A stretch of 64,000 nucleotides of DNA from Sebaldella termitidis ATCC 33386. GTDB taxonomy: Bacteria > Fusobacteriota > Fusobacteriia > Fusobacteriales > Leptotrichiaceae. The notes below the pieces were generated by a model. The model was not told the DNA's origin. It worked only from the letters and a program-made list of their open reading frames with translations, and made no database searches. The stretch is taken from assembly GCF_000024405.1 (NCBI RefSeq), contig NC_013517.1:3689989-3753988 (forward strand). The letters are read 5' to 3'. The position numbers and the translations under genes are program-made. This document shows positions 1 through 64,000 of the stretch, in pieces. The number at the start of each line of letters is the position of its first letter. The first letter of the stretch is position 1.

Positions 1-185
1 CACTACAGACAAAGGCCAACAATATTATGTCGGTTATTTGGAACATCGGATTATTTCCGGCTATAAAATATATTCTTACAAAGCAGGGTATTGATGTCGG
101 AACTGCAAGAAAACCTTTTATTCAATTAACAGATGAAGAGAAAAAAATAATCGACAAAGTAATTGCTGAAAATTTATGTAATTAA
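1..185 (+). CDS. DapA/NanA-family lyase, C-terminal fragment
   Basis: Only the last 60 codons are inside the window (reading frame starting at base 3, stop at 183-185). The residues match the C-terminal helices of the dihydrodipicolinate synthase / N-acetylneuraminate lyase family: a KYILTKQGIDVGTARKP segment followed by a helix with LTDEEKKIIDKVIAE. Members are class I (Schiff-base) aldolases that make or split pyruvate-containing compounds. The catalytic lysine and YxxxP motifs are off the left edge, so the substrate cannot be named. It lies 40 bp upstream of the solute-binding protein gene in the same direction and is probably in the same operon. Confidence 0.75.
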   Translation, partial: LQTKANNIMSVIWNIGLFPAIKYILTKQGIDVGTARKPFIQLTDEEKKIIDKVIAENLCN

Positions 186-225
186 GGAATCCTGTTAATT
201 GATAAAAAGAAAGGAATGAAGTATA

Positions 226-1359
226 ATGGGTATAAAATTAAAAGGAATAACATGGGCGCATACCAGAGGGTATGTTCCTATGGTTGCCACAGCACAAAGA
301 TTTAACGAACTTAATCCGGAAATTGAAATAGAATGGGAAAAACGCTCTCTCAGAGATTTTGAAAATGCTCCTGTGGAACAATTGGCTGAAAAATATGACT
401 TACTGATTATTGATCATCCGTGGGCTGGATTTGCATCAAAAAACGGCGTTTTAATTCCGCTTGAAAAATATTTATCCAAAGATTTTTTAGATGATCAGCT
501 TAAAAATTCCGTTGGCCAGTCTCATTTGAGCTATAATTTTGACGGGTTTCAGAGTGCCTTGGCTGTTGATGCCGCCTGTCCAGTTTGTGTTTACAGACCT
601 AAATACTTTGCTGATAAAAATCTGCCTAAAGACTGGAATGAATTATTGGAATTAGCGAAAACAGGTATAGTTATTTTTGCAGGACAGCCGATTTATCTAT
701 TGATGGATTTCTACATGCTCTGTTCTACATTAAGTGATAACCTGTTTAAAACAGATAAAGTTATTGATGATGATACTGGTATTTTGGTATTAGAAAAGAT
801 GCGGGAGCTTGCCGGTTACTGTACAAAAGAAATTTTCAGCTGGAATACAATAAAAGTTAATGAAATTCTGTCTTCAGAATCGGATTATTATTACTGCCCT
901 TATGTTTACGGCTTTTCCAATTATTCAAGAGCCGGATATGCCAGGCATATTTTGAAAGCTGGCGATATCATTCAATATGAGGGAAGACAAATGAGTGCTG
1001 TATTAGGCGGAACAGGTTTGGCAGTTTCGAGCAAATGCAGGAATATTGGCGCTGCAATAAAATATGTTGAATTCACCGCTTCCAAAGAAATTCAAAAAAC
1101 TTTGTTATTTGATAACGGCGGACAGCCGGGACACAGAGAAGCCTGGCTTGATAATGAAGTCAACAGAAGAAGTCTGAATTTCTTCAAGGATACACTCAAA
1201 ACACTTGATAATTCTTATTTAAGACCACGTTATGACGGCTATTTATATTTTCAGGATAATGCCGGAGAGATAGTCAGAGATTTTATTAAAGACGGCGGAA
1301 ATGTTAAAGACACTTTAGAGAAGATAAACAGTTTATATAAAAAATCTAGGAGTAAATAA
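226..1359 (+). CDS. Family 1 solute-binding-like protein without signal peptide
   Basis: 377 residues with the fold signature of family 1 extracellular solute-binding proteins: an early TWAHTRGYVPMVATAQRF helix, a YDLLIIDHPW hinge strand and C-terminal helices. The odd point is the N-terminus. It starts MGIKLKGITW with no hydrophobic signal or lipobox, so the product should stay in the cytoplasm. The start is supported by AAAGGA ten bases upstream. The next gene begins one base after its stop, so it is translationally tied to two CoA-transferases and a MaoC hydratase, with no permease or ATPase nearby. I infer a cytosolic binding or sensor role for the substrate of that pathway; transport is unlikely. 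Confidence 0.7.
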   Translation: MGIKLKGITWAHTRGYVPMVATAQRFNELNPEIEIEWEKRSLRDFENAPVEQLAEKYDLLIIDHPWAGFASKNGVLIPLEKYLSKDFLDDQLKNSVGQSHLSYNFDGFQSALAVDAACPVCVYRPKYFADKNLPKDWNELLELAKTGIVIFAGQPIYLLMDFYMLCSTLSDNLFKTDKVIDDDTGILVLEKMRELAGYCTKEIFSWNTIKVNEILSSESDYYYCPYVYGFSNYSRAGYARHILKAGDIIQYEGRQMSAVLGGTGLAVSSKCRNIGAAIKYVEFTASKEIQKTLLFDNGGQPGHREAWLDNEVNRRSLNFFKDTLKTLDNSYLRPRYDGYLYFQDNAGEIVRDFIKDGGNVKDTLEKINSLYKKSRSK

Positions 1360-1360
1360 G

Positions 1361-2530
1361 ATGAATTTATTAGATGGTATTATTGTTTTAGACTTTAGTC
1401 AATATCTGGCCGGCCCTTCAGCGACTTTAAGATTAGCTGATTTAGGTGCCAGAGTTATTAAAATCGAAAGAGTTAACGGCGGAGACGGCAGCCGGTCTAT
1501 GCAGCTTAAAAATCTGACTGTTGATAATGACAGTTTACTATTTCATACAATAAACAGAAATAAAGAAAGCTTTACCTGTGATCTTAAAAATAAAAATGAC
1601 CTGAAAATGGTCAAAAGGCTTATTGCTAAAGCTGATGTCATGGTGGAAAATTTCAGACCGGGAGTTATGGACAAAATAGGTTTAGGCTACGATATAGTGA
1701 AAGAAATTAATCCGAAAATTATATACGGTACTGTTACGGGATACGGGTCAGAAGGTCCGTGGGCTAAAAAGCCCGGTCAGGATTTACTTTTACAGTCTAT
1801 GTCAGGTCTAACATGGCTGAATGGCAACAGCGACCAGCCTCCTATGCCGTTTGCTCTGAGTATAACCGATATTTATACCGGAGTCCATTTGTCAGAAGGA
1901 ATTTTAGCCTGTTTATTCAGAAGATTTAAAACGGGAAAAGGCGGACTGGTTCAGGTAAGCCTGCTCGAATCCATTCTTGATATGCAGTTTGAAGTTATTA
2001 CAACATATCTTAATGACGGAAAAAAGGCTCCTAAGAGATCAAGCTATAATAATGCACATGCATATTTAAGCGCTCCTTATGGTATTTATGAAACATCTGA
2101 TGATTATATTGCATTAGCTATGGGATCTGTCTTAGAGTTAGGAGAAATTTTAGGTATTACAGAACTGAAACAATATAGTAATACTGAAAGCTGGTTTGAC
2201 AGCAGAGATGAGATAAAACAGCTAATCGGTGATAAGCTTAAAACAAACACTGCTGAATACTGGCTGGATATACTAAAAAAGTCCGGTTATTGGTGTTCGG
2301 ATGTCCTAAACTGGCAGCAGCTTTTAGAATCAGAAGGATTCAAAATTTTAGATTTTATTCAAAATATCAAAAGACCAAATAGTCAAGATATTTTCACTAC
2401 CAGATGTCCGATTAAGATAAACGGAAAAAATTTAAAATCTGCTAAATGGGCACCTAAATTAGGTGAAAATACAGAAAGTATTATTGAAGAATTCAAATTA
2501 AGAGGTGAAATTCAAAATGAAACCACTTGA
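1361..2530 (+). CDS. Class III CoA-transferase (CaiB/BaiF/Frc family)
   Basis: 389 residues, the usual length for family III CoA-transferases, which move CoA between carboxylic acids through an aspartyl anhydride. The N-terminal [20 protein letters not shown] block, the [20 protein letters not shown] block and the [14 protein letters not shown] block are all typical. Asp170, in [14 protein letters not shown], sits where the catalytic Asp169 of formyl-CoA transferase is found. The gene starts one base after the upstream binding-protein stop and overlaps the next CoA-transferase by 14 bp. The two are clear paralogues. The acid substrate cannot be read from sequence. Confidence 0.9.
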
Positions 2531-3686
2531 AGGAATAACAGTTTTAGACTTTAGCCAGTTTCTTTCAGGACCTTCTGCATCCTTAAGACTGGCTGATCTG
2601 GGAGCTGAAGTTATTAAAATCGAAAAAACTGGTAATGGCGATATCTGCAGACAGCTATATGTCACAAATGTAAAAATTGACGGCGAGAGTTCAATTTTTC
2701 ATACAATTAACAGAAATAAAGATGGTATATCCATTGATCTAAAAAACGATGATGAATATAATAAGCTTATACCATTAATTGAAAAAGCCGACATAATAAT
2801 TATTAATTTCAGACCCGGTGTTTCAAAAAAACTAAAACTGGACTATGAAAGAATTAAAAAAATAAACCCGAAAATTATCTATGCTGAAATTACCGGATAT
2901 GGAAAAGAAGGACCGTGGAAAGATTTAGCAGGACAGGATTTACTGGTGCAGTCTATTTCCGGTTTAAGCTATCTAAACGGCAACAGTAATCAGCCTCCGA
3001 CACCTTTCGGCTTATCAGTGGCTGATATGTTTGCCGGGCAGCATCTGGTTCAGGGAATTCTGGGAAGTCTGGTAAAAAGAGAAATAAAAGGTGAAGGTTC
3101 TTTAATAGAGGTTAGTTTATTAGAATCAATTTTGGATATCCAGTTTGAGTTGTTCACCACATTTCTTAATGATGGAAATGAGCTTCCTGAAAGAAGCAGT
3201 ATAAATAATGCGAATGCGTATATAGGAGCACCTTACGGAATATATGAAACATCAGACGGATATATTGCTTTAGCTATGGTTCCTGTTACATATTTGGGAG
3301 AATTAATATCCTGCAGAGAATTAGAAGAATATACAGATCCCAAAACCTGGTCAACCAAAAGAGATGAGATAAAATCTATCCTCGTTTCTCATTTGAAAAC
3401 AGAGACTACTTCTTATTGGTTATAAATTTTAGAAAAAGCTGATATTTGGTGTTCAGATGTGTACAGCTGGGATAAGCTGTTTGAAACTGACGGTTTCAAA
3501 CAGTTAAATATGATTCAAAAAATTAAAGTCAACAGTGAAGTCGAAATAGAAACTACAAGATGTCCTATCAGAATAGACAAAGAACTGTATACAAGCCAAA
3601 AAGGTTCGCCAAAAATCGGTGAACATAACACAAAATATCTTTGTAAGGAAAGAGGTAATAAAAATGGAAAAAGAAATTTATTATGA
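2517..3686 (+). pseudogene. Second class III CoA-transferase, interrupted by an in-frame TAA
   Basis: Tandem paralogue of the preceding gene. I place the start at the ATG at 2517, after AGAGGTGAA, because [20 protein letters not shown] then aligns with the first copy; a GTG at 2505 is also open. Asp170 ([11 protein letters not shown]) is kept. The frame stops with TAA at 3423-3425 after residue 302, then continues in the same frame to 3686 with residues that align with the C-terminus of the first copy (WCSDV, ETTRCPIRI, SPKIGEH). A single change from GAA to TAA explains it. Either this is a recent nonsense mutation (truncated product about 302 residues) or a sequencing error. The 3' end overlaps the MaoC start by 23 bp. 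Confidence 0.85.
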
Positions 3687-4107
3687 GGATTATGTTGTCG
3701 GCGACAGCAGAAAAACTTACGGAAGAACTGTTACAGAGACTGATATAGTTATACATGCCGGACAGACTGGTGATTTTTTCCCTCATCATATGGATAAAGA
3801 ATGGTGTAAAACAACTGATTTTAAACAAAGGATAGCTCATGGGACTTTAACATTTAGTATTGGTGTCGGTATGACAGCCAATGTTATAAATCCGGCTGCA
3901 TTTTCTTACGGATATGACAGATTAAGATTTTTAGCCCCTGTTTTTATAGGGGATACAATTACTGTCAAGGTAACTATTAAAGAAAAAAGAGATCATCCTA
4001 AAAGAGAAAATATGGGATTTGTTATAGAATTAGTAGAAATTTTTAATCAGGATCAAAAACTTGTATTAGTTTGCGAGCACTTGCTTTTATGTCAGAAAAA
4101 AGGTTAG
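3664..4107 (+). CDS. MaoC-like (R)-specific enoyl-CoA hydratase
   Basis: 147 residues from the ATG at 3664, preceded by AAAGAGGT; an earlier in-frame ATG at 3619 lacks a ribosome site and would add a non-homologous tail. A single hot-dog domain carries the hydratase-2 motif: [13 protein letters not shown] followed by [16 protein letters not shown], with the Asp and His needed to add water to a trans-2-enoyl-CoA. It closes the operon and overlaps the end of the broken CoA-transferase. With the CoA-transferases and the aldolase-type gene it suggests activation, hydration and cleavage of a small unsaturated acid in the cytoplasm; this pathway is an inference. Confidence 0.85.
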
Positions 4108-4172
4108 TACTAATAAAACCGGTGTTTGAAATTCCGGGTAAAATCTAAAATAATCAATATAATTAATTATGT

Positions 4173-4199
4173 ACAGGGATTTCCATCCCTGTTTTTTTA
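4173..4199 (+). terminator. Intrinsic terminator of the CoA-transferase operon
   Basis: Perfect 8-bp stem ACAGGGAT / ATCCCTGT with a TTCC loop, followed by a run of seven T. It lies 65 bp after the MaoC stop. Confidence 0.85.
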
Positions 4200-4292
4200 A
4201 TGTTATCAATTAAAAGAAATATCTTTCGTATACTGATTACTTTTCAGTCGTAAACTCTCTTTTTATTTCACTTATTAAGGATTAATAATACA

Positions 4293-4321
4293 AAAGTACG
4301 GTTTCAGGATAGCCGTACTTT
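4293..4321. repeat. Dispersed hairpin repeat, copy A
   Basis: AAAGTACGG, an 11-base loop, then CCGTACTTT: a perfect 9-bp stem. Two related copies are at 21575 and 49131. All three lie just beyond the 3' end of a minus-strand gene, so they could serve as terminators as well as being repeats. The rest of 4200-4454 shows no gene. Confidence 0.65.
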
Positions 4322-4454
4322 CTATATTTATTATATTGAATTTTCAATTATTTAACCGTAATTACAGCAGGCTGACTCCATTTTTAGAAGCAGGAAGTCA
4401 GTTTGATGCTTTATTTTCTTATGATAATATATTTGATTTTAATATTCTAAATCA

Positions 4455-5813
4455 TTATTTTATTTTCTGTATTGCGGGCGGAGTCCATGAACCATTTCTC
4501 ACTACTTCTTTTGGTACGTATAATCTAAATGTTAATACGAATTCTCTCCCTTTTTCTGTTGGAATCCAGTTTTCTCTAAAAGCTCCTTTGGGAAGCTCCG
4601 GCCCTGCCCAGATAGTCAGCGATCCGTCTTTATTTTTATTCAGCTTAGTCATATTATTCACATTATATTTATTTAATGCATTTTTTGCTACATGATAGTC
4701 AGGAGTATTATACAGTGTTATAGACCAAAATGCATCAGCCATTAAATCTGGAAGTTCATCTTTTGAAAATACTATTTTATATGTATTATTTCCATTTAAC
4801 AATTGATTCGACCCTGCATCTTTTGTTCCGCCAAAATAGATTGCTTCATTTGTTGTATTAGCCCAAATACCGCCAAAATTAATAGAATCACGCAATACAA
4901 TATCATCTCCGAAATTTCCAGCTCCGTAGGTAGCAACCCAGCCATCTTTTTCAACACCATAACTCGTTGTTTTTTTCATAAATTCAGGAATTGTTTTTGT
5001 TTGTATGATATTTTCAATATATTTTTTAGCTTCATCGGAGCTTTTCATATAATCCGCCACTTTTTTCACTGTTTTCTGATATTCAGGTGCTTTAGGCATA
5101 GAATCAGGATATGATTTCAGTACTTCATCTACTTTTAGGAATATATCCGCTCCTATTAATTTCGAGTTGCTAAAATCCGGTATATTTACTACAGGTTCTA
5201 TCTTTATACCTGCAGGTGCTTCCAGAGTAAATCTCTTCTGCAGTCTCACCGCTTCATCCGGGGTTCCTTTTAGCTCCACACGTGCCAGCATTTTTACCTT
5301 ATTAAACGGCACCTCTACTTTCAAAGCATCCTTTGGAATATTTTTAGGATTGCTTCCTTTCAGCACTATGGCAAATTTACCGTATGGATGCTTGGGATAG
5401 GTTCTTTCATTTATATTTGCCACGACTTCTCCCCAGCCGTCCAAAAGCTGCACTGTATAATAACGGTCTTTTATTTCCGGTACGTTCAGAATAACTCCGT
5501 TGTTTTTATCCACAGCTACCCAGGACTCCAGATATACTACATCCAGATTCGGATTTGCGAATTCAGTCAATCCGGGAGTATTATACTTTATTTTATTATA
5601 ATTATTTTTTTCTATATTTACATCCTGATTCTCCTGTCTTATCACTAAATACCGCCCTAATAAATACAGATAACTGTCTGTTACTTCTTTCTCTGTAGGC
5701 TGTACAGCGGAAAAACTTGGAAAAGTTAATAAAAACAGTATTCCTGATATCCAAATTTTGAAAATATTTTTTTTAATAATTTCTGTTTTTTTTATAAAAT
5801 TATCGGCTCTCAT
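4455..5813 (-). CDS. Exported DUF1254/DUF1214 protein
   Basis: About 452 residues. I prefer the second ATG (5813, MRADNF), because AAGGAG is seven bases ahead of it but only one base ahead of the first ATG at 5819. Residues about 15-35 form a signal peptide ending near SFSA. The N-terminal DUF1254 part holds NPNLDVVYLESWVAVDKN and YYTVQLLDGWGE; the C-terminal DUF1214 part holds DAFWSITLYNTPDYHV and LPKGAFRENWIPTEKG. The family is common in the periplasm of Gram-negative bacteria; its function is not established. It lies 12 bp downstream of the HAD gene and is probably co-transcribed from the promoter at 6954-6982. Confidence 0.85.
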   Translation of the reverse strand: MRADNFIKKTEIIKKNIFKIWISGILFLLTFPSFSAVQPTEKEVTDSYLYLLGRYLVIRQENQDVNIEKNNYNKIKYNTPGLTEFANPNLDVVYLESWVAVDKNNGVILNVPEIKDRYYTVQLLDGWGEVVANINERTYPKHPYGKFAIVLKGSNPKNIPKDALKVEVPFNKVKMLARVELKGTPDEAVRLQKRFTLEAPAGIKIEPVVNIPDFSNSKLIGADIFLKVDEVLKSYPDSMPKAPEYQKTVKKVADYMKSSDEAKKYIENIIQTKTIPEFMKKTTSYGVEKDGWVATYGAGNFGDDIVLRDSINFGGIWANTTNEAIYFGGTKDAGSNQLLNGNNTYKIVFSKDELPDLMADAFWSITLYNTPDYHVAKNALNKYNVNNMTKLNKNKDGSLTIWAGPELPKGAFRENWIPTEKGREFVLTFRLYVPKEVVRNGSWTPPAIQKIK

Positions 5814-5842
5814 AGGCATTCTCCTTAATATAGTTATTTATA

Positions 5843-6826
5843 TCAAAATATTTCTTTCCAGTCATTTTTCATGCTAACCACATTCCATTTATATTTATCA
5901 GCCCAATTCAAAGAAATATTGTTCTTTTCGCCGTATTTAAATTCACGTTTATCATCATCATGATTTATTAATACCTGCAAAGTTTTATAATTTTTATTTC
6001 CATTTTGAGAGTAACGAAGCATGTATATATCTCCGCCGGCTCCCACATTTCCAACTGAAATAACAGGTGCTTTCCCAATAATCAGGGCTATATTTGCTGC
6101 TTTTTCCCTGCCGTCGTTATATGAGTTTAATTCAGGTTCTAAAATCATCTCTCCTGTAGCCTCGTTATAGCTGTATTTATTGGACGAACCTATCACATTT
6201 TCTGAATCTATGCCGTATAGTTCTTTGCTCATCCCTCTCATAAAATCCACTGTTCCGCCTGAACAGATATAAACCTTAAATTTATTCTTCTGCAAATATT
6301 TTATGAGTTCTATCTGCGGTTTATAAACTATCTTATCTATAGTTTTGTTTAAATGCGGATATGTAGTCTTAAAAACAAAATCTTTAACTTCTTCTCTCAG
6401 CTGTCTCTCACTTATATTTGTCAAGGTTTTCAATGTCAGGCTTATTACTTCATCTTCATTTGCAGTTTTCAAATACTCATTATCTCCTGTCACAATAGCT
6501 TTAAACGGTTGTTTTTCCAGCAGACTTTTATCGCTTTCAGCCATTTCCTTTACCTTCTCGATAGAAAACAATATCTGAATTAACGGTTTTTCAGGTACCA
6601 GTGTTCCATCATTATCAAAGGTTGCTATTCTGTCTTCTTCCGGAATATAATAAGGACTTTTTTCATTAACTGCATTCTCTACATAGTTTATAATGTTTCT
6701 TTTTGTATTTGTATTATTCCAGCTGGGCAAAGGATCTGCCTGTTCACTGATCCCCATCATGAAAAAAACTGTAACAAACAAAATCCATTTTATTTTTATC
6801 AGCATAAGCAGGTACTTCCTTTTCAT
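5843..6826 (-). CDS. Exported HAD-superfamily phosphatase-like protein
   Basis: About 327 residues from the ATG at 6826; the frame stays open to a TTG at 6868, and no strong ribosome site settles the start. A short basic stretch and a hydrophobic segment (IKWILFVTVFFMMGIS) form a signal peptide. The mature part has DPLPSWN near its start, the HAD motif I ATFDNDGTL, motif II ICSGGT, and motif III/IV GREKAANIALIIGKAPVISVGN. HAD enzymes of this subfamily are predicted periplasmic phosphohydrolases. The pairing with a DUF1254 protein suggests one periplasmic module; the substrate is unknown. Confidence 0.85.
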   Translation of the reverse strand: MKRKYLLMLIKIKWILFVTVFFMMGISEQADPLPSWNNTNTKRNIINYVENAVNEKSPYYIPEEDRIATFDNDGTLVPEKPLIQILFSIEKVKEMAESDKSLLEKQPFKAIVTGDNEYLKTANEDEVISLTLKTLTNISERQLREEVKDFVFKTTYPHLNKTIDKIVYKPQIELIKYLQKNKFKVYICSGGTVDFMRGMSKELYGIDSENVIGSSNKYSYNEATGEMILEPELNSYNDGREKAANIALIIGKAPVISVGNVGAGGDIYMLRYSQNGNKNYKTLQVLINHDDDKREFKYGEKNNISLNWADKYKWNVVSMKNDWKEIF

Positions 6827-6953
6827 AAGTTTTTTTATACGACTGCCTGTTATTACTTGGATTACCAATCAAAATCGTTACTCAGAACTATTATTATAAA
6901 AATCAGATTCTAACATTTCATAATAACATTTTCATATACAAGATTCTAATTGA

Positions 6954-6982
6954 GTTATAACAAAATTTATTTTAAAAGTCAA
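6954..6982 (-). promoter_or_regulatory. Promoter of the HAD/DUF1254 operon
   Basis: Read on the minus strand: TTGACT, 17-bp spacer, TATAAC. It is flanked by an inverted repeat (CTAATTG overlapping the -35, CAATTAG after the -10). The same layout and much of the same sequence, including AATTTTGTTATAA, occur at 31379-31407 ahead of the alkylsulfatase. The remaining gap up to 7110 holds nothing else I recognise. Confidence 0.65.
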
Positions 6983-7110
6983 TTAGTTTATTAAAGTATT
7001 TTTCCAAAAACCGTATAATTATTTCAAAACCACTGTAAAAACTGAACTTTTTACTATTTTAAATTTGTTTCTTTTTATTCTCTGCTATTATAATTTTTTA
7101 TAATTTTAAT

Positions 7111-7914
7111 TTATTCGATTTTATGAAGTTCAAGTACTTCATCCCATATTTTTCTTATTTCTGTTGTTTGAAAGTAATTAAAGAAAGCTGTCGGATTTGG
7201 CAAATTTTCATCTTTCATTATTTCTGTTTGTGTTAGCCTTCTCCCATATATTTTATAATATTCAAATAAAATATTCCCTAAATATTGTTTTGTATACTTC
7301 GTATTTCTTTCACACCGTTTTTGAAACCCCGCCAGTTCTCTCAAATTATTCATATTTGTAAATCTTATTCCTAATACTGATTTAGAATATGGAAATCCAT
7401 ATTTTTTCAAATCTGTGAAACTGGCTCCATATATTATTTTTCCTACTTTCATAGATACATTTCTGTAAAAATTTATTATTTCTTCATTTGTATCCGTGAC
7501 TTTATTCAATTCTCTTTTCGGTTTTTCTCCAAGAAAAATCAGAAATTTATTCCAGCTTCCAAATCGAATTCTGATAGAATCCACTCCAATTCCTGTTTCC
7601 TGTTTCATTAATTTTGAAGTTACATTGCCATACATTGCTTTTACTCTGGTGTAAGCTTCAATAATTTCACTGTCTGAATATGAAGAAATTCTGATTTTTA
7701 TTCCGAATATATCCTCTAATTCTTTTTTCGTCCAAATTTTTTTTATTGATTTATAACTTGGCATTCCTTCTAAAATTTCTATTTGAGACATATATTTCAG
7801 TTCTCCGTGTTTTATTTTCTCCTTTATTAAATTCTGGAGTTCTTTTTTATTCTTACTTAAATTTTTCCCAAAATTTTTCTTTGATTTTAGTTTTTCTTTA
7901 TTTGTTTGTTCCAT
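7111..7914 (-). CDS. DNA-binding-like protein with homing-endonuclease-associated repeats
   Basis: 267 residues, no signal peptide, very Lys-rich N-terminus (about residues 1-40). From about residue 80 there are three units of about 50-55 residues resembling the HNH/homing-endonuclease-associated repeat, a small helical DNA-binding module: the clearest has IIEAYTRVKAMYGNVT and ends IRIRFGSWNKFLIFLG. The later two are weaker (ending IRFTNMNNLRELAGF and NYFQTTEIRKIWDEVL). No HNH or other nuclease motif is visible. The gene stands alone behind a consensus promoter and a palindrome matching the sites near the TetR gene at 32 kb. I infer a stand-alone DNA-binding protein; the function is unknown. 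Confidence 0.55.
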   Translation of the reverse strand: MEQTNKEKLKSKKNFGKNLSKNKKELQNLIKEKIKHGELKYMSQIEILEGMPSYKSIKKIWTKKELEDIFGIKIRISSYSDSEIIEAYTRVKAMYGNVTSKLMKQETGIGVDSIRIRFGSWNKFLIFLGEKPKRELNKVTDTNEEIINFYRNVSMKVGKIIYGASFTDLKKYGFPYSKSVLGIRFTNMNNLRELAGFQKRCERNTKYTKQYLGNILFEYYKIYGRRLTQTEIMKDENLPNPTAFFNYFQTTEIRKIWDEVLELHKIE

Positions 7915-7982
7915 GTTTTCACCACCGATTTATCGAACCGGGAAACATAAAAAAATATGCTCCTCAATTCCTTTCTATAAAA

Positions 7983-7997
7983 TAGAACAATGATCTA
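7983..7997. promoter_or_regulatory. TAGAAC-type operator, site 1
   Basis: TAGAACAATGATCTA. It starts 8 nt downstream of the -10 element (8006-8011, minus strand) of the gene at 7111-7914, over the expected start site. Confidence 0.6.
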
Positions 7998-8005
7998 TAA
8001 TTGTA

Positions 8006-8034
8006 ATTATATTATTTTCAATTTAATTTGTCAA
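8006..8034 (-). promoter_or_regulatory. Consensus promoter of the repeat-protein gene
   Basis: Read on the minus strand: TTGACA, 17-bp spacer, TATAAT, a perfect sigma-70 match. It lies about 90 bp upstream of the coding start, and operator site 1 covers the predicted start of transcription. Confidence 0.75.
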
Positions 8035-8145
8035 CGGAAATTTTATTTTCGTATAATTATAGTTTTTAATTAGGTTTTATCCTATAGAATTTCGGCTTCA
8101 CTTTTTTTATTTTATAAAACCACAAAATATTTTACAATCTTTTTA

Positions 8146-8160
8146 TAGAACATCGATCTA
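8146..8160. promoter_or_regulatory. TAGAAC-type operator, site 2
   Basis: TAGAACATCGATCTA, 7 nt downstream of a TACAAT (8133-8138) on the plus strand. The bases just upstream (AAAATATTTTACAATC) closely match those ahead of the TetR gene (AAAATATTTTATAATC). Confidence 0.55.
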
Positions 8161-8198
8161 AAAGTATCAAATATTATTTTTTATGAAAGAATATACTT

Positions 8199-8387
8199 AT
8201 GACAAAAAAATTAAGAATATATTTCGATACACATGTATACAATAATTCACATCTTAAACTTTATTATATTTTTTTATATTTCAAAAAAATAGAGCTTTTT
8301 ATCACTCTATTTTTACTAATACAATATTATTTATTTATATTTTCGATTATATCCGTCTACTTACTTCCTAAAATCCAAGAAATTTAA
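8199..8387 (+). pseudogene. Possible relic of a second tetR-like gene start
   Basis: An open frame of 62 codons beginning ATGACAAAAAAA, the same first codons as the TetR gene at 32383. It lies 38 bp after operator site 2 (42 bp in the TetR gene) behind a similar AT-rich promoter. The rest of the peptide is hydrophobic and does not resemble a TetR helix-turn-helix, and there is no good ribosome site. I read it as a decayed fragment; a chance ORF cannot be excluded. No other gene is seen between 7915 and 8462. Confidence 0.3.
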
Positions 8388-8462
8388 AACTTCTGTTTTC
8401 CAGCTTTATAATACATTATTTACAGTGTATAGTTAAAATTCAGCCAAGCTCGTATTTTTCAA

Positions 8463-8993
8463 TTACCTGTCAATATGATTTTTTATATAATCAATAAGCG
8501 GCGTAATATCATTTTGTTTTGTAAAATCAACTTCTTTTCCGTATGTATCAATAAAGGCACGTTCCTCATTGTTTAATTGTGTATAGTCTTTATTGCCTAT
8601 AGTCATTTTTTTCATCACAGCCATCATCCCTCGATGGACAATGTTCAGCTTTTTATAATCGATACCGCCGCGAAAGTGAAAGACTTTTACTTGATCCCTT
8701 AGTTCTGCGGGCAGATTCTTATCCAGTATCTTCGAATAATCCGTTTCTTCGGGATTTGCCAAACCTACAGTAAAAAGGATAAGTTCCTTTGGCGGATTTT
8801 TTGTTACTAAATTAATTCCAAGAATACCGCTTGCATAAAGCCCTCCGCCAAATATAACAAGATCATAATCAGAGATATCTTCTGATTTAACAGACGATCT
8901 TTCAAGCAGCTTTGCATCTAATGCCTCTGCAATCCATTCTGCATATTGTTTAGTCGTACCATAGTGTGATTTGTAAATTACTGCAATTTTCAA
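8463..8993 (-). CDS. Flavodoxin-domain protein (HemG-like)
   Basis: 176 residues. The start is a TTG at 8993, chosen because GGAGG lies seven bases before it. The N-terminal IAVIYKSHYGTTKQYAEWIA is the FMN phosphate-binding loop of a flavodoxin-like fold, and YDLVIFGGGLYASGI is the second FMN strand. Length and the C-terminal FIDTYGKEVDF helix fit the flavodoxin_5 family that includes menaquinone-dependent protoporphyrinogen oxidase, but related anaerobe proteins have unproven roles. Cytoplasmic and monocistronic by position. Confidence 0.8.
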   Translation of the reverse strand: MKIAVIYKSHYGTTKQYAEWIAEALDAKLLERSSVKSEDISDYDLVIFGGGLYASGILGINLVTKNPPKELILFTVGLANPEETDYSKILDKNLPAELRDQVKVFHFRGGIDYKKLNIVHRGMMAVMKKMTIGNKDYTQLNNEERAFIDTYGKEVDFTKQNDITPLIDYIKNHIDR

Positions 8994-9177
8994 ATCATTT
9001 CCTCCATTCCTGATATACTTTGCTGTGTAATTTGTTATTCATATAAAATTCCTTCTGATTTAGTCAGAACCTGCAGATTCTCATAAAAATATTCCGGTGT
9101 TTTGAATATATTCTTTGATAATATGTGAATTATATCTTTTTTTCAATCATTTTTCCAGAATTATAATATCTGATTCT

Positions 9178-10077
9178 TTATTTTATAAAATTTGCATATT
9201 GTTCCTCGGCTTTTTTGAAATAGTTAATAATATCAGTATATCTTTTATTCCCGTTTTTTCCTTTCAGAGTTATAACATAGTTAACAGTAGACATTTTACA
9301 GCCGTCAATATAAAGCCGTTTAAAAATCCCGTCATTTAAATACTGTATTGCCAAAGGCTCCGGCAGTACCGTTATACCCATACCGGCTTGGGCGGCCTTT
9401 ATAAGAACTTCTGTATTAATGCTTTCTAATACAGGCGATATATCAGCCTTGAGTTCATGCGTTAATTCATCAAAGCAGTCTCTCAATGTGCTTCCTTTTT
9501 CCCTTAATAAAAACGGAAGACTAAGCAGGTCATCACGGTTAATTTTTTCTTTGCCCGCAAATTTACTATGTGAAGAGCATACTAAAAAGAGTGAGTATTC
9601 AGAAAGTATCTCTGTATTAAATCCTTGATTTGATTCAAAACCTTCTATAAAGGCGATATCTATTTCTCCGTTCAGCAATCTCTGCTGAACCTGCTGAACA
9701 TTCTCCGAATATATCTTCAAAGGAGTTTCGGGATACTTAATTTTGAACTGTTCTACTGCATACGGCAGAGAGTTCATCGCTATAGTCAGACTTATTCCTA
9801 ATCTCAGAGGAATTTTCCCGCTGCTGTGGCTGTCAAAATTTTTTAGAGCTTCAAAATCTTCCATTAACTGATCTGCCTTAATTCGGAATATCTTTCCTGC
9901 TTCATTAAGATGCAGCTTCCCGTTAATTCTGTCGAAAAGTAAAATCCCAATATCAGTTTCAAGTTCTCTGATTGTTTTGGAGATTGCAGGCTGTGATAAG
10001 TATAACCGTTTTGAAGTTTCTGTTACAGACATAGTTTCACATACTGCCAAAAATATTTCTAACTGCCGTATATTCAT
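9178..10077 (-). CDS. LysR-family transcriptional regulator
   Basis: 299 residues, typical for LysR proteins. Residues 1-60 form the winged helix-turn-helix (MNIRQLEIFLAVCETMSVTE, then KRLYLSQPAISKTIRELE), followed by the periplasmic-binding-like effector domain (LRLGISLTIAMNSLP, EIDIAFIEGF, MGITVLPEPL). It is divergent from the chromate transporter pair with a 104-bp shared promoter region that holds a T-N11-A box, so it very probably controls those genes. GGGGTG precedes the ATG. The ligand is unknown. Confidence 0.9.
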   Translation of the reverse strand: MNIRQLEIFLAVCETMSVTETSKRLYLSQPAISKTIRELETDIGILLFDRINGKLHLNEAGKIFRIKADQLMEDFEALKNFDSHSSGKIPLRLGISLTIAMNSLPYAVEQFKIKYPETPLKIYSENVQQVQQRLLNGEIDIAFIEGFESNQGFNTEILSEYSLFLVCSSHSKFAGKEKINRDDLLSLPFLLREKGSTLRDCFDELTHELKADISPVLESINTEVLIKAAQAGMGITVLPEPLAIQYLNDGIFKRLYIDGCKMSTVNYVITLKGKNGNKRYTDIINYFKKAEEQYANFIK

Positions 10078-10088
10078 TTTTTCACCCC

Positions 10089-10104
10089 ATAACTTTTTAG
10101 TTAT
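10089..10104. promoter_or_regulatory. LysR-type operator
   Basis: ATAAC-N6-GTTAT inverted repeat containing the T-N11-A pattern, between the divergent lysR and chrA genes, 12 bp from the lysR start. Confidence 0.5.
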
Positions 10105-10181
10105 ACTAATCTTACCATATATATATTTTTATTCAAGTTAAGAAACTGATAATATATATTCAAACACTTTAGGAGGTTTTC

Positions 10182-10724
10182 ATGAATAAAAATTTTATAC
10201 TGCTTAAAATTTATTTGCTGGCAGGAGCATTCACATTCTCAGGCGGTATGGCTATGCTCCCTCTTATTGAGAGAGAACTGTGTGAAAAGTACGGCTTAAT
10301 CGATAAGGAAAGCTTATACGAATATACAGCCTTATCCCAAACATTTCCCGGAGTTATCGCCCTTACAAATGCCTGCTTTGTGGGAAAGAAAATAAATGGC
10401 ACAGGCGGTATGATTTTTGCCGGAATCGGAGCTATTTTACCGGCATATATTCTAATGTCCCTTGCTACATTACTTTATCAAATGCTGCCGCAGCAGGGTC
10501 CGATATTAAGTGCATTAACTGCTGTCCGTGCAACTTCCGCATCTTTTTTATTTGCCGCAGCATACACAATTGCAAAGTACAGCTTGAAAGACAGAGTTAA
10601 TATAATTATTGCGTTAATCTGCTTTATATGCACAGCACTTAATCTTGTCAAAGCACCAATTTTGATTGTGATTTCAGCTCTTATCGGAATCTTTATTATT
10701 TTCACGGGAAAGGATAAAAAATGA
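10182..10724 (+). CDS. chrA: Chromate transporter half, CHR family (N-type)
   Basis: 180 residues, a single CHR domain with about five hydrophobic segments. The GAFTFSGGMAMLPLIERELCEKYGL start and the PGVIALTNACFVGKK block match the N-terminal half of ChrA. Short-chain CHR proteins work as heterodimers of two antiparallel halves; the partner follows with a 4-bp ATGA overlap. AGGAGG precedes the ATG. In the inner membrane it is predicted to export chromate or a related oxyanion; in an anaerobe the natural substrate is uncertain. Confidence 0.9.
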   Translation: MNKNFILLKIYLLAGAFTFSGGMAMLPLIERELCEKYGLIDKESLYEYTALSQTFPGVIALTNACFVGKKINGTGGMIFAGIGAILPAYILMSLATLLYQMLPQQGPILSALTAVRATSASFLFAAAYTIAKYSLKDRVNIIIALICFICTALNLVKAPILIVISALIGIFIIFTGKDKK

Positions 10725-11275
10725 TACTTTTAATATTTTTTACATTTTTAAAAATAGGATTTTTAGGATTTGGCGGCGGATATGCAATGCTGTCACTGAT
10801 TTTTGAAGAAGCATCTAAATTTGGGATGACTGCTGATCAATTTGCTGATTTGAATGCTCTGGATGTATTAATTCCCGGACCTATTGCTGTTAATTCAGCG
10901 ACATATGTAGGTCAGCTGTATGGCGGTTTTTCCGGAGCCCTGGCAGCTACAGCTGCTGTCAGTATTCCATCACTTATATTTGTCCCTGTCTTTATGCTGT
11001 ATGAAAAAAAAATAAACTGCAACAGTTATTTGAATGCCGCTCTAACAAGTGTCAAAGCTGCCTCTGCAGGGCTTATTTCCGCGGTTGCATTATCTCTCAT
11101 GCTTACAGCTGTAATAAACACATCTGATCTTTCTGCCCGGCAGTATTTTAATTTTGACTGGTTTTCTCTTATAATAATGACTGCAGGATTTATATCCCAT
11201 ATTCGTTATAAAATCAATCCGGTTGTAATCACATTAGCTGCCGGAGCTGCTGGATGGTGTATTTATTTTATCTGA
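10721..11275 (+). CDS. chrA: Chromate transporter half, CHR family (C-type)
   Basis: 184 residues, partner of the preceding protein. FLKIGFLGFGGGYAMLSLIFEEA and LDVLIPGPIAVNSATYVG are the CHR signature of the second half. Four to six membrane segments are visible. Start and upstream stop overlap as ATGA, so translation is coupled and the two subunits should be made in equal amount. Likely regulated by the divergent LysR protein. Confidence 0.9.
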   Translation: MILLIFFTFLKIGFLGFGGGYAMLSLIFEEASKFGMTADQFADLNALDVLIPGPIAVNSATYVGQLYGGFSGALAATAAVSIPSLIFVPVFMLYEKKINCNSYLNAALTSVKAASAGLISAVALSLMLTAVINTSDLSARQYFNFDWFSLIIMTAGFISHIRYKINPVVITLAAGAAGWCIYFI

Positions 11276-11445
11276 TCAGGACTATATTGATATCTTTATT
11301 TCTTTACATATTTCCTTTATATTTCTTATTATAGTTTTTAAGCATGAAAGGCTATGTAAAATAAGTATTTGAACATTATACCAAACTTTTTTATAATTAT
11401 AATATAAGAAAAATATAAAATATTAAATTATAAGGAGGCAATATA

Positions 11446-12501
11446 ATGAGTAGATCATTTCTGTCATTTTTTAAAAAAACAGCTGTCGGCATAGCCTTAA
11501 TAAGTATGGGTGCGGGAAGCAGCCTGAGAGCCGATACAGTGAGCGGGGCAGATAATTTTTATAAAAGCAGCAGGGTAAATCAGGAAAAAGTAACATTTCA
11601 AAATCAATATAGAATGAAAGTTACAGGAAATTTGTTTATTCCTAAAAATATGAAGCGGAATACTAAAAACCCCGCAATTATTATTGGACATCCAATGGGA
11701 GCAGTAAAGGAACAAAGCTCTAATTTATATGCACAAAAGCTTGCAGAACAAGGATTTGTCACACTGACAATAGATTTATCCTTTTGGGGTGAAAGTGAAG
11801 GGGAGCCGCGTAATGCTGTATCACCAGATATTTATTCCGAAGATTTCAGTGCAGCTGTGGACTATCTGGGAACCCGTTCATTTATAGATAAAAATAAAAT
11901 CGGAGTACTTGGAATCTGCGGCAGCGGAAGCTTTGCAATAAGTGCAGCAAAAATAGATTCCCGTATAAAAGCTGTTGCTACAGTGAGTATGTATGATATG
12001 GGAACTGCCAGCCGCAGTGCACTTAATAATTCAATGTCGCTTGAACAGAGAAAAAATCTTATTGCCAAAGTTTCAGAACAGCGTTATGTCGAATTTAACG
12101 GAGGACCTACTGAATATACAGGAGGTACAGTACATAAAATTGACGAAAATTCTTCTCCGATTGAAAAGGAATTTTATGAATTTTACCGTACTCCACGCGG
12201 AGAGTACACTCCAGATGGGTCATCTCCTGAATTAACAACACATCCGACACTGACAAGCATCGTAAAATTTATGAATTTTTATCCGTTTAACGATATTGAA
12301 ACTATTTCTCCGCGTCCAATGCTATTTATTACTGGGGATCAGGCTCACTCTAAGGAATTTAGCGAAGATGCCTACAGACGGGCTGCCGAGCCAAAAGAGC
12401 TGTATATTGTTCCCGGAGCAGGACATGTTGATTTATATGATCGTGTTAACTTGATTCCTTTTGATAAATTAACAAATTTTTTCAAAACAAATCTAAAATA
12501 A
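11446..12501 (+). CDS. Exported alpha/beta hydrolase with Cys nucleophile
   Basis: 351 residues. Residues 1-29 form a signal peptide (SMGAGSSLRA, then DTV), so the enzyme is periplasmic or secreted. The fold starts with KVTGNLFIP and GHPMG (oxyanion region). The nucleophile elbow reads GICGSG with Cys158 where most hydrolases have Ser, as in the dienelactone-hydrolase branch. The acid is probably in TGDQAHSKEF and the His is in PGAGHVDLYD. AAGGAGG precedes the ATG. The substrate is not predictable. A strong terminator follows at 12558. Confidence 0.85.
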   Translation: MSRSFLSFFKKTAVGIALISMGAGSSLRADTVSGADNFYKSSRVNQEKVTFQNQYRMKVTGNLFIPKNMKRNTKNPAIIIGHPMGAVKEQSSNLYAQKLAEQGFVTLTIDLSFWGESEGEPRNAVSPDIYSEDFSAAVDYLGTRSFIDKNKIGVLGICGSGSFAISAAKIDSRIKAVATVSMYDMGTASRSALNNSMSLEQRKNLIAKVSEQRYVEFNGGPTEYTGGTVHKIDENSSPIEKEFYEFYRTPRGEYTPDGSSPELTTHPTLTSIVKFMNFYPFNDIETISPRPMLFITGDQAHSKEFSEDAYRRAAEPKELYIVPGAGHVDLYDRVNLIPFDKLTNFFKTNLK

Positions 12502-12557
12502 TGATGTATAGTCATTAAGCTTAATTAAGTCAGACTTTCTTCTTAGCTTCATTCAGG

Positions 12558-12600
12558 AAAATCAGAACAATATTCAGAAAAATTTGTTCTGATTTTCTTT
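12558..12600 (+). terminator. Intrinsic terminator after the alpha/beta hydrolase
   Basis: 13-bp stem AAAATCAGAACAA / TTGTTCTGATTTT with a 13-base loop, followed by CTTT. Confidence 0.75.
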
Positions 12601-12674
12601 AAAGAATTAGATTTTTTCTGTTTCAAAGCACATATCCCCCGCACTTAGTAAAAAAAACATACAGATTCTGTTTT

Positions 12675-12911
12675 CTAAAGAAAGGAATGAATATTATGAT
12701 CATAAACTTCAATAATAACAACTCTGTCAGCTTCATTTCCCATATCCAAAAGCTGATCAATTTCAATTTCCGCATAATGCCCGAAAAGAATACCATAATG
12801 CAGATATCTGACAATATTCTTGAGCATGCTTTTAAAAAAATTAAAAGTATAAGCATAAAAGCTGCTGTTTTCAACAAAATAATCAATACAGTTTTCAATA
12901 GTTTCTGTATA
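12675..12911 (-). pseudogene. Coding-like relic antisense to the aldo-keto reductase start
   Basis: On the minus strand an uninterrupted frame with no start codon encodes a protein-like stretch (ENCIDYFVENSSFYAYTFNF, FGHYAEIEIDQLLDMGNEAD, RVVIIEVYDHNIHSFL) and ends at TAG 12675-12677. Its composition is more protein-like than the plus-strand N-terminal extension it overlaps. I do not recognise the family. It may be the 3' remnant of a lost gene that the aldo-keto reductase ORF has read into. Confidence 0.3.
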
Positions 12912-13820
12912 CTTAGTTTATTGATTTCTTTCTCTGCCTGCAGCCCGAGCTCAACAAACAATGTCGAACCGCCTGCCTCACCTGCCAAATCTGCTGTATC
13001 TGATGTTTCTTTTAACTTTGATACAAAAACAGTAAAGTTAAACAGCGGGTATGAAATGCCTGTCATCGGACTCGGCACATATAGTTTAAAAGATGATATA
13101 TGTGTAAATTCTGTGTCTGCTGCACTTAAGAACGGATATAGACTGATAGATACTGCCTATATATATCATAATGAGGAAAGTGTCGGCAAGGGAATCAGAG
13201 AGTCAGGTGTTCCGAGAGAGGAAATTTTCATCACAACAAAACTATACATGAATCAATATGCAGATGCTGAAAATGCGATCAATGAGGCTCTGAAAAAACT
13301 TGATGTCGATTACATAGACCTAATTCTGCTGCATCACCCCGGTGCTCATGATATAGAAGCATATAAAGCAATGGAAAAAGCGGTTAGCGAAGGGAAAATC
13401 CGTTCTATCGGACTATCTAATTATTACATAGACGAGCTTGAAGACTTTCTTCCTCAAATCACAATAATGCCGGCACTTATTCAAAACGAAATCCATCCGT
13501 ATTATCAGGAAAATGAAGTAATTAAGTATATGCTTGAAAAAGGAATAGTAATGGAAGCATGGTATCCTTTAGGCGGAAGAGGTCATACCGCTGAATTGTT
13601 TAATAATGAAACTATAGCAGAAATTGCAAAAGTACATAACAAATCATCTGCTCAAATTATTCTCAGATGGCATCTTCAAAAGGGTGTCGTTGCTATACCG
13701 GGATCAAGTAATCCGGAGCACATCAAAGAAAATATGAATATCTTTGATTTTGAATTAACTGCTGAAGATATGAAAAAAATTAACTCGCTTGACCGAAATG
13801 AAAAACATGACTGGTACTGA
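12696..13820 (+). CDS. Lipoprotein-type aldo/keto reductase
   Basis: 374 residues from the ATG at 12696, which AAAGGA precedes by nine bases; the frame is open from 12687. The AKR barrel starts near residue 110 (VKLNSGYEMPVIGLGTYSLK) and has the catalytic tetrad: Asp and Tyr in RLIDTAYIYHNEE, Lys in TTKLYM and His in LLHHPG. QNEIHPYYQ and VVAIPGSS fit NADPH-binding AKR5-type enzymes. A hydrophobic stretch ending LLISFSAC looks like a lipobox, but it is about 80 residues in, with an unusual Asn-rich extension before it that overlaps an antisense relic. The true start may be further in; membrane anchoring is likely but unproven. Confidence 0.75.
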   Translation: MIINFNNNNSVSFISHIQKLINFNFRIMPEKNTIMQISDNILEHAFKKIKSISIKAAVFNKIINTVFNSFCILSLLISFSACSPSSTNNVEPPASPAKSAVSDVSFNFDTKTVKLNSGYEMPVIGLGTYSLKDDICVNSVSAALKNGYRLIDTAYIYHNEESVGKGIRESGVPREEIFITTKLYMNQYADAENAINEALKKLDVDYIDLILLHHPGAHDIEAYKAMEKAVSEGKIRSIGLSNYYIDELEDFLPQITIMPALIQNEIHPYYQENEVIKYMLEKGIVMEAWYPLGGRGHTAELFNNETIAEIAKVHNKSSAQIILRWHLQKGVVAIPGSSNPEHIKENMNIFDFELTAEDMKKINSLDRNEKHDWY

Positions 13821-13838
13821 TATTTTGAGATAGTATCC

Positions 13839-13858
13839 CAATTTCCGTGTAAACTTCA
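13839..13858. mobile_element. Solo IS256-like terminal repeat, copy 1
   Basis: On the minus strand it contains GTTTACACGGAAATTGGG, similar to stretches at 41849 and 48966. It resembles the terminal inverted repeats of IS256-family elements. No transposase is nearby. Confidence 0.35.
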
Positions 13859-13871
13859 GCCGTTCCATAAA

Positions 13872-13900
13872 AAAATGCCTTAAATACAGGCATTTTTTTA
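13872..13900. terminator. Bidirectional terminator
   Basis: AAAATGCCT / AGGCATTTT stem with a 7-base loop, A-run before and T-run after. It sits between two converging genes and can serve both. Confidence 0.85.
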
Positions 13901-13903
13901 CAT

Positions 13904-14821
13904 TCAATCTTTTTTTAACATTATACTTATTGGAGAACTCCCGAAACTCAATGATTCTAAATTTGACAATTTTTCTATTTCTAAAACCTCTTCTGCTAAA
14001 TGTGTTATATTTCTTAATTCACTAGGTTCCATGATCTTTTCAGATTTCAAACCATACTTTTTTGAAAGATATTTATAGTTTTTCCATAGCATATTTTTTA
14101 TTTTTTCTGTACTTGAAGGTTTACGGAGTAAATCCATTATTTCTTTTTTTATTTCATTTCTTTTTTGAAAATCATAAGTTTTTAACATTGACAATTTTCT
14201 GCCTATTTCATCTGCATTTTGACGGTTAATTTCCTGAACCAAGAATTTTAGTGTATGCCATATTTCATAAATTTCATCTGCTTTTTCAAAATTTTGCTCT
14301 TTTAACCATATATATGCATACATCCTTCTTCTCCAGTCCCACCATTTTATCGGACTTTGCAGGTCAGACGAAGGAATAAGGAAAATGTTCTCTTTTAATA
14401 ATAATGAGCCAAAAATTCCCGGCGGCTTTCCCAGCCTGCTGTTTTTTAAGGTTGTTCTATAAACTCCGCAAGACGGACTCCCCTCCATATAAATAAATAC
14501 ATCTGCTTTTACTCTTTTTAAAAATTCTAAACTCTCTGTCATTCCTCTAATTATTTCATGATTAACCTGCTGACCATTAGAATTTTTCACAATTGCTTTA
14601 TTATCCCAAAAATCATCACCATTTCCCCCTACTAATCTTATGGGCTTTCTTGGTACTCCTAATTCTGACAATACTTCGGGACATATTGGATGCCATATAA
14701 AAAGTTCCTTTTCTCGTTTTAAATATCCCAGCATATCCCAACCTTTAAAATTATATCTTACTTTTGCACCTAATTGACATGCTGATATGCCTATGTTTAT
14801 TTTTCTCTCTAATCTTTTCAT
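13904..14821 (-). CDS. DUF523 + DUF1722 (YbgA-like) fusion protein
   Basis: 305 residues. The N-terminal half is DUF523: GISACQLGAKVRYNFKG with its Cys, PICPEVLSELGVPRKPIRLVGG, and EGSPSCGVYRT with a further Cys; three conserved Cys fit the [4Fe-4S] thiouracil desulfidase (TudS) family. The C-terminal half (from about residue 170) is the helical DUF1722/YbgA domain. It lies 25 bp downstream of a photolyase gene on the same strand. E. coli ybgA is also next to phr, so a role in handling damaged or modified pyrimidines is a reasonable inference. Confidence 0.85.
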   Translation of the reverse strand: MKRLERKINIGISACQLGAKVRYNFKGWDMLGYLKREKELFIWHPICPEVLSELGVPRKPIRLVGGNGDDFWDNKAIVKNSNGQQVNHEIIRGMTESLEFLKRVKADVFIYMEGSPSCGVYRTTLKNSRLGKPPGIFGSLLLKENIFLIPSSDLQSPIKWWDWRRRMYAYIWLKEQNFEKADEIYEIWHTLKFLVQEINRQNADEIGRKLSMLKTYDFQKRNEIKKEIMDLLRKPSSTEKIKNMLWKNYKYLSKKYGLKSEKIMEPSELRNITHLAEEVLEIEKLSNLESLSFGSSPISIMLKKD

Positions 14822-14846
14822 GAAATTATCACCATTCCTAAAAAGT

Positions 14847-16208
14847 CTATAGTTTATTTATCTTCTCCACATATTTCTCTATATCAAATTTCCTTTTCAA
14901 ACCATTTGAGTTCATATATCTTAATTTTCCGAAAATATTTCTTTCATTCCAAGCTCTGTCATGTTTTCCAAAACACCATGCTATTCCTGCATAACCGTTT
15001 TCATCTCTGCCGTCAATAAAATACTTATTATTCAGATATTTTATTATTTCATAAGCTTCTTCAAATTTTTCAGTCCATTCTATTATTTTTTTTGCCCAGT
15101 ACATTCTCATATAGCCATGCATCTTACCTGTTACCATCATTTCTTTCTGAGCCGAATTCCAGTATTCATCATGTGTTTCACTTTTTTCAAGAATTTCTAA
15201 TGAATACACATACTCTTTTTGATCATTTTTGTGTTTATTCATAGTTTCATATGCCCATAAATATGTCATATTTTGAAATTTATCGTAATCTTGATTATAA
15301 TAAATAAAATTTATTGCCAATTCTCTCCTTACTATAAGTTCTTCCAAAAATTCCTCCAAAGATTCTCTGTTTTTTTCAGATTTTGAAATTTCTTTTGCCA
15401 CAAATAAAGGAGATATATTTCCAAAATGCAAATAAGGAGACAAATTTGACTGATATTCTAATTCAGGATTATTTCTAAATTTACTGTATCCTTCTAATTT
15501 TTCAGAAATAAAATTTTCCAGAATTTTTTTTGCCGTATTTTCTCCTCCGGTAAAGTAATTTGATTTTCTTACTGTTTTATCTATATTCAGGCTTTCAATT
15601 ATTTCATGTATTTTTTCTAAATCAAAATCAGTTTTAATTTCATCTAGATAATTCATTTCATATTTAGTATATTCAAAATCTTTATTTAAATAAAAATCTA
15701 AAACCTTATGTAATTTTCCTCTGAGAGTCCTTGCTGAATATTCTTCTTTTAAAGATGCTATTTCTATCGGCACTACTACATCTGATTCTATTTGAATCAT
15801 TCTTACAGAAACTTTTTCCCCGACTTCTTCTCTTATTTTTCTCAAATATTTTAAATATGCCCTATCGGTTATAATACAGACAGATCTTTTTGAATACTCC
15901 AAAATCTTAGTTATCAAAGGACTTGAATCTAAAACTATGAATCTAATCCCTCTGTCTTTTAAGTTTTTCTCCGCATCTTTAAGCGATTCAAAAAGAAAAT
16001 AACAGCTTCGTTCATTCATTTCTGAAAATTTTCTGTCAAAACAAAAAATTACCAATAAATTTTTTTTTAAATCATTTGCTAAATGAATTGCATATTCTAA
16101 TGAATGATTATAGGAACTTCTTATGCTTCTCTGCATCCAGTAAATAATAAAATCACCGTTTTTATCCATCTTTTTATTATTAATACTTTTTATTCTATTT
16201 TCAAACAT
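14847..16208 (-). CDS. phr: Class II CPD DNA photolyase
   Basis: 453 residues. The N-terminal alpha/beta domain begins with DFIIYWMQRSIRSSYNHSLE, the class II form. The C-terminal FAD domain holds NLSPYLHFGNISPLFVAKEI, VRRELAINFIYYN, MTGKMHGYMRMYWAKKIIEW and DGRDENGYAGIAWCFGKHDR, FAD-binding and active-site blocks of class II cyclobutane pyrimidine dimer photolyases. It should repair UV-made pyrimidine dimers with light and FADH-. The MFENRIKS start has no strong ribosome site; an internal ATG 13 codons in is possible. It forms an operon with the DUF523/DUF1722 gene. Confidence 0.92.
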   Translation of the reverse strand: MFENRIKSINNKKMDKNGDFIIYWMQRSIRSSYNHSLEYAIHLANDLKKNLLVIFCFDRKFSEMNERSCYFLFESLKDAEKNLKDRGIRFIVLDSSPLITKILEYSKRSVCIITDRAYLKYLRKIREEVGEKVSVRMIQIESDVVVPIEIASLKEEYSARTLRGKLHKVLDFYLNKDFEYTKYEMNYLDEIKTDFDLEKIHEIIESLNIDKTVRKSNYFTGGENTAKKILENFISEKLEGYSKFRNNPELEYQSNLSPYLHFGNISPLFVAKEISKSEKNRESLEEFLEELIVRRELAINFIYYNQDYDKFQNMTYLWAYETMNKHKNDQKEYVYSLEILEKSETHDEYWNSAQKEMMVTGKMHGYMRMYWAKKIIEWTEKFEEAYEIIKYLNNKYFIDGRDENGYAGIAWCFGKHDRAWNERNIFGKLRYMNSNGLKRKFDIEKYVEKINKL

Positions 16209-16310
16209 AATTATCCTCTGCCTATTCTAAAATTTTTTAAGTAATTTTGCATCATAGCCATTTTGACTAATTAATTATATATTTCTTCCTCTAAGCTATC
16301 TTTCCGGTTT

Positions 16311-16552
16311 AATACCCAAGGGTAATTTCCCCTGTTTCCGCCCGCTGCTGCATATTGATAAACACTATCTGCATATAATACGTCATAATCAGCTCTAAAA
16401 AAACGGATAAAATATACTTTTTATAACTCTTTATCAATAATCCTGGTTTTTCTTTACCACTTTGACAAGTCTATCAGTATTTAAATAATATTCTTTCATT
16501 ACATTAACCAAATTTTTTTAAATCTATTATTTATTTCAGGCATTTCATATAT
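16311..16552 (-). pseudogene. Dead lipocalin (Blc) gene
   Basis: Reading the minus strand through frameshifts gives pieces that align in order with the intact lipocalin at 23699-24193: EINNRF against RIDNRF, then KVYFIRFF against KVYFIPFF, then ADYDVLYADSVYQYAAAGG against GDYNVLYVDNDYQYAAVGG. At least one frameshift and one stop break it, and signal peptide and C-terminus are missing. It is a second lipocalin gene that has decayed. The rest of 16209-16740 holds only AT-rich promoter-like DNA for the next gene. Confidence 0.8.
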
Positions 16553-16740
16553 ACTTTTCTAATACTCTTCCGATTATTTCACTGTAAAATATCTAATAGT
16601 TTATTTATTAAATATATTCTTATTATACTATATAAACAAAAATTTTCCACTCCTTATTTTTATACTTTTATAAATTATATTGCTTTAATTTTCTACATGT
16701 TATATAATATCATTAAATTTATATTTATGGAGGTACTAAA

Positions 16741-17769
16741 ATGGAAAGAATCAAGAAATTTTCATTTTTATTTTTTCTTTTTTTGTTTGTAAGTACAATA
16801 TTTTATGCGTGTACAGTTATTTACTGGAATAAAAACCCTGATAAACTTATAGGGAGAAATATGGATTGGTATACAAATGTAGAAACTGAATTTTGGGTAC
16901 TTCCCAGAGGTATAAAAAGAGATGGGATGGTAGGGAAAAACAGTATGAAATGGGAATCTAAATATGGAAGTACGATTGTTTTTTTTGAGGCCCCCATTGA
17001 CGGAATGAATGAAAAAGGTCTTACAGGTCATGTTTTATGGCTTGGCGAGGCAGATTTCGGTAAAAGAAATGAAAAAACTCAAGGTATGGCCTTAGGTTTC
17101 TGGCTGCAGTATTATCTTGATAATTTTGCTACTGTTAAAGAAGCTGTGGCATTCACTAAAAAAACTAATTTCCAATTAGTTGATACGGAATTTGAAGGAA
17201 GAAAAGTCGGAGTCCACCTTTATTTAGCCGATGAAAGCGGAGATATTGCCGTGATAGAATATGTTAATGGAAAGCCGGTAATTTATCATGGAAAAGAATA
17301 TGTTGTTATGACAAATTCACCAACTTATGATAAACAGATAGAAAATTTAGAGCAGTATAAAGTCTTTGGCGGATCTAAAGAACTTCCCGGAAGCTCTGAA
17401 GCAGCAGACAGATTCGTAAGAGCAATGTATTATCTTGAAAATTTACCGCAGCCTACTGACTATGAAGATGGAATTGCCAAAATATTCAGCGTAACAAGAA
17501 ATGTTTCACAGCCTTTCAGAATTAATAATAATCCTGACAGACCTGACAGCAGTACTACAAGATGGAGAAGTGTTATAGATATAACTAATAAAATTTATTA
17601 TTTTGAAGCAACAAACAGTCCGAATTTAGTTTGGCTCGATATGAAAAAGGTTAACTATGAAAAAGGCTCTGATTTAATGAAAGTTAGAATACAGCCAAAT
17701 GATAATATTGGTAATATAACTGCTAAACTTCAGAAAACTGAAATGTATAAAATACCATTACCCAACTAA
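16741..17769 (+). CDS. Exported Ntn amide hydrolase (choloylglycine hydrolase family)
   Basis: 342 residues. A signal peptide (residues 1-23, ending STIFYA) is followed by Cys24, which would become the N-terminal nucleophile after cleavage. Family residues follow: the Asp in GRNMDWYTN, Asn in VMTNSPTYDKQIENL and Arg in TTRWRSVID. Enzymes of this family cut linear amides in bile-salt conjugates, penicillin V or N-acyl homoserine lactones. GGAGG precedes the ATG. The FadL-type porin gene follows 23 bp later, so the pair may release a fatty or steroid acid from an amide and take it up. Periplasmic; the exact substrate is unknown. Confidence 0.88.
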   Translation: MERIKKFSFLFFLFLFVSTIFYACTVIYWNKNPDKLIGRNMDWYTNVETEFWVLPRGIKRDGMVGKNSMKWESKYGSTIVFFEAPIDGMNEKGLTGHVLWLGEADFGKRNEKTQGMALGFWLQYYLDNFATVKEAVAFTKKTNFQLVDTEFEGRKVGVHLYLADESGDIAVIEYVNGKPVIYHGKEYVVMTNSPTYDKQIENLEQYKVFGGSKELPGSSEAADRFVRAMYYLENLPQPTDYEDGIAKIFSVTRNVSQPFRINNNPDRPDSSTTRWRSVIDITNKIYYFEATNSPNLVWLDMKKVNYEKGSDLMKVRIQPNDNIGNITAKLQKTEMYKIPLPN

Positions 17770-17792
17770 AATAATAAAATCTAAGGAGAAAA

Positions 17793-19106
17793 ATGAAAAA
17801 GTTAATAAAACTATTAATGCCTATGGTAATTTCTCTGTCAGCCAGCGGAGCCAGCATCGACTATCTGATGAATAATTCCTCTGTTTATCTGGGGAATCCG
17901 GCTCAAACTGCTAATATTTCTGTAGAAAGTGCATTTTTTAATCCGGCAGGACTTGTATATTTAGATGACGGACTTTATTTAAATATAAATGCTTTTTTAT
18001 CAAGTGTTGAAGAATCTACAGTTTTAGACGGTCAGAAATACAAGGCTGATGATTTTCCGGTTACTCCTAGTTTTAATCTGGTATATAAAAAAGAAAAATT
18101 CTCATACTATTTCAATACAAGCATTATAGCCGGAGGAGCTACTTTAAATTTTAAAGACGGTGTACCGGGTTTGGAATTAGCAGCTCAGGGAATAAATAAA
18201 CTGGATCCGCTGAAAAATACTTCCAGAGCTTTAAACGCAAATTTAGAAAATGGTAACTTTGACGGAGAAAACCGATACTTTCAGGGTGCTGTGGGAATAA
18301 GCTATCTTTTGAATGACAAGGTTTCTGTTTCATTAGGAGGAAAATATGTTTACGGAATAAGAAAACTATCAGGACATGCAGAATACTCCTATAACAAATC
18401 CAGTCCTCTGGGTGCAATAGTTGACGGCAACGCACTTCATATTGATTCCAAAAGAACTGCTGACGGATTTGGGGGAATTCTGGGAATAGATATAAAGCCT
18501 ACCGACACCTTAAATATAGCCTTAAAATTTGAAACTCCCGTTAAACTAAATTTCAAAGCTAGCACTAGTGAAGATGAAAAAATTTATCTTGGATTTCTGA
18601 ACAGAAGTCTGGGGATATCGACTTTTTATCCTGAATATAAAGATGGAAATAAGATGCGGCGTGATCTGCCTGCCGTACTATCAGCAGGAGTATCCAATAA
18701 GATAAATAAAGTAACGCTTTTATTTAGTTATAGCCATTATTTTAATAAAGCTGCCAATATAGATAATCAGAATTATGATGACGGAAACGAAGCAGGTATT
18801 GGTATAATGTATGATATAAATGATAAATTTACCTGGACAGCCGGAATAAATATAGCTGATACCGGTGCTTCAAGAGCTACTTATGATGATACGGAATTTG
18901 CCTTAAATTCTCAGTTATACGGAACAGGTGTAATATTCAAGCCAAATGAAAAAAATGAATTTGTCCTTTCTTTGGCTTATATCCATTATAATTCCGAAAA
19001 TGGAGTTGACGAACACTTTGTTCCGGGAGCGGATTTTGAAAAATCAAAAGTCCGGTATAAGAAATCAATAACCAGTCTTGGACTTGGCTATACATATAAA
19101 TTCTAA
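17793..19106 (+). CDS. FadL/TodX-family outer-membrane transporter
   Basis: 437 residues. Signal peptide to about residue 19 (LSASGA), then an N-terminal hatch segment with the FadL-like NPAQTANISVESAFFNPAGLVYL block, then alternating strands of a 14-stranded barrel ending YKKSITSLGLGYTYKF with a terminal Phe as expected for barrel assembly. These porins pass long-chain fatty acids or other hydrophobic molecules across the outer membrane. It follows an Ntn amide hydrolase in one operon. A terminator follows directly. Confidence 0.88.
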   Translation: MKKLIKLLMPMVISLSASGASIDYLMNNSSVYLGNPAQTANISVESAFFNPAGLVYLDDGLYLNINAFLSSVEESTVLDGQKYKADDFPVTPSFNLVYKKEKFSYYFNTSIIAGGATLNFKDGVPGLELAAQGINKLDPLKNTSRALNANLENGNFDGENRYFQGAVGISYLLNDKVSVSLGGKYVYGIRKLSGHAEYSYNKSSPLGAIVDGNALHIDSKRTADGFGGILGIDIKPTDTLNIALKFETPVKLNFKASTSEDEKIYLGFLNRSLGISTFYPEYKDGNKMRRDLPAVLSAGVSNKINKVTLLFSYSHYFNKAANIDNQNYDDGNEAGIGIMYDINDKFTWTAGINIADTGASRATYDDTEFALNSQLYGTGVIFKPNEKNEFVLSLAYIHYNSENGVDEHFVPGADFEKSKVRYKKSITSLGLGYTYKF

Positions 19107-19108
19107 AA

Positions 19109-19143
19109 AAATAAGGATTGCCTTTTCAGGGTAATCCTTATTT
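19109..19143 (+). terminator. Terminator after the FadL-type gene
   Basis: 11-bp arms AAATAAGGATT / AATCCTTATTT around a 13-base loop, 3 bp after the stop codon. Confidence 0.75.
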
Positions 19144-19187
19144 ATATTTAGAGAAAAAGTGTAAAAAACCTGTATTTTCTAAGCTTA

Positions 19188-19690
19188 TTAAAATCTGTCC
19201 GATAGTTCCGCCAGAGATTCAATTATTAATTTATAATCGAAGTTATTTTTATATTTCATATATTTTATGAAGAAGTTATTTTCCTTCCCCAAGCTTAATT
19301 TAGAATTCCGGGCTTTTCCATTATAAAGAAAACTAATTCCTTTATCTCCTTTTCTTAAGTTTCCATGTTCTCTTTCCCCATGAACCAAATTTTTTGTAAA
19401 AATAATTCTTACTGTCATAAATATTATATTTAAAGCCTTTGTTTCCTTTTGATGTTTCTTTTCCGGTAAAATTCTTGTCCATGGAACAGAAAAACGCTAA
19501 GATTTAAATCTTATTTCTGTCATTAATGCAGTGTCTTCTTGATAATAACGTAATGATCAGGGTAAATCTTTAAATCCGATGTCCCTTCTGAAACTTTTTT
19601 ATATCCTGACAGGAAGACTCTTTTCCATCTTCTAAATTCATACCTTCTACTTGATAAGCAGATATACTTGCTCCCCGCAAAAAATTTTAA
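19188..19690 (-). pseudogene. Dead GH1 (6-phospho-)beta-glucosidase fragment
   Basis: The 5' part (about 19690 down to 19440), read on the minus strand with frame changes, gives NFLRGASISAYQVEG (family NFLWGxSxxxxQxEG), LEDGKESSCQDIKK, EGTSDLKIYPDHY, YQEDTALMTEIRFKS, a TAG stop, then RFSVPWTRILPEK, matching the first 90 or so residues of GH1 enzymes in order. The remaining open frame down to 19188 is not recognisable, and the catalytic NEP and ENG regions are absent. It is a truncated, frameshifted relic of a phospho-glucosidase gene. Confidence 0.7.
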
Positions 19691-19716
19691 GAAATAGCTT
19701 TCAAATATTATTTTAA

Positions 19717-20100
19717 TTAGACTGTTATTTCGATCTGATTATCTTCAACAGCCACTATACAGCTCTCGTAATATCCATCACCAGTTGTACGTGGTCCGCT
19801 TATTACCTCATAACCGTCTTCTTTCATTTTTGATGTCAAAGAATCGACTTTTTCTTTACTCCCTACACTAAAAGCCAGATGTATAAAACCAGTTCTGGTT
19901 AAAGTTTTTTTTGTATCCTCCATTATTTCCTTAGTCATTATTTCTAAACGCGCTCCATCTTCAAAGCTGAGAAAATAGGATTTAAATCCTGTCCTTTGAT
20001 TATGGTACATCTCATTTGATACAGCATCAAAATATTTTATAAAAAACTCTTTTGCCGCCTCTAAGTCATTTACATACATTGCAATATGTTCGATTTTCAT
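19717..20100 (-). CDS. VOC/glyoxalase-family protein
   Basis: 127 residues, one vicinal-oxygen-chelate domain. MKIEHIAMYVNDLEAAKEFFIKYF has the first metal His, the middle RTGFIHLAFSVGSKEKVDSL the second, and SCIVAVEDNQIEITV the closing strand. The length fits two beta-alpha-beta-beta-beta units of a dimeric metalloenzyme such as lactoylglutathione lyase-like or epimerase-like proteins. AGAAAGGAAG precedes the ATG. Cytoplasmic, stand-alone; the reaction is unknown. Confidence 0.8.
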   Translation of the reverse strand: MKIEHIAMYVNDLEAAKEFFIKYFDAVSNEMYHNQRTGFKSYFLSFEDGARLEIMTKEIMEDTKKTLTRTGFIHLAFSVGSKEKVDSLTSKMKEDGYEVISGPRTTGDGYYESCIVAVEDNQIEITV

Positions 20101-20468
20101 ATTAGATCTTCCTTTCTATTTTTAATCATTCAATAAATGGTAAATGGATTTCATACTCTAATAAGTACAGTAATATTCAAATTCCGGTTTTTCAATTCTT
20201 TTTTTGAATATTAATACAGGCCCCTAAATATTTCTTTTGATGTGTATCACTGCTAATTGTGATAATCTTACCACCCAGTTCTTTTTATAATTTTAAAATA
20301 TTCTAGATGGTGTCAATTCCTTTATATTTCTTATTTGTTAATCAATATTACTCAAAATTATTTTTCTAATCTCCCTTCAGAAACTTTCGTCAAATCTTAA
20401 CAAAAGCGTATAATATTATATATAGATTGTCAAGGGATTAAAGTATAAAGTAAAAATTTTGAACAAGT
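20101..20468. other. Gene-free stretch
   Basis: AT-rich DNA between two minus-strand genes. I see no convincing gene, RNA or repeat here; it should contain the promoter of the VOC gene. Confidence 0.5.
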
Positions 20469-21200
20469 TTATTTCAATAATCTTGTCAATATCCAAATTC
20501 CAAATACTAAAGCTCCAAAAAATGAAATAAGATTGTATTTTCCTGAAAAGCTTCTAATTCCTATACTTAATGTTTTCCGCTCAGGACACTCGGCAATACA
20601 TGATAAACAGTTTATACATTTTGGATTTAATATTTCATTATGTCGAGAAACTTTTATTTCCATTGGGCAGGATTTATCACATTTTTGACAGTTTACACAT
20701 TTTTCATTATCTCGTTTAATAGTTAAAATTCTCCCAAAGCTCAAAAGTCCGTATCTGGCACCGTCCACACAAAACCATCTACAAAATGGTCTGTCTATAA
20801 AGAGAGAAAATATAAGAAATATTATAAGTACAACTAGTGAAATTATTGCTATTTGCTTGCCTCTCAATAAACTAAACATTATTTTCCTTGCATTCAATAC
20901 ATCTGTAATAAGTATAACACTTATAAATAATGGTATATAACGTATTGGTGATAATATTTTATCAATTTTTTCAGGAACATTATAAGTTTTTCTTATAAAT
21001 TTTTTTCTAATTTTACTCATATACTCTTGTATTGTTCCAAATGGACATATCCATCCGCAATGATAACTTCCTATCAAAAATGTAACACTCAGTACAATTA
21101 ATCTTGATATTGAACGCTCTAAAATTGTAACAGAAAATATCATAAAACCTAAAAAAATTATTTGTATTAATATTCTAAAATTCACCACTTTTTTTATCAT
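20469..21200 (-). CDS. Membrane-bound 4Fe-4S polyferredoxin (NapH/CcoG-like)
   Basis: 243 residues with about five membrane segments. Between them lies HCGWICPFGTIQEYM, the CxxxCP motif of NapH/NosR/MauN-type proteins, and a partner FCRWFCVDGARYGLL. The C-terminal part has two 4Fe-4S sets: CVNCQKCDKSCPMEI and CINCLSCIAECPERK. Such proteins pass electrons between the quinone pool or membrane carriers and periplasmic or cytoplasmic redox enzymes. There is no catalytic partner next to it, so the electron acceptor is unknown. Confidence 0.85.
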   Translation of the reverse strand: MIKKVVNFRILIQIIFLGFMIFSVTILERSISRLIVLSVTFLIGSYHCGWICPFGTIQEYMSKIRKKFIRKTYNVPEKIDKILSPIRYIPLFISVILITDVLNARKIMFSLLRGKQIAIISLVVLIIFLIFSLFIDRPFCRWFCVDGARYGLLSFGRILTIKRDNEKCVNCQKCDKSCPMEIKVSRHNEILNPKCINCLSCIAECPERKTLSIGIRSFSGKYNLISFFGALVFGIWILTRLLK

Positions 21201-21317
21201 CTAAACACTCCTTTTCTTTTACTATATATTTATTTTATCATTGAAATGTGTCAATTTTATGTTTTAAAAAATGTTTTCATATTCTGAATTGTAATAATTA
21301 TTGCTCCACTAAAAAAA

Positions 21318-21358
21318 GGAACTGTACCAAAAAATTTTTATTTTTATACAGTCCTTTG
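21318..21358. terminator. Hairpin AAGGAACTGTA / TACAGTCCTT
   Basis: Near-complementary arms (one bulged base) around an AT-rich centre in the 416-bp gap 21201-21616. It may be a terminator or an insertion-sequence scar. No gene is seen in the gap. Confidence 0.35.
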
Positions 21359-21574
21359 TATGAAAGCGGGAAAGATCACGACTTGTTTTTGTTCAGCTTT
21401 ATTGTACCAAAATAAACTATTGTATATATTCTGTCTGCTGATGATAAACTATCCCTTACACTTTTTGTAATTTAAAATAATTTTATATTATAATTCATTG
21501 CTATAACAGAATCTTCTTCACACTTCATTTTATCATATAATTTTTATTCACTTACTTAAAATACTAACTTTATG

Positions 21575-21602
21575 AAAGTACAAACTTAGGGAGCCATACT
21601 TT
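21575..21602. repeat. Dispersed hairpin repeat, copy B
   Basis: AAAGTACAA, ten-base loop ACTTAGGGAG, CCATACTTT. The loop is close to that of copy C at 49131 (ACTTGGGAGAG). It ends 15 bp before the 3' end of the minus-strand gene at 21617. Confidence 0.6.
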
Positions 21603-21616
21603 TTATTAGTTATCCT

Positions 21617-22276
21617 TTACTTTATAAAAATCCTGCTTACATTTGCTTCAAAATTTTCAAAATTTATTAGGTAATACTTTTTATTGTTATTTAAAAAATC
21701 TCTGTATATACCTATAATTTTTATTTTATTATCTGCAGTCAGCTCTTCTTTTAATATATCTAATTTCCCAAAATTTGCTGAATTAAGATTATGTGTAAAC
21801 GTTTTTAACAATTCATCTGTTGAAAACAGCTTCTCCATTTTAGACTTTTCATTCCATTTATACTTTATATACAGTCCGTCTTTTTTCATTTCATAATCAT
21901 AATCTGATCCAAAATCTTCAAAAAATATAAAATCAAAATCTTCATCATATAATTCTGATAAAACTGATGTTTTTTCAATGATTTTCTCTTTTTTCCAGCC
22001 TGTACACTCTTTCTCAGGCAGAATTTCACAGCTTGTATATTTATAATCTTTTATCAGTATTTCCTGACTTCTCACACCATTTTTATTGTATTTTAGTAAA
22101 AAATTCTTTCTATCATTAAGATAATGATTTCCTTTATTATCATTTAATTCTAATATAGTATAGAGCTCCCCGTTCTTTATTCCTAACGCAGTTTCCTTAC
22201 CTGTTATATAATCAGGTGGTGTTGATATACTAATAAAAAAAACCGCTATAAATAAAAAAAATACTTTTTTTCTCAT
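21617..22276 (-). CDS. Secreted protein of unknown function
   Basis: 219 residues. An N-terminal signal peptide (MRKKVFFLFIAVFFISIS) predicts export. The mature part is rich in Lys, Asp, Glu and Tyr with alternating short strands (YTILELNDNKGNHYL, IKIIGIYRDFLNNNKKYYLI) and two Cys (TSCEIL and KECTGW) that could form a disulfide. I recognise no domain. AAGGAG precedes the ATG. The lipoprotein gene 70 bp upstream on the same strand may be co-transcribed. Confidence 0.7.
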   Translation of the reverse strand: MRKKVFFLFIAVFFISISTPPDYITGKETALGIKNGELYTILELNDNKGNHYLNDRKNFLLKYNKNGVRSQEILIKDYKYTSCEILPEKECTGWKKEKIIEKTSVLSELYDEDFDFIFFEDFGSDYDYEMKKDGLYIKYKWNEKSKMEKLFSTDELLKTFTHNLNSANFGKLDILKEELTADNKIKIIGIYRDFLNNNKKYYLINFENFEANVSRIFIK

Positions 22277-22346
22277 AAAAATTCTCCTTCTTATAAAATA
22301 ATTATTAATGAAATTCTATTCAAAACTGACAATTCAAAATATCAAT

Positions 22347-23336
22347 TTAATTTCTTTCAATAAATTCTACTTTTTTATTCTCTATATAGAATCCTACACT
22401 TTCTCCTTCATAAGTACTAAAATAAAACATATAATCTTCCGGCATGTCATAATTTATTGACTCCATAACCATAATAATAAATTTTTGCATTTCTTCTTTT
22501 GATAATATTGCATTTTTATCATTTTTTACCATAAAATAAAATGAGCCTGGATAAGACTTAAGAGAATTCTTTGGTTTATTGGTTATACAATGGTATTTTA
22601 TACTGCTTCCTTTTGATTTCTCATTACAAGATTCTATTTCATCCTGAATAGTATTTTCAAGGATTTCCTCAATCTCATAATTGGAAAGAGCATCTAATTT
22701 TCCTCCTGCATACTCCTCAAGAATCTTTCCTCTTAAATTTTCATTTGAAATTTTGAATTTTATATTATCAAGACTGTCCATATTTGTTTTACTGTAATAT
22801 TTTGTATTTTTCCCATCAAGTATTATTTTTTTACCATTTATCTCAAATTCTTTATTACTGAATTTTTTTAGTAAATCCCCGTATCTTTTTTTAAAAAGTA
22901 CACCTAATATCTGCTCTTCTATTCTTAACTTGAAATCTGAATTATCCAGATCAATCTTTCTGTCCTTTGAATTAATTTTTCTCATATAATCAGTGTACCA
23001 TTTTTTTGAATTAGTTTTATGGACAATCTCTTTTTTTATTATTTCGGAAGTAGTAACCAAGACTCTGATTTTACCGTAAACTTGAAGGTCTCCTTTAGTT
23101 TTGACCGGAACAAATATCACTTCTTCATTCTTGAGTTTTCCGTCTATTCCATAGTAACTGTTTTCTATATCTGCTATTACCGATATTCCATTTGTATCTG
23201 CAATTTTCTGCTCAATTTCAAATTTCAGTTTCTCATCTTTTTGAAATTTTTGTAAAAATTTCTTCCCCTCTTCACTTGTACATGAAAATATTAAAAGTAA
23301 AAATAAGAATGAAATTATAAGTGTTTGATTTTTCAT
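22347..23336 (-). CDS. Lipoprotein of unknown function
   Basis: 329 residues from the ATG at 23336, chosen because MKNQTLIISFLFLLLIFSC then forms a standard lipoprotein signal with lipobox IFSC and mature Cys19; an upstream in-frame start at 23375 would add 13 Lys-rich residues. The mature protein is charged, about half Lys/Glu/Asp/Asn, with alternating helices and strands and no domain I recognise. It lies directly upstream of the secreted protein gene, so the two may act together at the envelope. Confidence 0.7.
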   Translation of the reverse strand: MKNQTLIISFLFLLLIFSCTSEEGKKFLQKFQKDEKLKFEIEQKIADTNGISVIADIENSYYGIDGKLKNEEVIFVPVKTKGDLQVYGKIRVLVTTSEIIKKEIVHKTNSKKWYTDYMRKINSKDRKIDLDNSDFKLRIEEQILGVLFKKRYGDLLKKFSNKEFEINGKKIILDGKNTKYYSKTNMDSLDNIKFKISNENLRGKILEEYAGGKLDALSNYEIEEILENTIQDEIESCNEKSKGSSIKYHCITNKPKNSLKSYPGSFYFMVKNDKNAILSKEEMQKFIIMVMESINYDMPEDYMFYFSTYEGESVGFYIENKKVEFIERN

Positions 23337-23626
23337 TTTTTCTTTTTTTCCTTTTCTGTTTTTTTTGTATAACAATCTGTAACAATCATACCAGATTATT
23401 TAATTATTTTGAAACTTCACGGTCTTAGACTTAATTTTCTGTATCTCTTTATATCATATTTTTATAAAATATCAAAACATTACAAATAAAATTAAATATG
23501 TTTTATTCTTATTCATATTTTCCAACATCTTTTTCTGTTATTTTATCATTTTTTATCTTCAAACTAAAAGCTTTCTGGTTTTTATTCTCTCTAAAGCTGC
23601 ATTCAAAGAGATTTTCAGATAAAATA

Positions 23627-23670
23627 AAACAGGCTGACCTCTATATAGCAGAAAATTCAGCCTGTTTATT
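23627..23670. terminator. Terminator near the lipocalin gene
   Basis: AAACAGGCTGA / TCAGCCTGTTT, an 11-bp perfect stem with T-rich flanks on both sides, just beyond the 3' end of the minus-strand lipocalin gene. Confidence 0.75.
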
Positions 23671-23698
23671 TTTAATTGTTGTTTTTTGCCTTCAATTC

Positions 23699-24193
23699 CT
23701 AAAATTTTTGGAGTAATTCAGTATTGTATCCTCTCTTTTGAGCAATATCCACTAATTTTTTATATACATCATTTTCCATGGTCTGTTCTCTGCTTAAAAT
23801 CCATAAGTAATTTTCAGTTCCTCCGCCCACTGCTGCATATTGATAATCATTATCCACATACAGCACATTATAATCTCCTCCAAAAAAAGGTATAAAGTAT
23901 ACTTTAAGTAATCCGTTATCGATAATTTTAGCTTTTCCTTCTGCTGTCTTCTCTTTATTTTTTATTTTATCATATCCTTTATTTACTACTTTAATACTTC
24001 CATCTTCATTTAATGAATATTCCGCCGTTGCATTAATAAGATTTTTTTCAAATCTGTTGTCTATTCTGGCTATCTCATACCATTTTCCCAAATATTTTTC
24101 ACTATTAAAATTTTCAAGTTTTTTCAGTTCTACTTTATTACTCGAACAAGACAGTACAAATAATAAAAGTAAAATGATATATAGATTTTTCAT
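23699..24193 (-). CDS. blc: Outer-membrane lipocalin lipoprotein
   Basis: 164 residues from the ATG at 24193, preceded by AGAAAGGTG; a GTG at 24202 is also open. Signal and lipobox are LLFVLSC with Cys16 as the lipidated residue. The lipocalin fold is clear: YLGKWYEIARIDNRFEKNL (GxWYEIA motif), YFIPFFGGDYNVLYVDNDYQ and YLWILSREQTM. Blc proteins bind fatty acids or lysophospholipids at the outer membrane and help membrane repair. A decayed paralogue is at 16311-16552. Confidence 0.9.
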   Translation of the reverse strand: MKNLYIILLLLFVLSCSSNKVELKKLENFNSEKYLGKWYEIARIDNRFEKNLINATAEYSLNEDGSIKVVNKGYDKIKNKEKTAEGKAKIIDNGLLKVYFIPFFGGDYNVLYVDNDYQYAAVGGGTENYLWILSREQTMENDVYKKLVDIAQKRGYNTELLQKF

Positions 24194-24202
24194 ACTGATC
24201 AC

Positions 24203-24496
24203 CTTTCTATGTGTTTTTTAATAATATACCATTTTTTCGATCATTTGCATATAAAAATATTATTCCCCCATTTCGAATTATATTATCAGGCTATTTCTAA
24301 CGGAGTTTTCTTACCGGAATATTGGCAGCTTTAAGTCTGACACAGCTGTTAATACTTGCAGAATAATCTACTGCTAAAGAAAGAGAGCCGTAACCTTTTG
24401 ATCAATTACTTGTTCTATCTCTGTCTTCAACATAATTATATATAATTTTATTTTATATATTTATAATTATTTATAATTTTTTATTATATATAATGA
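24203..24496. other. Intergenic region with a short coding-like stretch
   Basis: On the minus strand near 24295-24400 a short open frame reads SLSLAVDYSASINSCVRL, which may be part of a vanished gene, but I cannot assign it. The rest is very AT-rich. Confidence 0.2.
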
Positions 24497-24512
24497 ATGA
24501 TATACTTATCAT
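24497..24512. promoter_or_regulatory. Palindrome ahead of the YeiH gene
   Basis: ATGATA-TACT-TATCAT, a perfect inverted repeat followed by a possible -10 (TATAAT), about 40 bp ahead of the start codon. It is a candidate repressor site. Confidence 0.45.
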
Positions 24513-24553
24513 ATATAATAAATGTATCTAAAAATACAGAAAGGAAATCATAT

Positions 24554-25549
24554 ATGCTATCTTTAAATAAAATTAGAAATTATATCCCCGGAATTATATT
24601 ATCAGTTCTGATTATGCTGATTTCACAATTACTTTCCCGCATTATTCCTGTTATCGGCAGTGCTACTATAGCTATTCTTTCGGGGATCATATTAGGAAAT
24701 ATTTTTTTTCATTCAAATATATGGAGTAAAGGAACAGGATTTTGTGAAAAGACATTACTTGAAATTTCCGTTGTTCTTTTAGGATTTTCTATAACAATCC
24801 AATCCATAATTACATTTGGTTTATCCGGGATATTTTTTATATTAACTCTCATAATTGGAACCATAACTGTTTCTATGTGGCTGGGTCGTAAGCTGGGCTT
24901 TTCAAAAAAATCAACTGTGATGATGGCAGTTGGCAATGCAATATGCGGCTCTTCAGCTATTGCTTCAATCGCTCCCATTATTGATGCTGACAACGGGGAA
25001 AAAGGAAGAATCATCACTCTGGTTAACTTATTAGGAACGATTTTGATGTTGGGAATGCCTGTATTGGTAGTACTTCTTTTCAAAAATAATCCATTAAAAC
25101 AAGGAGCTGTTATAGGAGGAACTATACAATCTGTTGGTCAGGTTGCTGGTGCCGGAAGTATATTAGGTGTTAAAATTCTTAATATTGCCATGTTATTTAA
25201 AATTATAAGAATAATGTTTTTAGCCTTTGTAGTTATCTTTTTTTCATATTTTGGAACTTCTAATTCAACAAATGAGAAAAAAATAGTCTGGCAGAAAATT
25301 ATTCCATGGTATGTAATCGGATTTCTGTTAATCGGTATAATAAATAGTTATTTTCCTATTTCAAAACAAATAATACTTAATGCTCACAATTTCGGGACTT
25401 ATCTAGAAATAACTGCATTAGCTGCTATTGGTTTACGTTTAGATATTTCTGCTTTTTTTAAAGAAGGAAAAAAACTCGCTCTGTACGGTTTAGGTGTGGG
25501 ATTTTCACAAATAGTTCTGAGTTTTATTTTTATTAAGCTTTTTTATTAA
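24554..25549 (+). CDS. YeiH-family putative sulfate exporter (UPF0324)
   Basis: 331 residues from the ATG at 24554, preceded by AGAAAGGAAA; an earlier ATG at 24497 lies inside a palindrome and has no ribosome site. About ten membrane segments. The signature blocks LLEISVVLLGFSITIQSII, VGNAICGSSAIASIAPII and IQSVGQVAGAG match the YeiH/UPF0324 family, proposed to export sulfate or other sulfur anions. In other bacteria the gene is often beside cysteine or sulfur regulators; here no regulator is adjacent. Confidence 0.9.
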   Translation: MLSLNKIRNYIPGIILSVLIMLISQLLSRIIPVIGSATIAILSGIILGNIFFHSNIWSKGTGFCEKTLLEISVVLLGFSITIQSIITFGLSGIFFILTLIIGTITVSMWLGRKLGFSKKSTVMMAVGNAICGSSAIASIAPIIDADNGEKGRIITLVNLLGTILMLGMPVLVVLLFKNNPLKQGAVIGGTIQSVGQVAGAGSILGVKILNIAMLFKIIRIMFLAFVVIFFSYFGTSNSTNEKKIVWQKIIPWYVIGFLLIGIINSYFPISKQIILNAHNFGTYLEITALAAIGLRLDISAFFKEGKKLALYGLGVGFSQIVLSFIFIKLFY

Positions 25550-25598
25550 AATTATCAGATTTAAAGTAATGAAAAAGTCCAAAAATTGAAAAAAGAAC

Positions 25599-25636
25599 AA
25601 AAAAGACTGATAGTTAACAACTAAAAGTCTTTTTTA
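25599..25636 (+). terminator. Terminator after the YeiH gene
   Basis: AAAAGACT / AGTCTTTTTT stem with an 18-base loop, about 50 bp after the stop codon. Downstream 25640-25805 is empty. Confidence 0.6.
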
Positions 25637-25805
25637 GTATATCTCAGGTATTTTAAGCATTTGTGGCTTTTATTTATCATATAAAAATTTAAAAATACTA
25701 ATTACTTTTAATCTTTTCAATTAAAAAGCAAAAATATATATTTACACTATTTGAAAAATTATAAAACATAAAAAAATAAAACTATTTTCTACTAGAACTA
25801 ATACT

Positions 25806-26183
25806 TTAACTTCTTTCATTCATGCTATCAAAAGGTATCTTAGAATCGGCTACAACCTGCCATAATTTAACTTTTTCTTTTTCTACTCTAATTTTCCAAA
25901 AAGCTGGGATTTTCCAATACGAATTTTTATTTCCCTTATAACTTCCGCTGGCAAAACCTAATAGACCAATTGAAGCATTGCTTTTGAAATATTCCAATAT
26001 TTCTATATGATAATCAGGAAACCATTCAAAATAGTCTTTCCAGCCTTTTGACATCTCTTTTTTTGTTTCCTTCCTGTTCCAAGTGTCAATAAATTCATGA
26101 TCTTCACTCATTAATTCTATAATTTTTTCAACATTATGTTCATTTATTGCTTCAACAAACTGTAAAATAATATCTTCAATCAT
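25806..26183 (-). CDS. NTF2/SnoaL-like protein
   Basis: 125 residues. The N-terminal helix ILQFVEAINEHNVEKIIELM followed by SEDHEFIDTW, then WFPDYHIEILEYF and a final strand AFWKIRVEKEKVKLWQVVAD is the standard order of a SnoaL/NTF2-like cone fold. Such proteins are small enzymes or binding proteins of varied roles. AAGGAG precedes the ATG. No partner gene is adjacent on its strand, and the function is unknown. Confidence 0.75.
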   Translation of the reverse strand: MIEDIILQFVEAINEHNVEKIIELMSEDHEFIDTWNRKETKKEMSKGWKDYFEWFPDYHIEILEYFKSNASIGLLGFASGSYKGNKNSYWKIPAFWKIRVEKEKVKLWQVVADSKIPFDSMNERS

Positions 26184-26339
26184 ATATAAGTCTCCTTAAT
26201 CTTTTTCTCTAATTATAACATGAACCACAAAATAATAAATGATATTATGATATAAAACTATAATTTAAAAACAAGCTTTTTTGACTATTGAAGCAACATA
26301 ATTTTATTCAATTTTTTTGTAGCTCTACAATATATTTTC

Positions 26340-26368
26340 TTGACTTATAATTTCATAAACGATATAAT
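26340..26368 (+). promoter_or_regulatory. Promoter of the marR/uvrA-like operon
   Basis: TTGACT, 17-bp spacer, TATAAT; start codon 31 bp downstream of the -10. Confidence 0.7.
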
Positions 26369-26398
26369 TTCTAAAAAGAAACTACTTAGGGAGGTATA

Positions 26399-26821
26399 AT
26401 GAAAAATGCTTTAATAGAACTGCAATGTGAGATGGTAGCAGAAAGAACTTATGTTAATCCAAATAATCTCAGCTGGCTTCAATATGATATCTTACATTTT
26501 ATCAATCTGCATAAAAATATTCTGCCGTCAAAATTAAGTATAGAATTAGGAGTTGCCAGATCAAAACTGTCAAAAGCTCTGAAACAATTGAAACTGCTTG
26601 GATATATACAACAAGTGCCCAGTGATCATGACGGGCGTGAGCTTATTACTTCCCTGACTCAAGGCGGAGCTGAATTTTTACTAAATATTTATAACAATCA
26701 TGAATCTATTTACAAACTCGCAAAAGAAATTTTTTCTGAAGAAGAACAAAAAGAATTCACAAGACTAGCAAAAATACTTTCAAGTAAACTAAGAAATGAA
26801 AGGATAAAAAATAATGGATAA
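26399..26821 (+). CDS. MarR-family regulator
   Basis: 140 residues. The winged helix-turn-helix lies at about residues 30-100: YDILHFINLHKNILPSKLSI, GVARSKLSKALKQLKLLGYI (recognition helix) and DHDGRELITSLTQGG (wing). AGGGAGG precedes the ATG. The stop overlaps the start of the UvrA-like gene by 8 bp, so the regulator and the ABC protein are made together. It probably represses its own operon and releases on binding an antibiotic-like ligand; no clear palindrome was found in the promoter. Confidence 0.88.
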   Translation: MKNALIELQCEMVAERTYVNPNNLSWLQYDILHFINLHKNILPSKLSIELGVARSKLSKALKQLKLLGYIQQVPSDHDGRELITSLTQGGAEFLLNIYNNHESIYKLAKEIFSEEEQKEFTRLAKILSSKLRNERIKNNG

Positions 26822-29072
26822 TATTCAAATAATTAATGCAAGAACTAATAATTTAAAAAATATTTCTTTAGAAATTCCCAAAAGAAAAATTATAGTTGTT
26901 ACAGGTATTTCAGGTTCCGGAAAATCATCTCTTGTTTTTGACACAATTGCTTCTCAGTCGCAAAGACTGCTGAGTGAAACTTTTTCCAGCTATATACAAC
27001 AGCTTCTGCCTCATTATGAACAGCCTAAGGTGGATAGAATTTCAAATTTACCTGTATCTATAATCATTAATCAAAATAAAATAACCGGAAATGCTCGTTC
27101 TACTGTCGGAACCATTACTGATATATATGCAAGTCTGCGGCTTTTATTCTCACGAATTGCCAAACCATTTATCGGCTATTCCATGAATTACTCTTTTAAT
27201 TCTCCCGAAGGAATGTGCCCAAAATGTAAAGGACTAGGAGTAATAAAAGAAATTAATATAAAAAGTCTGATAAATTTTGAAAAATCCTTGAATTCAGGTG
27301 CTGTCCAATTTCCAACTTTTCAGTCGGGAGGATGGAGGTTAACAAGATACACAGAGTCAGGAAATTTTGATAATGATAAAAAAATCAAGGAATACACTTC
27401 TAATGAATTATCTATGCTTTTATACAACACCGGAAGCTCCCCAAAAAGCCCGACCAAAAACTGGCATAAAACAGCTCGGTATGTCGGCTTGATTCCCAGA
27501 ATAACCAAGGCCTTTATTGAAACTGATAATACTAAATATAAGAAAGATTTAGAGAGAATTTTAGAAATTAGAATTTGTACTGAGTGTTCAGGTACAAGAG
27601 TAAATAAAAAAGTACGCAGTGCTAAAATTTTGAATAATTCCATTTCTGATTGTGTCAGTCTATCCCTTGATGAATTGAGAATATTTTTAGATAAAATAAA
27701 GGAACCTGAAGTTGAAATTATATTAATGGATTTAAAAACAAAGCTTGAGAGCTTACAGAGCCTCGGACTAAGCTATCTTACTCTTAACCGGGCAACAACA
27801 ACTTTATCCGGCGGGGAATCACAGAGAATTAAAATAGCAAAGCATCTAAACAGCTCTTTATCTGATATTCTTTATATCTTTGATGAACTTAGTACAGGTC
27901 TTCATCCGGAAGATCTCACAGGAATTATAAAAATATTATATAAATTAAAACAAAAAGGAAACACAATTATACTAGTAGATCATGATCCGGATATCATAAA
28001 AATTGCAGATCATATTATTAATTTAGGTGAAGGAGCCGGAGTAAACGGGGGCTGTGTCACTTATCAAGGAACGTATGAGGGATTACTTGCTTCTGATACG
28101 CTTACCAGTAAAGCTTTGAACACTTCACATCTTTTGAATAACAAAAAGCGAAATTTCCAAGAATTTTATGAACTGCAAAATGTTAGTTTAAATAATATAA
28201 AAAATATTTCTATAAAGATTCCTAAAAATGCATTTACTGTAGTAACTGGTGTAGCAGGATCTGGAAAAAGCTCCCTTATCCGACATTTATTTAAAAATAA
28301 ATTTTCTGATGCAATGATATTAGATCAAAGTCCTGTCCATAGTTCTTCACGTTCAAATATCCTCAGTTATCTGGGTGTTTTTGACACTATAAAAACTTTA
28401 TTCAGTAAAGTATCCTCAAAAAACATATCTCATTTTTCTTATAATGGAAAAGGAGCATGCCCTGTCTGCAAGGGAAAAGGATATATAAAATTAGATCTGG
28501 CTTTTTTAGGAGATACAAAACAGCTTTGTGAAGGCTGTCGCGGGAAACGCTTTAACAATGAGACTTTATCCTATTACTATAAAAACAAAAATATTGATGA
28601 TGTATTGAACTTAACAGTTAAAGAAGCCGAGAGTTTTTTTGATGATACTAATAGTGAAAAATTAAGCCGTATGCTAAGTTGCTTAACAATGGCCAATTTA
28701 GACTATTTAAAGTTAGGCCAGTCTCTTGATACATTTTCCGGCGGAGAACTGCAGCGGTTAAAAATAGCCAAAACTCTCTTTGAAAAAAACAGTAAGCTGC
28801 TAATTTTAGATGAACCCAGCACCGGGCTGCATGAATCTGATGTTCAAAATTTACTAGAATTATTTTTCGTTCTGGTAAAAAATGGAAATACGCTGATTGT
28901 CTTAGAGCATAATTTATCTATTATATCTCAGGCTGAATGGATTATTGACTTAGGACTTTACGGCGGCGTTCTTGGCGGAAAAATTATTTTTCAGGGATAT
29001 CCCGGAGACATAATTGATCACCCTGTTTCTCTTACAGCTAAACATCTTAAAAAATTTTTGAAAATAAAGTAA
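26814..29072 (+). CDS. UvrA-like ABC protein (UvrA2/DrrC type)
   Basis: 752 residues, shorter than true UvrA (about 940). Two ABC halves: Walker [10 protein letters not shown] near residue 35 and GVAGSGKSS near residue 476; signatures [12 protein letters not shown] and [12 protein letters not shown]; Walker B ILYIFDEL and [11 protein letters not shown]. Each half has a Cys4 zinc module (CPKCKGLG with [14 protein letters not shown] with CEGC). The shorter length suggests loss of the UvrB-binding insert, as in UvrA2/DrrC proteins that give tolerance to DNA-binding drugs. Pairing with MarR supports an inducible drug-defence role. Confidence 0.88.
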
Positions 29073-29298
29073 ATATATCATTTTTGCTGATAATTTTTCT
29101 AAATGCAAATTTACAGTCAAAAGTTTTGATTAATAGCTAAAGCTCTTGATTTTTTTGACTTAAACAAGAATTATGAAATACAGACTCTTCCACCTTCCCC
29201 TGATAAATCTGTCTAAGTATTATTTATCGTCTAAATTTCACTTTGTATAATAATTGCTAAAGTCATAATTTTATCAGCAGACAAAAAATTATTAACCA

Positions 29299-29326
29299 AA
29301 AAATGAGCTTTTAGCTCATTTTTTTT
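29299..29326. terminator. Bidirectional terminator
   Basis: AAAAATGAGCT / AGCTCATTTTT with a TTT loop and T-run, between converging genes; its T-run touches the 3' end of the alkylsulfatase. Confidence 0.85.
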
Positions 29327-29327
29327 A

Positions 29328-31301
29328 TTAAGGAGTCACTATATTAAAGTCCGGTTTGAAATTATCAAATAATCCCATATACTCCTTCAATTTTTGTGTA
29401 TTTCCGTTTACCTTTACATTTCCGCTTGCTATCTCTTTATCCAGTGTAGTTTCACCCATTTGAATCTTATCCAGAGTATCTCTGTTTATTGTTAATGTGA
29501 CTTCTGCCTCATTTTTGAATGTGTCTACTTTTCTGTATCCCAATACTGAATTCTCCAGATTAACTGCATATTTCTCTTTTATATCCGGTAATTCCAGATT
29601 CAGTGTTAGTTTCTTTCCTTCTGCCCTGTCAGCATTAAGACGGATTCCCATATAATCCATATACATTTCCATAGTCATGGCTTTTATTGCATCAGGAGTA
29701 TTAGCCCCAATTTTAGTAGGTATTTTAGGTGTTCCGTTTCTTAATTCATAAGCTCCCACTAAATACTCATTTCTCCATGTAGGATCTTCTGCCTGATATC
29801 CTAATTGCTCTAATGCGTCAGCAGCAAGATTTTTTGCTTCCTGATTTTCCGGCTCTGCGAAAACCACTCTGTTCATTACTTCGGCTACCCATCTGTATTC
29901 ACCTTTATTATAGTACTCCTTAGCTTTTTTTATTACAGCCTTGGAACCGCCCATAAATTCCACATATCTCTTAGAAGCCTCTTCAGGCGGAAGCGGATTC
30001 AGATTCGCAGGATTACTGTCATACCATCCGAGATATCTCTGATATACAGCCTTTGTATCATGACTCAGACTTCCGTAATAACCTCTTACTGACCATTCCT
30101 TATCCAGTCCGTTTGGATAATCTATCTTTTCTGCTATTTCATTCATTGTGTATCCTTCATTTGCCAGTCTCAAAGTTTGATCATGTATATATTTATAAAT
30201 ATCTCTTTGTTTTGCCAGATATCCCTTTATATTTTCCTGTCCCCATTTAGGCCAGTGATGCTGTGCTATTATTACTTCTGTTTTATCACCGTAGTCTGCC
30301 AATAAATAATCTAAAGTTTTCCACCAAGTCATCGCATCCCTTACCTGAGCACCTCTTAAAGTGTATAAATTGTGCAGGGTGTGCGTAGCATCTTCTGCTG
30401 CATTAACCATCTTAAATTGTGGAAAATACATAAGCATTTCAGCTGGTGCCTCAGTTCCCGGAGCCATTATAAATTCTACCTGAATCCCGTCTATATTTTT
30501 TGTCTCTCCGGTTTTGGAAATGATATCTGTAGGACGAATAAGACCAACAGAACCAATAGGTACTGTTTTCCCAAGACCTGCATCTATCTGTCCCTTTTCT
30601 CCTCTTGCCAGTCCCGGACCATACTGATAAGTTCCTCTTCTGTTCATGGCATTTCCGGCATAGACATTTTCACTGGAAGCCTCCTGAAGAAATCCTTCCG
30701 GAGCATAAATTTTTACTTTACCTGATTTTACATCTTTCTCATCTACTACTCCGTGTATACCTCCGTAATGATCTCCGTGACTGTGGGTATATATAACTGC
30801 CTTTACAGGTTTTTTTGAAAAGTTTTTGTAATAGAGATCCAGTCCTGCTTTTGCAGTTTCTGCGGCAGTCAGCGGGTCTATTATTATTAATCCTGTATTT
30901 CCTTCTATAATGGTCATATTGGAAAGATCAAAACCTCTTATCTGATATACCTTGTCAGTAACCTTGAAAAGCCCGTTATATTTATTCAGCTGTGCAATTC
31001 TCCACAAGCTTGGATTAACAGAATCAGGCACTTTTTTACTATCAAGAAAATCATAATCTTTCAGATTCCAGGCATCTGATCCAAAGTTATTTTTTATAAC
31101 CTTATCAGGTATTGTATCTATAAATCCTCTTTTGGCATCCTCGTAATCCTGTGTATCATTAAACGGCAACTCTCTTAACACCTGTTCATTTTTCTCTTTT
31201 GTGAAAGATGTAGCCGGCTTAGGCTGTTCCGCAGCATAAAATGCAGTTGTTATCACTAGTGACAGCATCATATACTTCAAAATATTTTTCCTAATATTCA
31301 T
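29328..31301 (-). CDS. Exported alkyl sulfatase (SdsA/BDS1-type, MBL fold)
   Basis: 657 residues. Signal peptide (to about residue 23, TTAFYAAEQ), then a metallo-beta-lactamase domain with the dinuclear zinc motif THSHGDHYGG (His173, His175, Asp177, His178), and a second set in NAAEDATHTLHNLYTLRGAQ. The alkylsulfatase dimerisation domain covers about 400-530 (GYYGSLSHDTKAVYQRYLGW), and the C-terminal SCP2-like lipid-binding domain starts near 535. It should hydrolyse linear primary alkyl sulfates to alcohol and sulfate in the periplasm. CTGGAGG precedes the ATG. Promoter at 31379-31407. Confidence 0.93.
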   Translation of the reverse strand: MNIRKNILKYMMLSLVITTAFYAAEQPKPATSFTKEKNEQVLRELPFNDTQDYEDAKRGFIDTIPDKVIKNNFGSDAWNLKDYDFLDSKKVPDSVNPSLWRIAQLNKYNGLFKVTDKVYQIRGFDLSNMTIIEGNTGLIIIDPLTAAETAKAGLDLYYKNFSKKPVKAVIYTHSHGDHYGGIHGVVDEKDVKSGKVKIYAPEGFLQEASSENVYAGNAMNRRGTYQYGPGLARGEKGQIDAGLGKTVPIGSVGLIRPTDIISKTGETKNIDGIQVEFIMAPGTEAPAEMLMYFPQFKMVNAAEDATHTLHNLYTLRGAQVRDAMTWWKTLDYLLADYGDKTEVIIAQHHWPKWGQENIKGYLAKQRDIYKYIHDQTLRLANEGYTMNEIAEKIDYPNGLDKEWSVRGYYGSLSHDTKAVYQRYLGWYDSNPANLNPLPPEEASKRYVEFMGGSKAVIKKAKEYYNKGEYRWVAEVMNRVVFAEPENQEAKNLAADALEQLGYQAEDPTWRNEYLVGAYELRNGTPKIPTKIGANTPDAIKAMTMEMYMDYMGIRLNADRAEGKKLTLNLELPDIKEKYAVNLENSVLGYRKVDTFKNEAEVTLTINRDTLDKIQMGETTLDKEIASGNVKVNGNTQKLKEYMGLFDNFKPDFNIVTP

Positions 31302-31378
31302 AAGTTTCCCTCCAGTTTTATGTTTTAAAAAAATGATAATTTATTTTATATATTTCTACATACAATCATACTAATTCC

Positions 31379-31407
31379 TTTATAACAAAATTACCATTTA
31401 AAGTCAA
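31379..31407 (-). promoter_or_regulatory. Promoter of the alkylsulfatase gene
   Basis: Minus strand: TTGACT, 17-bp spacer, TATAAA. It shares TAATTGACTTT, AATTTTGTTATAA and AATTAG with the promoter at 6954-6982. Confidence 0.7.
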
Positions 31408-31627
31408 TTAATTTTTTTACAAGTATGTCTATATTTTAAAAATTACTTCTTCAATTAATTTTATTTCCGCTTAAAATATAGTCTTTGAGATATCTCATAT
31501 TTATAATTTTATTTTACACTCAAAATTATTTATATCTGTATTCTATAAGTGTAAAATACATATATGCTATATTCTTACCGGCTTATTCGAATTTTTCGGT
31601 AGTTTTTCCTGATTATCTTTTTACTTT

Positions 31628-31745
31628 CATATTTTCATGACTCCATAGATTTTAGAACATAAATCTAATATAATAATGAACACTGTTCTTACTTTATCAA
31701 ATAAAATATTATTTTCAATAACTTTTTCAAAATAAATTAGATCAT
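31628..31745 (-). other. Open stretch behind an orphan promoter
   Basis: Directly downstream of the promoter at 31761-31789 there is an open frame of 38 codons without start codon (YFEKVIENNILFDKVRTVFI, then IILDLCSKIYGVMKI). It may be the remnant of a gene once driven by that promoter, or part of a long 5' leader or small RNA. Nothing else is recognised in 31408-31627. Confidence 0.2.
31653..31667. promoter_or_regulatory. TAGAAC-type operator, site 3
   Basis: TAGAACATAAATCTA. It is not placed next to an obvious -10; it lies 86 bp downstream of site 4 in the direction of the orphan promoter and could be an auxiliary site. Confidence 0.4.
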
Positions 31746-31752
31746 CGTTCTA
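31738..31752. promoter_or_regulatory. TAGAAC-type operator, site 4
   Basis: TAGATCATCGTTCTA, 8 nt downstream of the -10 of the minus-strand promoter at 31761-31789: the same spacing as site 1. Confidence 0.6.
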
Positions 31753-31760
31753 TTTTTTGA

Positions 31761-31789
31761 ATTATATTATCTTTTATTATATTTGTCAA
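31761..31789 (-). promoter_or_regulatory. Perfect consensus promoter without an adjacent gene
   Basis: Minus strand: TTGACA, 17-bp spacer, TATAAT. The next start codon in that direction is the alkylsulfatase ATG 460 bp away, which has its own promoter. Confidence 0.7.
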
Positions 31790-31849
31790 TAAAATTTTAC
31801 TTTTATATATCACATTGTAAAATACTGATTTCAAAGATACTCCTGCTTT

Positions 31850-32023
31850 CTAATCTTCTTTGTTGTCATCCCCCATTCCATATTCTCCAGTAAAGAACAT
31901 CCCGTATCTGAACTTAATTTTTCTTCCCGGCATACCTCCTGCTTTTACAGTCCCTTCATTATCTGATGCTGAAATTGCTACATTCAAAACTAACATCATA
32001 AATAGTTTTTTAGCAGCTTTAAT
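31850..32023 (-). CDS. Small exported peptide, unusual start
   Basis: About 57 residues. The best ribosome site (AAGGAG) lies six bases before an ATT codon at 32023, giving an IKAAKKLFMMLVLNVAISA signal peptide and a mature part of about 38 residues (DNEGTVKAGGMPGRKIKFRY, then a Gly-rich acidic tail). An in-frame TTG at 32044 is open but has no ribosome site, and an internal ATG at 31999 would cut the signal. Either ATT is used as start or the gene has recently lost its ATG. Operator site 8 lies about 120 bp upstream, so it may belong to the TetR regulon. Confidence 0.45.
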   Translation of the reverse strand: MKAAKKLFMMLVLNVAISASDNEGTVKAGGMPGRKIKFRYGMFFTGEYGMGDDNKED

Positions 32024-32143
32024 TGTTCTCTCCTTCAAACTCAAGGTATAACATATTTACAACCTTCTTAGATATATTAAATTTACCGATTATATTTTTC
32101 AGTTCATACTATTTCCAGCATTTAGCTTCTATCATATATTTTT

Positions 32144-32158
32144 TAGACCTTAGTTCTA
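32144..32158. promoter_or_regulatory. TAGAAC-type operator, site 8
   Basis: TAGACCTTAGTTCTA, 7 nt downstream of a TATACT (minus strand, 32166-32171) that could drive the small peptide gene at 31850-32023. Confidence 0.5.
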
Positions 32159-32325
32159 CTCAATAAGTATATTATCTTTAATTTTATCCGATAATGAAAA
32201 ATTTCCCTTTCAAATTTTTTTAAATTTTTATGCATTAAAAACCTTTATTTTCAATAACTTTTATTTCATTAATCATTTTTTTATTTTAAAAAATCGGAAA
32301 AATATTTTATAATCAAATATAAAAA

Positions 32326-32340
32326 TAGAACTTAATTCTA
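32326..32340. promoter_or_regulatory. TAGAAC-type operator, site 5 (tetR)
   Basis: TAGAACTTAATTCTA, between a TATAAT (32308-32313) and the TetR start codon at 32383. This suggests autoregulation. Confidence 0.6.
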
Positions 32341-32382
32341 AAAAATATGACATGATTTATTTTTCAAAGAAAGGGTCTGACT

Positions 32383-32940
32383 ATGACAAAAAAAACTAAG
32401 GATAAAATTATTTTTACAGCAGAATCTTTACTGGAAAGCAATGAATATAAAGATATTTCAATTCGGGAGGTCGCTTTTTTATCTGGAATCTCCATCGGGA
32501 CATTTTATCGTTATATGAACTCAAAAGAGGAGCTTCTGGAACAGCTAAAGATTAAGTTTGACCAGAAAGTATATAATACTTTATTAAAACAAACCAAAGG
32601 GAAAAATCCAATAGAAAAAATTTTGATTTTTTTTGACACTTATATAAATTATATTACAAAATATAATTACAAATTTTTTGTTTTTTTTATTCCTACATTA
32701 TTAGAAAAACAGGATTTTATCTCTCAATCAAAAAATTTATGCCTTTTGAAACAATATATAGAAGAAGCCTATGAAAGTGACGGATTTAATGATATTTACT
32801 CACAGGACTATATTTTCCGTACTCTCTCGTCATTTTTTATAGGGACAATTTTTAATTGGTGTTTTTCAATGGGAAAATCAGATATGAAAAAAGATTTTTT
32901 CTCAAATTTTGATACTTTAATTAGTAAATTTAAAAACTGA
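32383..32940 (+). CDS. TetR/AcrR-family regulator
   Basis: 185 residues. The N-terminal helix-turn-helix is clear: IIFTAESLLESNEYKDISIR, EVAFLSGISIGTFYRYMNSK and EELLEQL. The C-terminal ligand domain is aromatic and hydrophobic (KFFVFFIPTLLEKQDFI), as in regulators that sense lipids or hydrophobic drugs. GAAAGGG precedes the ATG. Eight palindromes of one type occur in the window, most of them within 1.2 kb of this gene, including one in its own promoter and one over the start of the autotransporter, so it is the best candidate to bind them. Confidence 0.88.
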   Translation: MTKKTKDKIIFTAESLLESNEYKDISIREVAFLSGISIGTFYRYMNSKEELLEQLKIKFDQKVYNTLLKQTKGKNPIEKILIFFDTYINYITKYNYKFFVFFIPTLLEKQDFISQSKNLCLLKQYIEEAYESDGFNDIYSQDYIFRTLSSFFIGTIFNWCFSMGKSDMKKDFFSNFDTLISKFKN

Positions 32941-32999
32941 ATTTTATCACGAATAATATTATATAACAAAATATGATTTTTATCTTATATAATCGCATA

Positions 33000-33027
33000 A
33001 AGACAGAAAAATCCTGTCTTATTTTTT
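33000..33027 (+). terminator. Terminator of the tetR gene
   Basis: AAGACAG / CTGTCTT stem, 7-base loop, then ATTTTTT. The rest of 33028-33276 holds no gene I recognise. Confidence 0.75.
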
Positions 33028-33276
33028 GATTTGATTTTTAAAATAATGCATAAAAAATTCTGATTACTGTATAAATAAATATTATCTTTTATTGCTAAAA
33101 CTATTCAGTTCTGACTAAAGAATTTCCCGGTTCATTCCAGCCTTTCCTTCTTGTTTCCTCTTCTATTTTCAATTATTTTACAGAAAATTATTTTCTTTCT
33201 GTTCAATAATTTCTAATTTTAGCACTTTCTATTCCAAAAAAATTCATTGAAAAATATTAATGATATTCGCATATTT

Positions 33277-33291
33277 TAGAACAATATTCTA
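33277..33291. promoter_or_regulatory. TAGAAC-type operator, site 6
   Basis: TAGAACAATATTCTA, 206 bp upstream of site 7 in the autotransporter promoter region. No clear -10 at the usual distance; possibly an auxiliary site or a relic. Confidence 0.45.
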
Positions 33292-33461
33292 TATTATTTC
33301 AAAAAAATTTAAATCCTCTAAATTAGTAGAAGAATCCTAAATATGGAACTTTATCTCTGTTTTTCTTACTTTTGACCATAGACAGCTTATTTTCTCCACG
33401 CAGTTTTTAAAAAAACATCTAATCATTGATTTTATTAGATTTTTTTCTTTAAAAAAATATG

Positions 33462-33490
33462 TTGAAAAATTTAAACAAAAGGTATATAAT
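33462..33490 (+). promoter_or_regulatory. Promoter of the autotransporter gene
   Basis: TTGAAA, 17-bp spacer, TATAAT. Operator site 7 begins 7 nt after the -10. Confidence 0.75.
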
Positions 33491-33497
33491 AAAAAAA

Positions 33498-33512
33498 TAG
33501 AACATAGTTCTA
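33498..33512. promoter_or_regulatory. TAGAAC-type operator, site 7
   Basis: TAGAAC-ATA-GTTCTA: the only fully symmetric copy. It covers the expected transcription start of the autotransporter gene, so binding should block transcription. Confidence 0.65.
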
Positions 33513-33555
33513 ATAATTTTAATAGCATATAAAACTAAAAAGTTTAGGAGATAAA

Positions 33556-36500
33556 ATGAATAAGAAGATATTAATGTTTTTGGCATTAAATGCACTAACA
33601 TCAGCTTATACAATGCCAGTAAAAAATGTAGAGAGCAGCAATTTATATAAAAGCATTACTAAAAATATAAAAGAAAACAAGCCAAACGAAAAAAACTACA
33701 AATTAATCGAGGATATACTCAATAAAAAAAATAAGGAACTAAAAGATTTATACTCACAAAGTGATTACATTGTCAAACCTGAGTATTTAGAATGGCAGAT
33801 CTTTTTTTCGGCGTTCTATGGAGATACAAACAAAGGCGGAAAAAAATCCAATGATTTTTACACTCCGGCAGGAGAAGCAAAATCAGTGAATCTGGGTATT
33901 TATGTACCAGTAAGAGATATAGAAAATTTTTCTATAAACAGAGTGCAAAATTTAGCACCTGTAATAGTAGACAACACTGTACCAAAAGAAACTAGAGCCA
34001 GAAATCTGGAATTCATAAGTGCAGAAAAACCGGAAATTGACATAGACGTGACATCTCCTTCTCTTCAAATCTCTCCGGTTGCCGTTGAGGAAAAAGATGT
34101 TAACCTGATTACAAGTCTGGAAGCACCTCAGGTTTCTTTAAATGATGTAAAAGTGTTTAATCTCAAATTAAATGTACAGTCAAACTCAAAAGACAGAACA
34201 CTCACTGGAAACAAAACAGTCTCTGCAGGAGAAGTTCTAAGTTCTTCGTCGGCTTACGATATAGGGCTTCGGGCAGAAGGTAACTTTACTGCTTATCTTC
34301 TGGGGAATTCTTCTATAGAAAGACAGAATGCAAGTGCAATGTCTGTTTATCACGGTATAGGAATGAACGGAACATCTTCCAATCCAAATGCTGCAATATC
34401 ACTGAAAGAATCAAATACTGCCGGAATAGCTGTTTCTCCCGATAATGTAAAAACATCATTTTATACGCCTCATGAATGGACAGCATATAATTACGGAACT
34501 ATCATCGGAGAACAAAAATCAGGCAGCGGAATTTATACAAAACAGATAGGCTTTGGATATATACCATCCGGTTCAAAAAATATTCAGGTCAGAATGAATA
34601 ACTATGGATCAATAACAATGAAATCACCTAACAGTGCAGGGTTTCTTCTTATGCCTGATGCAGATCAGGATTATAATCTGAACGGAGCAAAACCGCTTTC
34701 TCCTGTACCGCCGAGAACAAGCTATGACGGAGGTTACACATATACGAATAATGATTATGATCAGAAGAATGTAAGATTTTTTGCACAGAGTCTGGGAACA
34801 ATAAATATTTACGGATCAAGAAGCTACGGTATGATGACTTCTCCTTATGCAGGGAATGATATGGGGCATAATTTTGGAATAAGTACATACGGTGCGGAGA
34901 CATCAAGCATTCTAAACAAAGGTACAATCAATGTACTTGGTGATGAATCAACAGGTTTTGCGATAAAAAAATCAATTCATTCTGTTTCTAATAACGGTAT
35001 AATAAATATAGGAACAGATCCATTAAACGGGGCATTTATACAGGACAATACAAATGGAAACAGCATTTATGATGAAAGCGGAAATTTGATCTCAACAGGA
35101 GATATAAATAAAGTCGAGAGAGCAACAGGAATGTATACAAGTCAGGCTATTATCGACTATGCAATAGCATTTGACGATCCTACGACTACACCTATTCAGG
35201 TATTCGACCAAAACAGACGTGGCGGTTCCACAAATAACGCTGTAATAAACATATGGCATAATGCCGTAGAAAGTTCGGGTCTTAGAGCAGAAGGAGAAGG
35301 CTCTGTAACCAATGTCGGAGATATCAATATTTACGGAGAAAATAACTATGGAATAGCTGCCAGAGATAATGGATATGTCAGAAATATGGTAAATTCTAGC
35401 TATAATGTCGGAGTATACAATCCTGTCACAGGTCAGTGGTCTGTTCAGCCTATGGGCGGACAGGCTGCAGCAATAACTGTTAATTCCCAAATGTCAGCTG
35501 CCGGTTATGTGGACAGAGGTGCTGCACTTGAAAATTCAGCTATCATTACAGTGAATAATGATAATTCGGCAGGATTCTATGTAAGAAGCGGAACAGCAAC
35601 AAATAATGACAGAACTTCACAGCCTTCTAATTACGGTTATGGAAGTATTACGGCAAATGGCAGCGGATCACACGGCGTATTGGTAACTAATGAAGACGGA
35701 ACAACTGCAAAATTTGTAAACAATGGACTTATTGAAACAAAACACGACGGGACAGTTGCCCTTTACGGAGTGAACGGTGCCCAATTAAGCAATTTAAATA
35801 AAAACGAAAAGGAACGTCATTATTTGGATGACGGTACAGGAACAGCAGTAACAGCAGCAAACTGGCTAGCAACAGGACATACCTTTGATACAAGTGCAAA
35901 CTGCGGTAGAATCACATGTTATCTAAATATTTATTCAAAAGTAGTAGAAGTTACCGATCTTGCCCAAAATGCACTGATTAAAGCCGAAGATGGAGGAACA
36001 GGTATATGGCTTGAACAAAACAGAGGAATATTTACGCCTGCGGCTCCTGTAAGTACAATAACAGGCGCAGCAATATACGCCCCTGTAGAAACAGGTAACA
36101 GCACCGCTAATTATACTGCAATAGGAGTTTACTCCGACGGAATTGCCAAAGCTTCGTTTTATAAAGGCAGTTATTATGATCCGTCAAATTACCCGAAAGA
36201 CATGGCTTCTATAAAAGTAGGAGAAAATGGGATAGCACTTTTACATAATTACCATGACAGAATAGGTATGACAGGAGCAAATAAATATTTTGGCGGTTCT
36301 ACTGGAATATTCAACATAAAAGCATTAAATGCTGACCTTGGAAAAAATTCAATACTCGGATACTCAAATTCCGGTATCATAAACACAGATGTATTTTCAA
36401 ATGTTCAGTTTACATCTCTGGGAGATGGAGTTATATTTGCATATGTTTCTAATAACGGAGAAATAAATGTAAATAATACTTATCTGACAGATTTTCTGAT

Positions 36501-39500
36501 AAATCCGGGTGCAGTACCTACTGGACAAAATATAATGCCATTTACAGCTGAAAACGGGATAATAAAAAATACTGTTACCGATGGTACGACAGGAAGCACC
36601 GGGATTCCAGGACTTCTAATGAATACAAAAATCGGTCTTCAGTCATTTTCAAAAGATAATACAGCTGTAATTTTGAATAAAAGCAAAACTGCTTCAAACA
36701 ACTACGGAACAATCACAATGACAGACAGACCAAATGACGGAGCTATAGCTTTATACAGCAAATACGGGAACATATTGAATGATACCGGTGCAAAGATAAA
36801 TCTTTCAGATAAAAATTCAGCAGGTATTTATGCAGTAGAGGAAACAGACGCTGTAAATAACGGAATTATAAATATAAATGAAAAATCCTCAGCAGGAATG
36901 TATGGATTATCAGAAGATGCTATTAACCCTACAAGAATCGGACTAAGCGGAGTTGCTCTTACACAGAGTGCAAATGCAGAAATAAATGTAAATAATGAAG
37001 AAAGTTCCGGTATCTATGGCGTAAACCTAGGAACTGTATTGGGTAAATCATATACAATAAATAATGCCGGAACGATAAATGTAAAAGATAAAAACAGCAT
37101 CGGGATATACTCAAATAATGTAAATATAACAGGAGTAGGAACTATAAAGCTGGGAGACACAGCTTTAAGCACAGCAGGACACAGAACAGCAGTATATGCA
37201 AAAGGCCTGGAAGCAGCCGTGACTGTAACAGGAGCACAGATAGATCTGGGAACTACAGATCAGACAAATATAGCTTATTATATAACTGATAATGCAAAGC
37301 TTGCAGGAAGCAGTCATGGACATATAGACGGCTATGGAATAATTGTAGTCGGGAAAGATACAGAAATAAGTGATTCAAAAATTAACATGAATATAACAGG
37401 TGGTGACGGTCAAATAGGACTTGCCGTTCTTGGGACAGATAATTACAGTTATACCAGAGACATAAGTGCAGGCAGTACAGTAGCAAACGGCAGCAATAAG
37501 TACTATGGAGTGGCACTATACACAGCAGACCAGAACATAAGCAGTCCAATAACAAACAAACTAACTGCCGGAATGAACGGAGTCGGACTTTATGCCGGAG
37601 GTAACACAGGAAGTACTCTTACATATAATGGAGAAATAACTGTAGGGGACGGGACAAGTGCCGGAACAGGAATTTTTGTAAAAAGCGGTTCAGATGTAAC
37701 ACTGGCTTCAGGCGGAAAAATAACTCTTGATGGTGAAAACGGAGTTGGTGTCTATGTGGAAGGAAATGGAGAATTCACATTTGACAGCGGAAGCAGTATA
37801 ATTTTTAACGGTTTTGGAATAGGAATCTGGGGAGAAAACGGATCTGTGATTAATGATAACGGAACAGGTACAATAAGCTCGCCTACAGGTGCCTTTATAA
37901 TAAGAAGCAGACTGGCAAACGGTATAATAAACATAAATGCACCGGGAATAACGCTTGGAAACGGGTCAGCAGGATATGTTGTCAACGGCGAAATTAACAA
38001 TCTTTCAGGCTCTACATTAGTTACAAATCCTTTTTCCGATAACATAATAGCCCTTATAGCCGAAGGTTACAAAGTAGTTGGTGCTAATACATATGAGACA
38101 AACAACTTTGGAAAAATATATCTTACTAATTCTTCAAAAGGTACAGCAATGTATCTGAAGAATGCAAGAGGAATGAATGAAGCGAATGGAATAATTGTTC
38201 TTGGAAATGAAGGAGTGGGACTTTACGGAGAGGAAGATTCTGCTACAGATCTTACTGAGCTTAGAAATTCAGGACAAATAATAATGAATAGTTCAAGCTC
38301 ACAGGCTCTTTACGGAAAAGGAATATCTCTGATCGAAAATAACGGCACAATTAGCTCAGCTGCTGCAGAAAATACAGGAATATACAGTATTTACAATAAT
38401 AATGCAGTAAATACAAAAATAAACAACTCTGGAACAATAACACTGGGAGACGGAAGTTTTGGAATATATGCCGAAAATTCCTATATAACAAATACGGGAA
38501 GTATAGAAACCGGTAATAAAACGGTAAACAGCTCTTCTGCGGGAATATATGCCAAAAACAGTATCGTAGCAAACAGCGGGGATATAAAAACGGGACAGGA
38601 TGGAACAGCTTTTGTAGGTGATAACAGTATAATAAACCTAAACAGCGGAAATTTTGATGTTTCAACCGGAAGTCTTTTATACGGAAAAAATAATACTGTA
38701 GTAAATTATAACCTTGCTAACCAGACAGCTGACTGGATAAATCCATATATCAGCCTTGAAAACAGTACATTAAACGTGTTAAATACAGCTGTTTTAAATG
38801 TAAAAAATAATTCTGCCGGAATACTTATCATAGGAAATACCGGGACTGTAAACGGAGACATAACAGTAAATGCTGAGGACAGCGGAAAAGGAATATACAT
38901 AAAAAATCTTGGTACAGCATATATAAACAATACAAAAATAAATGTAAACGGCTCATCTGCAAATGGCCTTGTACTGGAAAACTCAAGTGCAGACAATGCA
39001 AGTACAGTAAATGTAAATAACACAGGTACCGGAATATTTTCACAGCTTACAACGGCCGGAAACACAACAGTAACAAATAACGGAACTATAAATGTAAATT
39101 CCGTACTTGGAACAGGTATATATGCCTCAGCAGTGAATGCAGGCGGAACAATTCTCGGAACAACAACAGTAGATAATAACGGAACTATAGTGTTAAGAAA
39201 CAGCACTGATATAAACAGCGATTCTCAGATAGGAATTTATGGCACTGCCGGATCAGCAATAAATAATAATAATTCGATAAGCGGCGGAAATAACGTAATA
39301 GGAATTTACGGAACAGCTTCCTCAGTAACAACAAACGGAAGCATAATACTGGGAGACCGTTCGGCAGGTGTATATATGAATGGCGGAAATCTTATAACAG
39401 GTACTAATACTTTAATAAAAGTCGGCTCAGAAGGTGCTGCGGCAATTTATGCCGTACGCGGGGCAACTGTGGTAAATAACAGCAGCAATATACAAGCAGG

Positions 39501-41799
39501 GCAAAACAGTGCTCTGATATATGCACAGGATACCGGAACAGTTGTAAATAATCTGGCAGATTTAAATGTTGTTGAAAATGGAATTGGTTTTTACGGAGAT
39601 AAAGGAACTGTACATAATAACGGCAAAATAAGTGCAAACGGATCAGATGCAGTATTTTTCTACTCTAAAAACGGCGAAATAAATAACAGCGGACTGCTTG
39701 ATTCTGCTGGTAATACAGGTGTTATAGGAATTTACGGGGAAAATTCAATAATAAAAAATAACGGAAATATCATTTTGGGAGATTCAATAATAAATCCTAA
39801 TGATATAACACAAAGTACATATGCAATAGGAGTTTACGGAAAGGCTTCCGAAATAAAAAATACAGGAAACATAAAACTGGGAGCTAATTCTGTAGGAATT
39901 TATTCAGACTATAATACAACAGAAGCACAAAATACCGGAGATATAGAATCATCTTCTTATGGAGCCATAGGAATATTCGCAGAAAACGGTACATTTAGAA
40001 ATATGGGAAGAATCATATTGTCCGGGGATGACTCAATAGGAATGGCCGGAAGAAACAACGCTACTATTATTAATGACGGTCAAATAACTATGAACGGAAA
40101 ATCAGGGATAGGAATGTATGTAACAAATAATTCACATGTATATAATAACGGCGTAATAACAATAAATGGCGATAATGGAACAGGAATACAGATCGGAGCT
40201 AATTCTACCCTTGAAAATGAAGGTACTATAAACTTGAACGGATCAAACGGGGAAAGTGTGCTTTACGGGGAAAGTACAAAATACCAGATTCCAAGTATCA
40301 TAAATGCAGGAATAATAAATGTGGATGAAAAATTTGAAACAAACGGTGTTAATGTAATAGTAAAAGTAAATCCTGACACTGTAAGAAAACCTGAAATATC
40401 TGAAATAACTGCAAGTGATTATGAGCTAAGTGATATAAACGGTAAATTTCTGATATCAAACGCCGTACAATTTAATGCGCAGTCATTTAATGTGGACGGA
40501 CCGGTAAAAATAATGAGTACTTTTTCTCAGGGAACAAATGCTGCAGCATATAAACTCGAAAATGTATTTAATCCTTTGACACCATACGGCGGACCAAATA
40601 CAAATAAAATATCAGTACTAAGCGATTCGTATACTTGGGATGCAATACCGGTAATAAGTGATACGGGAGGCGTGACTATATGGATGCAGAAACAAAGTTA
40701 TAAAGATCTTGCAAACAGCAGATGGTATAATGAGTTTGGCGGAACGCTTGATCAGAAATATTTAGATGCTGAGGGTAACGCACTAAAAATTTATGATAAA
40801 ATAGATAATATAAGTACTGCGAAAGAATTCGACCATATAATGAGCAGTCTTGGCGGAAATATGTATGCCAATATGAATCAAAGAGAAAAGACAGCAATGG
40901 ATACTTTAGGTACATCTCTGAATTTACTTCAGGATTCGAAGAATAACACAAAAGAAAATGTAAAAATAAATGTAATAGCAGGAAAAGGAAAACTGACAGA
41001 GAATACAGACGGAGTAACAGGTTATAATTATGAATCTACAGGAATACTTGCTTTGAGAGAAGTCGAAAGAACATATAAACACACATTTGGTTATTCAGCA
41101 GGATACCTACATACAAATTATGAAATGAATGACGGAAACAGCAGCGAGGAAGATGCTGATACATTACAGCTTGGATTACACAATAAGTACAGATCAAATG
41201 ACTGGGTATTAAAAAATGATTTATTAGGAAGAGTAAGCTTCCATAATACAGACAGAAACATCGACTGGGTAAATGCCGGAAAGTCAGAAATGAACGGAAC
41301 ATATGAAACATACAGCATTACAAGTAATAATAAGTTCGGAAAAGAATTATCACTGGGTAAAAATATGAGTTTCACTCCATATGGCGGACTGGATGCAACA
41401 TATATAACAAGACCGACATTCAGCGAGAACGGACTTGAGGCTCTGGAAGTAAAAGGAAATGATGCATGGAGTATTATGCCAAAAGCAGGAGTGGAGCTAA
41501 AAGGAGAGCTTCCGCTGGGAGAAAAGAAACAGTGGAAACTAAAAGGTGCAGTAGATGTAACATACGGATATGAACTTGGAGCTCTGAATAAGAGAGAATA
41601 TGCAAAACTTGTAAATGTGGAAACAGATTACCATAAGCTGTCAAAACCGGAAGAAGAAAAAGGAGTACTAAGCACTAAAGCAATAATAGGTGCAGAGGTA
41701 GAGGACAGATACGGTATCTTTTTAACAGGTGAATACATAACAGGAGCTGACAGTGAAAATGAGTATAGAGCAGGAGTAACTTTGAAAGCAGTATTTTAA
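33556..41799 (+). CDS. Giant type V autotransporter (2747 residues)
   Basis: Signal peptide at residues 1-18 (LMFLALNALTSA), then a Lys-rich N-terminal segment up to about residue 130 (KSITKNIKENK, KPEYLEWQIFFSAFYGDTN) typical of Leptotrichia/Sebaldella autotransporters. Residues about 200-2350 are a long passenger of degenerate units of about 20-35 residues with NNGTI/NSGTI, GIYGEN and INVNG strings, the pattern of a right-handed beta-helix. Two Cys at about 782-787 (NCGRITC) could close a small disulfide loop. The C-terminal barrel covers about 2455-2747 and ends LKAVF. GTTTAGGAG precedes the ATG. Likely an adhesin or surface filament; TetR control is inferred from the operator. Confidence 0.93.
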   Translation: MNKKILMFLALNALTSAYTMPVKNVESSNLYKSITKNIKENKPNEKNYKLIEDILNKKNKELKDLYSQSDYIVKPEYLEWQIFFSAFYGDTNKGGKKSNDFYTPAGEAKSVNLGIYVPVRDIENFSINRVQNLAPVIVDNTVPKETRARNLEFISAEKPEIDIDVTSPSLQISPVAVEEKDVNLITSLEAPQVSLNDVKVFNLKLNVQSNSKDRTLTGNKTVSAGEVLSSSSAYDIGLRAEGNFTAYLLGNSSIERQNASAMSVYHGIGMNGTSSNPNAAISLKESNTAGIAVSPDNVKTSFYTPHEWTAYNYGTIIGEQKSGSGIYTKQIGFGYIPSGSKNIQVRMNNYGSITMKSPNSAGFLLMPDADQDYNLNGAKPLSPVPPRTSYDGGYTYTNNDYDQKNVRFFAQSLGTINIYGSRSYGMMTSPYAGNDMGHNFGISTYGAETSSILNKGTINVLGDESTGFAIKKSIHSVSNNGIINIGTDPLNGAFIQDNTNGNSIYDESGNLISTGDINKVERATGMYTSQAIIDYAIAFDDPTTTPIQVFDQNRRGGSTNNAVINIWHNAVESSGLRAEGEGSVTNVGDINIYGENNYGIAARDNGYVRNMVNSSYNVGVYNPVTGQWSVQPMGGQAAAITVNSQMSAAGYVDRGAALENSAIITVNNDNSAGFYVRSGTATNNDRTSQPSNYGYGSITANGSGSHGVLVTNEDGTTAKFVNNGLIETKHDGTVALYGVNGAQLSNLNKNEKERHYLDDGTGTAVTAANWLATGHTFDTSANCGRITCYLNIYSKVVEVTDLAQNALIKAEDGGTGIWLEQNRGIFTPAAPVSTITGAAIYAPVETGNSTANYTAIGVYSDGIAKASFYKGSYYDPSNYPKDMASIKVGENGIALLHNYHDRIGMTGANKYFGGSTGIFNIKALNADLGKNSILGYSNSGIINTDVFSNVQFTSLGDGVIFAYVSNNGEINVNNTYLTDFLINPGAVPTGQNIMPFTAENGIIKNTVTDGTTGSTGIPGLLMNTKIGLQSFSKDNTAVILNKSKTASNNYGTITMTDRPNDGAIALYSKYGNILNDTGAKINLSDKNSAGIYAVEETDAVNNGIININEKSSAGMYGLSEDAINPTRIGLSGVALTQSANAEINVNNEESSGIYGVNLGTVLGKSYTINNAGTINVKDKNSIGIYSNNVNITGVGTIKLGDTALSTAGHRTAVYAKGLEAAVTVTGAQIDLGTTDQTNIAYYITDNAKLAGSSHGHIDGYGIIVVGKDTEISDSKINMNITGGDGQIGLAVLGTDNYSYTRDISAGSTVANGSNKYYGVALYTADQNISSPITNKLTAGMNGVGLYAGGNTGSTLTYNGEITVGDGTSAGTGIFVKSGSDVTLASGGKITLDGENGVGVYVEGNGEFTFDSGSSIIFNGFGIGIWGENGSVINDNGTGTISSPTGAFIIRSRLANGIININAPGITLGNGSAGYVVNGEINNLSGSTLVTNPFSDNIIALIAEGYKVVGANTYETNNFGKIYLTNSSKGTAMYLKNARGMNEANGIIVLGNEGVGLYGEEDSATDLTELRNSGQIIMNSSSSQALYGKGISLIENNGTISSAAAENTGIYSIYNNNAVNTKINNSGTITLGDGSFGIYAENSYITNTGSIETGNKTVNSSSAGIYAKNSIVANSGDIKTGQDGTAFVGDNSIINLNSGNFDVSTGSLLYGKNNTVVNYNLANQTADWINPYISLENSTLNVLNTAVLNVKNNSAGILIIGNTGTVNGDITVNAEDSGKGIYIKNLGTAYINNTKINVNGSSANGLVLENSSADNASTVNVNNTGTGIFSQLTTAGNTTVTNNGTINVNSVLGTGIYASAVNAGGTILGTTTVDNNGTIVLRNSTDINSDSQIGIYGTAGSAINNNNSISGGNNVIGIYGTASSVTTNGSIILGDRSAGVYMNGGNLITGTNTLIKVGSEGAAAIYAVRGATVVNNSSNIQAGQNSALIYAQDTGTVVNNLADLNVVENGIGFYGDKGTVHNNGKISANGSDAVFFYSKNGEINNSGLLDSAGNTGVIGIYGENSIIKNNGNIILGDSIINPNDITQSTYAIGVYGKASEIKNTGNIKLGANSVGIYSDYNTTEAQNTGDIESSSYGAIGIFAENGTFRNMGRIILSGDDSIGMAGRNNATIINDGQITMNGKSGIGMYVTNNSHVYNNGVITINGDNGTGIQIGANSTLENEGTINLNGSNGESVLYGESTKYQIPSIINAGIINVDEKFETNGVNVIVKVNPDTVRKPEISEITASDYELSDINGKFLISNAVQFNAQSFNVDGPVKIMSTFSQGTNAAAYKLENVFNPLTPYGGPNTNKISVLSDSYTWDAIPVISDTGGVTIWMQKQSYKDLANSRWYNEFGGTLDQKYLDAEGNALKIYDKIDNISTAKEFDHIMSSLGGNMYANMNQREKTAMDTLGTSLNLLQDSKNNTKENVKINVIAGKGKLTENTDGVTGYNYESTGILALREVERTYKHTFGYSAGYLHTNYEMNDGNSSEEDADTLQLGLHNKYRSNDWVLKNDLLGRVSFHNTDRNIDWVNAGKSEMNGTYETYSITSNNKFGKELSLGKNMSFTPYGGLDATYITRPTFSENGLEALEVKGNDAWSIMPKAGVELKGELPLGEKKQWKLKGAVDVTYGYELGALNKREYAKLVNVETDYHKLSKPEEEKGVLSTKAIIGAEVEDRYGIFLTGEYITGADSENEYRAGVTLKAVF

Positions 41800-41848
41800 T
41801 CAGGAAAGTCATCTAAGAAATTTAAAAAATGAGAGAATATTAAAATGT

Positions 41849-41868
41849 GCGAAATTTCGTGTAAACTC
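41849..41868. mobile_element. Solo IS256-like terminal repeat, copy 2
   Basis: Minus strand: GAGTTTACACGAAATTTCGC, similar to 13839-13858 and 48966-48985. Confidence 0.4.
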
Positions 41869-41885
41869 TGGATAGTTCAATAAAA

Positions 41886-41945
41886 TCAGTCAAAACCACC
41901 CCTTGACGGGGTGGTTTTATGTTTCGTACATAAAACATACTCGAC
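41886..41945. mobile_element. IS200/IS605-like end, or strong terminator
   Basis: AAAACCACCCC / GGGGTGGTTTT (11-bp stem, loop TTGAC, 41892-41918) is followed by a second smaller hairpin ATGTTT / AAACAT at about 41919-41938 and flanked by CAGTCA / TGACTG. Paired hairpins like this mark the ends of IS200/IS605 elements. It has no T-run, but it could also end the autotransporter transcript. Confidence 0.45.
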
Positions 41946-42025
41946 TGACTTAAGTCTAAAATTAAAATAGAGACTTTCAGTCACTAACTGCTAATCTCTA
42001 ATTTTTTTTAAATTTATATTGTTAA

Positions 42026-42484
42026 TTAATTACATATAAGTATATTTTGTTGACCCATTAATTCAAATTTAGAATTTGGGACAGACATAAAACGTCTGTA
42101 TATACTTCCAGTATCTCCATCAAATGCAAATCGAATTTCTTCGCTTTCATTCTTATCACTTATAATAAATTTAAATGCATAAATTTTTGAATTGGGTACT
42201 TTTTCTACGAATTTATAAGTAACCTTTTTATTCGGATTGTTTTTCTTATAGTCTTGACGAAAAATATCCTCAATACTTTTGAGGGCTTTGCTGCAGCTAA
42301 TTTTACTCTTAGAATTTCCAGAAGGACTATTCGTTCTACTGCTTCCGTCAGCTCCACAAACAAAAGGCGGAATTCCTACCCCACAGCCATAATCATAAGA
42401 ATTCGTTCCAGAATCATAATTTGCAGCTAACTGGACGTTAAGAATTCCAAATAAAATTATGATAAAAAATAATAACTTTTTCAT
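42026..42484 (-). CDS. Cys-containing secreted protein of unknown function
   Basis: 152 residues. Signal peptide at residues 1-21 (ILFGILNVQLAA). The mature N-terminus is Gly/Ser/Asn-rich with Cys in YGCGVGIPPFVCGADG, followed by a Ser-rich linker, then a compact domain with another Cys (SKISCSKALKSIEDIF) and the last Cys at the C-terminus (LICN). Four Cys could form two disulfides outside the cytoplasm. AAAGGAG precedes the ATG. No family is recognised. Confidence 0.7.
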   Translation of the reverse strand: MKKLLFFIIILFGILNVQLAANYDSGTNSYDYGCGVGIPPFVCGADGSSRTNSPSGNSKSKISCSKALKSIEDIFRQDYKKNNPNKKVTYKFVEKVPNSKIYAFKFIISDKNESEEIRFAFDGDTGSIYRRFMSVPNSKFELMGQQNILICN

Positions 42485-42590
42485 ATCTAATCTCCTTTGA
42501 ATAAATTTGTTCTACATTGAACATTAATTAATTATATTCCATTTACTAAAAAAAACAATAATAAGATTTCTTAAAATTTAAATTATAAAT

Positions 42591-42850
42591 TTACCGGTAG
42601 AAACTTAGTATTATTATTCCAACTTTACTATTTTGATATTTTTCTGAAACATTATAACTTTCTAGTAAATTAATTTCAGAACCGCCTAATTCAGATACTT
42701 ATCTATCTTTTTTATACTCTTCAATATTTATAATTTTTATTTTTTTCTTTATCCTCCCAATTGACATTATCATCAATAAGCTTAATTATAGTAATTAAAT
42801 TCGTTGATTCAACATCATTTAGTGTTACGGAATTATATTTAACATTTTAA
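42591..42850 (-). pseudogene. Relic of an unknown gene
   Basis: The minus strand reads YNSVTLNDVESTNLITIIKL, IDDNVNWEDKEKNKNYKY, a stop and frame change, EEYKKDR, another stop, then VSELGGSEINLLESYNVSEK, YQNSKVGIIILSFYR and a final TAA. Protein-like composition with two disruptions points to a decayed gene. I cannot assign a family. The rest of 42485-43033 is AT-rich and empty. Confidence 0.45.
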
Positions 42851-43033
42851 TTGAGATTCACTGCAATAAAAGCAATTATAATGATTTAAATCTATATTAT
42901 TATATTAGAAAACATTTGACGCCATGTCAAAAAAATGATAAAATTTTAAAATAGATTAAATATAATTAATCAAATACCAAAAAGACAACATTAATCAGTT
43001 TTAATGTTAACAAATATTCAAAGGAGATTATTT

Positions 43034-43489
43034 ATGAAAAAAAGGTTATTAGTACTATTTTTAGTTTTGGGTGTGATTTCTTTTTCTACTTCCTGTTATA
43101 TTTATGAATATGAAAAGAAAGATGGAAAAGTAATTTTTTCTCAAAGTATAGTTCCGGGAGGACACACAATTAAAACGAATCAAGTGAAAAAAGCTGATCT
43201 AAAAACTTTTGAAGTATTAGATAAAAGTGAAAAAGTAGCCAGAGATAAAAAAAACTTTTATTATATGGGGAAATTAGTAAAAGGAATAGACGGTGAAACA
43301 GTAGAAGTAGTTAATGTAGAAACAAAAAATCCAGATATGGGAAAGAAAATAGTTGACGGAATAGAGGTTACTGTGAGACTTTCAACTGCGGCTCATTGTT
43401 TTAAACCATATATTACTGAAGTAAGAGATAAAAATGGAAATCATTTAATAATGGATATTCAGTCCGGAATGTATGAGCTGGTTGAATAA
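43034..43489 (+). CDS. DKNYY-family lipoprotein
   Basis: 151 residues from the ATG at 43034, with AAGGAG nine bases upstream; an earlier ATG at 43004 lacks a site. Lipoprotein signal with lipobox FSTSC. The central EKVARDKKNFYYMGKLVKGI, DGETVEVV is one DKNYY unit, a short repeat found in many Fusobacteriota and Bacteroidota surface lipoproteins, of unknown role. A second Cys occurs in STAAHCFKPYI. It is followed by a small membrane protein 56 bp later, probably in one operon. A dead DKNYY gene lies at 53057-53230. Confidence 0.75.
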   Translation: MKKRLLVLFLVLGVISFSTSCYIYEYEKKDGKVIFSQSIVPGGHTIKTNQVKKADLKTFEVLDKSEKVARDKKNFYYMGKLVKGIDGETVEVVNVETKNPDMGKKIVDGIEVTVRLSTAAHCFKPYITEVRDKNGNHLIMDIQSGMYELVE

Positions 43490-43545
43490 TTTTCAGATAA
43501 GAAAGTGTTCTAAATGAATATATTAAATTGAGCTAGGTGAAGAAA

Positions 43546-43788
43546 ATGCAGAATTTATTTTTAATTAAGACAGCCAAAATACTAAATATGTTACTAATAG
43601 GTATAATGGCACTAATGATGATAAAGGGTGTTTCCGGAGCTCTTACAACATTAATATCAAGTATTTTAATTTTTATATCTCCGGTTGTCACACAATTAAT
43701 GTTATTAGGAATTTTAGTATTCATACTATCAGTAATTTCAATTATAAAATTAAGAAAATACGAAAGAATAGTTTTATTTAAAAAATAA
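43546..43788 (+). CDS. Small membrane protein
   Basis: 80 residues from the ATG at 43546, behind AGGTGA. Two long hydrophobic segments (ILNMLLIGIMALMMIKGVSG and SSILIFISPVVTQLMLLGIL, continuing into VFILSVISII) and a basic C-terminal tail (KLRKYERIVLFKK). It has no enzymatic motif. Position suggests co-transcription with the DKNYY lipoprotein. Confidence 0.65.
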   Translation: MQNLFLIKTAKILNMLLIGIMALMMIKGVSGALTTLISSILIFISPVVTQLMLLGILVFILSVISIIKLRKYERIVLFKK

Positions 43789-43813
43789 ATACAGATAATT
43801 AATAATAATTATC

Positions 43814-43856
43814 AAAAAAATACGTTAAAGTATTATAAATACTGACGTATTTTTTT
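43814..43856 (+). terminator. Terminator after the small membrane protein
   Basis: AAAAAAATACG / CGTATTTTTTT outer stem with an inner AGTATT / AATACT stem. DNA from 43860 to 44070 holds no gene. Confidence 0.75.
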
Positions 43857-44074
43857 AGTCTCCCTCTGGTTGTCCCTTTGCCGGTATTATCTCATATAAG
43901 TCTGTAAATATTATGTTTACAAATAAATACCAGTCTTTACTAAAATTATTTTTGCAAACTTGTAAAAAACAATAGATAATTTTAAAAGAAAAATGCCAAA
44001 AATCTAGGTATATATAATTGACTTACATATAAAAGACTACTTTAATTATTGAATTATATTCAAATTATTTAATT

Positions 44075-44194
44075 TTAATTTGTTTCTTCTGTTCTCGGCT
44101 TTTCCTCCGATCCCGGAGATTGCTTTGGTCTTTTATTAACAGTAATATGTAAGCCTAATAATAGCAGCGTTAGAATAACTTTCCCTAATTTTTT
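44075..44194 (-). pseudogene. Small signal-peptide-like ORF without start codon
   Basis: The minus strand encodes KKLGKVILTLLLLGLHITVN followed by KRPKQSPGSEEKPRTEETN and TAA. It looks like a tiny exported or membrane peptide with a charged tail, but the codon before KKLG is TAA where an ATG would be expected. It could be a start-less relic. Confidence 0.3.
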
Positions 44195-44350
44195 TTATCT
44201 AAACATTCTTTTTTATAATAACAATATCAATAATTAAATATTTTATCAATAAAATTTAAAAACTATTTTTTTCTAGATTTATGCCGGAAGTATGTGATAA
44301 AATATTTCAATAAGTTAAAGGTTGAGTACGTTTGGAGGATTTTCAGATAG

Positions 44351-45475
44351 ATGAATAAAAAAATGTTTTTTAATAAATTTCAGGAAGAGCTTGTTTTTGT
44401 GGTAGTTTTTTTTATATTAATAGTTGCAATGATTTTTAAAATGCCCAAATTGGAATATATTGATTTTAAATTGATTTTCATATTGTTTGATTTAATGATC
44501 ATAGTATATATATTTGAAAAATCACGTGTATTAGAAAGTATAGCAATGAAAGTATTAAATAATAGTAAGAATTTGAGGCAGCTTATTTTCAGCTTAATAA
44601 TTTTGAGCTTTTTTATAAGTATGCTTCTTACAAATGATGTAGCTTTATTTTTAATAATACCTTTGACATTAATAGTAGAAATTGAATTAAAAAAGAATTT
44701 GATATTCCCTGTGGTTTTGATAACTATAGCAGCTAATCTGGGAAGTAGTGTGACACCGTTTGGAAATCCACAAAATCTTTTTCTTTTTCTATTTTATAAT
44801 TTTAATATTATAAATTTTCTAAAAATAACTTTACCTTTAGGAATTATAAGCTTCGTATTATTATCTGCAACACTTATTTTTATAGAAAAAAAAGAGTTTA
44901 AAAGAGAATTTCCTGCTGTTCACTTTACAAGCAAAAGTAAGGTAATTTATTTTAGTATTCTATTTTTTATATTAATTTTATCAATATTCGGGTTAATAAA
45001 TTATATATTAATTACAATAATCTTACTTATCTCGGTTTTAATGTTTGAAAGAAAAGCTTTATTTAAAATTGATTATTTTTTATTATTAACATTTGTATTC
45101 ATTTTTTTAATCGTTGGAAATATTAGTTCATCAGTGTACATAAAAGAATTATTTGATAAGTTTATAACAAGTTCAAATCGTGTATATTTTTTATCAATAT
45201 TCTCTAGTCAAATAATAAGTAATGTTCCGGCAGCTATCTTAATTTCACATTTTACTGATAATGCCAAAGAATTAATATTAGGCGTGAATATCGGGGGTAT
45301 TGGAACATTAATTTCTTCGTTAGCCAGTCTTATATCTTACAAATTATATACAAAAAAGAAAAATAAAATAGAAAAAAAAGTTTATTTAAAGCTTTTTATA
45401 TACTGGAATGCTTTATTTTTATTAGTATTAACATTATTTTTTTATAAAATAAAATTCTTATCTATAGTATTTTGA
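44351..45475 (+). CDS. ArsB/NhaD-type anion permease
   Basis: 374 residues with about ten membrane segments. SMLLTNDVALFLIIPLTLIV and ANLGSSVTPFGNPQNLFLFL are the paired hairpin motifs of the ion transporter superfamily (ArsB, NhaD, CitMHS, SLC13-like), with SNVPAAILISHF and GVNIGGIGTLISSLASLISY in the second half. Length and repeat symmetry fit a secondary transporter of small anions. GGAGG precedes the ATG. No partner gene gives away the substrate. Confidence 0.85.
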   Translation: MNKKMFFNKFQEELVFVVVFFILIVAMIFKMPKLEYIDFKLIFILFDLMIIVYIFEKSRVLESIAMKVLNNSKNLRQLIFSLIILSFFISMLLTNDVALFLIIPLTLIVEIELKKNLIFPVVLITIAANLGSSVTPFGNPQNLFLFLFYNFNIINFLKITLPLGIISFVLLSATLIFIEKKEFKREFPAVHFTSKSKVIYFSILFFILILSIFGLINYILITIILLISVLMFERKALFKIDYFLLLTFVFIFLIVGNISSSVYIKELFDKFITSSNRVYFLSIFSSQIISNVPAAILISHFTDNAKELILGVNIGGIGTLISSLASLISYKLYTKKKNKIEKKVYLKLFIYWNALFLLVLTLFFYKIKFLSIVF

Positions 45476-45680
45476 ATTAAGCAGTTAACTATTCAAAATA
45501 TTATAATAAAATTTATAGCAGAAAATTCTTTATTTCTGATGTATGAAAAATTTTGGAAGAGAGAAAATAACTTACAAAAAATCACAGGATAAAAAGAAAA
45601 TAATTTAAAAATCCTTCATACGTCAACATGTATATTTTACTTTCTAGCTGGAGCAATTATTTTCTTTATTATAAAAAAAT

Positions 45681-45728
45681 AAGTGTAAATGTTTGAGTAT
45701 TATTACAAATACTTTTACAATTACACTT
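45681..45728. terminator. Hairpin at the end of the ferredoxin operon
   Basis: AAGTGTAA / TTACACTT arms with an inner AGTATT / AATACT stem, between converging genes. T-rich sequence follows on the minus side. Confidence 0.5.
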
Positions 45729-45771
45729 AACGGTACTAAAACTTGACTTATTTTTTAACCAAAAGGCTAAA

Positions 45772-45972
45772 TTACCATAATGACGGCGGCAAAACAATGT
45801 CAATTGCACGTTTCGGACATTCCATCCAGCATATTCCACAATGCCAGCATTCTTCTTCATAAGTTACTTTAGGTTTTTTAATTTCTTCCTGCCAGGTAAA
45901 AACATCCAAAGGACATAAATTATAACATTTTTTACAACCAATACATTGGTTATCATCTACTTTTGTCGGCAT
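45772..45972 (-). CDS. Two-cluster ferredoxin (AprB-like)
   Basis: 66 residues. CIGCKKCYNLCP and CWHCGICWMECP each bind one [4Fe-4S] cluster; the Trp-rich second motif and short spacing resemble the beta subunit of adenylylsulfate reductase rather than a clostridial ferredoxin. Its ATG lies inside the stop region of the flavoprotein gene, so the two are co-translated and probably form a complex. Cytoplasmic electron carrier for the flavoprotein. Confidence 0.88.
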   Translation of the reverse strand: MPTKVDDNQCIGCKKCYNLCPLDVFTWQEEIKKPKVTYEEECWHCGICWMECPKRAIDIVLPPSLW

Positions 45973-45973
45973 A

Positions 45974-47668
45974 TTAACATCCTTTCTCTATATTCTCTTG
46001 TTTTAAATCCGGAACTTCTCTTATCTCTAAAATAGATTTTCCATTTTCCATTCGTTGATATGTTGCCATATTAGTTCTAAGCGGGTCTATTTGAGGATAA
46101 TCAGCTCTAAAAAAACCTCCTCGTGTTTCTTTTCGTTCTAAGCAGGCATATATATGTACTTCTGCCAAATCCATAATATTACGAATTTCAAGACATCTAG
46201 TTAAATAATGAGGTGTTTTAGCCATTAATTTAGGCAAAAATTCACGTTTTAATGAATTCAGACGTCTTAATCCTTCTCTAAGCTTTCCTTCAGATTTATT
46301 TATTCCTACATATCTTTCACAAATATGCCTAACTGAGCATTCCAATTCCATCGGCTCTATTCCATTTTGGATGTCCAAAGGAGACATGGCTAATTCTTTG
46401 TGTGCCATTACCTGTTCAATGTTAATCGATATTTTTCCTACTGTATTAACAAATTTATATATATTATCCCCTATATATAACCCACTGGGAATTGAGCCGC
46501 TACAGCCTGTTGCTCCAGCCGTACAATCCCCTGTTGCATAGAGACCTTTAATACTTGTTTGAAATTCATCATTTATTAGACATACTCCGCTGCTTAATGA
46601 AAATTGATATGGTTTTAAAGCCATCAATTCATAACGGTGTGTTTTTGGATTGAATCCTCTATCTTCTGCTATTTTGAATGATACTAACCTTTCATCTGTA
46701 TAACATACTTCAATCCTTTTATGCCAGTCATCAGATAAATTTTCAATACTTTCATAAATCGGAGTCAATCCTTTTTTTTCTAATTCAGCATATTGTTCTG
46801 TATTCGGATTCAAAATTTCCTGTCCATTCCATGTAAACACTTTCATTGGAATTCCTTCATTAAGTGGTAAATTTCCATAAGAAATAGTTAAATCGTCTCT
46901 TATCTTGAAACCAAACCCTGTCAATTCCATGTTAACCAGTTCTCCGCCTGCTCTGTATACAGCTGCATGTCCATCTCCTGAAAGCGAAGCTGGACAAAAA
47001 TGATATTTAAATTTATATTTTCCAGGTAACGGAGTTTCCCCCTCATAGCAACGTCCAAAACTCCCTGTTGCAACAACAACAGCTTTTGCTTTGATTACTA
47101 TAAATTCTCCTGTTCTGCTGTTCAAAGCTGTTGCTCCGACTATTTTGTCTTCATTAGTTAAAAAATCTATTATTGGTGTCCATTGTAATATTTCTACACC
47201 TCTTTCTTTAACTGTTTTTGCAAGTTGAGGTTTTATGTTTTGCCAGTGTACCCGCAGTGTCCCTCCACCCCTCATACTATTTTCAGGTTCAGGCATCCAT
47301 CGGTATTCTCCGTCATCCCATTTACTTGAAACCCCAAGCTTCTCCAATTCTTCCAATGCCCAAAAGGCACTATCATAAATCTTATAATTAAGATTAGGAT
47401 CTAAAAATCTTCCGGGTCCATTGGTCATACTAATAAATTTTTGAGCCTTATTTACCATATTTAATACTGAAGTTCCTTTCGGAAACCCGCCATAATGATC
47501 AATACCCATTGCAGCACTGCCACTTCTCTCAGGATTGGCCTTTTCAGCAAGAACAACCTTAAGACCATGTTCCGCAGCTTTTGCAGCAGCACAACATCCT
47601 CCAATACCTCCACCCATAATTAATACATCTGTTTCTATTACTCTATCTGCAATTTCTTCTAATTTCAT
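45974..47668 (-). CDS. AprA-like FAD flavoprotein (fumarate reductase superfamily)
   Basis: 564 residues. The FAD dinucleotide fold is TDVLIMGGGIGGCCAAAKAA with KANPERSGSAAMGIDHYGG, very like the AprA block KASLERSGAVAQG; KAVVVATGSFGR is the second FAD loop and GLYATGDCTAGATGCSGSIP the third. The C-terminal helical domain ends with ETRGGFFRADYPQ. The substrate is unlikely to be APS itself, because no sulfate-reduction genes are nearby. It is sandwiched between a 72-residue protein and the ferredoxin in one operon and looks like a two-subunit oxidoreductase. Confidence 0.85.
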   Translation of the reverse strand: MKLEEIADRVIETDVLIMGGGIGGCCAAAKAAEHGLKVVLAEKANPERSGSAAMGIDHYGGFPKGTSVLNMVNKAQKFISMTNGPGRFLDPNLNYKIYDSAFWALEELEKLGVSSKWDDGEYRWMPEPENSMRGGGTLRVHWQNIKPQLAKTVKERGVEILQWTPIIDFLTNEDKIVGATALNSRTGEFIVIKAKAVVVATGSFGRCYEGETPLPGKYKFKYHFCPASLSGDGHAAVYRAGGELVNMELTGFGFKIRDDLTISYGNLPLNEGIPMKVFTWNGQEILNPNTEQYAELEKKGLTPIYESIENLSDDWHKRIEVCYTDERLVSFKIAEDRGFNPKTHRYELMALKPYQFSLSSGVCLINDEFQTSIKGLYATGDCTAGATGCSGSIPSGLYIGDNIYKFVNTVGKISINIEQVMAHKELAMSPLDIQNGIEPMELECSVRHICERYVGINKSEGKLREGLRRLNSLKREFLPKLMAKTPHYLTRCLEIRNIMDLAEVHIYACLERKETRGGFFRADYPQIDPLRTNMATYQRMENGKSILEIREVPDLKQENIEKGC

Positions 47669-47686
47669 CTAATACCTCCTTATACT

Positions 47687-47905
47687 TTATTTTTTCAGCA
47701 GCATCATTTCTTCTGCACGTTTCTTAACTTCTGATTCCTCAAATTCAATATCTCTGTACCGGATTGTTTTAACATATTCAGGAACAATTTTTTCAGATGC
47801 TTGTAAATAGCTTATATCATTTTCTTCCGCATATTCTTTTATAAGTTTCCATAATGGAAATTCAAATTTTTCCTCATAATGTTTATCTGATGTTGGTTCT
47901 AACAT
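47687..47905 (-). CDS. Small protein, first gene of the AprAB-like operon
   Basis: 72 residues, acidic and soluble, no Cys. FEFPLWKLIKEYAEENDISY and LQASEKIVPEYVKTIRYRD suggest helices. AGGAGG precedes the ATG, and the flavoprotein gene follows 18 bp later. No family is recognised. It may be an accessory subunit of the flavoprotein complex. Confidence 0.7.
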   Translation of the reverse strand: MLEPTSDKHYEEKFEFPLWKLIKEYAEENDISYLQASEKIVPEYVKTIRYRDIEFEESEVKKRAEEMMLLKK

Positions 47906-47928
47906 AATTATCCTCCTATTTTTATAAT

Positions 47929-47957
47929 AATGAGTATACTCATTATAAGTATACTCT
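47929..47957. promoter_or_regulatory. MarR-type operator over the AprAB-like promoter
   Basis: AATGAGTATACTCATT (47929-47944), a perfect 16-bp palindrome, followed by a second AGTATACTC half-copy at 47949-47957 that covers the -10. Binding here should block transcription; the MarR gene lies directly upstream. Confidence 0.65.
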
Positions 47958-47975
47958 TTTTTTTAATTTTGTCAA
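47948..47975 (-). promoter_or_regulatory. Promoter of the AprAB-like operon
   Basis: Minus strand: TTGACA (47970-47975), 16-bp spacer, TATACT (47948-47953). Confidence 0.7.
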
Positions 47976-47992
47976 GTTTTTTATAAAACATA

Positions 47993-48023
47993 AAAAAAGA
48001 GCTATATCAAATGATATAACTCC
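47993..48023 (-). terminator. Terminator of the marR gene
   Basis: Minus strand: GAG-TATATCA hairpin with near-complementary arms (GGAGTTATATCA / TGATATAGCTC) followed by a T-run. It separates marR from the operon it probably controls. Confidence 0.7.
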
Positions 48024-48026
48024 TAA

Positions 48027-48503
48027 TTACTTTTTGTCTTGACTGCCTAAAAAATAAAGTTTTAAAAGAATTTTTTTTAATTCACTTTGCTCTTTTTCTG
48101 TTAGTAAATTCATAAATTTATCCAAAATAGATTTAGAGGCTTTATCTATTTTTTTTATAATTGGTTTTACCTCTTCACTAAGTTCGATTATAGTTGCACG
48201 ACGATCTATCGGGTCAGGTAAACGTTTTATATAATTCTCAGCTTCTAAAACATCAACGAATTGTGTTACAGTTCGTGCTTTTATTCCTAATCTTGATGCT
48301 AACTCATTCATTCTTAATGAACCAGCTTCAGAAATTTCTAAAAGAACACGAATTCGGGAACCTGTTAATTGTTTTGGTAAATCATACAATGATAACTCAT
48401 ATTCAAATTCCTGCTGTAAAAAATGACTTACCTTAAACAATAATGGTAATATCTCTGATACTGGTATCTCTTCTAGTTTTAGTGACATTTCCGAATTAGA
48501 CAT
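48027..48503 (-). CDS. MarR-family regulator of the AprAB-like operon
   Basis: 158 residues. The winged helix-turn-helix covers about residues 45-110: RIRVLLEISEAGSLRMNELA, SRLGIKARTVTQFVDVLEAE (recognition helix) and LPDPIDRRATIIELSEEV (wing). AAGGAG precedes the ATG. A palindromic operator is in the promoter of the downstream flavoprotein operon. The ligand is unknown but is probably the substrate or product of that enzyme. Confidence 0.88.
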   Translation of the reverse strand: MSNSEMSLKLEEIPVSEILPLLFKVSHFLQQEFEYELSLYDLPKQLTGSRIRVLLEISEAGSLRMNELASRLGIKARTVTQFVDVLEAENYIKRLPDPIDRRATIIELSEEVKPIIKKIDKASKSILDKFMNLLTEKEQSELKKILLKLYFLGSQDKK

Positions 48504-48703
48504 AAACTCTCCTTAATATATTTCTTGATTAATGGTATTCTTAAATATTAATATACTTCGATTTTACAATTTTGTAAAGACAATTTCTTTTTGAATATAA
48601 TATTCCCAGCTTTATATATAGTTGATTTTGATATTTTGAACAATTCACAAATTGATTTTATCCCTGCTCTTTTTGAAGATATCAATAGTATACTCCTTTT
48701 TTG

Positions 48704-48735
48704 GTGTTACACTGAAAAGTTAGACAAAATTACCT
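48704..48735. mobile_element. IS3-like end (remnant)
   Basis: TGTTACACTGAAAAGTTAGACAAAA-type sequence resembles the terminal inverted repeats of IS3/IS150 elements. No transposase ORF survives. The rest of 48504-49305 (800 bp) holds short chance ORFs, a CAGAC/GTCTG hairpin near 48808, an IS256-like end and hairpin copy C; no gene is supported. Confidence 0.3.
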
Positions 48736-48965
48736 TGCTGATGTACGATAAAAAACTAAGGGCTGAGTCAATGAGAAAATAAAATAAATATGACAAGGTA
48801 TCTAAACAGACAAATGTCTGAAGGAATTATCGTGTGAATAATGTAGTAAGTATAGAAAGCTTGATTTAATACATGTGTTGTTTTTCACTCTGGTATAATA
48901 TAACTCTTAAATGACAGCATGTCAAGCAAATATCATTATTTAGAGTGTTTCAAATTCTCCAAAAA

Positions 48966-48985
48966 ACTTTACACAGAATTTCCTG
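48966..48985. mobile_element. Solo IS256-like terminal repeat, copy 3
   Basis: ACTTTACACAGAATTTCCTG on the plus strand, similar to the copies at 13839 and 41849. Confidence 0.35.
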
Positions 48986-49130
48986 CACTCACCATTTATA
49001 AATTCATATTTTGGTATTTTCAAAGCTGATTTTTATCATCTACTGATTAATTATATTAACTGAAAAAATCGGCTTTAAAAGCCAAAATCTTTTGAAATTT
49101 CATATTTTTTAATACAGGGTAGCTTGGTGT

Positions 49131-49159
49131 AAAGTACGGACTTGGGAGAGCCGTACTTT
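49131..49159. repeat. Dispersed hairpin repeat, copy C
   Basis: AAAGTACGG, loop ACTTGGGAGAG, CCGTACTTT: a perfect 9-bp stem, identical in its arms to copy A. It lies 147 bp beyond the 3' end of the minus-strand gene at 49306. Confidence 0.65.
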
Positions 49160-49305
49160 TATAATATATCTTTCGCCCCCACTACTAAACTTCGAATATT
49201 ATATTTAAAAAAACCGATACCTTAATAAAAATGATATCGGAATTTTTGAAGTTAATAAAAAAATATATTTCTATGAATAAAAAATTCTATCCAAAAGACT
49301 TTTAT

Positions 49306-49731
49306 TTAATTTTTTTGATAATTTAATTCCCATATTATTCCGAAATTATCTTTTATTTTTACATATTTTGAATCCCAGAAAGTTTCATGTAAATCTATTA
49401 GAAATTCACATTTTTTTTCTCTTAATTTTTTGCAGATATTATTTAAATTATCTTCTGTTTCTATCTCTAACCAAATCGAAATTTGACCACTACTCTCTGA
49501 TCTTGCTCCTACTCCATCATATTGCTCTGCTTTATCTCCTACTAGTATTTTATTTTCTCCTAATAAAAGAATCGCATTTAATATCATATCCTCCCCATTT
49601 TTTGTTTCAATATTATATTCACTTGCTAAAGCTTTTTCTACAACCTTAGCTTCAAATATTTCTTCATAAAAACTCAATGCTTCATCACAATTTCCATCAA
49701 ATGTTAAATACGGAAGTGCTGATTTTATCAT
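49306..49731 (-). CDS. PhnB-like VOC-family protein
   Basis: 141 residues. MIKSALPYLTFDGNCDEALS, FYEEIFEAKVVEK is the start of the PhnB/glyoxalase-like family; ILNAILLLGENKILVGDKAE and WDSKYVKIKDNFGIIWELNY complete the two paired VOC modules. Several VOC metal ligands are not obvious, as is common in this branch. AGGAGG precedes the ATG. The AraC gene 50 bp upstream on the same strand may be co-transcribed. Function unknown. Confidence 0.82.
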   Translation of the reverse strand: MIKSALPYLTFDGNCDEALSFYEEIFEAKVVEKALASEYNIETKNGEDMILNAILLLGENKILVGDKAEQYDGVGARSESSGQISIWLEIETEDNLNNICKKLREKKCEFLIDLHETFWDSKYVKIKDNFGIIWELNYQKN

Positions 49732-49779
49732 AAATATTACCTCCTAAAAATATATTAATAATACAATTATAACAGAATA

Positions 49780-50580
49780 TTAGATCTTTTTTTCTTCTGA
49801 ATTGCTATTTTTTTTCAAAATTTTTTCGACCAATAATTGAGAAACATTGAATACAATTGGTGGGTCGTCTTCTTCTGCTTCTCTCAAAACAATTTTAAAT
49901 TTTTTTTCTTCCATTGAGGGAAAGTTAATCGATTCTTCTACCATCCCTCTCAAAGCTTTATCAAACTTGAAATAATCTAAAGGATTATTACTTTTCTTTA
50001 TCGCACATGACAATAAGTAATATTTTCCATCAGGAATATTTTTTAATTTACAAGTTCTCTTATTTAGTAATGCTTTTCCAACAATAGGCTTGTGATTAGG
50101 AATTGGTCTTATGAATAACCCTACAAATACTATATATTCTCTGTATGTTTTCGGAAAAATTATCTCTACCTCACAACTTCCTCTATTTCTTTTCATTTTT
50201 TCAGAATTATGTTCTATCTCAAAACATTCCTTAGTCTCTTCAAAATTTTTTATTACTCTAAACGAGTTTAAATACTTTTCTTGATACTGTTTAGGTGATA
50301 GACCTGTATACTTTTTAAATAAATTACTGAAACTGCCAGCACTCAAAAATCCACTTTTTAATTGTGCATAAAGTATACTATTTCTCTTTTTTAGAATTAA
50401 TCCAATACTTTTGTCTATCTTTAAAGTAGAAATATATTCTTTTATTGTAAATTTTTTTATCCTCTTAAATTCTCGACTAAAATGATACTTACTAGAATAA
50501 AAATTATCAGAGATGTTTTTTAATTTAATATCATTATTAAAATTCTTTTTTATATAAAAAAATACTTCTTTTATATTCAT
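49780..50580 (-). CDS. AraC-family regulator with C-terminal effector domain
   Basis: 266 residues from the ATG at 50580, preceded by AAGGTG; an ATG at 50595 overlaps that site. The double helix-turn-helix is N-terminal: IKLKNISDNFYSSKYHFSRE, FKRIKKFTIKEYIS and LKSGFLSAGSFSNLFKKYTG, LSPKQYQ. The C-terminal part (about 125-260) is not recognised with certainty, but its position and ILVG-like strands fit a small-molecule binding domain as in Rob/GyrI-type regulators. It probably controls the VOC gene just downstream. Confidence 0.82.
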   Translation of the reverse strand: MNIKEVFFYIKKNFNNDIKLKNISDNFYSSKYHFSREFKRIKKFTIKEYISTLKIDKSIGLILKKRNSILYAQLKSGFLSAGSFSNLFKKYTGLSPKQYQEKYLNSFRVIKNFEETKECFEIEHNSEKMKRNRGSCEVEIIFPKTYREYIVFVGLFIRPIPNHKPIVGKALLNKRTCKLKNIPDGKYYLLSCAIKKSNNPLDYFKFDKALRGMVEESINFPSMEEKKFKIVLREAEEDDPPIVFNVSQLLVEKILKKNSNSEEKKI

Positions 50581-50720
50581 TTTATACACCTTCATTTCTA
50601 TATTAAATGATATGATATCAAATCAATAAAAACAAGTCAATGTATAAAATTTATATTAGATAATATGACTTAAGAATAAATATAAAACCTGTTATCCAAA
50701 TTTTCAAAAAAATTTTTCAA

Positions 50721-50868
50721 TTATTCTGTTTTTTTATCTACAGGATTTGTTTCCAAACTTTGATATTTGAATTTTATCTCATTCTTTACTATTAAATCAT
50801 AAGTATAATATTTTTTCTTAGCATGATTTTTTATCTCCTCATCTCTAGTTACTACTTTATCCCGAATA
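50721..50868 (-). pseudogene. Coding relic, 3' end of an unknown gene
   Basis: Minus strand without start codon: YRRPDIRDKVVTRDEEIKNH, AKKKYYTYDLIVKNEIKFKY, QSLETNPVDKKTE and TAA. Composition is that of a real protein. It sits in the conjugation-gene graveyard but I cannot assign it. DNA from 50870 to 51115 is scrambled and shows no frame. Confidence 0.35.
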
Positions 50869-51115
50869 TCAGGTCGACGATACTTCTAGCATAAGAACTC
50901 TTACTCAACCATATGAGTTTTTCTTGTAAAAACTGCTCACTCTATTTGAATTCTCTATATCACAATTTCCCCTTATTAAATCCTGAACAGTTTCAGTTAT
51001 CCTTCTTTAGCCATTTCAGTGAATTTTACCCTTATATCCCCTGTTAAAGGGAGTGTTGGATTATATGCTTTCCAATAAATACCCTTTGGGAGGGTTTCTT
51101 ATTCTTTACCTGTTC

Positions 51116-51319
51116 TCATTCACGATGCTGCAAAGATATATTATTATTCAATCTTGCAAGAAATGGTATTACATCTCCTTCTTCCACATAATCCAGATCA
51201 TAACTTATTGTTGACAGCAAGCCTACGTATTTATTAATTACAATATTATCTTCCAGTAAATAATCCCATGCCAGATAATATGCAAGACTGTTCTTAAAAT
51301 CTTTGTTTTACTTTTTCAT
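51116..51319 (-). pseudogene. Dead trbE-like 5' end, copy 2
   Basis: Begins ATG after GGAAGTGAGGA, stops at codon 4 (TAA), then continues in frame NKDFKNSLAYYLAWDYLLED, NIVINKYVGLLSTISYDLDY, VEEGDVIPFLARLNNN before a TGA. This matches the N-terminus of TrbE/VirB4-type conjugation ATPases (LPW-L-DDGVVLNKDGSL-TFRFRG-DLD pattern). A closely similar copy is at 52770-52990 and has the same codon-4 TAA. Confidence 0.6.
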
Positions 51320-51350
51320 TCCTCACTTCCTTTTATATTTGTAATAAAAA

Positions 51351-51384
51351 AGCAAGACTAATTTATTTACACTTAGTCTTGCTT
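51351..51384 (-). terminator. Terminator of the TPR lipoprotein gene
   Basis: AAGCAAGACTAA / TTAGTCTTGCTT 12-bp stem followed on the minus strand by a T-run. Confidence 0.85.
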
Positions 51385-51387
51385 TGA

Positions 51388-52095
51388 TTAATATCCCATT
51401 TTTTTTATTTCTTCTAAGTTATTTAATATTTCTACTTTTTTATTATTATTTTCATTTTCAAGATTCATTTCATAATATTCTTTAGCCAATCTATATTTTT
51501 TTTGCTCAAAATAACAATCTCCCAAATTAGTTATTGCTTCGATATTCCCCGCTTCAATTGCTAATTTATAATATTTCTCTGCTAAATCCCATATTTTTTG
51601 TTCATGATACAAAACTGCCAAATCATTAAGTGCAGTTTCACTTCCATCTGCTATTGATTCTTTATAATATTTTTCTGATAATTGGTAATTTTTTTCCATA
51701 AAATAAATAGCCCCTAAATTAGTTTTAGATACAATATCATTTGGCTCTACCAATAGATACATATTATAATATTTTTTGGCCGGCTCAAGTTTTTCTTGCA
51801 TAGTATACAAATAAGCCAAATTTTTTATTGCTGTTGTATTCCCGCTATCTATAGCTGATTTATAATATTTTTCTGCCAGTTTATTTTCATTCTTTGCTAA
51901 ATAAATATTTCCTAAATAATTTAATCCTATTCCATTTTCAAATGAACCTGCTTGTTTTAAATATTTTTCTGCTTTAATATAGTCATTTTCTGTATAATAC
52001 TTTAATCCTATTTCAAAATTTTCTCTTTCTGACTTTCCTGAACAAGAAATGAATAAAAATATTCCTAATAAAGCACTTATGATTGTTTTTAACAT
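51388..52095 (-). CDS. TPR-repeat lipoprotein
   Basis: 235 residues from the ATG at 52095, preceded by GGAGGAAAA. Lipoprotein signal with lipobox LFISC (Cys17). The mature protein is five to six tetratricopeptide/Sel1-like units of about 34-36 residues, each with an AEKYYKxAI core (LAEKYYKSAIDSGNTTAIKN, LSEKYYKESIADGSETALND, LAEKYYKLAIEAGNIEAITN). Such proteins are protein-protein scaffolds at the outer membrane or periplasm. The intact gene lies between fragments of dead conjugation genes. Function unknown. Confidence 0.85.
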   Translation of the reverse strand: MLKTIISALLGIFLFISCSGKSERENFEIGLKYYTENDYIKAEKYLKQAGSFENGIGLNYLGNIYLAKNENKLAEKYYKSAIDSGNTTAIKNLAYLYTMQEKLEPAKKYYNMYLLVEPNDIVSKTNLGAIYFMEKNYQLSEKYYKESIADGSETALNDLAVLYHEQKIWDLAEKYYKLAIEAGNIEAITNLGDCYFEQKKYRLAKEYYEMNLENENNNKKVEILNNLEEIKKMGY

Positions 52096-52149
52096 TTTTC
52101 CTCCATTCCCCAAAATTATACAACTATATTAAAAAAATTTCAATTTCTT

Positions 52150-52750
52150 TTATAAGACTAAATATTCACTACTATATCCCACAATTTCGGTGCGATACTG
52201 TTCCAGCTTCATCAATACACTCTGACAGTCATTAGCATGAATAGTGCTTAATCCCCTGCATGTCCCAAGTTCCATGCTTTGAGCAACCCCAATGTTTCCT
52301 CACCTCTTCTGAGCTCCCCTACAATAATTCTGTCAGAATTAAATCTCATAGAACTTTGAAGCAGCATTTTCATAGATACATGATATGTTGTTGTAAGAAA
52401 AACAGAATTCTGAATATTACACTGTTAATTTCAGAGTATCTTCCAGCAAAAATACTCTGTCTTCAGTCCCTGTGAGTTCATTTATACACCCATTGATAAA
52501 TGTTGTTGCCCCGGAACTTGTCCTTCCTAGGATTAGAATATTCTTTTTATTTAAATTCTTTTTACCAGAAAATCTTTCTGTTTCTGAGTTATTATTCTGC
52601 CTTCCACAAATACTCTCTCAGGTCTCTTTCTTATAGAGAATACCGGCTTATATGGTATCAAATATTATCCCTTCAAATCTGTTACCGTTTGGCAACACAG
52701 CACTTACTTTTGGTTCCTTTCTTGTTACTGCTTTTTTATTATACAAAGTA
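52150..52750 (-). pseudogene. Dead trbB-like conjugation ATPase
   Basis: The minus strand, with several stops and frame changes, reads the TrbB/VirB11 ATPase blocks in order: EPKVSAVLPNGNRFEGIIF, PVFSIRKRPERVFVEGRIIT (with a frame change), KNILILGRTSSGATTFINGC (Walker A, GGTGSGKTT in active proteins), DRVFLLEDTLKL, LLQSSMRFNSDRIIVGELRR, AQSMELGTCRGLSTIHANDC (the GG(I/L)STIHANS block) and QSVLMKLEQY. The Walker A Lys is replaced by Ala. It is clearly non-functional. Confidence 0.75.
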
Positions 52751-52769
52751 ATTATTTCTATACTTCATA

Positions 52770-52990
52770 ATGAATTGTCCAGGCATCCTCCATTTTTTAA
52801 AATCATTATTGAACCTTCCAAGAAACGATATTACAGTTCCTTTTTCCGCATAACCCAGATCATAATTTCTTACTCTTATTGTTAACTGCAAGCCGCTGTA
52901 TTTATTAATTACAACATTATCTTCCTGTAAATAATCCCACGGAAGATAATACGCAAGACTATTCTTAAAATCTTTGTTTTACCCTTTCAT
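52770..52990 (-). pseudogene. Dead trbE-like 5' end, copy 1
   Basis: ATG after GGAAGTGAGGA, TAA at codon 4, then in frame NKDFKNSLAYYLPWDYLQED, NVVINKYSGLQLTIRVRNYD, LGYAEKGTVISFLGRFNNDF and KKW, the start of TrbE/VirB4 ATPases, breaking up near 52790. It is followed at once by the trbB-like fragment, the reverse of the usual trbB-C-D-E order, so the DNA has been rearranged. Confidence 0.65.
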
Positions 52991-53021
52991 TCCTCACTTC
53001 CTTTTGTGTATATAATAAAAA

Positions 53022-53050
53022 ACAAGACCAGTTTCATTTAGTCTTGTTTG
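53022..53050 (-). terminator. Terminator upstream of the trbE relic
   Basis: AAACAAGAC / GTCTTGTTT stem; the sequence is related to the terminator at 51351-51384, as expected if the terminator-trbE segment was duplicated. Confidence 0.7.
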
Positions 53051-53056
53051 AAGTTT

Positions 53057-53230
53057 ATTATTTAACTTTTTTATTTATCACAGTTATATTTATAAATTTT
53101 ATTTTTATCTTTTCATTTGATACAGTTTCCTTCCAAAGTATATTCAAATGTCTTTATATCCACATTCAATTTTTCTCCGTTATAATAGTAATCATTTTTA
53201 TCTTTTGAAGAAGACAATTTAAAAGCCCTC
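53057..53230 (-). pseudogene. Dead DKNYY-family gene, 3' part
   Basis: Minus strand: KDKNDYYYNGEKLNVDIKTF, EYTLEGNCIK, TGA, KDKNKIYKYNCDK, TAA. The first block is a DKNYY unit. No start or signal peptide remains and one stop breaks the frame. Confidence 0.55.
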
Positions 53231-53362
53231 CAAATTGTTTTGTCGAACATAGAGGACTCTGATCATGAAGATATATATAATTTATTCAAATTACTTATTG
53301 AGAAAATCGATCTTATAAAAAAAATCACCATTAACACTAAAAACCTACATCAAATAGAATAG
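53219..53362 (+). pseudogene. Coding relic, 3' end of an unknown gene
   Basis: Plus-strand frame LKALQIVLSNIEDSDHEDIY, NLFKLLIEKIDLIKKITINT, KNLHQIE and TAG. It resembles the C-terminal helix of a MarR-type protein but has no start; weak. Confidence 0.3.
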
Positions 53363-53376
53363 TGTAGGAGTATACA

Positions 53377-53464
53377 TGGTGCGAAAGACGGGACTTGAAC
53401 CCGTACAGCCTTATCGGCCACAAGGCCCTCAACCTTGCGTGTCTACCATTTCACCACTTTCGCA
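53377..53464 (-). tRNA. tRNA-Leu (anticodon GAG)
   Basis: Minus strand, 88 nt with encoded CCA. Acceptor stem TGCGAAA / TTTCGCA, anticodon stem CAAGG / CCTTG with loop TTGAGGG (anticodon GAG), a long variable arm as in tRNA-Leu, and T-arm GGGTTCAAGTCCC. It adjoins the conjugation relics and is a possible old integration site. Confidence 0.93.
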
Positions 53465-53675
53465 TACCACTATAGTTTATAGTATTTTGGATTTTTTTTC
53501 AAATTAAAATTAATTAAAAATAATTTTTTAAACTCAGTCATCATTTTACATCTCTATATTGTATATTTTTCCCTGTTAAATCTGCATCTTTACATTTTTA
53601 TAGTTCACAGATTCATAAAACACAGCCCAAAACAATCCATATACAATATATATATTAAATATGATATTTAAATAT

Positions 53676-53704
53676 TTGACTTATATATGAAAAAGTTATA
53701 TATT
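53676..53704 (+). promoter_or_regulatory. Promoter of the met leader/metNIQ operon
   Basis: TTGACT, 17-bp spacer, TATATT. The predicted start is near 53711, about 26 bases ahead of the leader ORF. Confidence 0.7.
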
Positions 53705-53736
53705 AAAGCATAATAAATTAACAAGGAGGAAATCAA

Positions 53737-53880
53737 ATGTCTGTAATATTCTTTAATTTTGTTTCAGTAAACACAATGTATATGATGTTAATGTGCATGT
53801 CTATGATGATGTACACTTTTTTACATACTGAAATAAAACAGAGAATAAAAAAAGATATTTTGAATTGCTTATTAATATAA
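53737..53880 (+). CDS. Met-rich leader peptide upstream of metNIQ
   Basis: 47 codons behind a strong AAGGAGG. Residues 14-25 read MYMMLMCMSMMM: eight Met in twelve codons, nine in all. The first 30 residues are hydrophobic, and the tail is basic (HTEIKQRIKKD). The stop codon is 44 bases before an intrinsic terminator, which in turn is 25 bases before the metN start. This is the layout of a classical attenuation leader (as for trp, his, leu) but with methionine as control codons. Alternative: a small membrane protein that works with the transporter. The Met run and the terminator favour the leader, moderately. Confidence 0.65.
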   Translation: MSVIFFNFVSVNTMYMMLMCMSMMMYTFLHTEIKQRIKKDILNCLLI

Positions 53881-53924
53881 ATAAACTAGTTATCACAGTT
53901 TAAAATTATTTAATAATAAATAAC

Positions 53925-53960
53925 AAAAAATACTTTGGAATTTTCTGAAGTATTTTTTTT
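53925..53960 (+). terminator. Attenuator-like terminator before metN
   Basis: AAAAAATACTT / AAGTATTTTTT, 12-base loop, then more T. It lies between the Met-rich ORF and metN. An upstream competing pairing (GTTAT 53890-53894 with ATAAC 53920-53924) overlaps it closely. Confidence 0.75.
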
Positions 53961-53985
53961 ATTGAATTACAGAAAGGAGTTACAA

Positions 53986-55011
53986 ATGATAAAAATTGAA
54001 AATATTTATAAATCATTTGATCACAAAAATGTACTTACCAATATCAGTCTTGAAATACCAAAAGGCAGCATCTACGGCATCATAGGTTACAGCGGCGCCG
54101 GAAAAAGTACACTTATCAGAATTATCAATGCACTGGAAAGACCTGATTCCGGTAAGGTTTTTATTAATAATACCGAATTATATTCTCTTGATAAGAAAAA
54201 AATTCAAAATGAAAAGAAGAGAATAGGAATGATTTTTCAGCACTTTTATCTTCTGAACAGTAAAACTGTTTTTGATAATGTGGCAATAGCCCTAAAAATA
54301 AATAAAACAGATAAGAAAGAAACAGAAAAAAGAGTTATGGAAATACTCCGATTCGTAGGACTGGAGAACTATAAAAACAGTTATCCCGAACAGCTTTCAG
54401 GCGGACAGAAGCAAAGAATCGGCATAGCAAGAGCATTGGTAAATAACCCAAAAATACTCTTATGCGATGAAGCCACTAGTGCTCTTGATCCGGAAACAAC
54501 CAAACAGATACTGGAGCTTTTGCAGAAAATAAACAGGGAACTTGGGCTAACAATAGTACTTATCACACACCAGATGGAAGTGATAAAAAACATCTGTGAC
54601 AGGGTTGCAGTCCTTGAAAATGGCAGTATCATAGAAGAAAATGATGTTTTTAATATTTTTGCTTTCCCAAAGAAAACTACAACACAAAAATTTGTGGAAA
54701 GCATACTTCATCAAGATATCCCTGATTCTGCTTACAAGCATCTTATAAACGGCAGACTTTACAAACTTACATTTTCCAAAGGACATGTTGATGAACCGGT
54801 TTTATCGAATATTACAGCTGAAACAGGAGTTAATTTCAGTATTCTCCAGGGAGTGGTTACAGAAATACAGGAACATTTCTTTGGTCAGCTTATTGTGAAG
54901 CTTACATCGGCAGATAAGCGGACAGATACCGCTTTAGAAAAACTAAAAACTTACGGAGTAGAAATACAGGAGATAAAAAAGGAGGAAATACACTATGAAT
55001 GTTTCACTTGA
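53986..55011 (+). CDS. metN: Methionine ABC transporter ATPase
   Basis: 341 residues from the ATG at 53986, preceded by AAAGGAG; the longer frame from 53935 lies in the terminator. ABC domain with Walker A GYSGAGKST, signature LSGGQKQRIGIARAL and Walker B ILLCDEATSALD. The C-terminal ~75 residues form the NIL/ACT-like domain (VDEPVLSNITAETGVNFSIL) that binds methionine and gives trans-inhibition in MetNI. It overlaps metI by 17 bp. Confidence 0.95.
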   Translation: MIKIENIYKSFDHKNVLTNISLEIPKGSIYGIIGYSGAGKSTLIRIINALERPDSGKVFINNTELYSLDKKKIQNEKKRIGMIFQHFYLLNSKTVFDNVAIALKINKTDKKETEKRVMEILRFVGLENYKNSYPEQLSGGQKQRIGIARALVNNPKILLCDEATSALDPETTKQILELLQKINRELGLTIVLITHQMEVIKNICDRVAVLENGSIIEENDVFNIFAFPKKTTTQKFVESILHQDIPDSAYKHLINGRLYKLTFSKGHVDEPVLSNITAETGVNFSILQGVVTEIQEHFFGQLIVKLTSADKRTDTALEKLKTYGVEIQEIKKEEIHYECFT

Positions 55012-55645
55012 ACAAATAATTAATGCCACATGGATAACTGTTTATATCTCGGTATTTTCATTTATTCTGGGTACCCTTATAGCTTTTTTTCTGGGCTTTA
55101 CCTTATATTTTACCAGAAAAGACGGAATATATGAGAATAAAAAATTATATGTCATTCTTGATATAATAATTAATTTTATCAGATCACTGCCGTTTGTAGT
55201 ACTGCTGCTTCTGCTTATTCCTGTAACAAGACTTCTTGTAGGAAGTGCAATAGGTCCAAATGCAGTGATTGTATCCCTTACATTTTTTGCCGCGCCATAT
55301 ATTGCAAGACTCGTGGAAAGCTCCTTGCTTGAAATAGACCATGGTATTCTGGAAGTAGCAGATTCATTGGGGGCCAATACTCGTGAACTTATTTTTTACT
55401 TTCTGCTTCCCGAAGCTGCTTCATCTTTGATTTTTAATCTTTCCATTGCATTTGTAAGTATAATAGGTGCAACAGCAGTGGCAGGAACCATAGGCGGCGG
55501 CGGACTCGGAGACCTTGCGATTTCATTCGGATATAACAGATATGATTACGCGACACTTGTAACCGCTGTGGGAATAATAGTAATTCTCGTACAGCTTGCA
55601 CAATTTTTAGGAAAATATTTATCAAATAAAGCAAAATATTTATAA
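54995..55645 (+). CDS. metI: Methionine ABC transporter permease
   Basis: 216 residues with five membrane segments. The EAA loop that contacts MetN is EVADSLGANTRELIFYFLLP, EA. AAGGAGG inside the end of metN precedes the ATG, so translation is coupled. MetI dimers with MetN and the MetQ lipoprotein import L- and D-methionine. Confidence 0.95.
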   Translation: MNVSLEQIINATWITVYISVFSFILGTLIAFFLGFTLYFTRKDGIYENKKLYVILDIIINFIRSLPFVVLLLLLIPVTRLLVGSAIGPNAVIVSLTFFAAPYIARLVESSLLEIDHGILEVADSLGANTRELIFYFLLPEAASSLIFNLSIAFVSIIGATAVAGTIGGGGLGDLAISFGYNRYDYATLVTAVGIIVILVQLAQFLGKYLSNKAKYL

Positions 55646-55663
55646 AATTCAGGAGGAAAATAT

Positions 55664-56482
55664 ATGAAAAAAAGAAATTTATTACATTTAATCACATTAC
55701 TGGTTCTGGTATTTTTTATCACAGGATGCGGAGCGAGATCAGGGAAAAAATACAGAGTCGGTATAAACGGTTCTACTTCCAGACAATGGGAACACATAAA
55801 GAAAGAAGCTGCTAAAAAAGGGATAAATCTGGAAATAGTTTATTTTTCAGACTATGTTCAGCCCAACAGAGCTCTTGTAGATAAGGAAGTAGATATAAAT
55901 GCCTTCCAGACTCTTTCGTTCCTAAATACATTTAATGAAACAAATAAACAGGATATAACTCCTATAGGAACTACAATTCTGGCTCCAATGGGAATTTATT
56001 CAAAAAAGTTAAAGTCTCTTGATGAGCTGCCGGAAAAAGCAAAAGTAACTATTCCAAATGATCCCTCTAATCAGGGAAGAGCATTAAAGCTTTTGGAAAA
56101 AGCAGGATTAATAAAATTGAAAGACAGTAATGGAAAAATAATAAGCAATAATGACATTGCCGAAAATCCAAAACAGCTGGAAATAATTCCGCTGGCTGCT
56201 AATCAGCTTCCTCAGACTCTGAATGACACCGAAATATCAGTAATTAACAACGGAGTGGCAGTAGATGCCGGCTTCTCACTTAATCAGGCTATTTTCAAGG
56301 AAGATAAGCTGGCAAAAGATTATATAAATGTTATTGCTGCGAGACAGGACAATAAAAGTGATGAAAATCTTCTGGAGATAGTAAAATTATATCAGAGTGA
56401 TGATGTAAAAAAAATCATAGAAGAGGAAACAAAAGGAAACTCTATTCCTACATTTATACCATTATCAGAGATAGGTTTTTAG
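55664..56482 (+). CDS. metQ: Methionine-binding lipoprotein (NlpA/MetQ family)
   Basis: 272 residues. Lipoprotein signal with lipobox FITGC (Cys22). The NlpA family signature follows: KKYRVGINGSTSRQWEHIKK, FSDYVQPNRALVDKEVDINA, FQTLSFLNTF, VTIPNDPSNQGRALKLLEKA and AVDAGFSL. It captures methionine at the outer face of the inner membrane for MetNI. GGAGG precedes the ATG. Confidence 0.93.
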   Translation: MKKRNLLHLITLLVLVFFITGCGARSGKKYRVGINGSTSRQWEHIKKEAAKKGINLEIVYFSDYVQPNRALVDKEVDINAFQTLSFLNTFNETNKQDITPIGTTILAPMGIYSKKLKSLDELPEKAKVTIPNDPSNQGRALKLLEKAGLIKLKDSNGKIISNNDIAENPKQLEIIPLAANQLPQTLNDTEISVINNGVAVDAGFSLNQAIFKEDKLAKDYINVIAARQDNKSDENLLEIVKLYQSDDVKKIIEEETKGNSIPTFIPLSEIGF

Positions 56483-56498
56483 AAAAAAGGAGGACAAT

Positions 56499-57695
56499 AT
56501 GATAAAAACAGAAAAGGAATTAATAATAGAATTTACTGATAAAAACAGCGAAGTTCTTATAGAAATTGCAAAATTTATTCACAGTAATCCCGAGCTCGGA
56601 AATCAGGAATTTTTATCTGGGAAGGCACTCGGCAGCTTTCTGAAAAAACATAATTTTACTGTGACACATAATATCGCAGGACATGAAACAGGATTCACCG
56701 CAAGAAAAGTTTCATCCAGGCCCGGTCCAAAGATTGCTTTTCTTGCTGAATATGATGCATTGCCTGAAATAGGACACGGCTGCGGTCATAATCTAATAGG
56801 AACTGCAAGTGCAGGAGCTGCCGCGGCAATAGGAAATATCATTGAAAGCCTTGGCGGGGAAGTTGTTGTTTTCGGTACTCCTGCTGAAGAAGGCGGAGAT
56901 AACGGGAGTGCAAAAGCAAGCTTTGTTAATGAAGGTTTATTTGACAATATAGATGCAGCATTAATGTTTCATCCCGCCAACAAAAATTCTGTTACACAAA
57001 AAACACAAACTGTGGAGCCTGTGGATATAGAATTTTTTGGAAAAACAGCACATGCTGCCGGCAGTCCTGAAAAAGGAATAAATGCCTTACATGCTCTCAT
57101 ACATTTTTATAATACTTTACACTCACACCAAACAGGAAAATTCAAAAATCTTAATATACATGGTGTTATTACTGATGGAGGAAAAGCACCCAATGTAATT
57201 CCTGATTACGCCAAAGCCAGATTTTATATCCGCGGAGCTACTTCCAATGAAAGCAGGGAGGCAGTAAATACCATAAAAGACATACTCACAGGTATTGACA
57301 AAGCTTTTAATACTACATCAAAACTTACATATTTTCAAAACAGGGTTGATCATTTTGTTCTTACTCCGGAGTTTGATAAATTATTCAGCAATATTTATGA
57401 AGATTATACCGGCCTTACAATAGAAAAAGGACAGATAAAGCCAGGAGGTTCTACTGATGCTGCTAATGTAAGCCATGTCACACCTGTAATTCATCCCTAT
57501 CTTTCAATAGGCGACTCTTCACTTACAGGGCATACAACTGAATTTGCAGATGCAGCATGTTCTGAAAAAGGCTTTGAGACTCTTCTGTTAGCAGCAAAGC
57601 TTCTGAGCCTCACAGCTCTGGAGCTGTATAAAGATTCAGAATTACTTGAAAAAATAAAAAACGACTGGAATAAAAGGATTGACTCTCAAAAATAA
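56499..57695 (+). CDS. M20-family metallo-amidohydrolase
   Basis: 398 residues. M20D domain with AFLAEYDALPEIGHGCGHNL (metal-binding Asp/His region), GTPAEEGGDNGSAKASFVNE (catalytic Glu), a dimerisation domain (EFFGKTAHAAGSPEKGINAL) and GGSTDAANVSHVTPVIHPYL near the end. Such enzymes cut N-acyl amino acids or dipeptides. Placed 16 bp after metQ, it may release methionine from N-acetyl- or N-formyl-methionine after uptake; that is an inference. AAAGGAGG precedes the ATG. Confidence 0.88.
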   Translation: MIKTEKELIIEFTDKNSEVLIEIAKFIHSNPELGNQEFLSGKALGSFLKKHNFTVTHNIAGHETGFTARKVSSRPGPKIAFLAEYDALPEIGHGCGHNLIGTASAGAAAAIGNIIESLGGEVVVFGTPAEEGGDNGSAKASFVNEGLFDNIDAALMFHPANKNSVTQKTQTVEPVDIEFFGKTAHAAGSPEKGINALHALIHFYNTLHSHQTGKFKNLNIHGVITDGGKAPNVIPDYAKARFYIRGATSNESREAVNTIKDILTGIDKAFNTTSKLTYFQNRVDHFVLTPEFDKLFSNIYEDYTGLTIEKGQIKPGGSTDAANVSHVTPVIHPYLSIGDSSLTGHTTEFADAACSEKGFETLLLAAKLLSLTALELYKDSELLEKIKNDWNKRIDSQK

Positions 57696-57734
57696 AAGGG
57701 ATTATATAGATTTTTAGATAATTAATAAAGGATT

Positions 57735-57759
57735 GACTGTATTTTACAGTCTCTTTTTA
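57735..57759 (+). terminator. Terminator after metNIQ-M20
   Basis: GACTGT / ACAGTC stem, ATTTT loop, then TCTTTTT. Confidence 0.75.
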
Positions 57760-57779
57760 ATTTATTATTTCAATAAAAG

Positions 57780-57843
57780 AAGAGACTGCCGGAAACAGAT
57801 TCCCGATTTTATCAGAAATGTCTGCTTCTGGCAGTCTCTTTAA
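57780..57843. terminator. Long imperfect hairpin, second terminator
   Basis: AAGAGACTGCC / GGCAGTCTCTT 11-bp outer stem, extended by GAA/TTC and CAGA/TCTG with mismatches between. The arms contain the GACTG motif of the terminator 20 bp before it. It can terminate in both directions between the M20 gene and the DUF2023 gene. Confidence 0.65.
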
Positions 57844-57905
57844 TTGGAAGATAAAGAGAATTTTCTTTATTTTAGCTATATATTAATATAATCTAAAATA
57901 CCATA

Positions 57906-58268
57906 TTAATTGCTGTCCGTCTTAAACTTCAGATATCTTTTGCTTTGTTTAAGAGGATCATAACCAAGTAGTATACCCAGAATAAAATCTTCTTCGGGTG
58001 TATATTTTTTTAGTGAAGTTTTATTAAACTTCTTTATTATATCTATACATTCTTTTTCTCCAAAAAATAAATTACATTTATCGTTACTTACTTTTTGTAC
58101 AAAAAATGAAATGGAATTTTTCTCTAATTTTTTTACCATATATCCCATAGTATCTACAGGAGCAGTATGTAAAACCAAATGTCTCAATCCCTTGTTCAGT
58201 TCATAGATATGATGGGCAAAAAGTTCATAGTTGTATTTTATAAAGCTTTTTTTATCTCCTCTGTCCAT
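57906..58268 (-). CDS. DUF2023 protein, flavodoxin partner
   Basis: 120 residues. HHIYELNKGLRHLVLHTAPV, KCNLFFGEKECIDIIKKF and YTPEEDFILGILLGYDPLKQ are the DUF2023 signature; these proteins are almost always encoded beside a flavodoxin. The ATG at 58268 lies inside the flavodoxin gene (31-bp overlap), and the first 14 or so residues are not conserved, so a later start is possible. It probably works with or regulates flavodoxin; the function is unknown. Confidence 0.85.
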   Translation of the reverse strand: MDRGDKKSFIKYNYELFAHHIYELNKGLRHLVLHTAPVDTMGYMVKKLEKNSISFFVQKVSNDKCNLFFGEKECIDIIKKFNKTSLKKYTPEEDFILGILLGYDPLKQSKRYLKFKTDSN

Positions 58269-58732
58269 TTTTCTACCCTTTCATCAGTTAAGTCTGACTG
58301 ATTTACTTCATCTATTGCTAATCCTAAAAATTTTCCATCCTCTACACCTCTTGATCCGTCGAATGTGTAGCCGTCTGTTTCAGTCTCTCCTATCAAGATA
58401 ACACCGTTATCTTTTATTTTCTCATGTATGATTCCTATTCCGTCTATAAAAGTATCGCTAAATGATGACTGATCACCTGTTCCGAAATAAGCTACTTTCT
58501 TTCCGCTTAAATTTAATGAAGGCATATCATCCAATACTCCCTGCCAGTCATCCTGCAGATCCCCGTAACCCCAAGTCGAAGTCCCCATTATGATTACATC
58601 ATAATCATTCATCTTCTCAAGATTTCCTGCTATATTATATACATCTGCATTGTCTAGCTTTGCTGATATTTTATTCGCTACCTCTTCAGTTACTCCTGTA
58701 GTTGACCCGTAAAATACTCCTATTTTCGCCAT
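58238..58732 (-). CDS. fldA: Flavodoxin
   Basis: 164 residues, long-chain flavodoxin. FMN phosphate loop YGSTTGVTEEVANKI, FMN-binding MGTSTWGYGDLQDDW (60s loop with Trp) and YFGTGDQSSFSDTFIDGIG (90s loop with the stacking aromatic region). It carries one or two electrons at low potential in place of ferredoxin, for example to pyruvate oxidoreductase or nitrogen/radical enzymes. AGGAGG precedes the ATG. Shares an operon with DUF2023. Confidence 0.95.
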   Translation of the reverse strand: MAKIGVFYGSTTGVTEEVANKISAKLDNADVYNIAGNLEKMNDYDVIIMGTSTWGYGDLQDDWQGVLDDMPSLNLSGKKVAYFGTGDQSSFSDTFIDGIGIIHEKIKDNGVILIGETETDGYTFDGSRGVEDGKFLGLAIDEVNQSDLTDERVEKWTEEIKKAL

Positions 58733-58838
58733 TACCGAACCTCCTGTTATTATTTAATAATATAATATCAGATTTTATTTTGATTGTCAAATATTTTTAT
58801 CTATATTTTTGAAAAAAATTTTATTTACAAAATAATTA

Positions 58839-58876
58839 AAAATCCGCTTTTCTTTTTATAAAAAGCGGATTTTCTG
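58839..58876 (-). terminator. Terminator of the DD-carboxypeptidase gene
   Basis: AAAATCCGCTTTT / AAAAGCGGATTTT 13-bp stem with a 9-base loop. Confidence 0.85.
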
Positions 58877-58890
58877 TAATCTAAATCATT

Positions 58891-59964
58891 TTATTTTGAT
58901 ATACTAATCTTATCAGATTCCTTGTATTGGAGTTTTCCCGTATATTCATTTCCTTCAAATACTACTGTGTAGTCTCCCAGAACTTCTCCGTTTTTTATCT
59001 TTCTGGGAAGAGTTTTTATTACATTAAACTTATACTCTATCTTAGAAGCATCAAAATTATTTATGTTGATGATTTCCTCCACATCCTCGCTCGGATACAG
59101 ACTATAGTCCTTATTGCTGATTTTTATTGTAGCTATTGCTTTATTGGTGTCCACTATTTTACTTTTTTTATAAGTGGAAAAGAATGAATTAATTTCATCA
59201 GCGCCTACAGTATCTCTGTTCTTAGATTTTTCAGAGCCCATAACCACTGCTATCATTCTCAGACCGTCTCTTTCAGCTGTTAATACAATATTTGACCCTG
59301 CTGCTTTATGATATCCTGTTTTCAGTCCGTCAACGCCCTCGACTTTCCCGAGCAGATTATTCGTAGCCTTCAGCTGTATTGTACCGTCTTTTATATAGTC
59401 AGAACTTTTATCGGCTATTTTCATATATTCAGGATACTGTATTGCTGTCATAGCCAGCTTGTAAATATCATATGCATTCCCCTGATCCATACAAGTGCCT
59501 GTATTGCCGGGCGGCAGTCCGTGCGGCGTACAGTAACGCAATGAGTCAAGACCCATGCTTCTTGCTCTTTCATTCATCTTATCCACGAAATCATAAACAT
59601 CTCCGTGGCTTACATATTCTGCCAGTGCATAAGCAGCATTATTAGATGATCTTATTGCTGTAGCTTTCAGCAGCTCTTCCACAGTAAATGTTTCTCCCGC
59701 ATTCATTTTTACACCATATGGAACCTTTGAAGCCGTATATGAAATAGTTACATTATCGTCTAAAGATATTTCTTTTGCATTAACTTTGTCTAATGTTAAT
59801 AAAATAGTCATTACCTTTGTCATTGATGCTAAGGGTCTTACCTCGTAGATATTATCCTGAACATAAATATTTCCTTTAGTATCACCTACTAATAACTCTT
59901 TATAATCATAAGAAAAAATAAATACTGATAATAATAACATCAGGCTTAAAATTTTTGTTTTCAT
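58891..59964 (-). CDS. dacA: D-alanyl-D-alanine carboxypeptidase (PBP5/6 type)
   Basis: 357 residues. Signal peptide (LMLLLSVFIFS). Peptidase S11 catalytic motifs: SMTK (Ser47, Lys50), SSN (Ser106-Asn108) and KTG (Lys215-Gly217). The C-terminal PBP5-type beta-sandwich starts at about residue 275. Removes the terminal D-Ala from peptidoglycan pentapeptides in the periplasm. An amphipathic C-terminal anchor is not obvious. AAGGAGG precedes the ATG. Confidence 0.92.
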   Translation of the reverse strand: MKTKILSLMLLLSVFIFSYDYKELLVGDTKGNIYVQDNIYEVRPLASMTKVMTILLTLDKVNAKEISLDDNVTISYTASKVPYGVKMNAGETFTVEELLKATAIRSSNNAAYALAEYVSHGDVYDFVDKMNERARSMGLDSLRYCTPHGLPPGNTGTCMDQGNAYDIYKLAMTAIQYPEYMKIADKSSDYIKDGTIQLKATNNLLGKVEGVDGLKTGYHKAAGSNIVLTAERDGLRMIAVVMGSEKSKNRDTVGADEINSFFSTYKKSKIVDTNKAIATIKISNKDYSLYPSEDVEEIININNFDASKIEYKFNVIKTLPRKIKNGEVLGDYTVVFEGNEYTGKLQYKESDKISISK

Positions 59965-60110
59965 GTTTCCTCCTTAATTGACTTACCTTCTATTTTACTA
60001 GTTTTTTCTTATTTTTGCAAGTCATGTCAGAGCACTTGATTCATAAGCTGTTTATAAATAATAATGAGTAATTTTCCCGAAAATACAGATTAAAAAAAAT
60101 TTACTTTATC

Positions 60111-60153
60111 AAAAAATGACTTTCAAAATCCAAAAAATCAAAAGTCATTTTTT
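60111..60153 (-). terminator. Terminator of the sugar kinase operon
   Basis: AAAAAATGACTTT / AAAGTCATTTTTT 13-bp stem with a 17-base loop. Confidence 0.8.
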
Positions 60154-60160
60154 CCAGTGT

Positions 60161-61093
60161 TTACTTTTTATAAATATTATCTATTTCCTCTTTTGTAAGA
60201 TTTCCTTCCATAGGACCCTGTTTAGTAACAGAATATGCTCCTGCAAGATTAGCATAGAACAATGCTTCTTTGTAGCTGTAGCCCTGAGAGACCAAAGATA
60301 CAAAAGTTCCTCCGAAACAGTCACCTGCACCTGTAGGATCTACTTCTGTTACTTTGACGGAATCCACACTTATCTCCTCAGTTTCAGTGTAAAGAGTCGC
60401 TCCTCTGTCTCCTCTTTTTACCACTACTACCACAGTACCGTCTTCAAGAAGTTTTTTTACTGCATCTTTTTCTGTTTCCATTCCTGTCAGGTCAAGAAGT
60501 TCCTGCTCTCCCGGAAGAATTATATCTGCATTCCGCATTATTTTTACTATTAATTCTTTTATTCGGGGATTTTCCATAAATTCTTTCCTGAAATTCGGGT
60601 CAAATGTTACTTTTATCCCTCTTCCTTTTAATTCAGGAAGAAGATTATTAAATAAATCTATCATATTCTCATTAAAAACTGAGCATCCCATGATATGAAA
60701 ATATTCACACCCGTCGAGACAGCTCTTGTCTATTTTTCCGTAATTCAGTTCCTGCAGGGCTGAATCCTTTATAGTAAAGATAAAGTCTCTGCTGCCGCTT
60801 TCCTGATATACCACAAATGCTACCGCTGTAGTTTTTTCATTTGAAATATGTACCTGCGAAACATCCACTCCGTCCTTTTTCAGTCTGTCCGTATTTATTC
60901 TTCCGAAGTCATCATTCCCGATAACGGAGATAATTCCGGTATTTCCTCCCATTTTGGCTGCCTGATCTATAAAAATAGCCGGCGCACCGCTTGGATAAGG
61001 TCCGGTAAACTCTCCCGTTTCTCTGAAAGTCTGATTTTTTCTGGTTCCCATGATTTCTACCAATACTTCTCCTGCTGTTAATATCTTAGGCAT
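60161..61093 (-). CDS. PfkB/ribokinase-family sugar kinase
   Basis: 310 residues. PfkB motif 1 SVIGNDDFGRINTDRLKKDG and motif 2 VDPTGAGDCFGGTFVS with the catalytic Asp of GAGD. The N-terminal LTAGEVLVEIMG and FTGPYPSGAPAIFIDQAAKM resemble fructokinase and 2-keto-3-deoxygluconate kinase types; the exact sugar is open. It is the last gene of an operon with a ribose-type ABC importer, 18 bp after the permease, and should phosphorylate the imported sugar. AGGAGG precedes the ATG. Confidence 0.88.
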   Translation of the reverse strand: MPKILTAGEVLVEIMGTRKNQTFRETGEFTGPYPSGAPAIFIDQAAKMGGNTGIISVIGNDDFGRINTDRLKKDGVDVSQVHISNEKTTAVAFVVYQESGSRDFIFTIKDSALQELNYGKIDKSCLDGCEYFHIMGCSVFNENMIDLFNNLLPELKGRGIKVTFDPNFRKEFMENPRIKELIVKIMRNADIILPGEQELLDLTGMETEKDAVKKLLEDGTVVVVVKRGDRGATLYTETEEISVDSVKVTEVDPTGAGDCFGGTFVSLVSQGYSYKEALFYANLAGAYSVTKQGPMEGNLTKEEIDNIYKK

Positions 61094-61111
61094 ATTTCCT
61101 CCTGTGTCATT

Positions 61112-62059
61112 CTATTTTTTCTTTTTTTTGCTCTGCACATCAAAATAAACTGCAAGTATTATTACCAGCCCTTTTACTATTAACTGATAAAAATATGTTA
61201 TATTCAAAAGATTCATTCCGTTATTGATAACCCCTATTATTATAGCCCCTATAAATGTTCCTGTTATCGTACCGTATCCTCCGCTGAGACTGGTACCTCC
61301 CAATACTGCCGCTGCTATAGCATCCAGCTCATATCCGTTTGCCGAGTTCGGCTGTCCTGAATAAAGTCTTGACGCCAGAATTATTCCGCTTAATGAAGCA
61401 AGCAAACCAATAAGCATATAGATGTAAACCTTGACTTTTTTTACATTTATACCGGAATACAGTGCCGCTTCCTCATTACCTCCTATAATGTAAGCCTGTC
61501 TCCCAAACTTTGTTTTCCCCAGAATTATATTCATAATAATAAATACTACTATTAATATAACAATAGGAAATGGTATGCCGAATAGCTTTTCATTTCCCAG
61601 ATAGAGAAATTTTTCATTTGCTATCTGTACAGGTCCTCCCCCGGTCAATATATATGCAATCCCCCTGAATATTCCCATTGTGGCAACAGTTACTATAAAT
61701 GCCGGAATTTCTGCCTTTGAAATCAGAAATCCGTTTATGAATCCCAGAATAACACCCATAAGCAGACATAATGCCAATGCCAGTGCAAACGGAACCTTCA
61801 GATTAAGCAGCAATGCTGCCGATGTTCCTGATAATGCTATGATCGAACCTATAGAAAGATCAATCCCCGCTATTATCAGTGCAAATGTCATTCCAAAAGC
61901 ACTTATTGCTATTATTGATACCTGTAAAATTATATTCAGTATATTGTTAAATTCTCTAAAACTCGGTGATAAGAAAGAAAATACAGCTATAAGAGCAATT
62001 AATCCGATTAATATTCCTCCGTACATCTTAAATATTTTTTTAAAATTTATCATTTCCAT
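61112..62059 (-). CDS. Ribose-type sugar ABC transporter permease (RbsC family)
   Basis: 315 residues with about ten membrane segments. LIIAGIDLSIGSIIALSGTS, PAFIVTVATMGIFRGIAYIL, TGGGP and AAVLGGTSLSGGYGTITGTF are RbsC family blocks. AGGAGGTG precedes the ATG at 62059, inside the end of the ATPase gene (20-bp overlap). Forms the inner-membrane channel for a monosaccharide. Confidence 0.92.
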   Translation of the reverse strand: MEMINFKKIFKMYGGILIGLIALIAVFSFLSPSFREFNNILNIILQVSIIAISAFGMTFALIIAGIDLSIGSIIALSGTSAALLLNLKVPFALALALCLLMGVILGFINGFLISKAEIPAFIVTVATMGIFRGIAYILTGGGPVQIANEKFLYLGNEKLFGIPFPIVILIVVFIIMNIILGKTKFGRQAYIIGGNEEAALYSGINVKKVKVYIYMLIGLLASLSGIILASRLYSGQPNSANGYELDAIAAAVLGGTSLSGGYGTITGTFIGAIIIGVINNGMNLLNITYFYQLIVKGLVIILAVYFDVQSKKKKK

Positions 62060-63554
62060 CTAAGTTTACACCTCCTGTTGAATATCTCATTATTTCCTCC
62101 TGAGTTGTCAGCTCCGGATTCAGCTCTTTTACTATTTTTTTCTCTCTCATTACAAAAAGCCTGTCACTCATAAACAATACCTCGGATAACTCTGAAGATA
62201 TCATTATTATTCCCACACCTTCACTTGCCAGTCTTCTCATTATTTCATATATTTCGTGTTTGGCTCCTACATCTATTCCCCTTGTAGGCTCATCCAGAAT
62301 CAATATATCCGGTTTAGTCTCCAGCCATTTTGCCAGTATTACCTTCTGCTGGTTTCCTCCGCTCAGGTTTCTTATGTGCTGGTCACTGCCCGACGTTTTT
62401 ATTCTCAGATTTTTTATTTCAGTCTTGGCAATTCCTTCTTCCTTTTTATTATCAATCAGCTTTAGCCTGCCTATTATGTTATCTATTGTAGCCATGGTAA
62501 TATTCACCTTTACATCATTATCCAGCACTACTCCTTCTTCTCTTCTGTTTTCTGTAATAAATGCTATTTTATTTTTTATGGCGTCTTCCGGTGATTTTAT
62601 ATTTACTTTTTTATTATTTATAAAAATCTGTCCGTTATCCAAAGAAGCAACACCAAATATTGCCTTTGCCACATCACTTCTTCCGGCTCCTACGAGACCG
62701 AAGAAACCGACTATTTCTCCTTTTTTTATATCAAAGCTTATGTCTTCAAAATAATCCTTCTTTGATAGTGACTCCACTCTCAGGACAGCTTCATTTCCTG
62801 TTTGATAGTCTTTTTTAGGATAAATATCTTTCATTTCCCGTCCTACCATCATTTTTATAAGCCCGTCAATATCTGCCTTTTCTCTCGGAACAGTTCCGAT
62901 ATATTCCCCGTCTCTCATTACTGTTATATTATCAGATATTCTCAAGAGCTCATCCATTCTGTGCGATATATAAATTATTGATACCCCGTCTTTTTTCAGC
63001 TTATCTATAATTTCGAAAAGTTTTTCTGATTCTTTCAGACTGAGAGAAGAAGTGGGTTCGTCCATAATTATTATATCAGCTTTAAATGCCACTGCTTTGG
63101 CTATTTCGATCATTTGTCTCTCGGAAATACTAAGATCCTGTACCAAAACCGACGGCTCCATATCTACATCAAGATATTCCAGTATTTCCTTACTTTTTTT
63201 TGTCATTTCCTTATAATTAACAAAAAGATTATTCATCGGCTCCCTGTTTGCAAAAATATTTTCTGATATGCTCATATTGGGACACAGACTTAGTTCCTGA
63301 TATATTATGCTTATTCCGAGACTCTGTGATTCTTTAGGATTTTTTATATCAGTTTTTTTCCCTTTTAAAATTATTTCACCTTCATCAGGGGTATAAACCC
63401 CTGATAAAATCTTCATAAGTGTAGACTTCCCGGCTCCATTTTCCCCAAGCAAAGTATGTACCTCACCCTTTGCAAGCTTTAAATCTACATTTGATAATGC
63501 CGTGACACCGCTAAATCTTTTTGTAATACCCTTCATTTCCAAAATGTATTCCAT
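62040..63554 (-). CDS. Sugar ABC transporter ATPase with two ABC domains (RbsA family)
   Basis: 504 residues. First ABC half: Walker A GENGAGKST, signature DLSISERQMIEIAKA, Walker B IIIMDEPTSSLS. Second half: degenerate Walker A GLVGAGRSD, signature NLSGGNQQKVILAKWL and Walker B ILILDEPTRGIDVGAK, as usual for RbsA/XylG/MglA proteins, whose second site is weaker. CGGAGG precedes the ATG. Energises uptake through the RbsC-type permease. Confidence 0.93.
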   Translation of the reverse strand: MEYILEMKGITKRFSGVTALSNVDLKLAKGEVHTLLGENGAGKSTLMKILSGVYTPDEGEIILKGKKTDIKNPKESQSLGISIIYQELSLCPNMSISENIFANREPMNNLFVNYKEMTKKSKEILEYLDVDMEPSVLVQDLSISERQMIEIAKAVAFKADIIIMDEPTSSLSLKESEKLFEIIDKLKKDGVSIIYISHRMDELLRISDNITVMRDGEYIGTVPREKADIDGLIKMMVGREMKDIYPKKDYQTGNEAVLRVESLSKKDYFEDISFDIKKGEIVGFFGLVGAGRSDVAKAIFGVASLDNGQIFINNKKVNIKSPEDAIKNKIAFITENRREEGVVLDNDVKVNITMATIDNIIGRLKLIDNKKEEGIAKTEIKNLRIKTSGSDQHIRNLSGGNQQKVILAKWLETKPDILILDEPTRGIDVGAKHEIYEIMRRLASEGVGIIMISSELSEVLFMSDRLFVMREKKIVKELNPELTTQEEIMRYSTGGVNLDGNDKF

Positions 63555-63576
63555 TCAGGACAGCCTCCGTTACAAT

Positions 63577-64000
63577 TTATTTTTTTTCTCCCTCTTTTGT
63601 AAAAATTCCTGGTGTTACAGGTATATTTTTCTCCACCTGCTCGCCTTTTAAAATTTTCAGAGTAGTATCTACTGCTATTTTTCCCATATCCTCAGGATAT
63701 TGTGTTATTACTGCCGCAAATGATTTTTCTTTTGTTACTGCATCTCTTGCTTCCTGCATCCCATCGAATCCTATTACTTTTATCTGGTCTTCTTTACCAG
63801 CTGATTTTACTGCTGCTACTGCTGCAAGAGCCGCATCATCACCAAAACCAAATATTCCTCCCAGATTTTTATTTGCCTGAATCATATTCTGTGCTGCTGT
63901 AAGAGCTTCCGGTCTTGTAATCCCTGCCTGTATAGCTACTATTTTTATATCTGGATATTTAGCTATTACTTCTTTAAATCCTTCTATTCTCTGTACCACT
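63577..64000 (-). CDS. Sugar-binding protein (RbsB family), C-terminal part
   Basis: The frame is open at the right edge, so the start and signal peptide lie outside. The visible 140 or so codons match the C-terminal half of periplasmic-binding protein family 4: NLGGIFGFGDDAALAAVAAV, KVIGFDGMQEARDAV and FAAVITQYPEDMGKIAVDTT. It should deliver the sugar to the permease/ATPase pair that follows on the minus strand. The sugar (ribose, xylose, allose or other) cannot be told. Confidence 0.88.
   Translation of the reverse strand, partial: VVQRIEGFKEVIAKYPDIKIVAIQAGITRPEALTAAQNMIQANKNLGGIFGFGDDAALAAVAAVKSAGKEDQIKVIGFDGMQEARDAVTKEKSFAAVITQYPEDMGKIAVDTTLKILKGEQVEKNIPVTPGIFTKEGEKK

Follow-up and report, generated by a model that had tools for sequence, protein, structure and literature searches.

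The 47-codon open reading frame (ORF) preceding the ABC transporter operon metNIQ of the termite-gut bacterium Sebaldella termitidis ATCC 33386 very probably belongs to a ribosome-mediated transcription attenuator sensing charged methionyl-tRNA, as judged from its sequence and from computed RNA folds. The stretch of DNA that was analysed, hereafter the window, comprises 64,000 nucleotides (nts). Its leader has an ORF with a ribosome-binding site, a run of Met codons ahead of metNIQ and a terminator before the first gene; the computed folds contain an antiterminator that is released by stalling and is exclusive with the terminator, and the control codons are retained in an otherwise drifting peptide. 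An earlier note on this DNA had proposed attenuation by ribosomes stalling at the Met codons, and this proposal is supported by the mutually exclusive helices, the conservation, and the independent Met leaders found in seven genera.

Leader region of metNIQ and its conservation in the genus

Direct inspection of the sequence confirmed the positions that had been assigned to the promoter, the AAGGAGG site, the leader ORF with its stop, the terminator and metN (Table 1), as well as the eight Met in residues 14-25, the ATG codons of which were located at 53776, 53782, 53785, 53791, 53797, 53803, 53806 and 53809. Among all six frames of the window, this is the densest Met run (8/12), the runner-up elsewhere having 5/12. 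For the candidate promoter, 20 TTGACT-17-TATATT sites were found versus 17.0 ± 4.1 expected, so the consensus match alone is not above chance; the promoter spacing and the −10 region are roughly maintained in two congeners. Downstream, the M20-family amidohydrolase gene is probably the final gene of the metNIQ operon, and its product may free methionine from N-acyl or peptide forms. A search of the genome contigs with metN returned distant homologues only. On the minus strand, a tRNA-Leu (gag) gene at 53377-53463 is divergent from the leader and retains its position in both congeners, and neighbouring short ORFs at 52150-52890 (FNSDRIIVGELRRGEETLGLLKAWNLGHAGD, GLSTIHANDC...) resemble a broken VirB11/TrbB-type secretion ATPase gene.

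Table 1. Features of the metNIQ leader and operon, in window coordinates.
Feature	Position	Strand	Details
Candidate promoter TTGACT-17-TATATT	53676..53704	+	TTGACT 53676-53681, 17 nt, TATATT 53699-53704
Shine-Dalgarno AAGGAGG for leader ORF	53723..53729	+	
Leader ORF, 47 codons, MSVIFFNFVSVNTMYMMLMCMSMMMYTFLHTEIKQRIKKDILNCLLI	53737..53880	+	ATG start; TAA stop 53878-53880
Control region, 8 Met codons of 12, residues 14-25	53776..53811	+	Leader ORF
Segment 1	53747..53769	+	21 bp with 53826-53847; hairpin around Met run; ORF codons 4-11
Segment 2	53826..53862	+	53826-53847 partner of segment 1; 53839-53862 antiterminator 5′ strand; block near-invariant among congeners
Segment 3, terminator 5′ arm and loop	53924..53947	+	Partner: segment 2 (antiterminator) or segment 4
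Intrinsic terminator	53925..53962	+	3:4 hairpin 53925-53958, −12.6 kcal/mol; U tract to 53962
metN, ABC ATPase	53986..55011	+	ABC_tran and NIL domain
metI, permease	54995..55645	+	BPD_transp_1
metQ, lipoprotein	55664..56482	+	Lipoprotein_9
M20-family amidohydrolase	56499..57695	+	Peptidase_M20, M20_dimer

The leader was found at the equivalent site in two of the three other genomes of the genus (the third, 86% complete, has no match), with peptide identities to the window leader of 94% and 63%. Two codons of the Met run are deleted and others altered in one congener (G001), in which eight Met are still present, and the block AACAGAGAATAAAAAAA after the run is identical in the congeners. A 1-nt insertion in G001, which lengthens the A run of segment 2 by one A, shifts the frame of the C-terminus, by which DILNCLLI becomes RYLLIHSYNKII, and the RNA strand is retained despite this frameshift (CAGAGAAU, AAAGAUAUUU and AAAGATATTT are kept). 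This indicates that the RNA, not the peptide, is conserved at this stretch. When the leaders were aligned across relatives, a check that had been proposed earlier, the Met run, the stop and the terminator were retained and the remainder drifted; the window terminator is almost identical in the congeners and in metY leaders of another family.

Alternative RNA helices and the proposed switch

Folding of three leaders (those of the window and of the congeners G002 and G001) yielded three mutually exclusive helices, 1:2, 2:3 and 3:4. Helix 1:2, 21 bp between 53747-53769 and 53826-53847, encloses the entire Met run, and through this hairpin ORF codons 4-11 mask the 5′ strand of the antiterminator, helix 2:3, which pairs 53839-53846 with 53940-53947 and 53851-53862 with 53924-53936. 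The search for a mutually exclusive pair that the earlier note had called for thus ended in an antiterminator of 53839-53862 with 53924-53947. Its authors had considered a stem at 53890-53924 as the competitor and remarked that it only abuts the terminator; the remark holds, and the stem, which is not kept in G001, was rejected as the antiterminator. The strand competing with the terminator lies inside the ORF. An antiterminator built from 53851-53862 alone (AAAGAUAUUUU) was also rejected, with 183 of 200 shuffles as strong in a 16-nt scan, and this segment was later recognized as the inner half of the longer helix.

Statistically, dinucleotide shuffles with an equally strong helix 1:2 numbered 1/1000 for the window leader, 0/1000 for G002 and 5/1000 for G001, and those with an equally strong helix 2:3 numbered 8/1000, 9/1000 and 99/1000, respectively, each test addressing one helix among several candidates examined. 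Helix 2:3 of G001 is therefore not significant by itself (99/1000, and 418/1000 with a shorter target). The three leaders were then folded as transcripts ending at 53949, assuming ribosome footprints and excluding, for the stalled state, the RNA upstream of a ribosome in the Met run. With the ribosome stalled there, the pair probability of the antiterminator was 0.94-0.98, and with no ribosome or a ribosome at the stop, helix 1:2 reached a probability of 1.0, and that of the antiterminator did not exceed 0.02. In the full-length transcript with a stalled ribosome, the terminator was still favoured at equilibrium (0.85-0.99), and antitermination would hence have to be kinetic, with the antiterminator in place before 53949-53958 is transcribed.

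Under a shortage of Met-tRNA, the ribosome would stall at a Met codon in 53776-53811, between segments 1 and 2, whereby helix 1:2 would be blocked and segment 2, left free, would capture segment 3 ahead of the synthesis of segment 4; with the antiterminator 2:3 formed, the polymerase would continue into metNIQ. With ample Met-tRNA, the ribosome would pass segment 2 and reach the stop at 53878, helix 1:2 would re-form behind it, and segment 3 would be free, so that the terminator would form. Since helix 1:2 forms without translation as well, the default state of the switch should be off.

The same three helices were predicted in a metY leader of another family (L184 in G055, genus g23; MLKTFFSSISMMMCRMCMCMMMCIF..., MLKTFFSSISMMMCRMCMCMMMCIFSHTNRKIEMKKCFIN), together with a near-identical terminator, AAAATACTTTGGAGATTTCTAAAGTATTTTTTTT. 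Its antiterminator, UAGAAAU/AUUUCUA plus AAAGUGUUUU/AAAAUACUUU, has as its window counterpart CAGAGAAU/AUUUUCUG plus AAAGaUAUUUU/AAAAUACUUU; the two differ on both strands, which indicates that the pairing was preserved through changes, and 11 of 1000 mononucleotide shuffles were as strong as that of L184. In the sister genome G053, a leader rich in Met and Cys is accompanied by the same terminator and a strong 1:2 helix (2/500 shuffles), and its antiterminator is weaker (125/1000). Because BLASTP between the window leader and the g23 metY leader gave a non-significant E of 0.10, the kinship of these leaders is based on the terminator and the helices, not on peptide similarity.

Met leaders and a second RNA layout across Fusobacteriales

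Leader scans were made within Fusobacteriota. The regions preceding 68 Fusobacteriales metN genes were searched for short ORFs with a Shine-Dalgarno site, with 2720 shuffled regions as the control: at least four Met in 10 residues occurred in 20 of 68 regions and in none of the shuffles, and at least three in 24 of 68 and in 2 of 2720, respectively. Met leaders with terminators precede metN in seven genera (g1, g2, g8, g10, g11, g13 and g25), and the peptides are dissimilar between genera save for Met: MKFAITLMMHM in g2, MKKFAKNMMMDM and MQFTTNFMMMYMCLSL in g8, MKYTTTFMMMHMYT in g10, MINKVVTFKMNMMHM in g11, MTTYNLISKTTMMNMMMPMGVGTKN in g13 and MKNLEFRQLNMMMMLWKGL in g25. Leaders within one genus are not independent, but no fewer than five leader types have sequences dissimilar to one another. 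In Leptotrichia-like genera, and in several others, metN is present but lacks a Met leader. Across 98 genomes, the RNA model R1 retrieved ten clear loci; each lies directly upstream of metN, and one had been left out when the model was built. Weak R1 matches in G040 and G057, the R2 matches L134 and L135, and the R3 matches L152, L155, L156 and L157 were false positives when the sequence was read, and the pattern ATGATGATGNNNATG matched mainly ordinary genes or wrong frames.

Met leaders were also found before other genes. In S. termitidis, which has at least three, one precedes metY-metF-metA (MINYKYINDNMMMYMRYRV, G000:C1:2308773), and a leader of G001 lies before metE-metY-metF-metA (MIKYKYFNNNMMMYMRV); others precede metA in G055, metY in g13, metY and hom-metY in g25, and, in two g25 genomes, a divergent methionyl-tRNA synthetase (MetRS) gene (MKNIEFRQLNMMMMLWKGL), an occurrence limited to these two genomes and not extended here to the usual metG. 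Before cysK-metQ, leaders occur in S. termitidis (MKVHYIIDKNNLMMCMC) and G002 (MNAVYIIDKKNLMMCMC); that of S. termitidis (L137, L168; G000:C1:3447711-3447845 minus), followed by hairpins and a terminator, mixes Met and Cys codons and perhaps senses both amino acids. A g13-type Met leader before an oligopeptide-binding protein gene (SBP_bac_5; L162, G012:C3:109568-109716 minus) suggests peptide uptake as a source of methionine. In the Leptotrichia-like genus g6, M(I)MCM leaders with conserved hairpins and a terminator (L116, L120, L127 and L128) precede a family-3 solute-binding ABC transporter, their Met count varying and being low in some genomes. Tyr-rich leaders, MKQKIVFNTNTYYYYYLT (L165, G008:C1:855253-855400) and MKQQKQFNRNSYYYYYIN (L154, G015:C6:19783-19917), lie before a sodium:alanine-family symporter gene (PF01235) with a similar terminator layout and are candidate tyrosine attenuators.

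Most other Fusobacteriales Met leaders have a different layout, four successive alternatives designated A:B, B:C, C:D (antiterminator) and D:E (terminator), with segment A beginning at or just beyond the leader stop codon. In the g2/g8/g10/g11 group all helices are kept, with 96% of A:B plus D:E cells, 100% of B:C cells and 93% of C:D cells paired, and pairing falls when the partners are slid; compensated changes occur in the terminator, and the other helices vary little. In g25, the antiterminator carries a double change between genomes, from GUCUGCC/GGUAGAC to GUUUGCC/GGCAAAC, which only the antiterminator explains because the changed D bases sit in the terminator loop. In this layout, a ribosome at the stop would mask A, so that B:C would form and D would be free for E, giving termination; stalling further upstream, at the Met run, would leave A free, and A:B plus C:D would let transcription continue.

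Competing explanations and relation to known systems

The ORF could encode a small Met-rich protein that functions in the membrane or in metal binding, the proximity of the ORF to metNIQ being incidental or functional at the protein level; a membrane protein was the alternative named in the earlier note, and the hydrophobic N-terminal half, the Met/Cys-rich run and the good Shine-Dalgarno site are compatible with it. It is disfavoured and appears extremely unlikely given that the 47-codon ORF has no Pfam match, that amino-acid conservation beyond the Met run was not found (the C-terminus is frameshifted in G001 while the RNA is kept), that the leaders at the same position in other genera have 11-16 residues (as in MKFAITLMMHM and MKKFAKNMMMDM) and are unrelated apart from Met, and that unrelated Met leaders also precede metY, metE, metA and MetRS genes. 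Nascent-chain arrest of the TnaC or SpeFL kind, in which methionine or S-adenosylmethionine (SAM) would be sensed as a small molecule rather than through uncharged tRNA, would be served equally well by a layout in which stalling frees the antiterminator, and close relatives do share part of the flanking sequence (TTMMNMMPxGVGTKN in g13). However, an arrest peptide depends on particular conserved residues, and the residues flanking the Met run are wholly different between genera, the Met codons alone being common; with a MetRS gene among the targets, which fits sensing of tRNA charging, such arrest is very unlikely.

Joint sensing of methionine and cysteine through Cys codons interspersed in the run deserves somewhat more weight, though we still consider it unlikely for these leaders: MCM within the window leader, MMCMC before cysK-metQ in S. 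termitidis, CMCMMDMCMEMHM and MCRMCMCMMMC before metY in g23, and M(I)MCM before the SBP_bac_3 ABC transporter in g6 point to it, but the window run has eight Met and one Cys, and many leaders (g2, g8 L064, g10 L068, g11, g13 and g25) have a run without Cys. Met codons might stand by chance before an ordinary terminator, as terminators between genes are frequent and the genome has a high A+T content; against the frequency of 20/68 versus 0/2720 and the conservation in several genera, the probability of this, or of an overlooked known riboswitch or T-box, is negligible. Neither the window leader nor the scanned Met-leader loci gave an Rfam match at gathering score. At the metN leader there was no match to RF00162 or another SAM covariance model and none to RF00230; the sole RF00162 match of the genome (C1:1846920) and its sole, weak T-box-like match (C1:427326) are both far from metN.

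Known regulators of methionine genes are SAM riboswitches, T-boxes and repressors. In other Fusobacteriaceae, a SAM-I riboswitch occupies the same position before metN and metY, and in the family of S. termitidis a genome has no more than one SAM riboswitch, never at metN or metY; the gene set is the same and the sensor differs. Both control the same genes by a terminator, but the riboswitch (RF00162) senses SAM and not Met-tRNA, and no aptamer is present in the window leader or the scanned Met leaders.

Leader peptides have been described for Trp, His, Leu, Ile/Val, Thr, Phe, Cys and others (PMC1262725, PMC2965389, PMC10272879, PMC8632094), and a survey of Actinobacteria saw no conserved RNA element upstream of methionine operons (PMC1262725). 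By its predicted anatomy, the window leader belongs to the known ribosome-mediated attenuators, the amino acid, the phylum and the helix chain in relatives being new. Like the classical attenuators (trp, his, leu, ilv, thr and phe in Proteobacteria; trp and ilvB in Actinobacteria, PMC1262725; the ilvB-II uORF in Corynebacterium, PMC10272879), it has a pathway-codon-rich ORF, a terminator, exclusive 1:2, 2:3 and 3:4 helices, and control codons at a position where stalling promotes 2:3. It differs in using methionine, in Fusobacteriota, and in having an antiterminator strand inside the ORF, more than 25 nt past the control codons, while many of its relatives rely on the longer four-helix chain, with the stop codon as its trigger. 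Cysteine leader peptides (Mycobacterium cys operons, PMC1262725; cysS uORFC-8-2, PMC8632094) likewise read a sulfur amino acid via leader codons, but they concern cysteine, other phyla and unrelated sequences, and the mycobacterial cys leaders have no obvious terminator. The authors of the Streptococcus fthC uORF motif (PMC11109978) also speculate on methionine status acting via a uORF, in their case through fMet initiation only, without a Met-codon run, and in another gene and phylum. No description of methionine leader-peptide attenuation was found in the openly readable literature, and priority is thus not proven.

Taken over the order, the sequence comparisons make it likely that the Fusobacteriales methionine regulon (uptake, biosynthesis and in places MetRS) is run by Met-tRNA-reading leader peptides, arisen or exchanged repeatedly with the SAM riboswitch and using two RNA layouts, including the stop-codon-triggered four-helix chain. 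If so, methionine would join the amino acids under ribosome-mediated attenuation, and Fusobacteriota the phyla with classical attenuators. The bacterium would sense its free methionine supply via tRNA charging rather than SAM, one order would have switched between riboswitch and leader peptide at the same genes, and two different RNA circuits reading one codon would provide a testable case.
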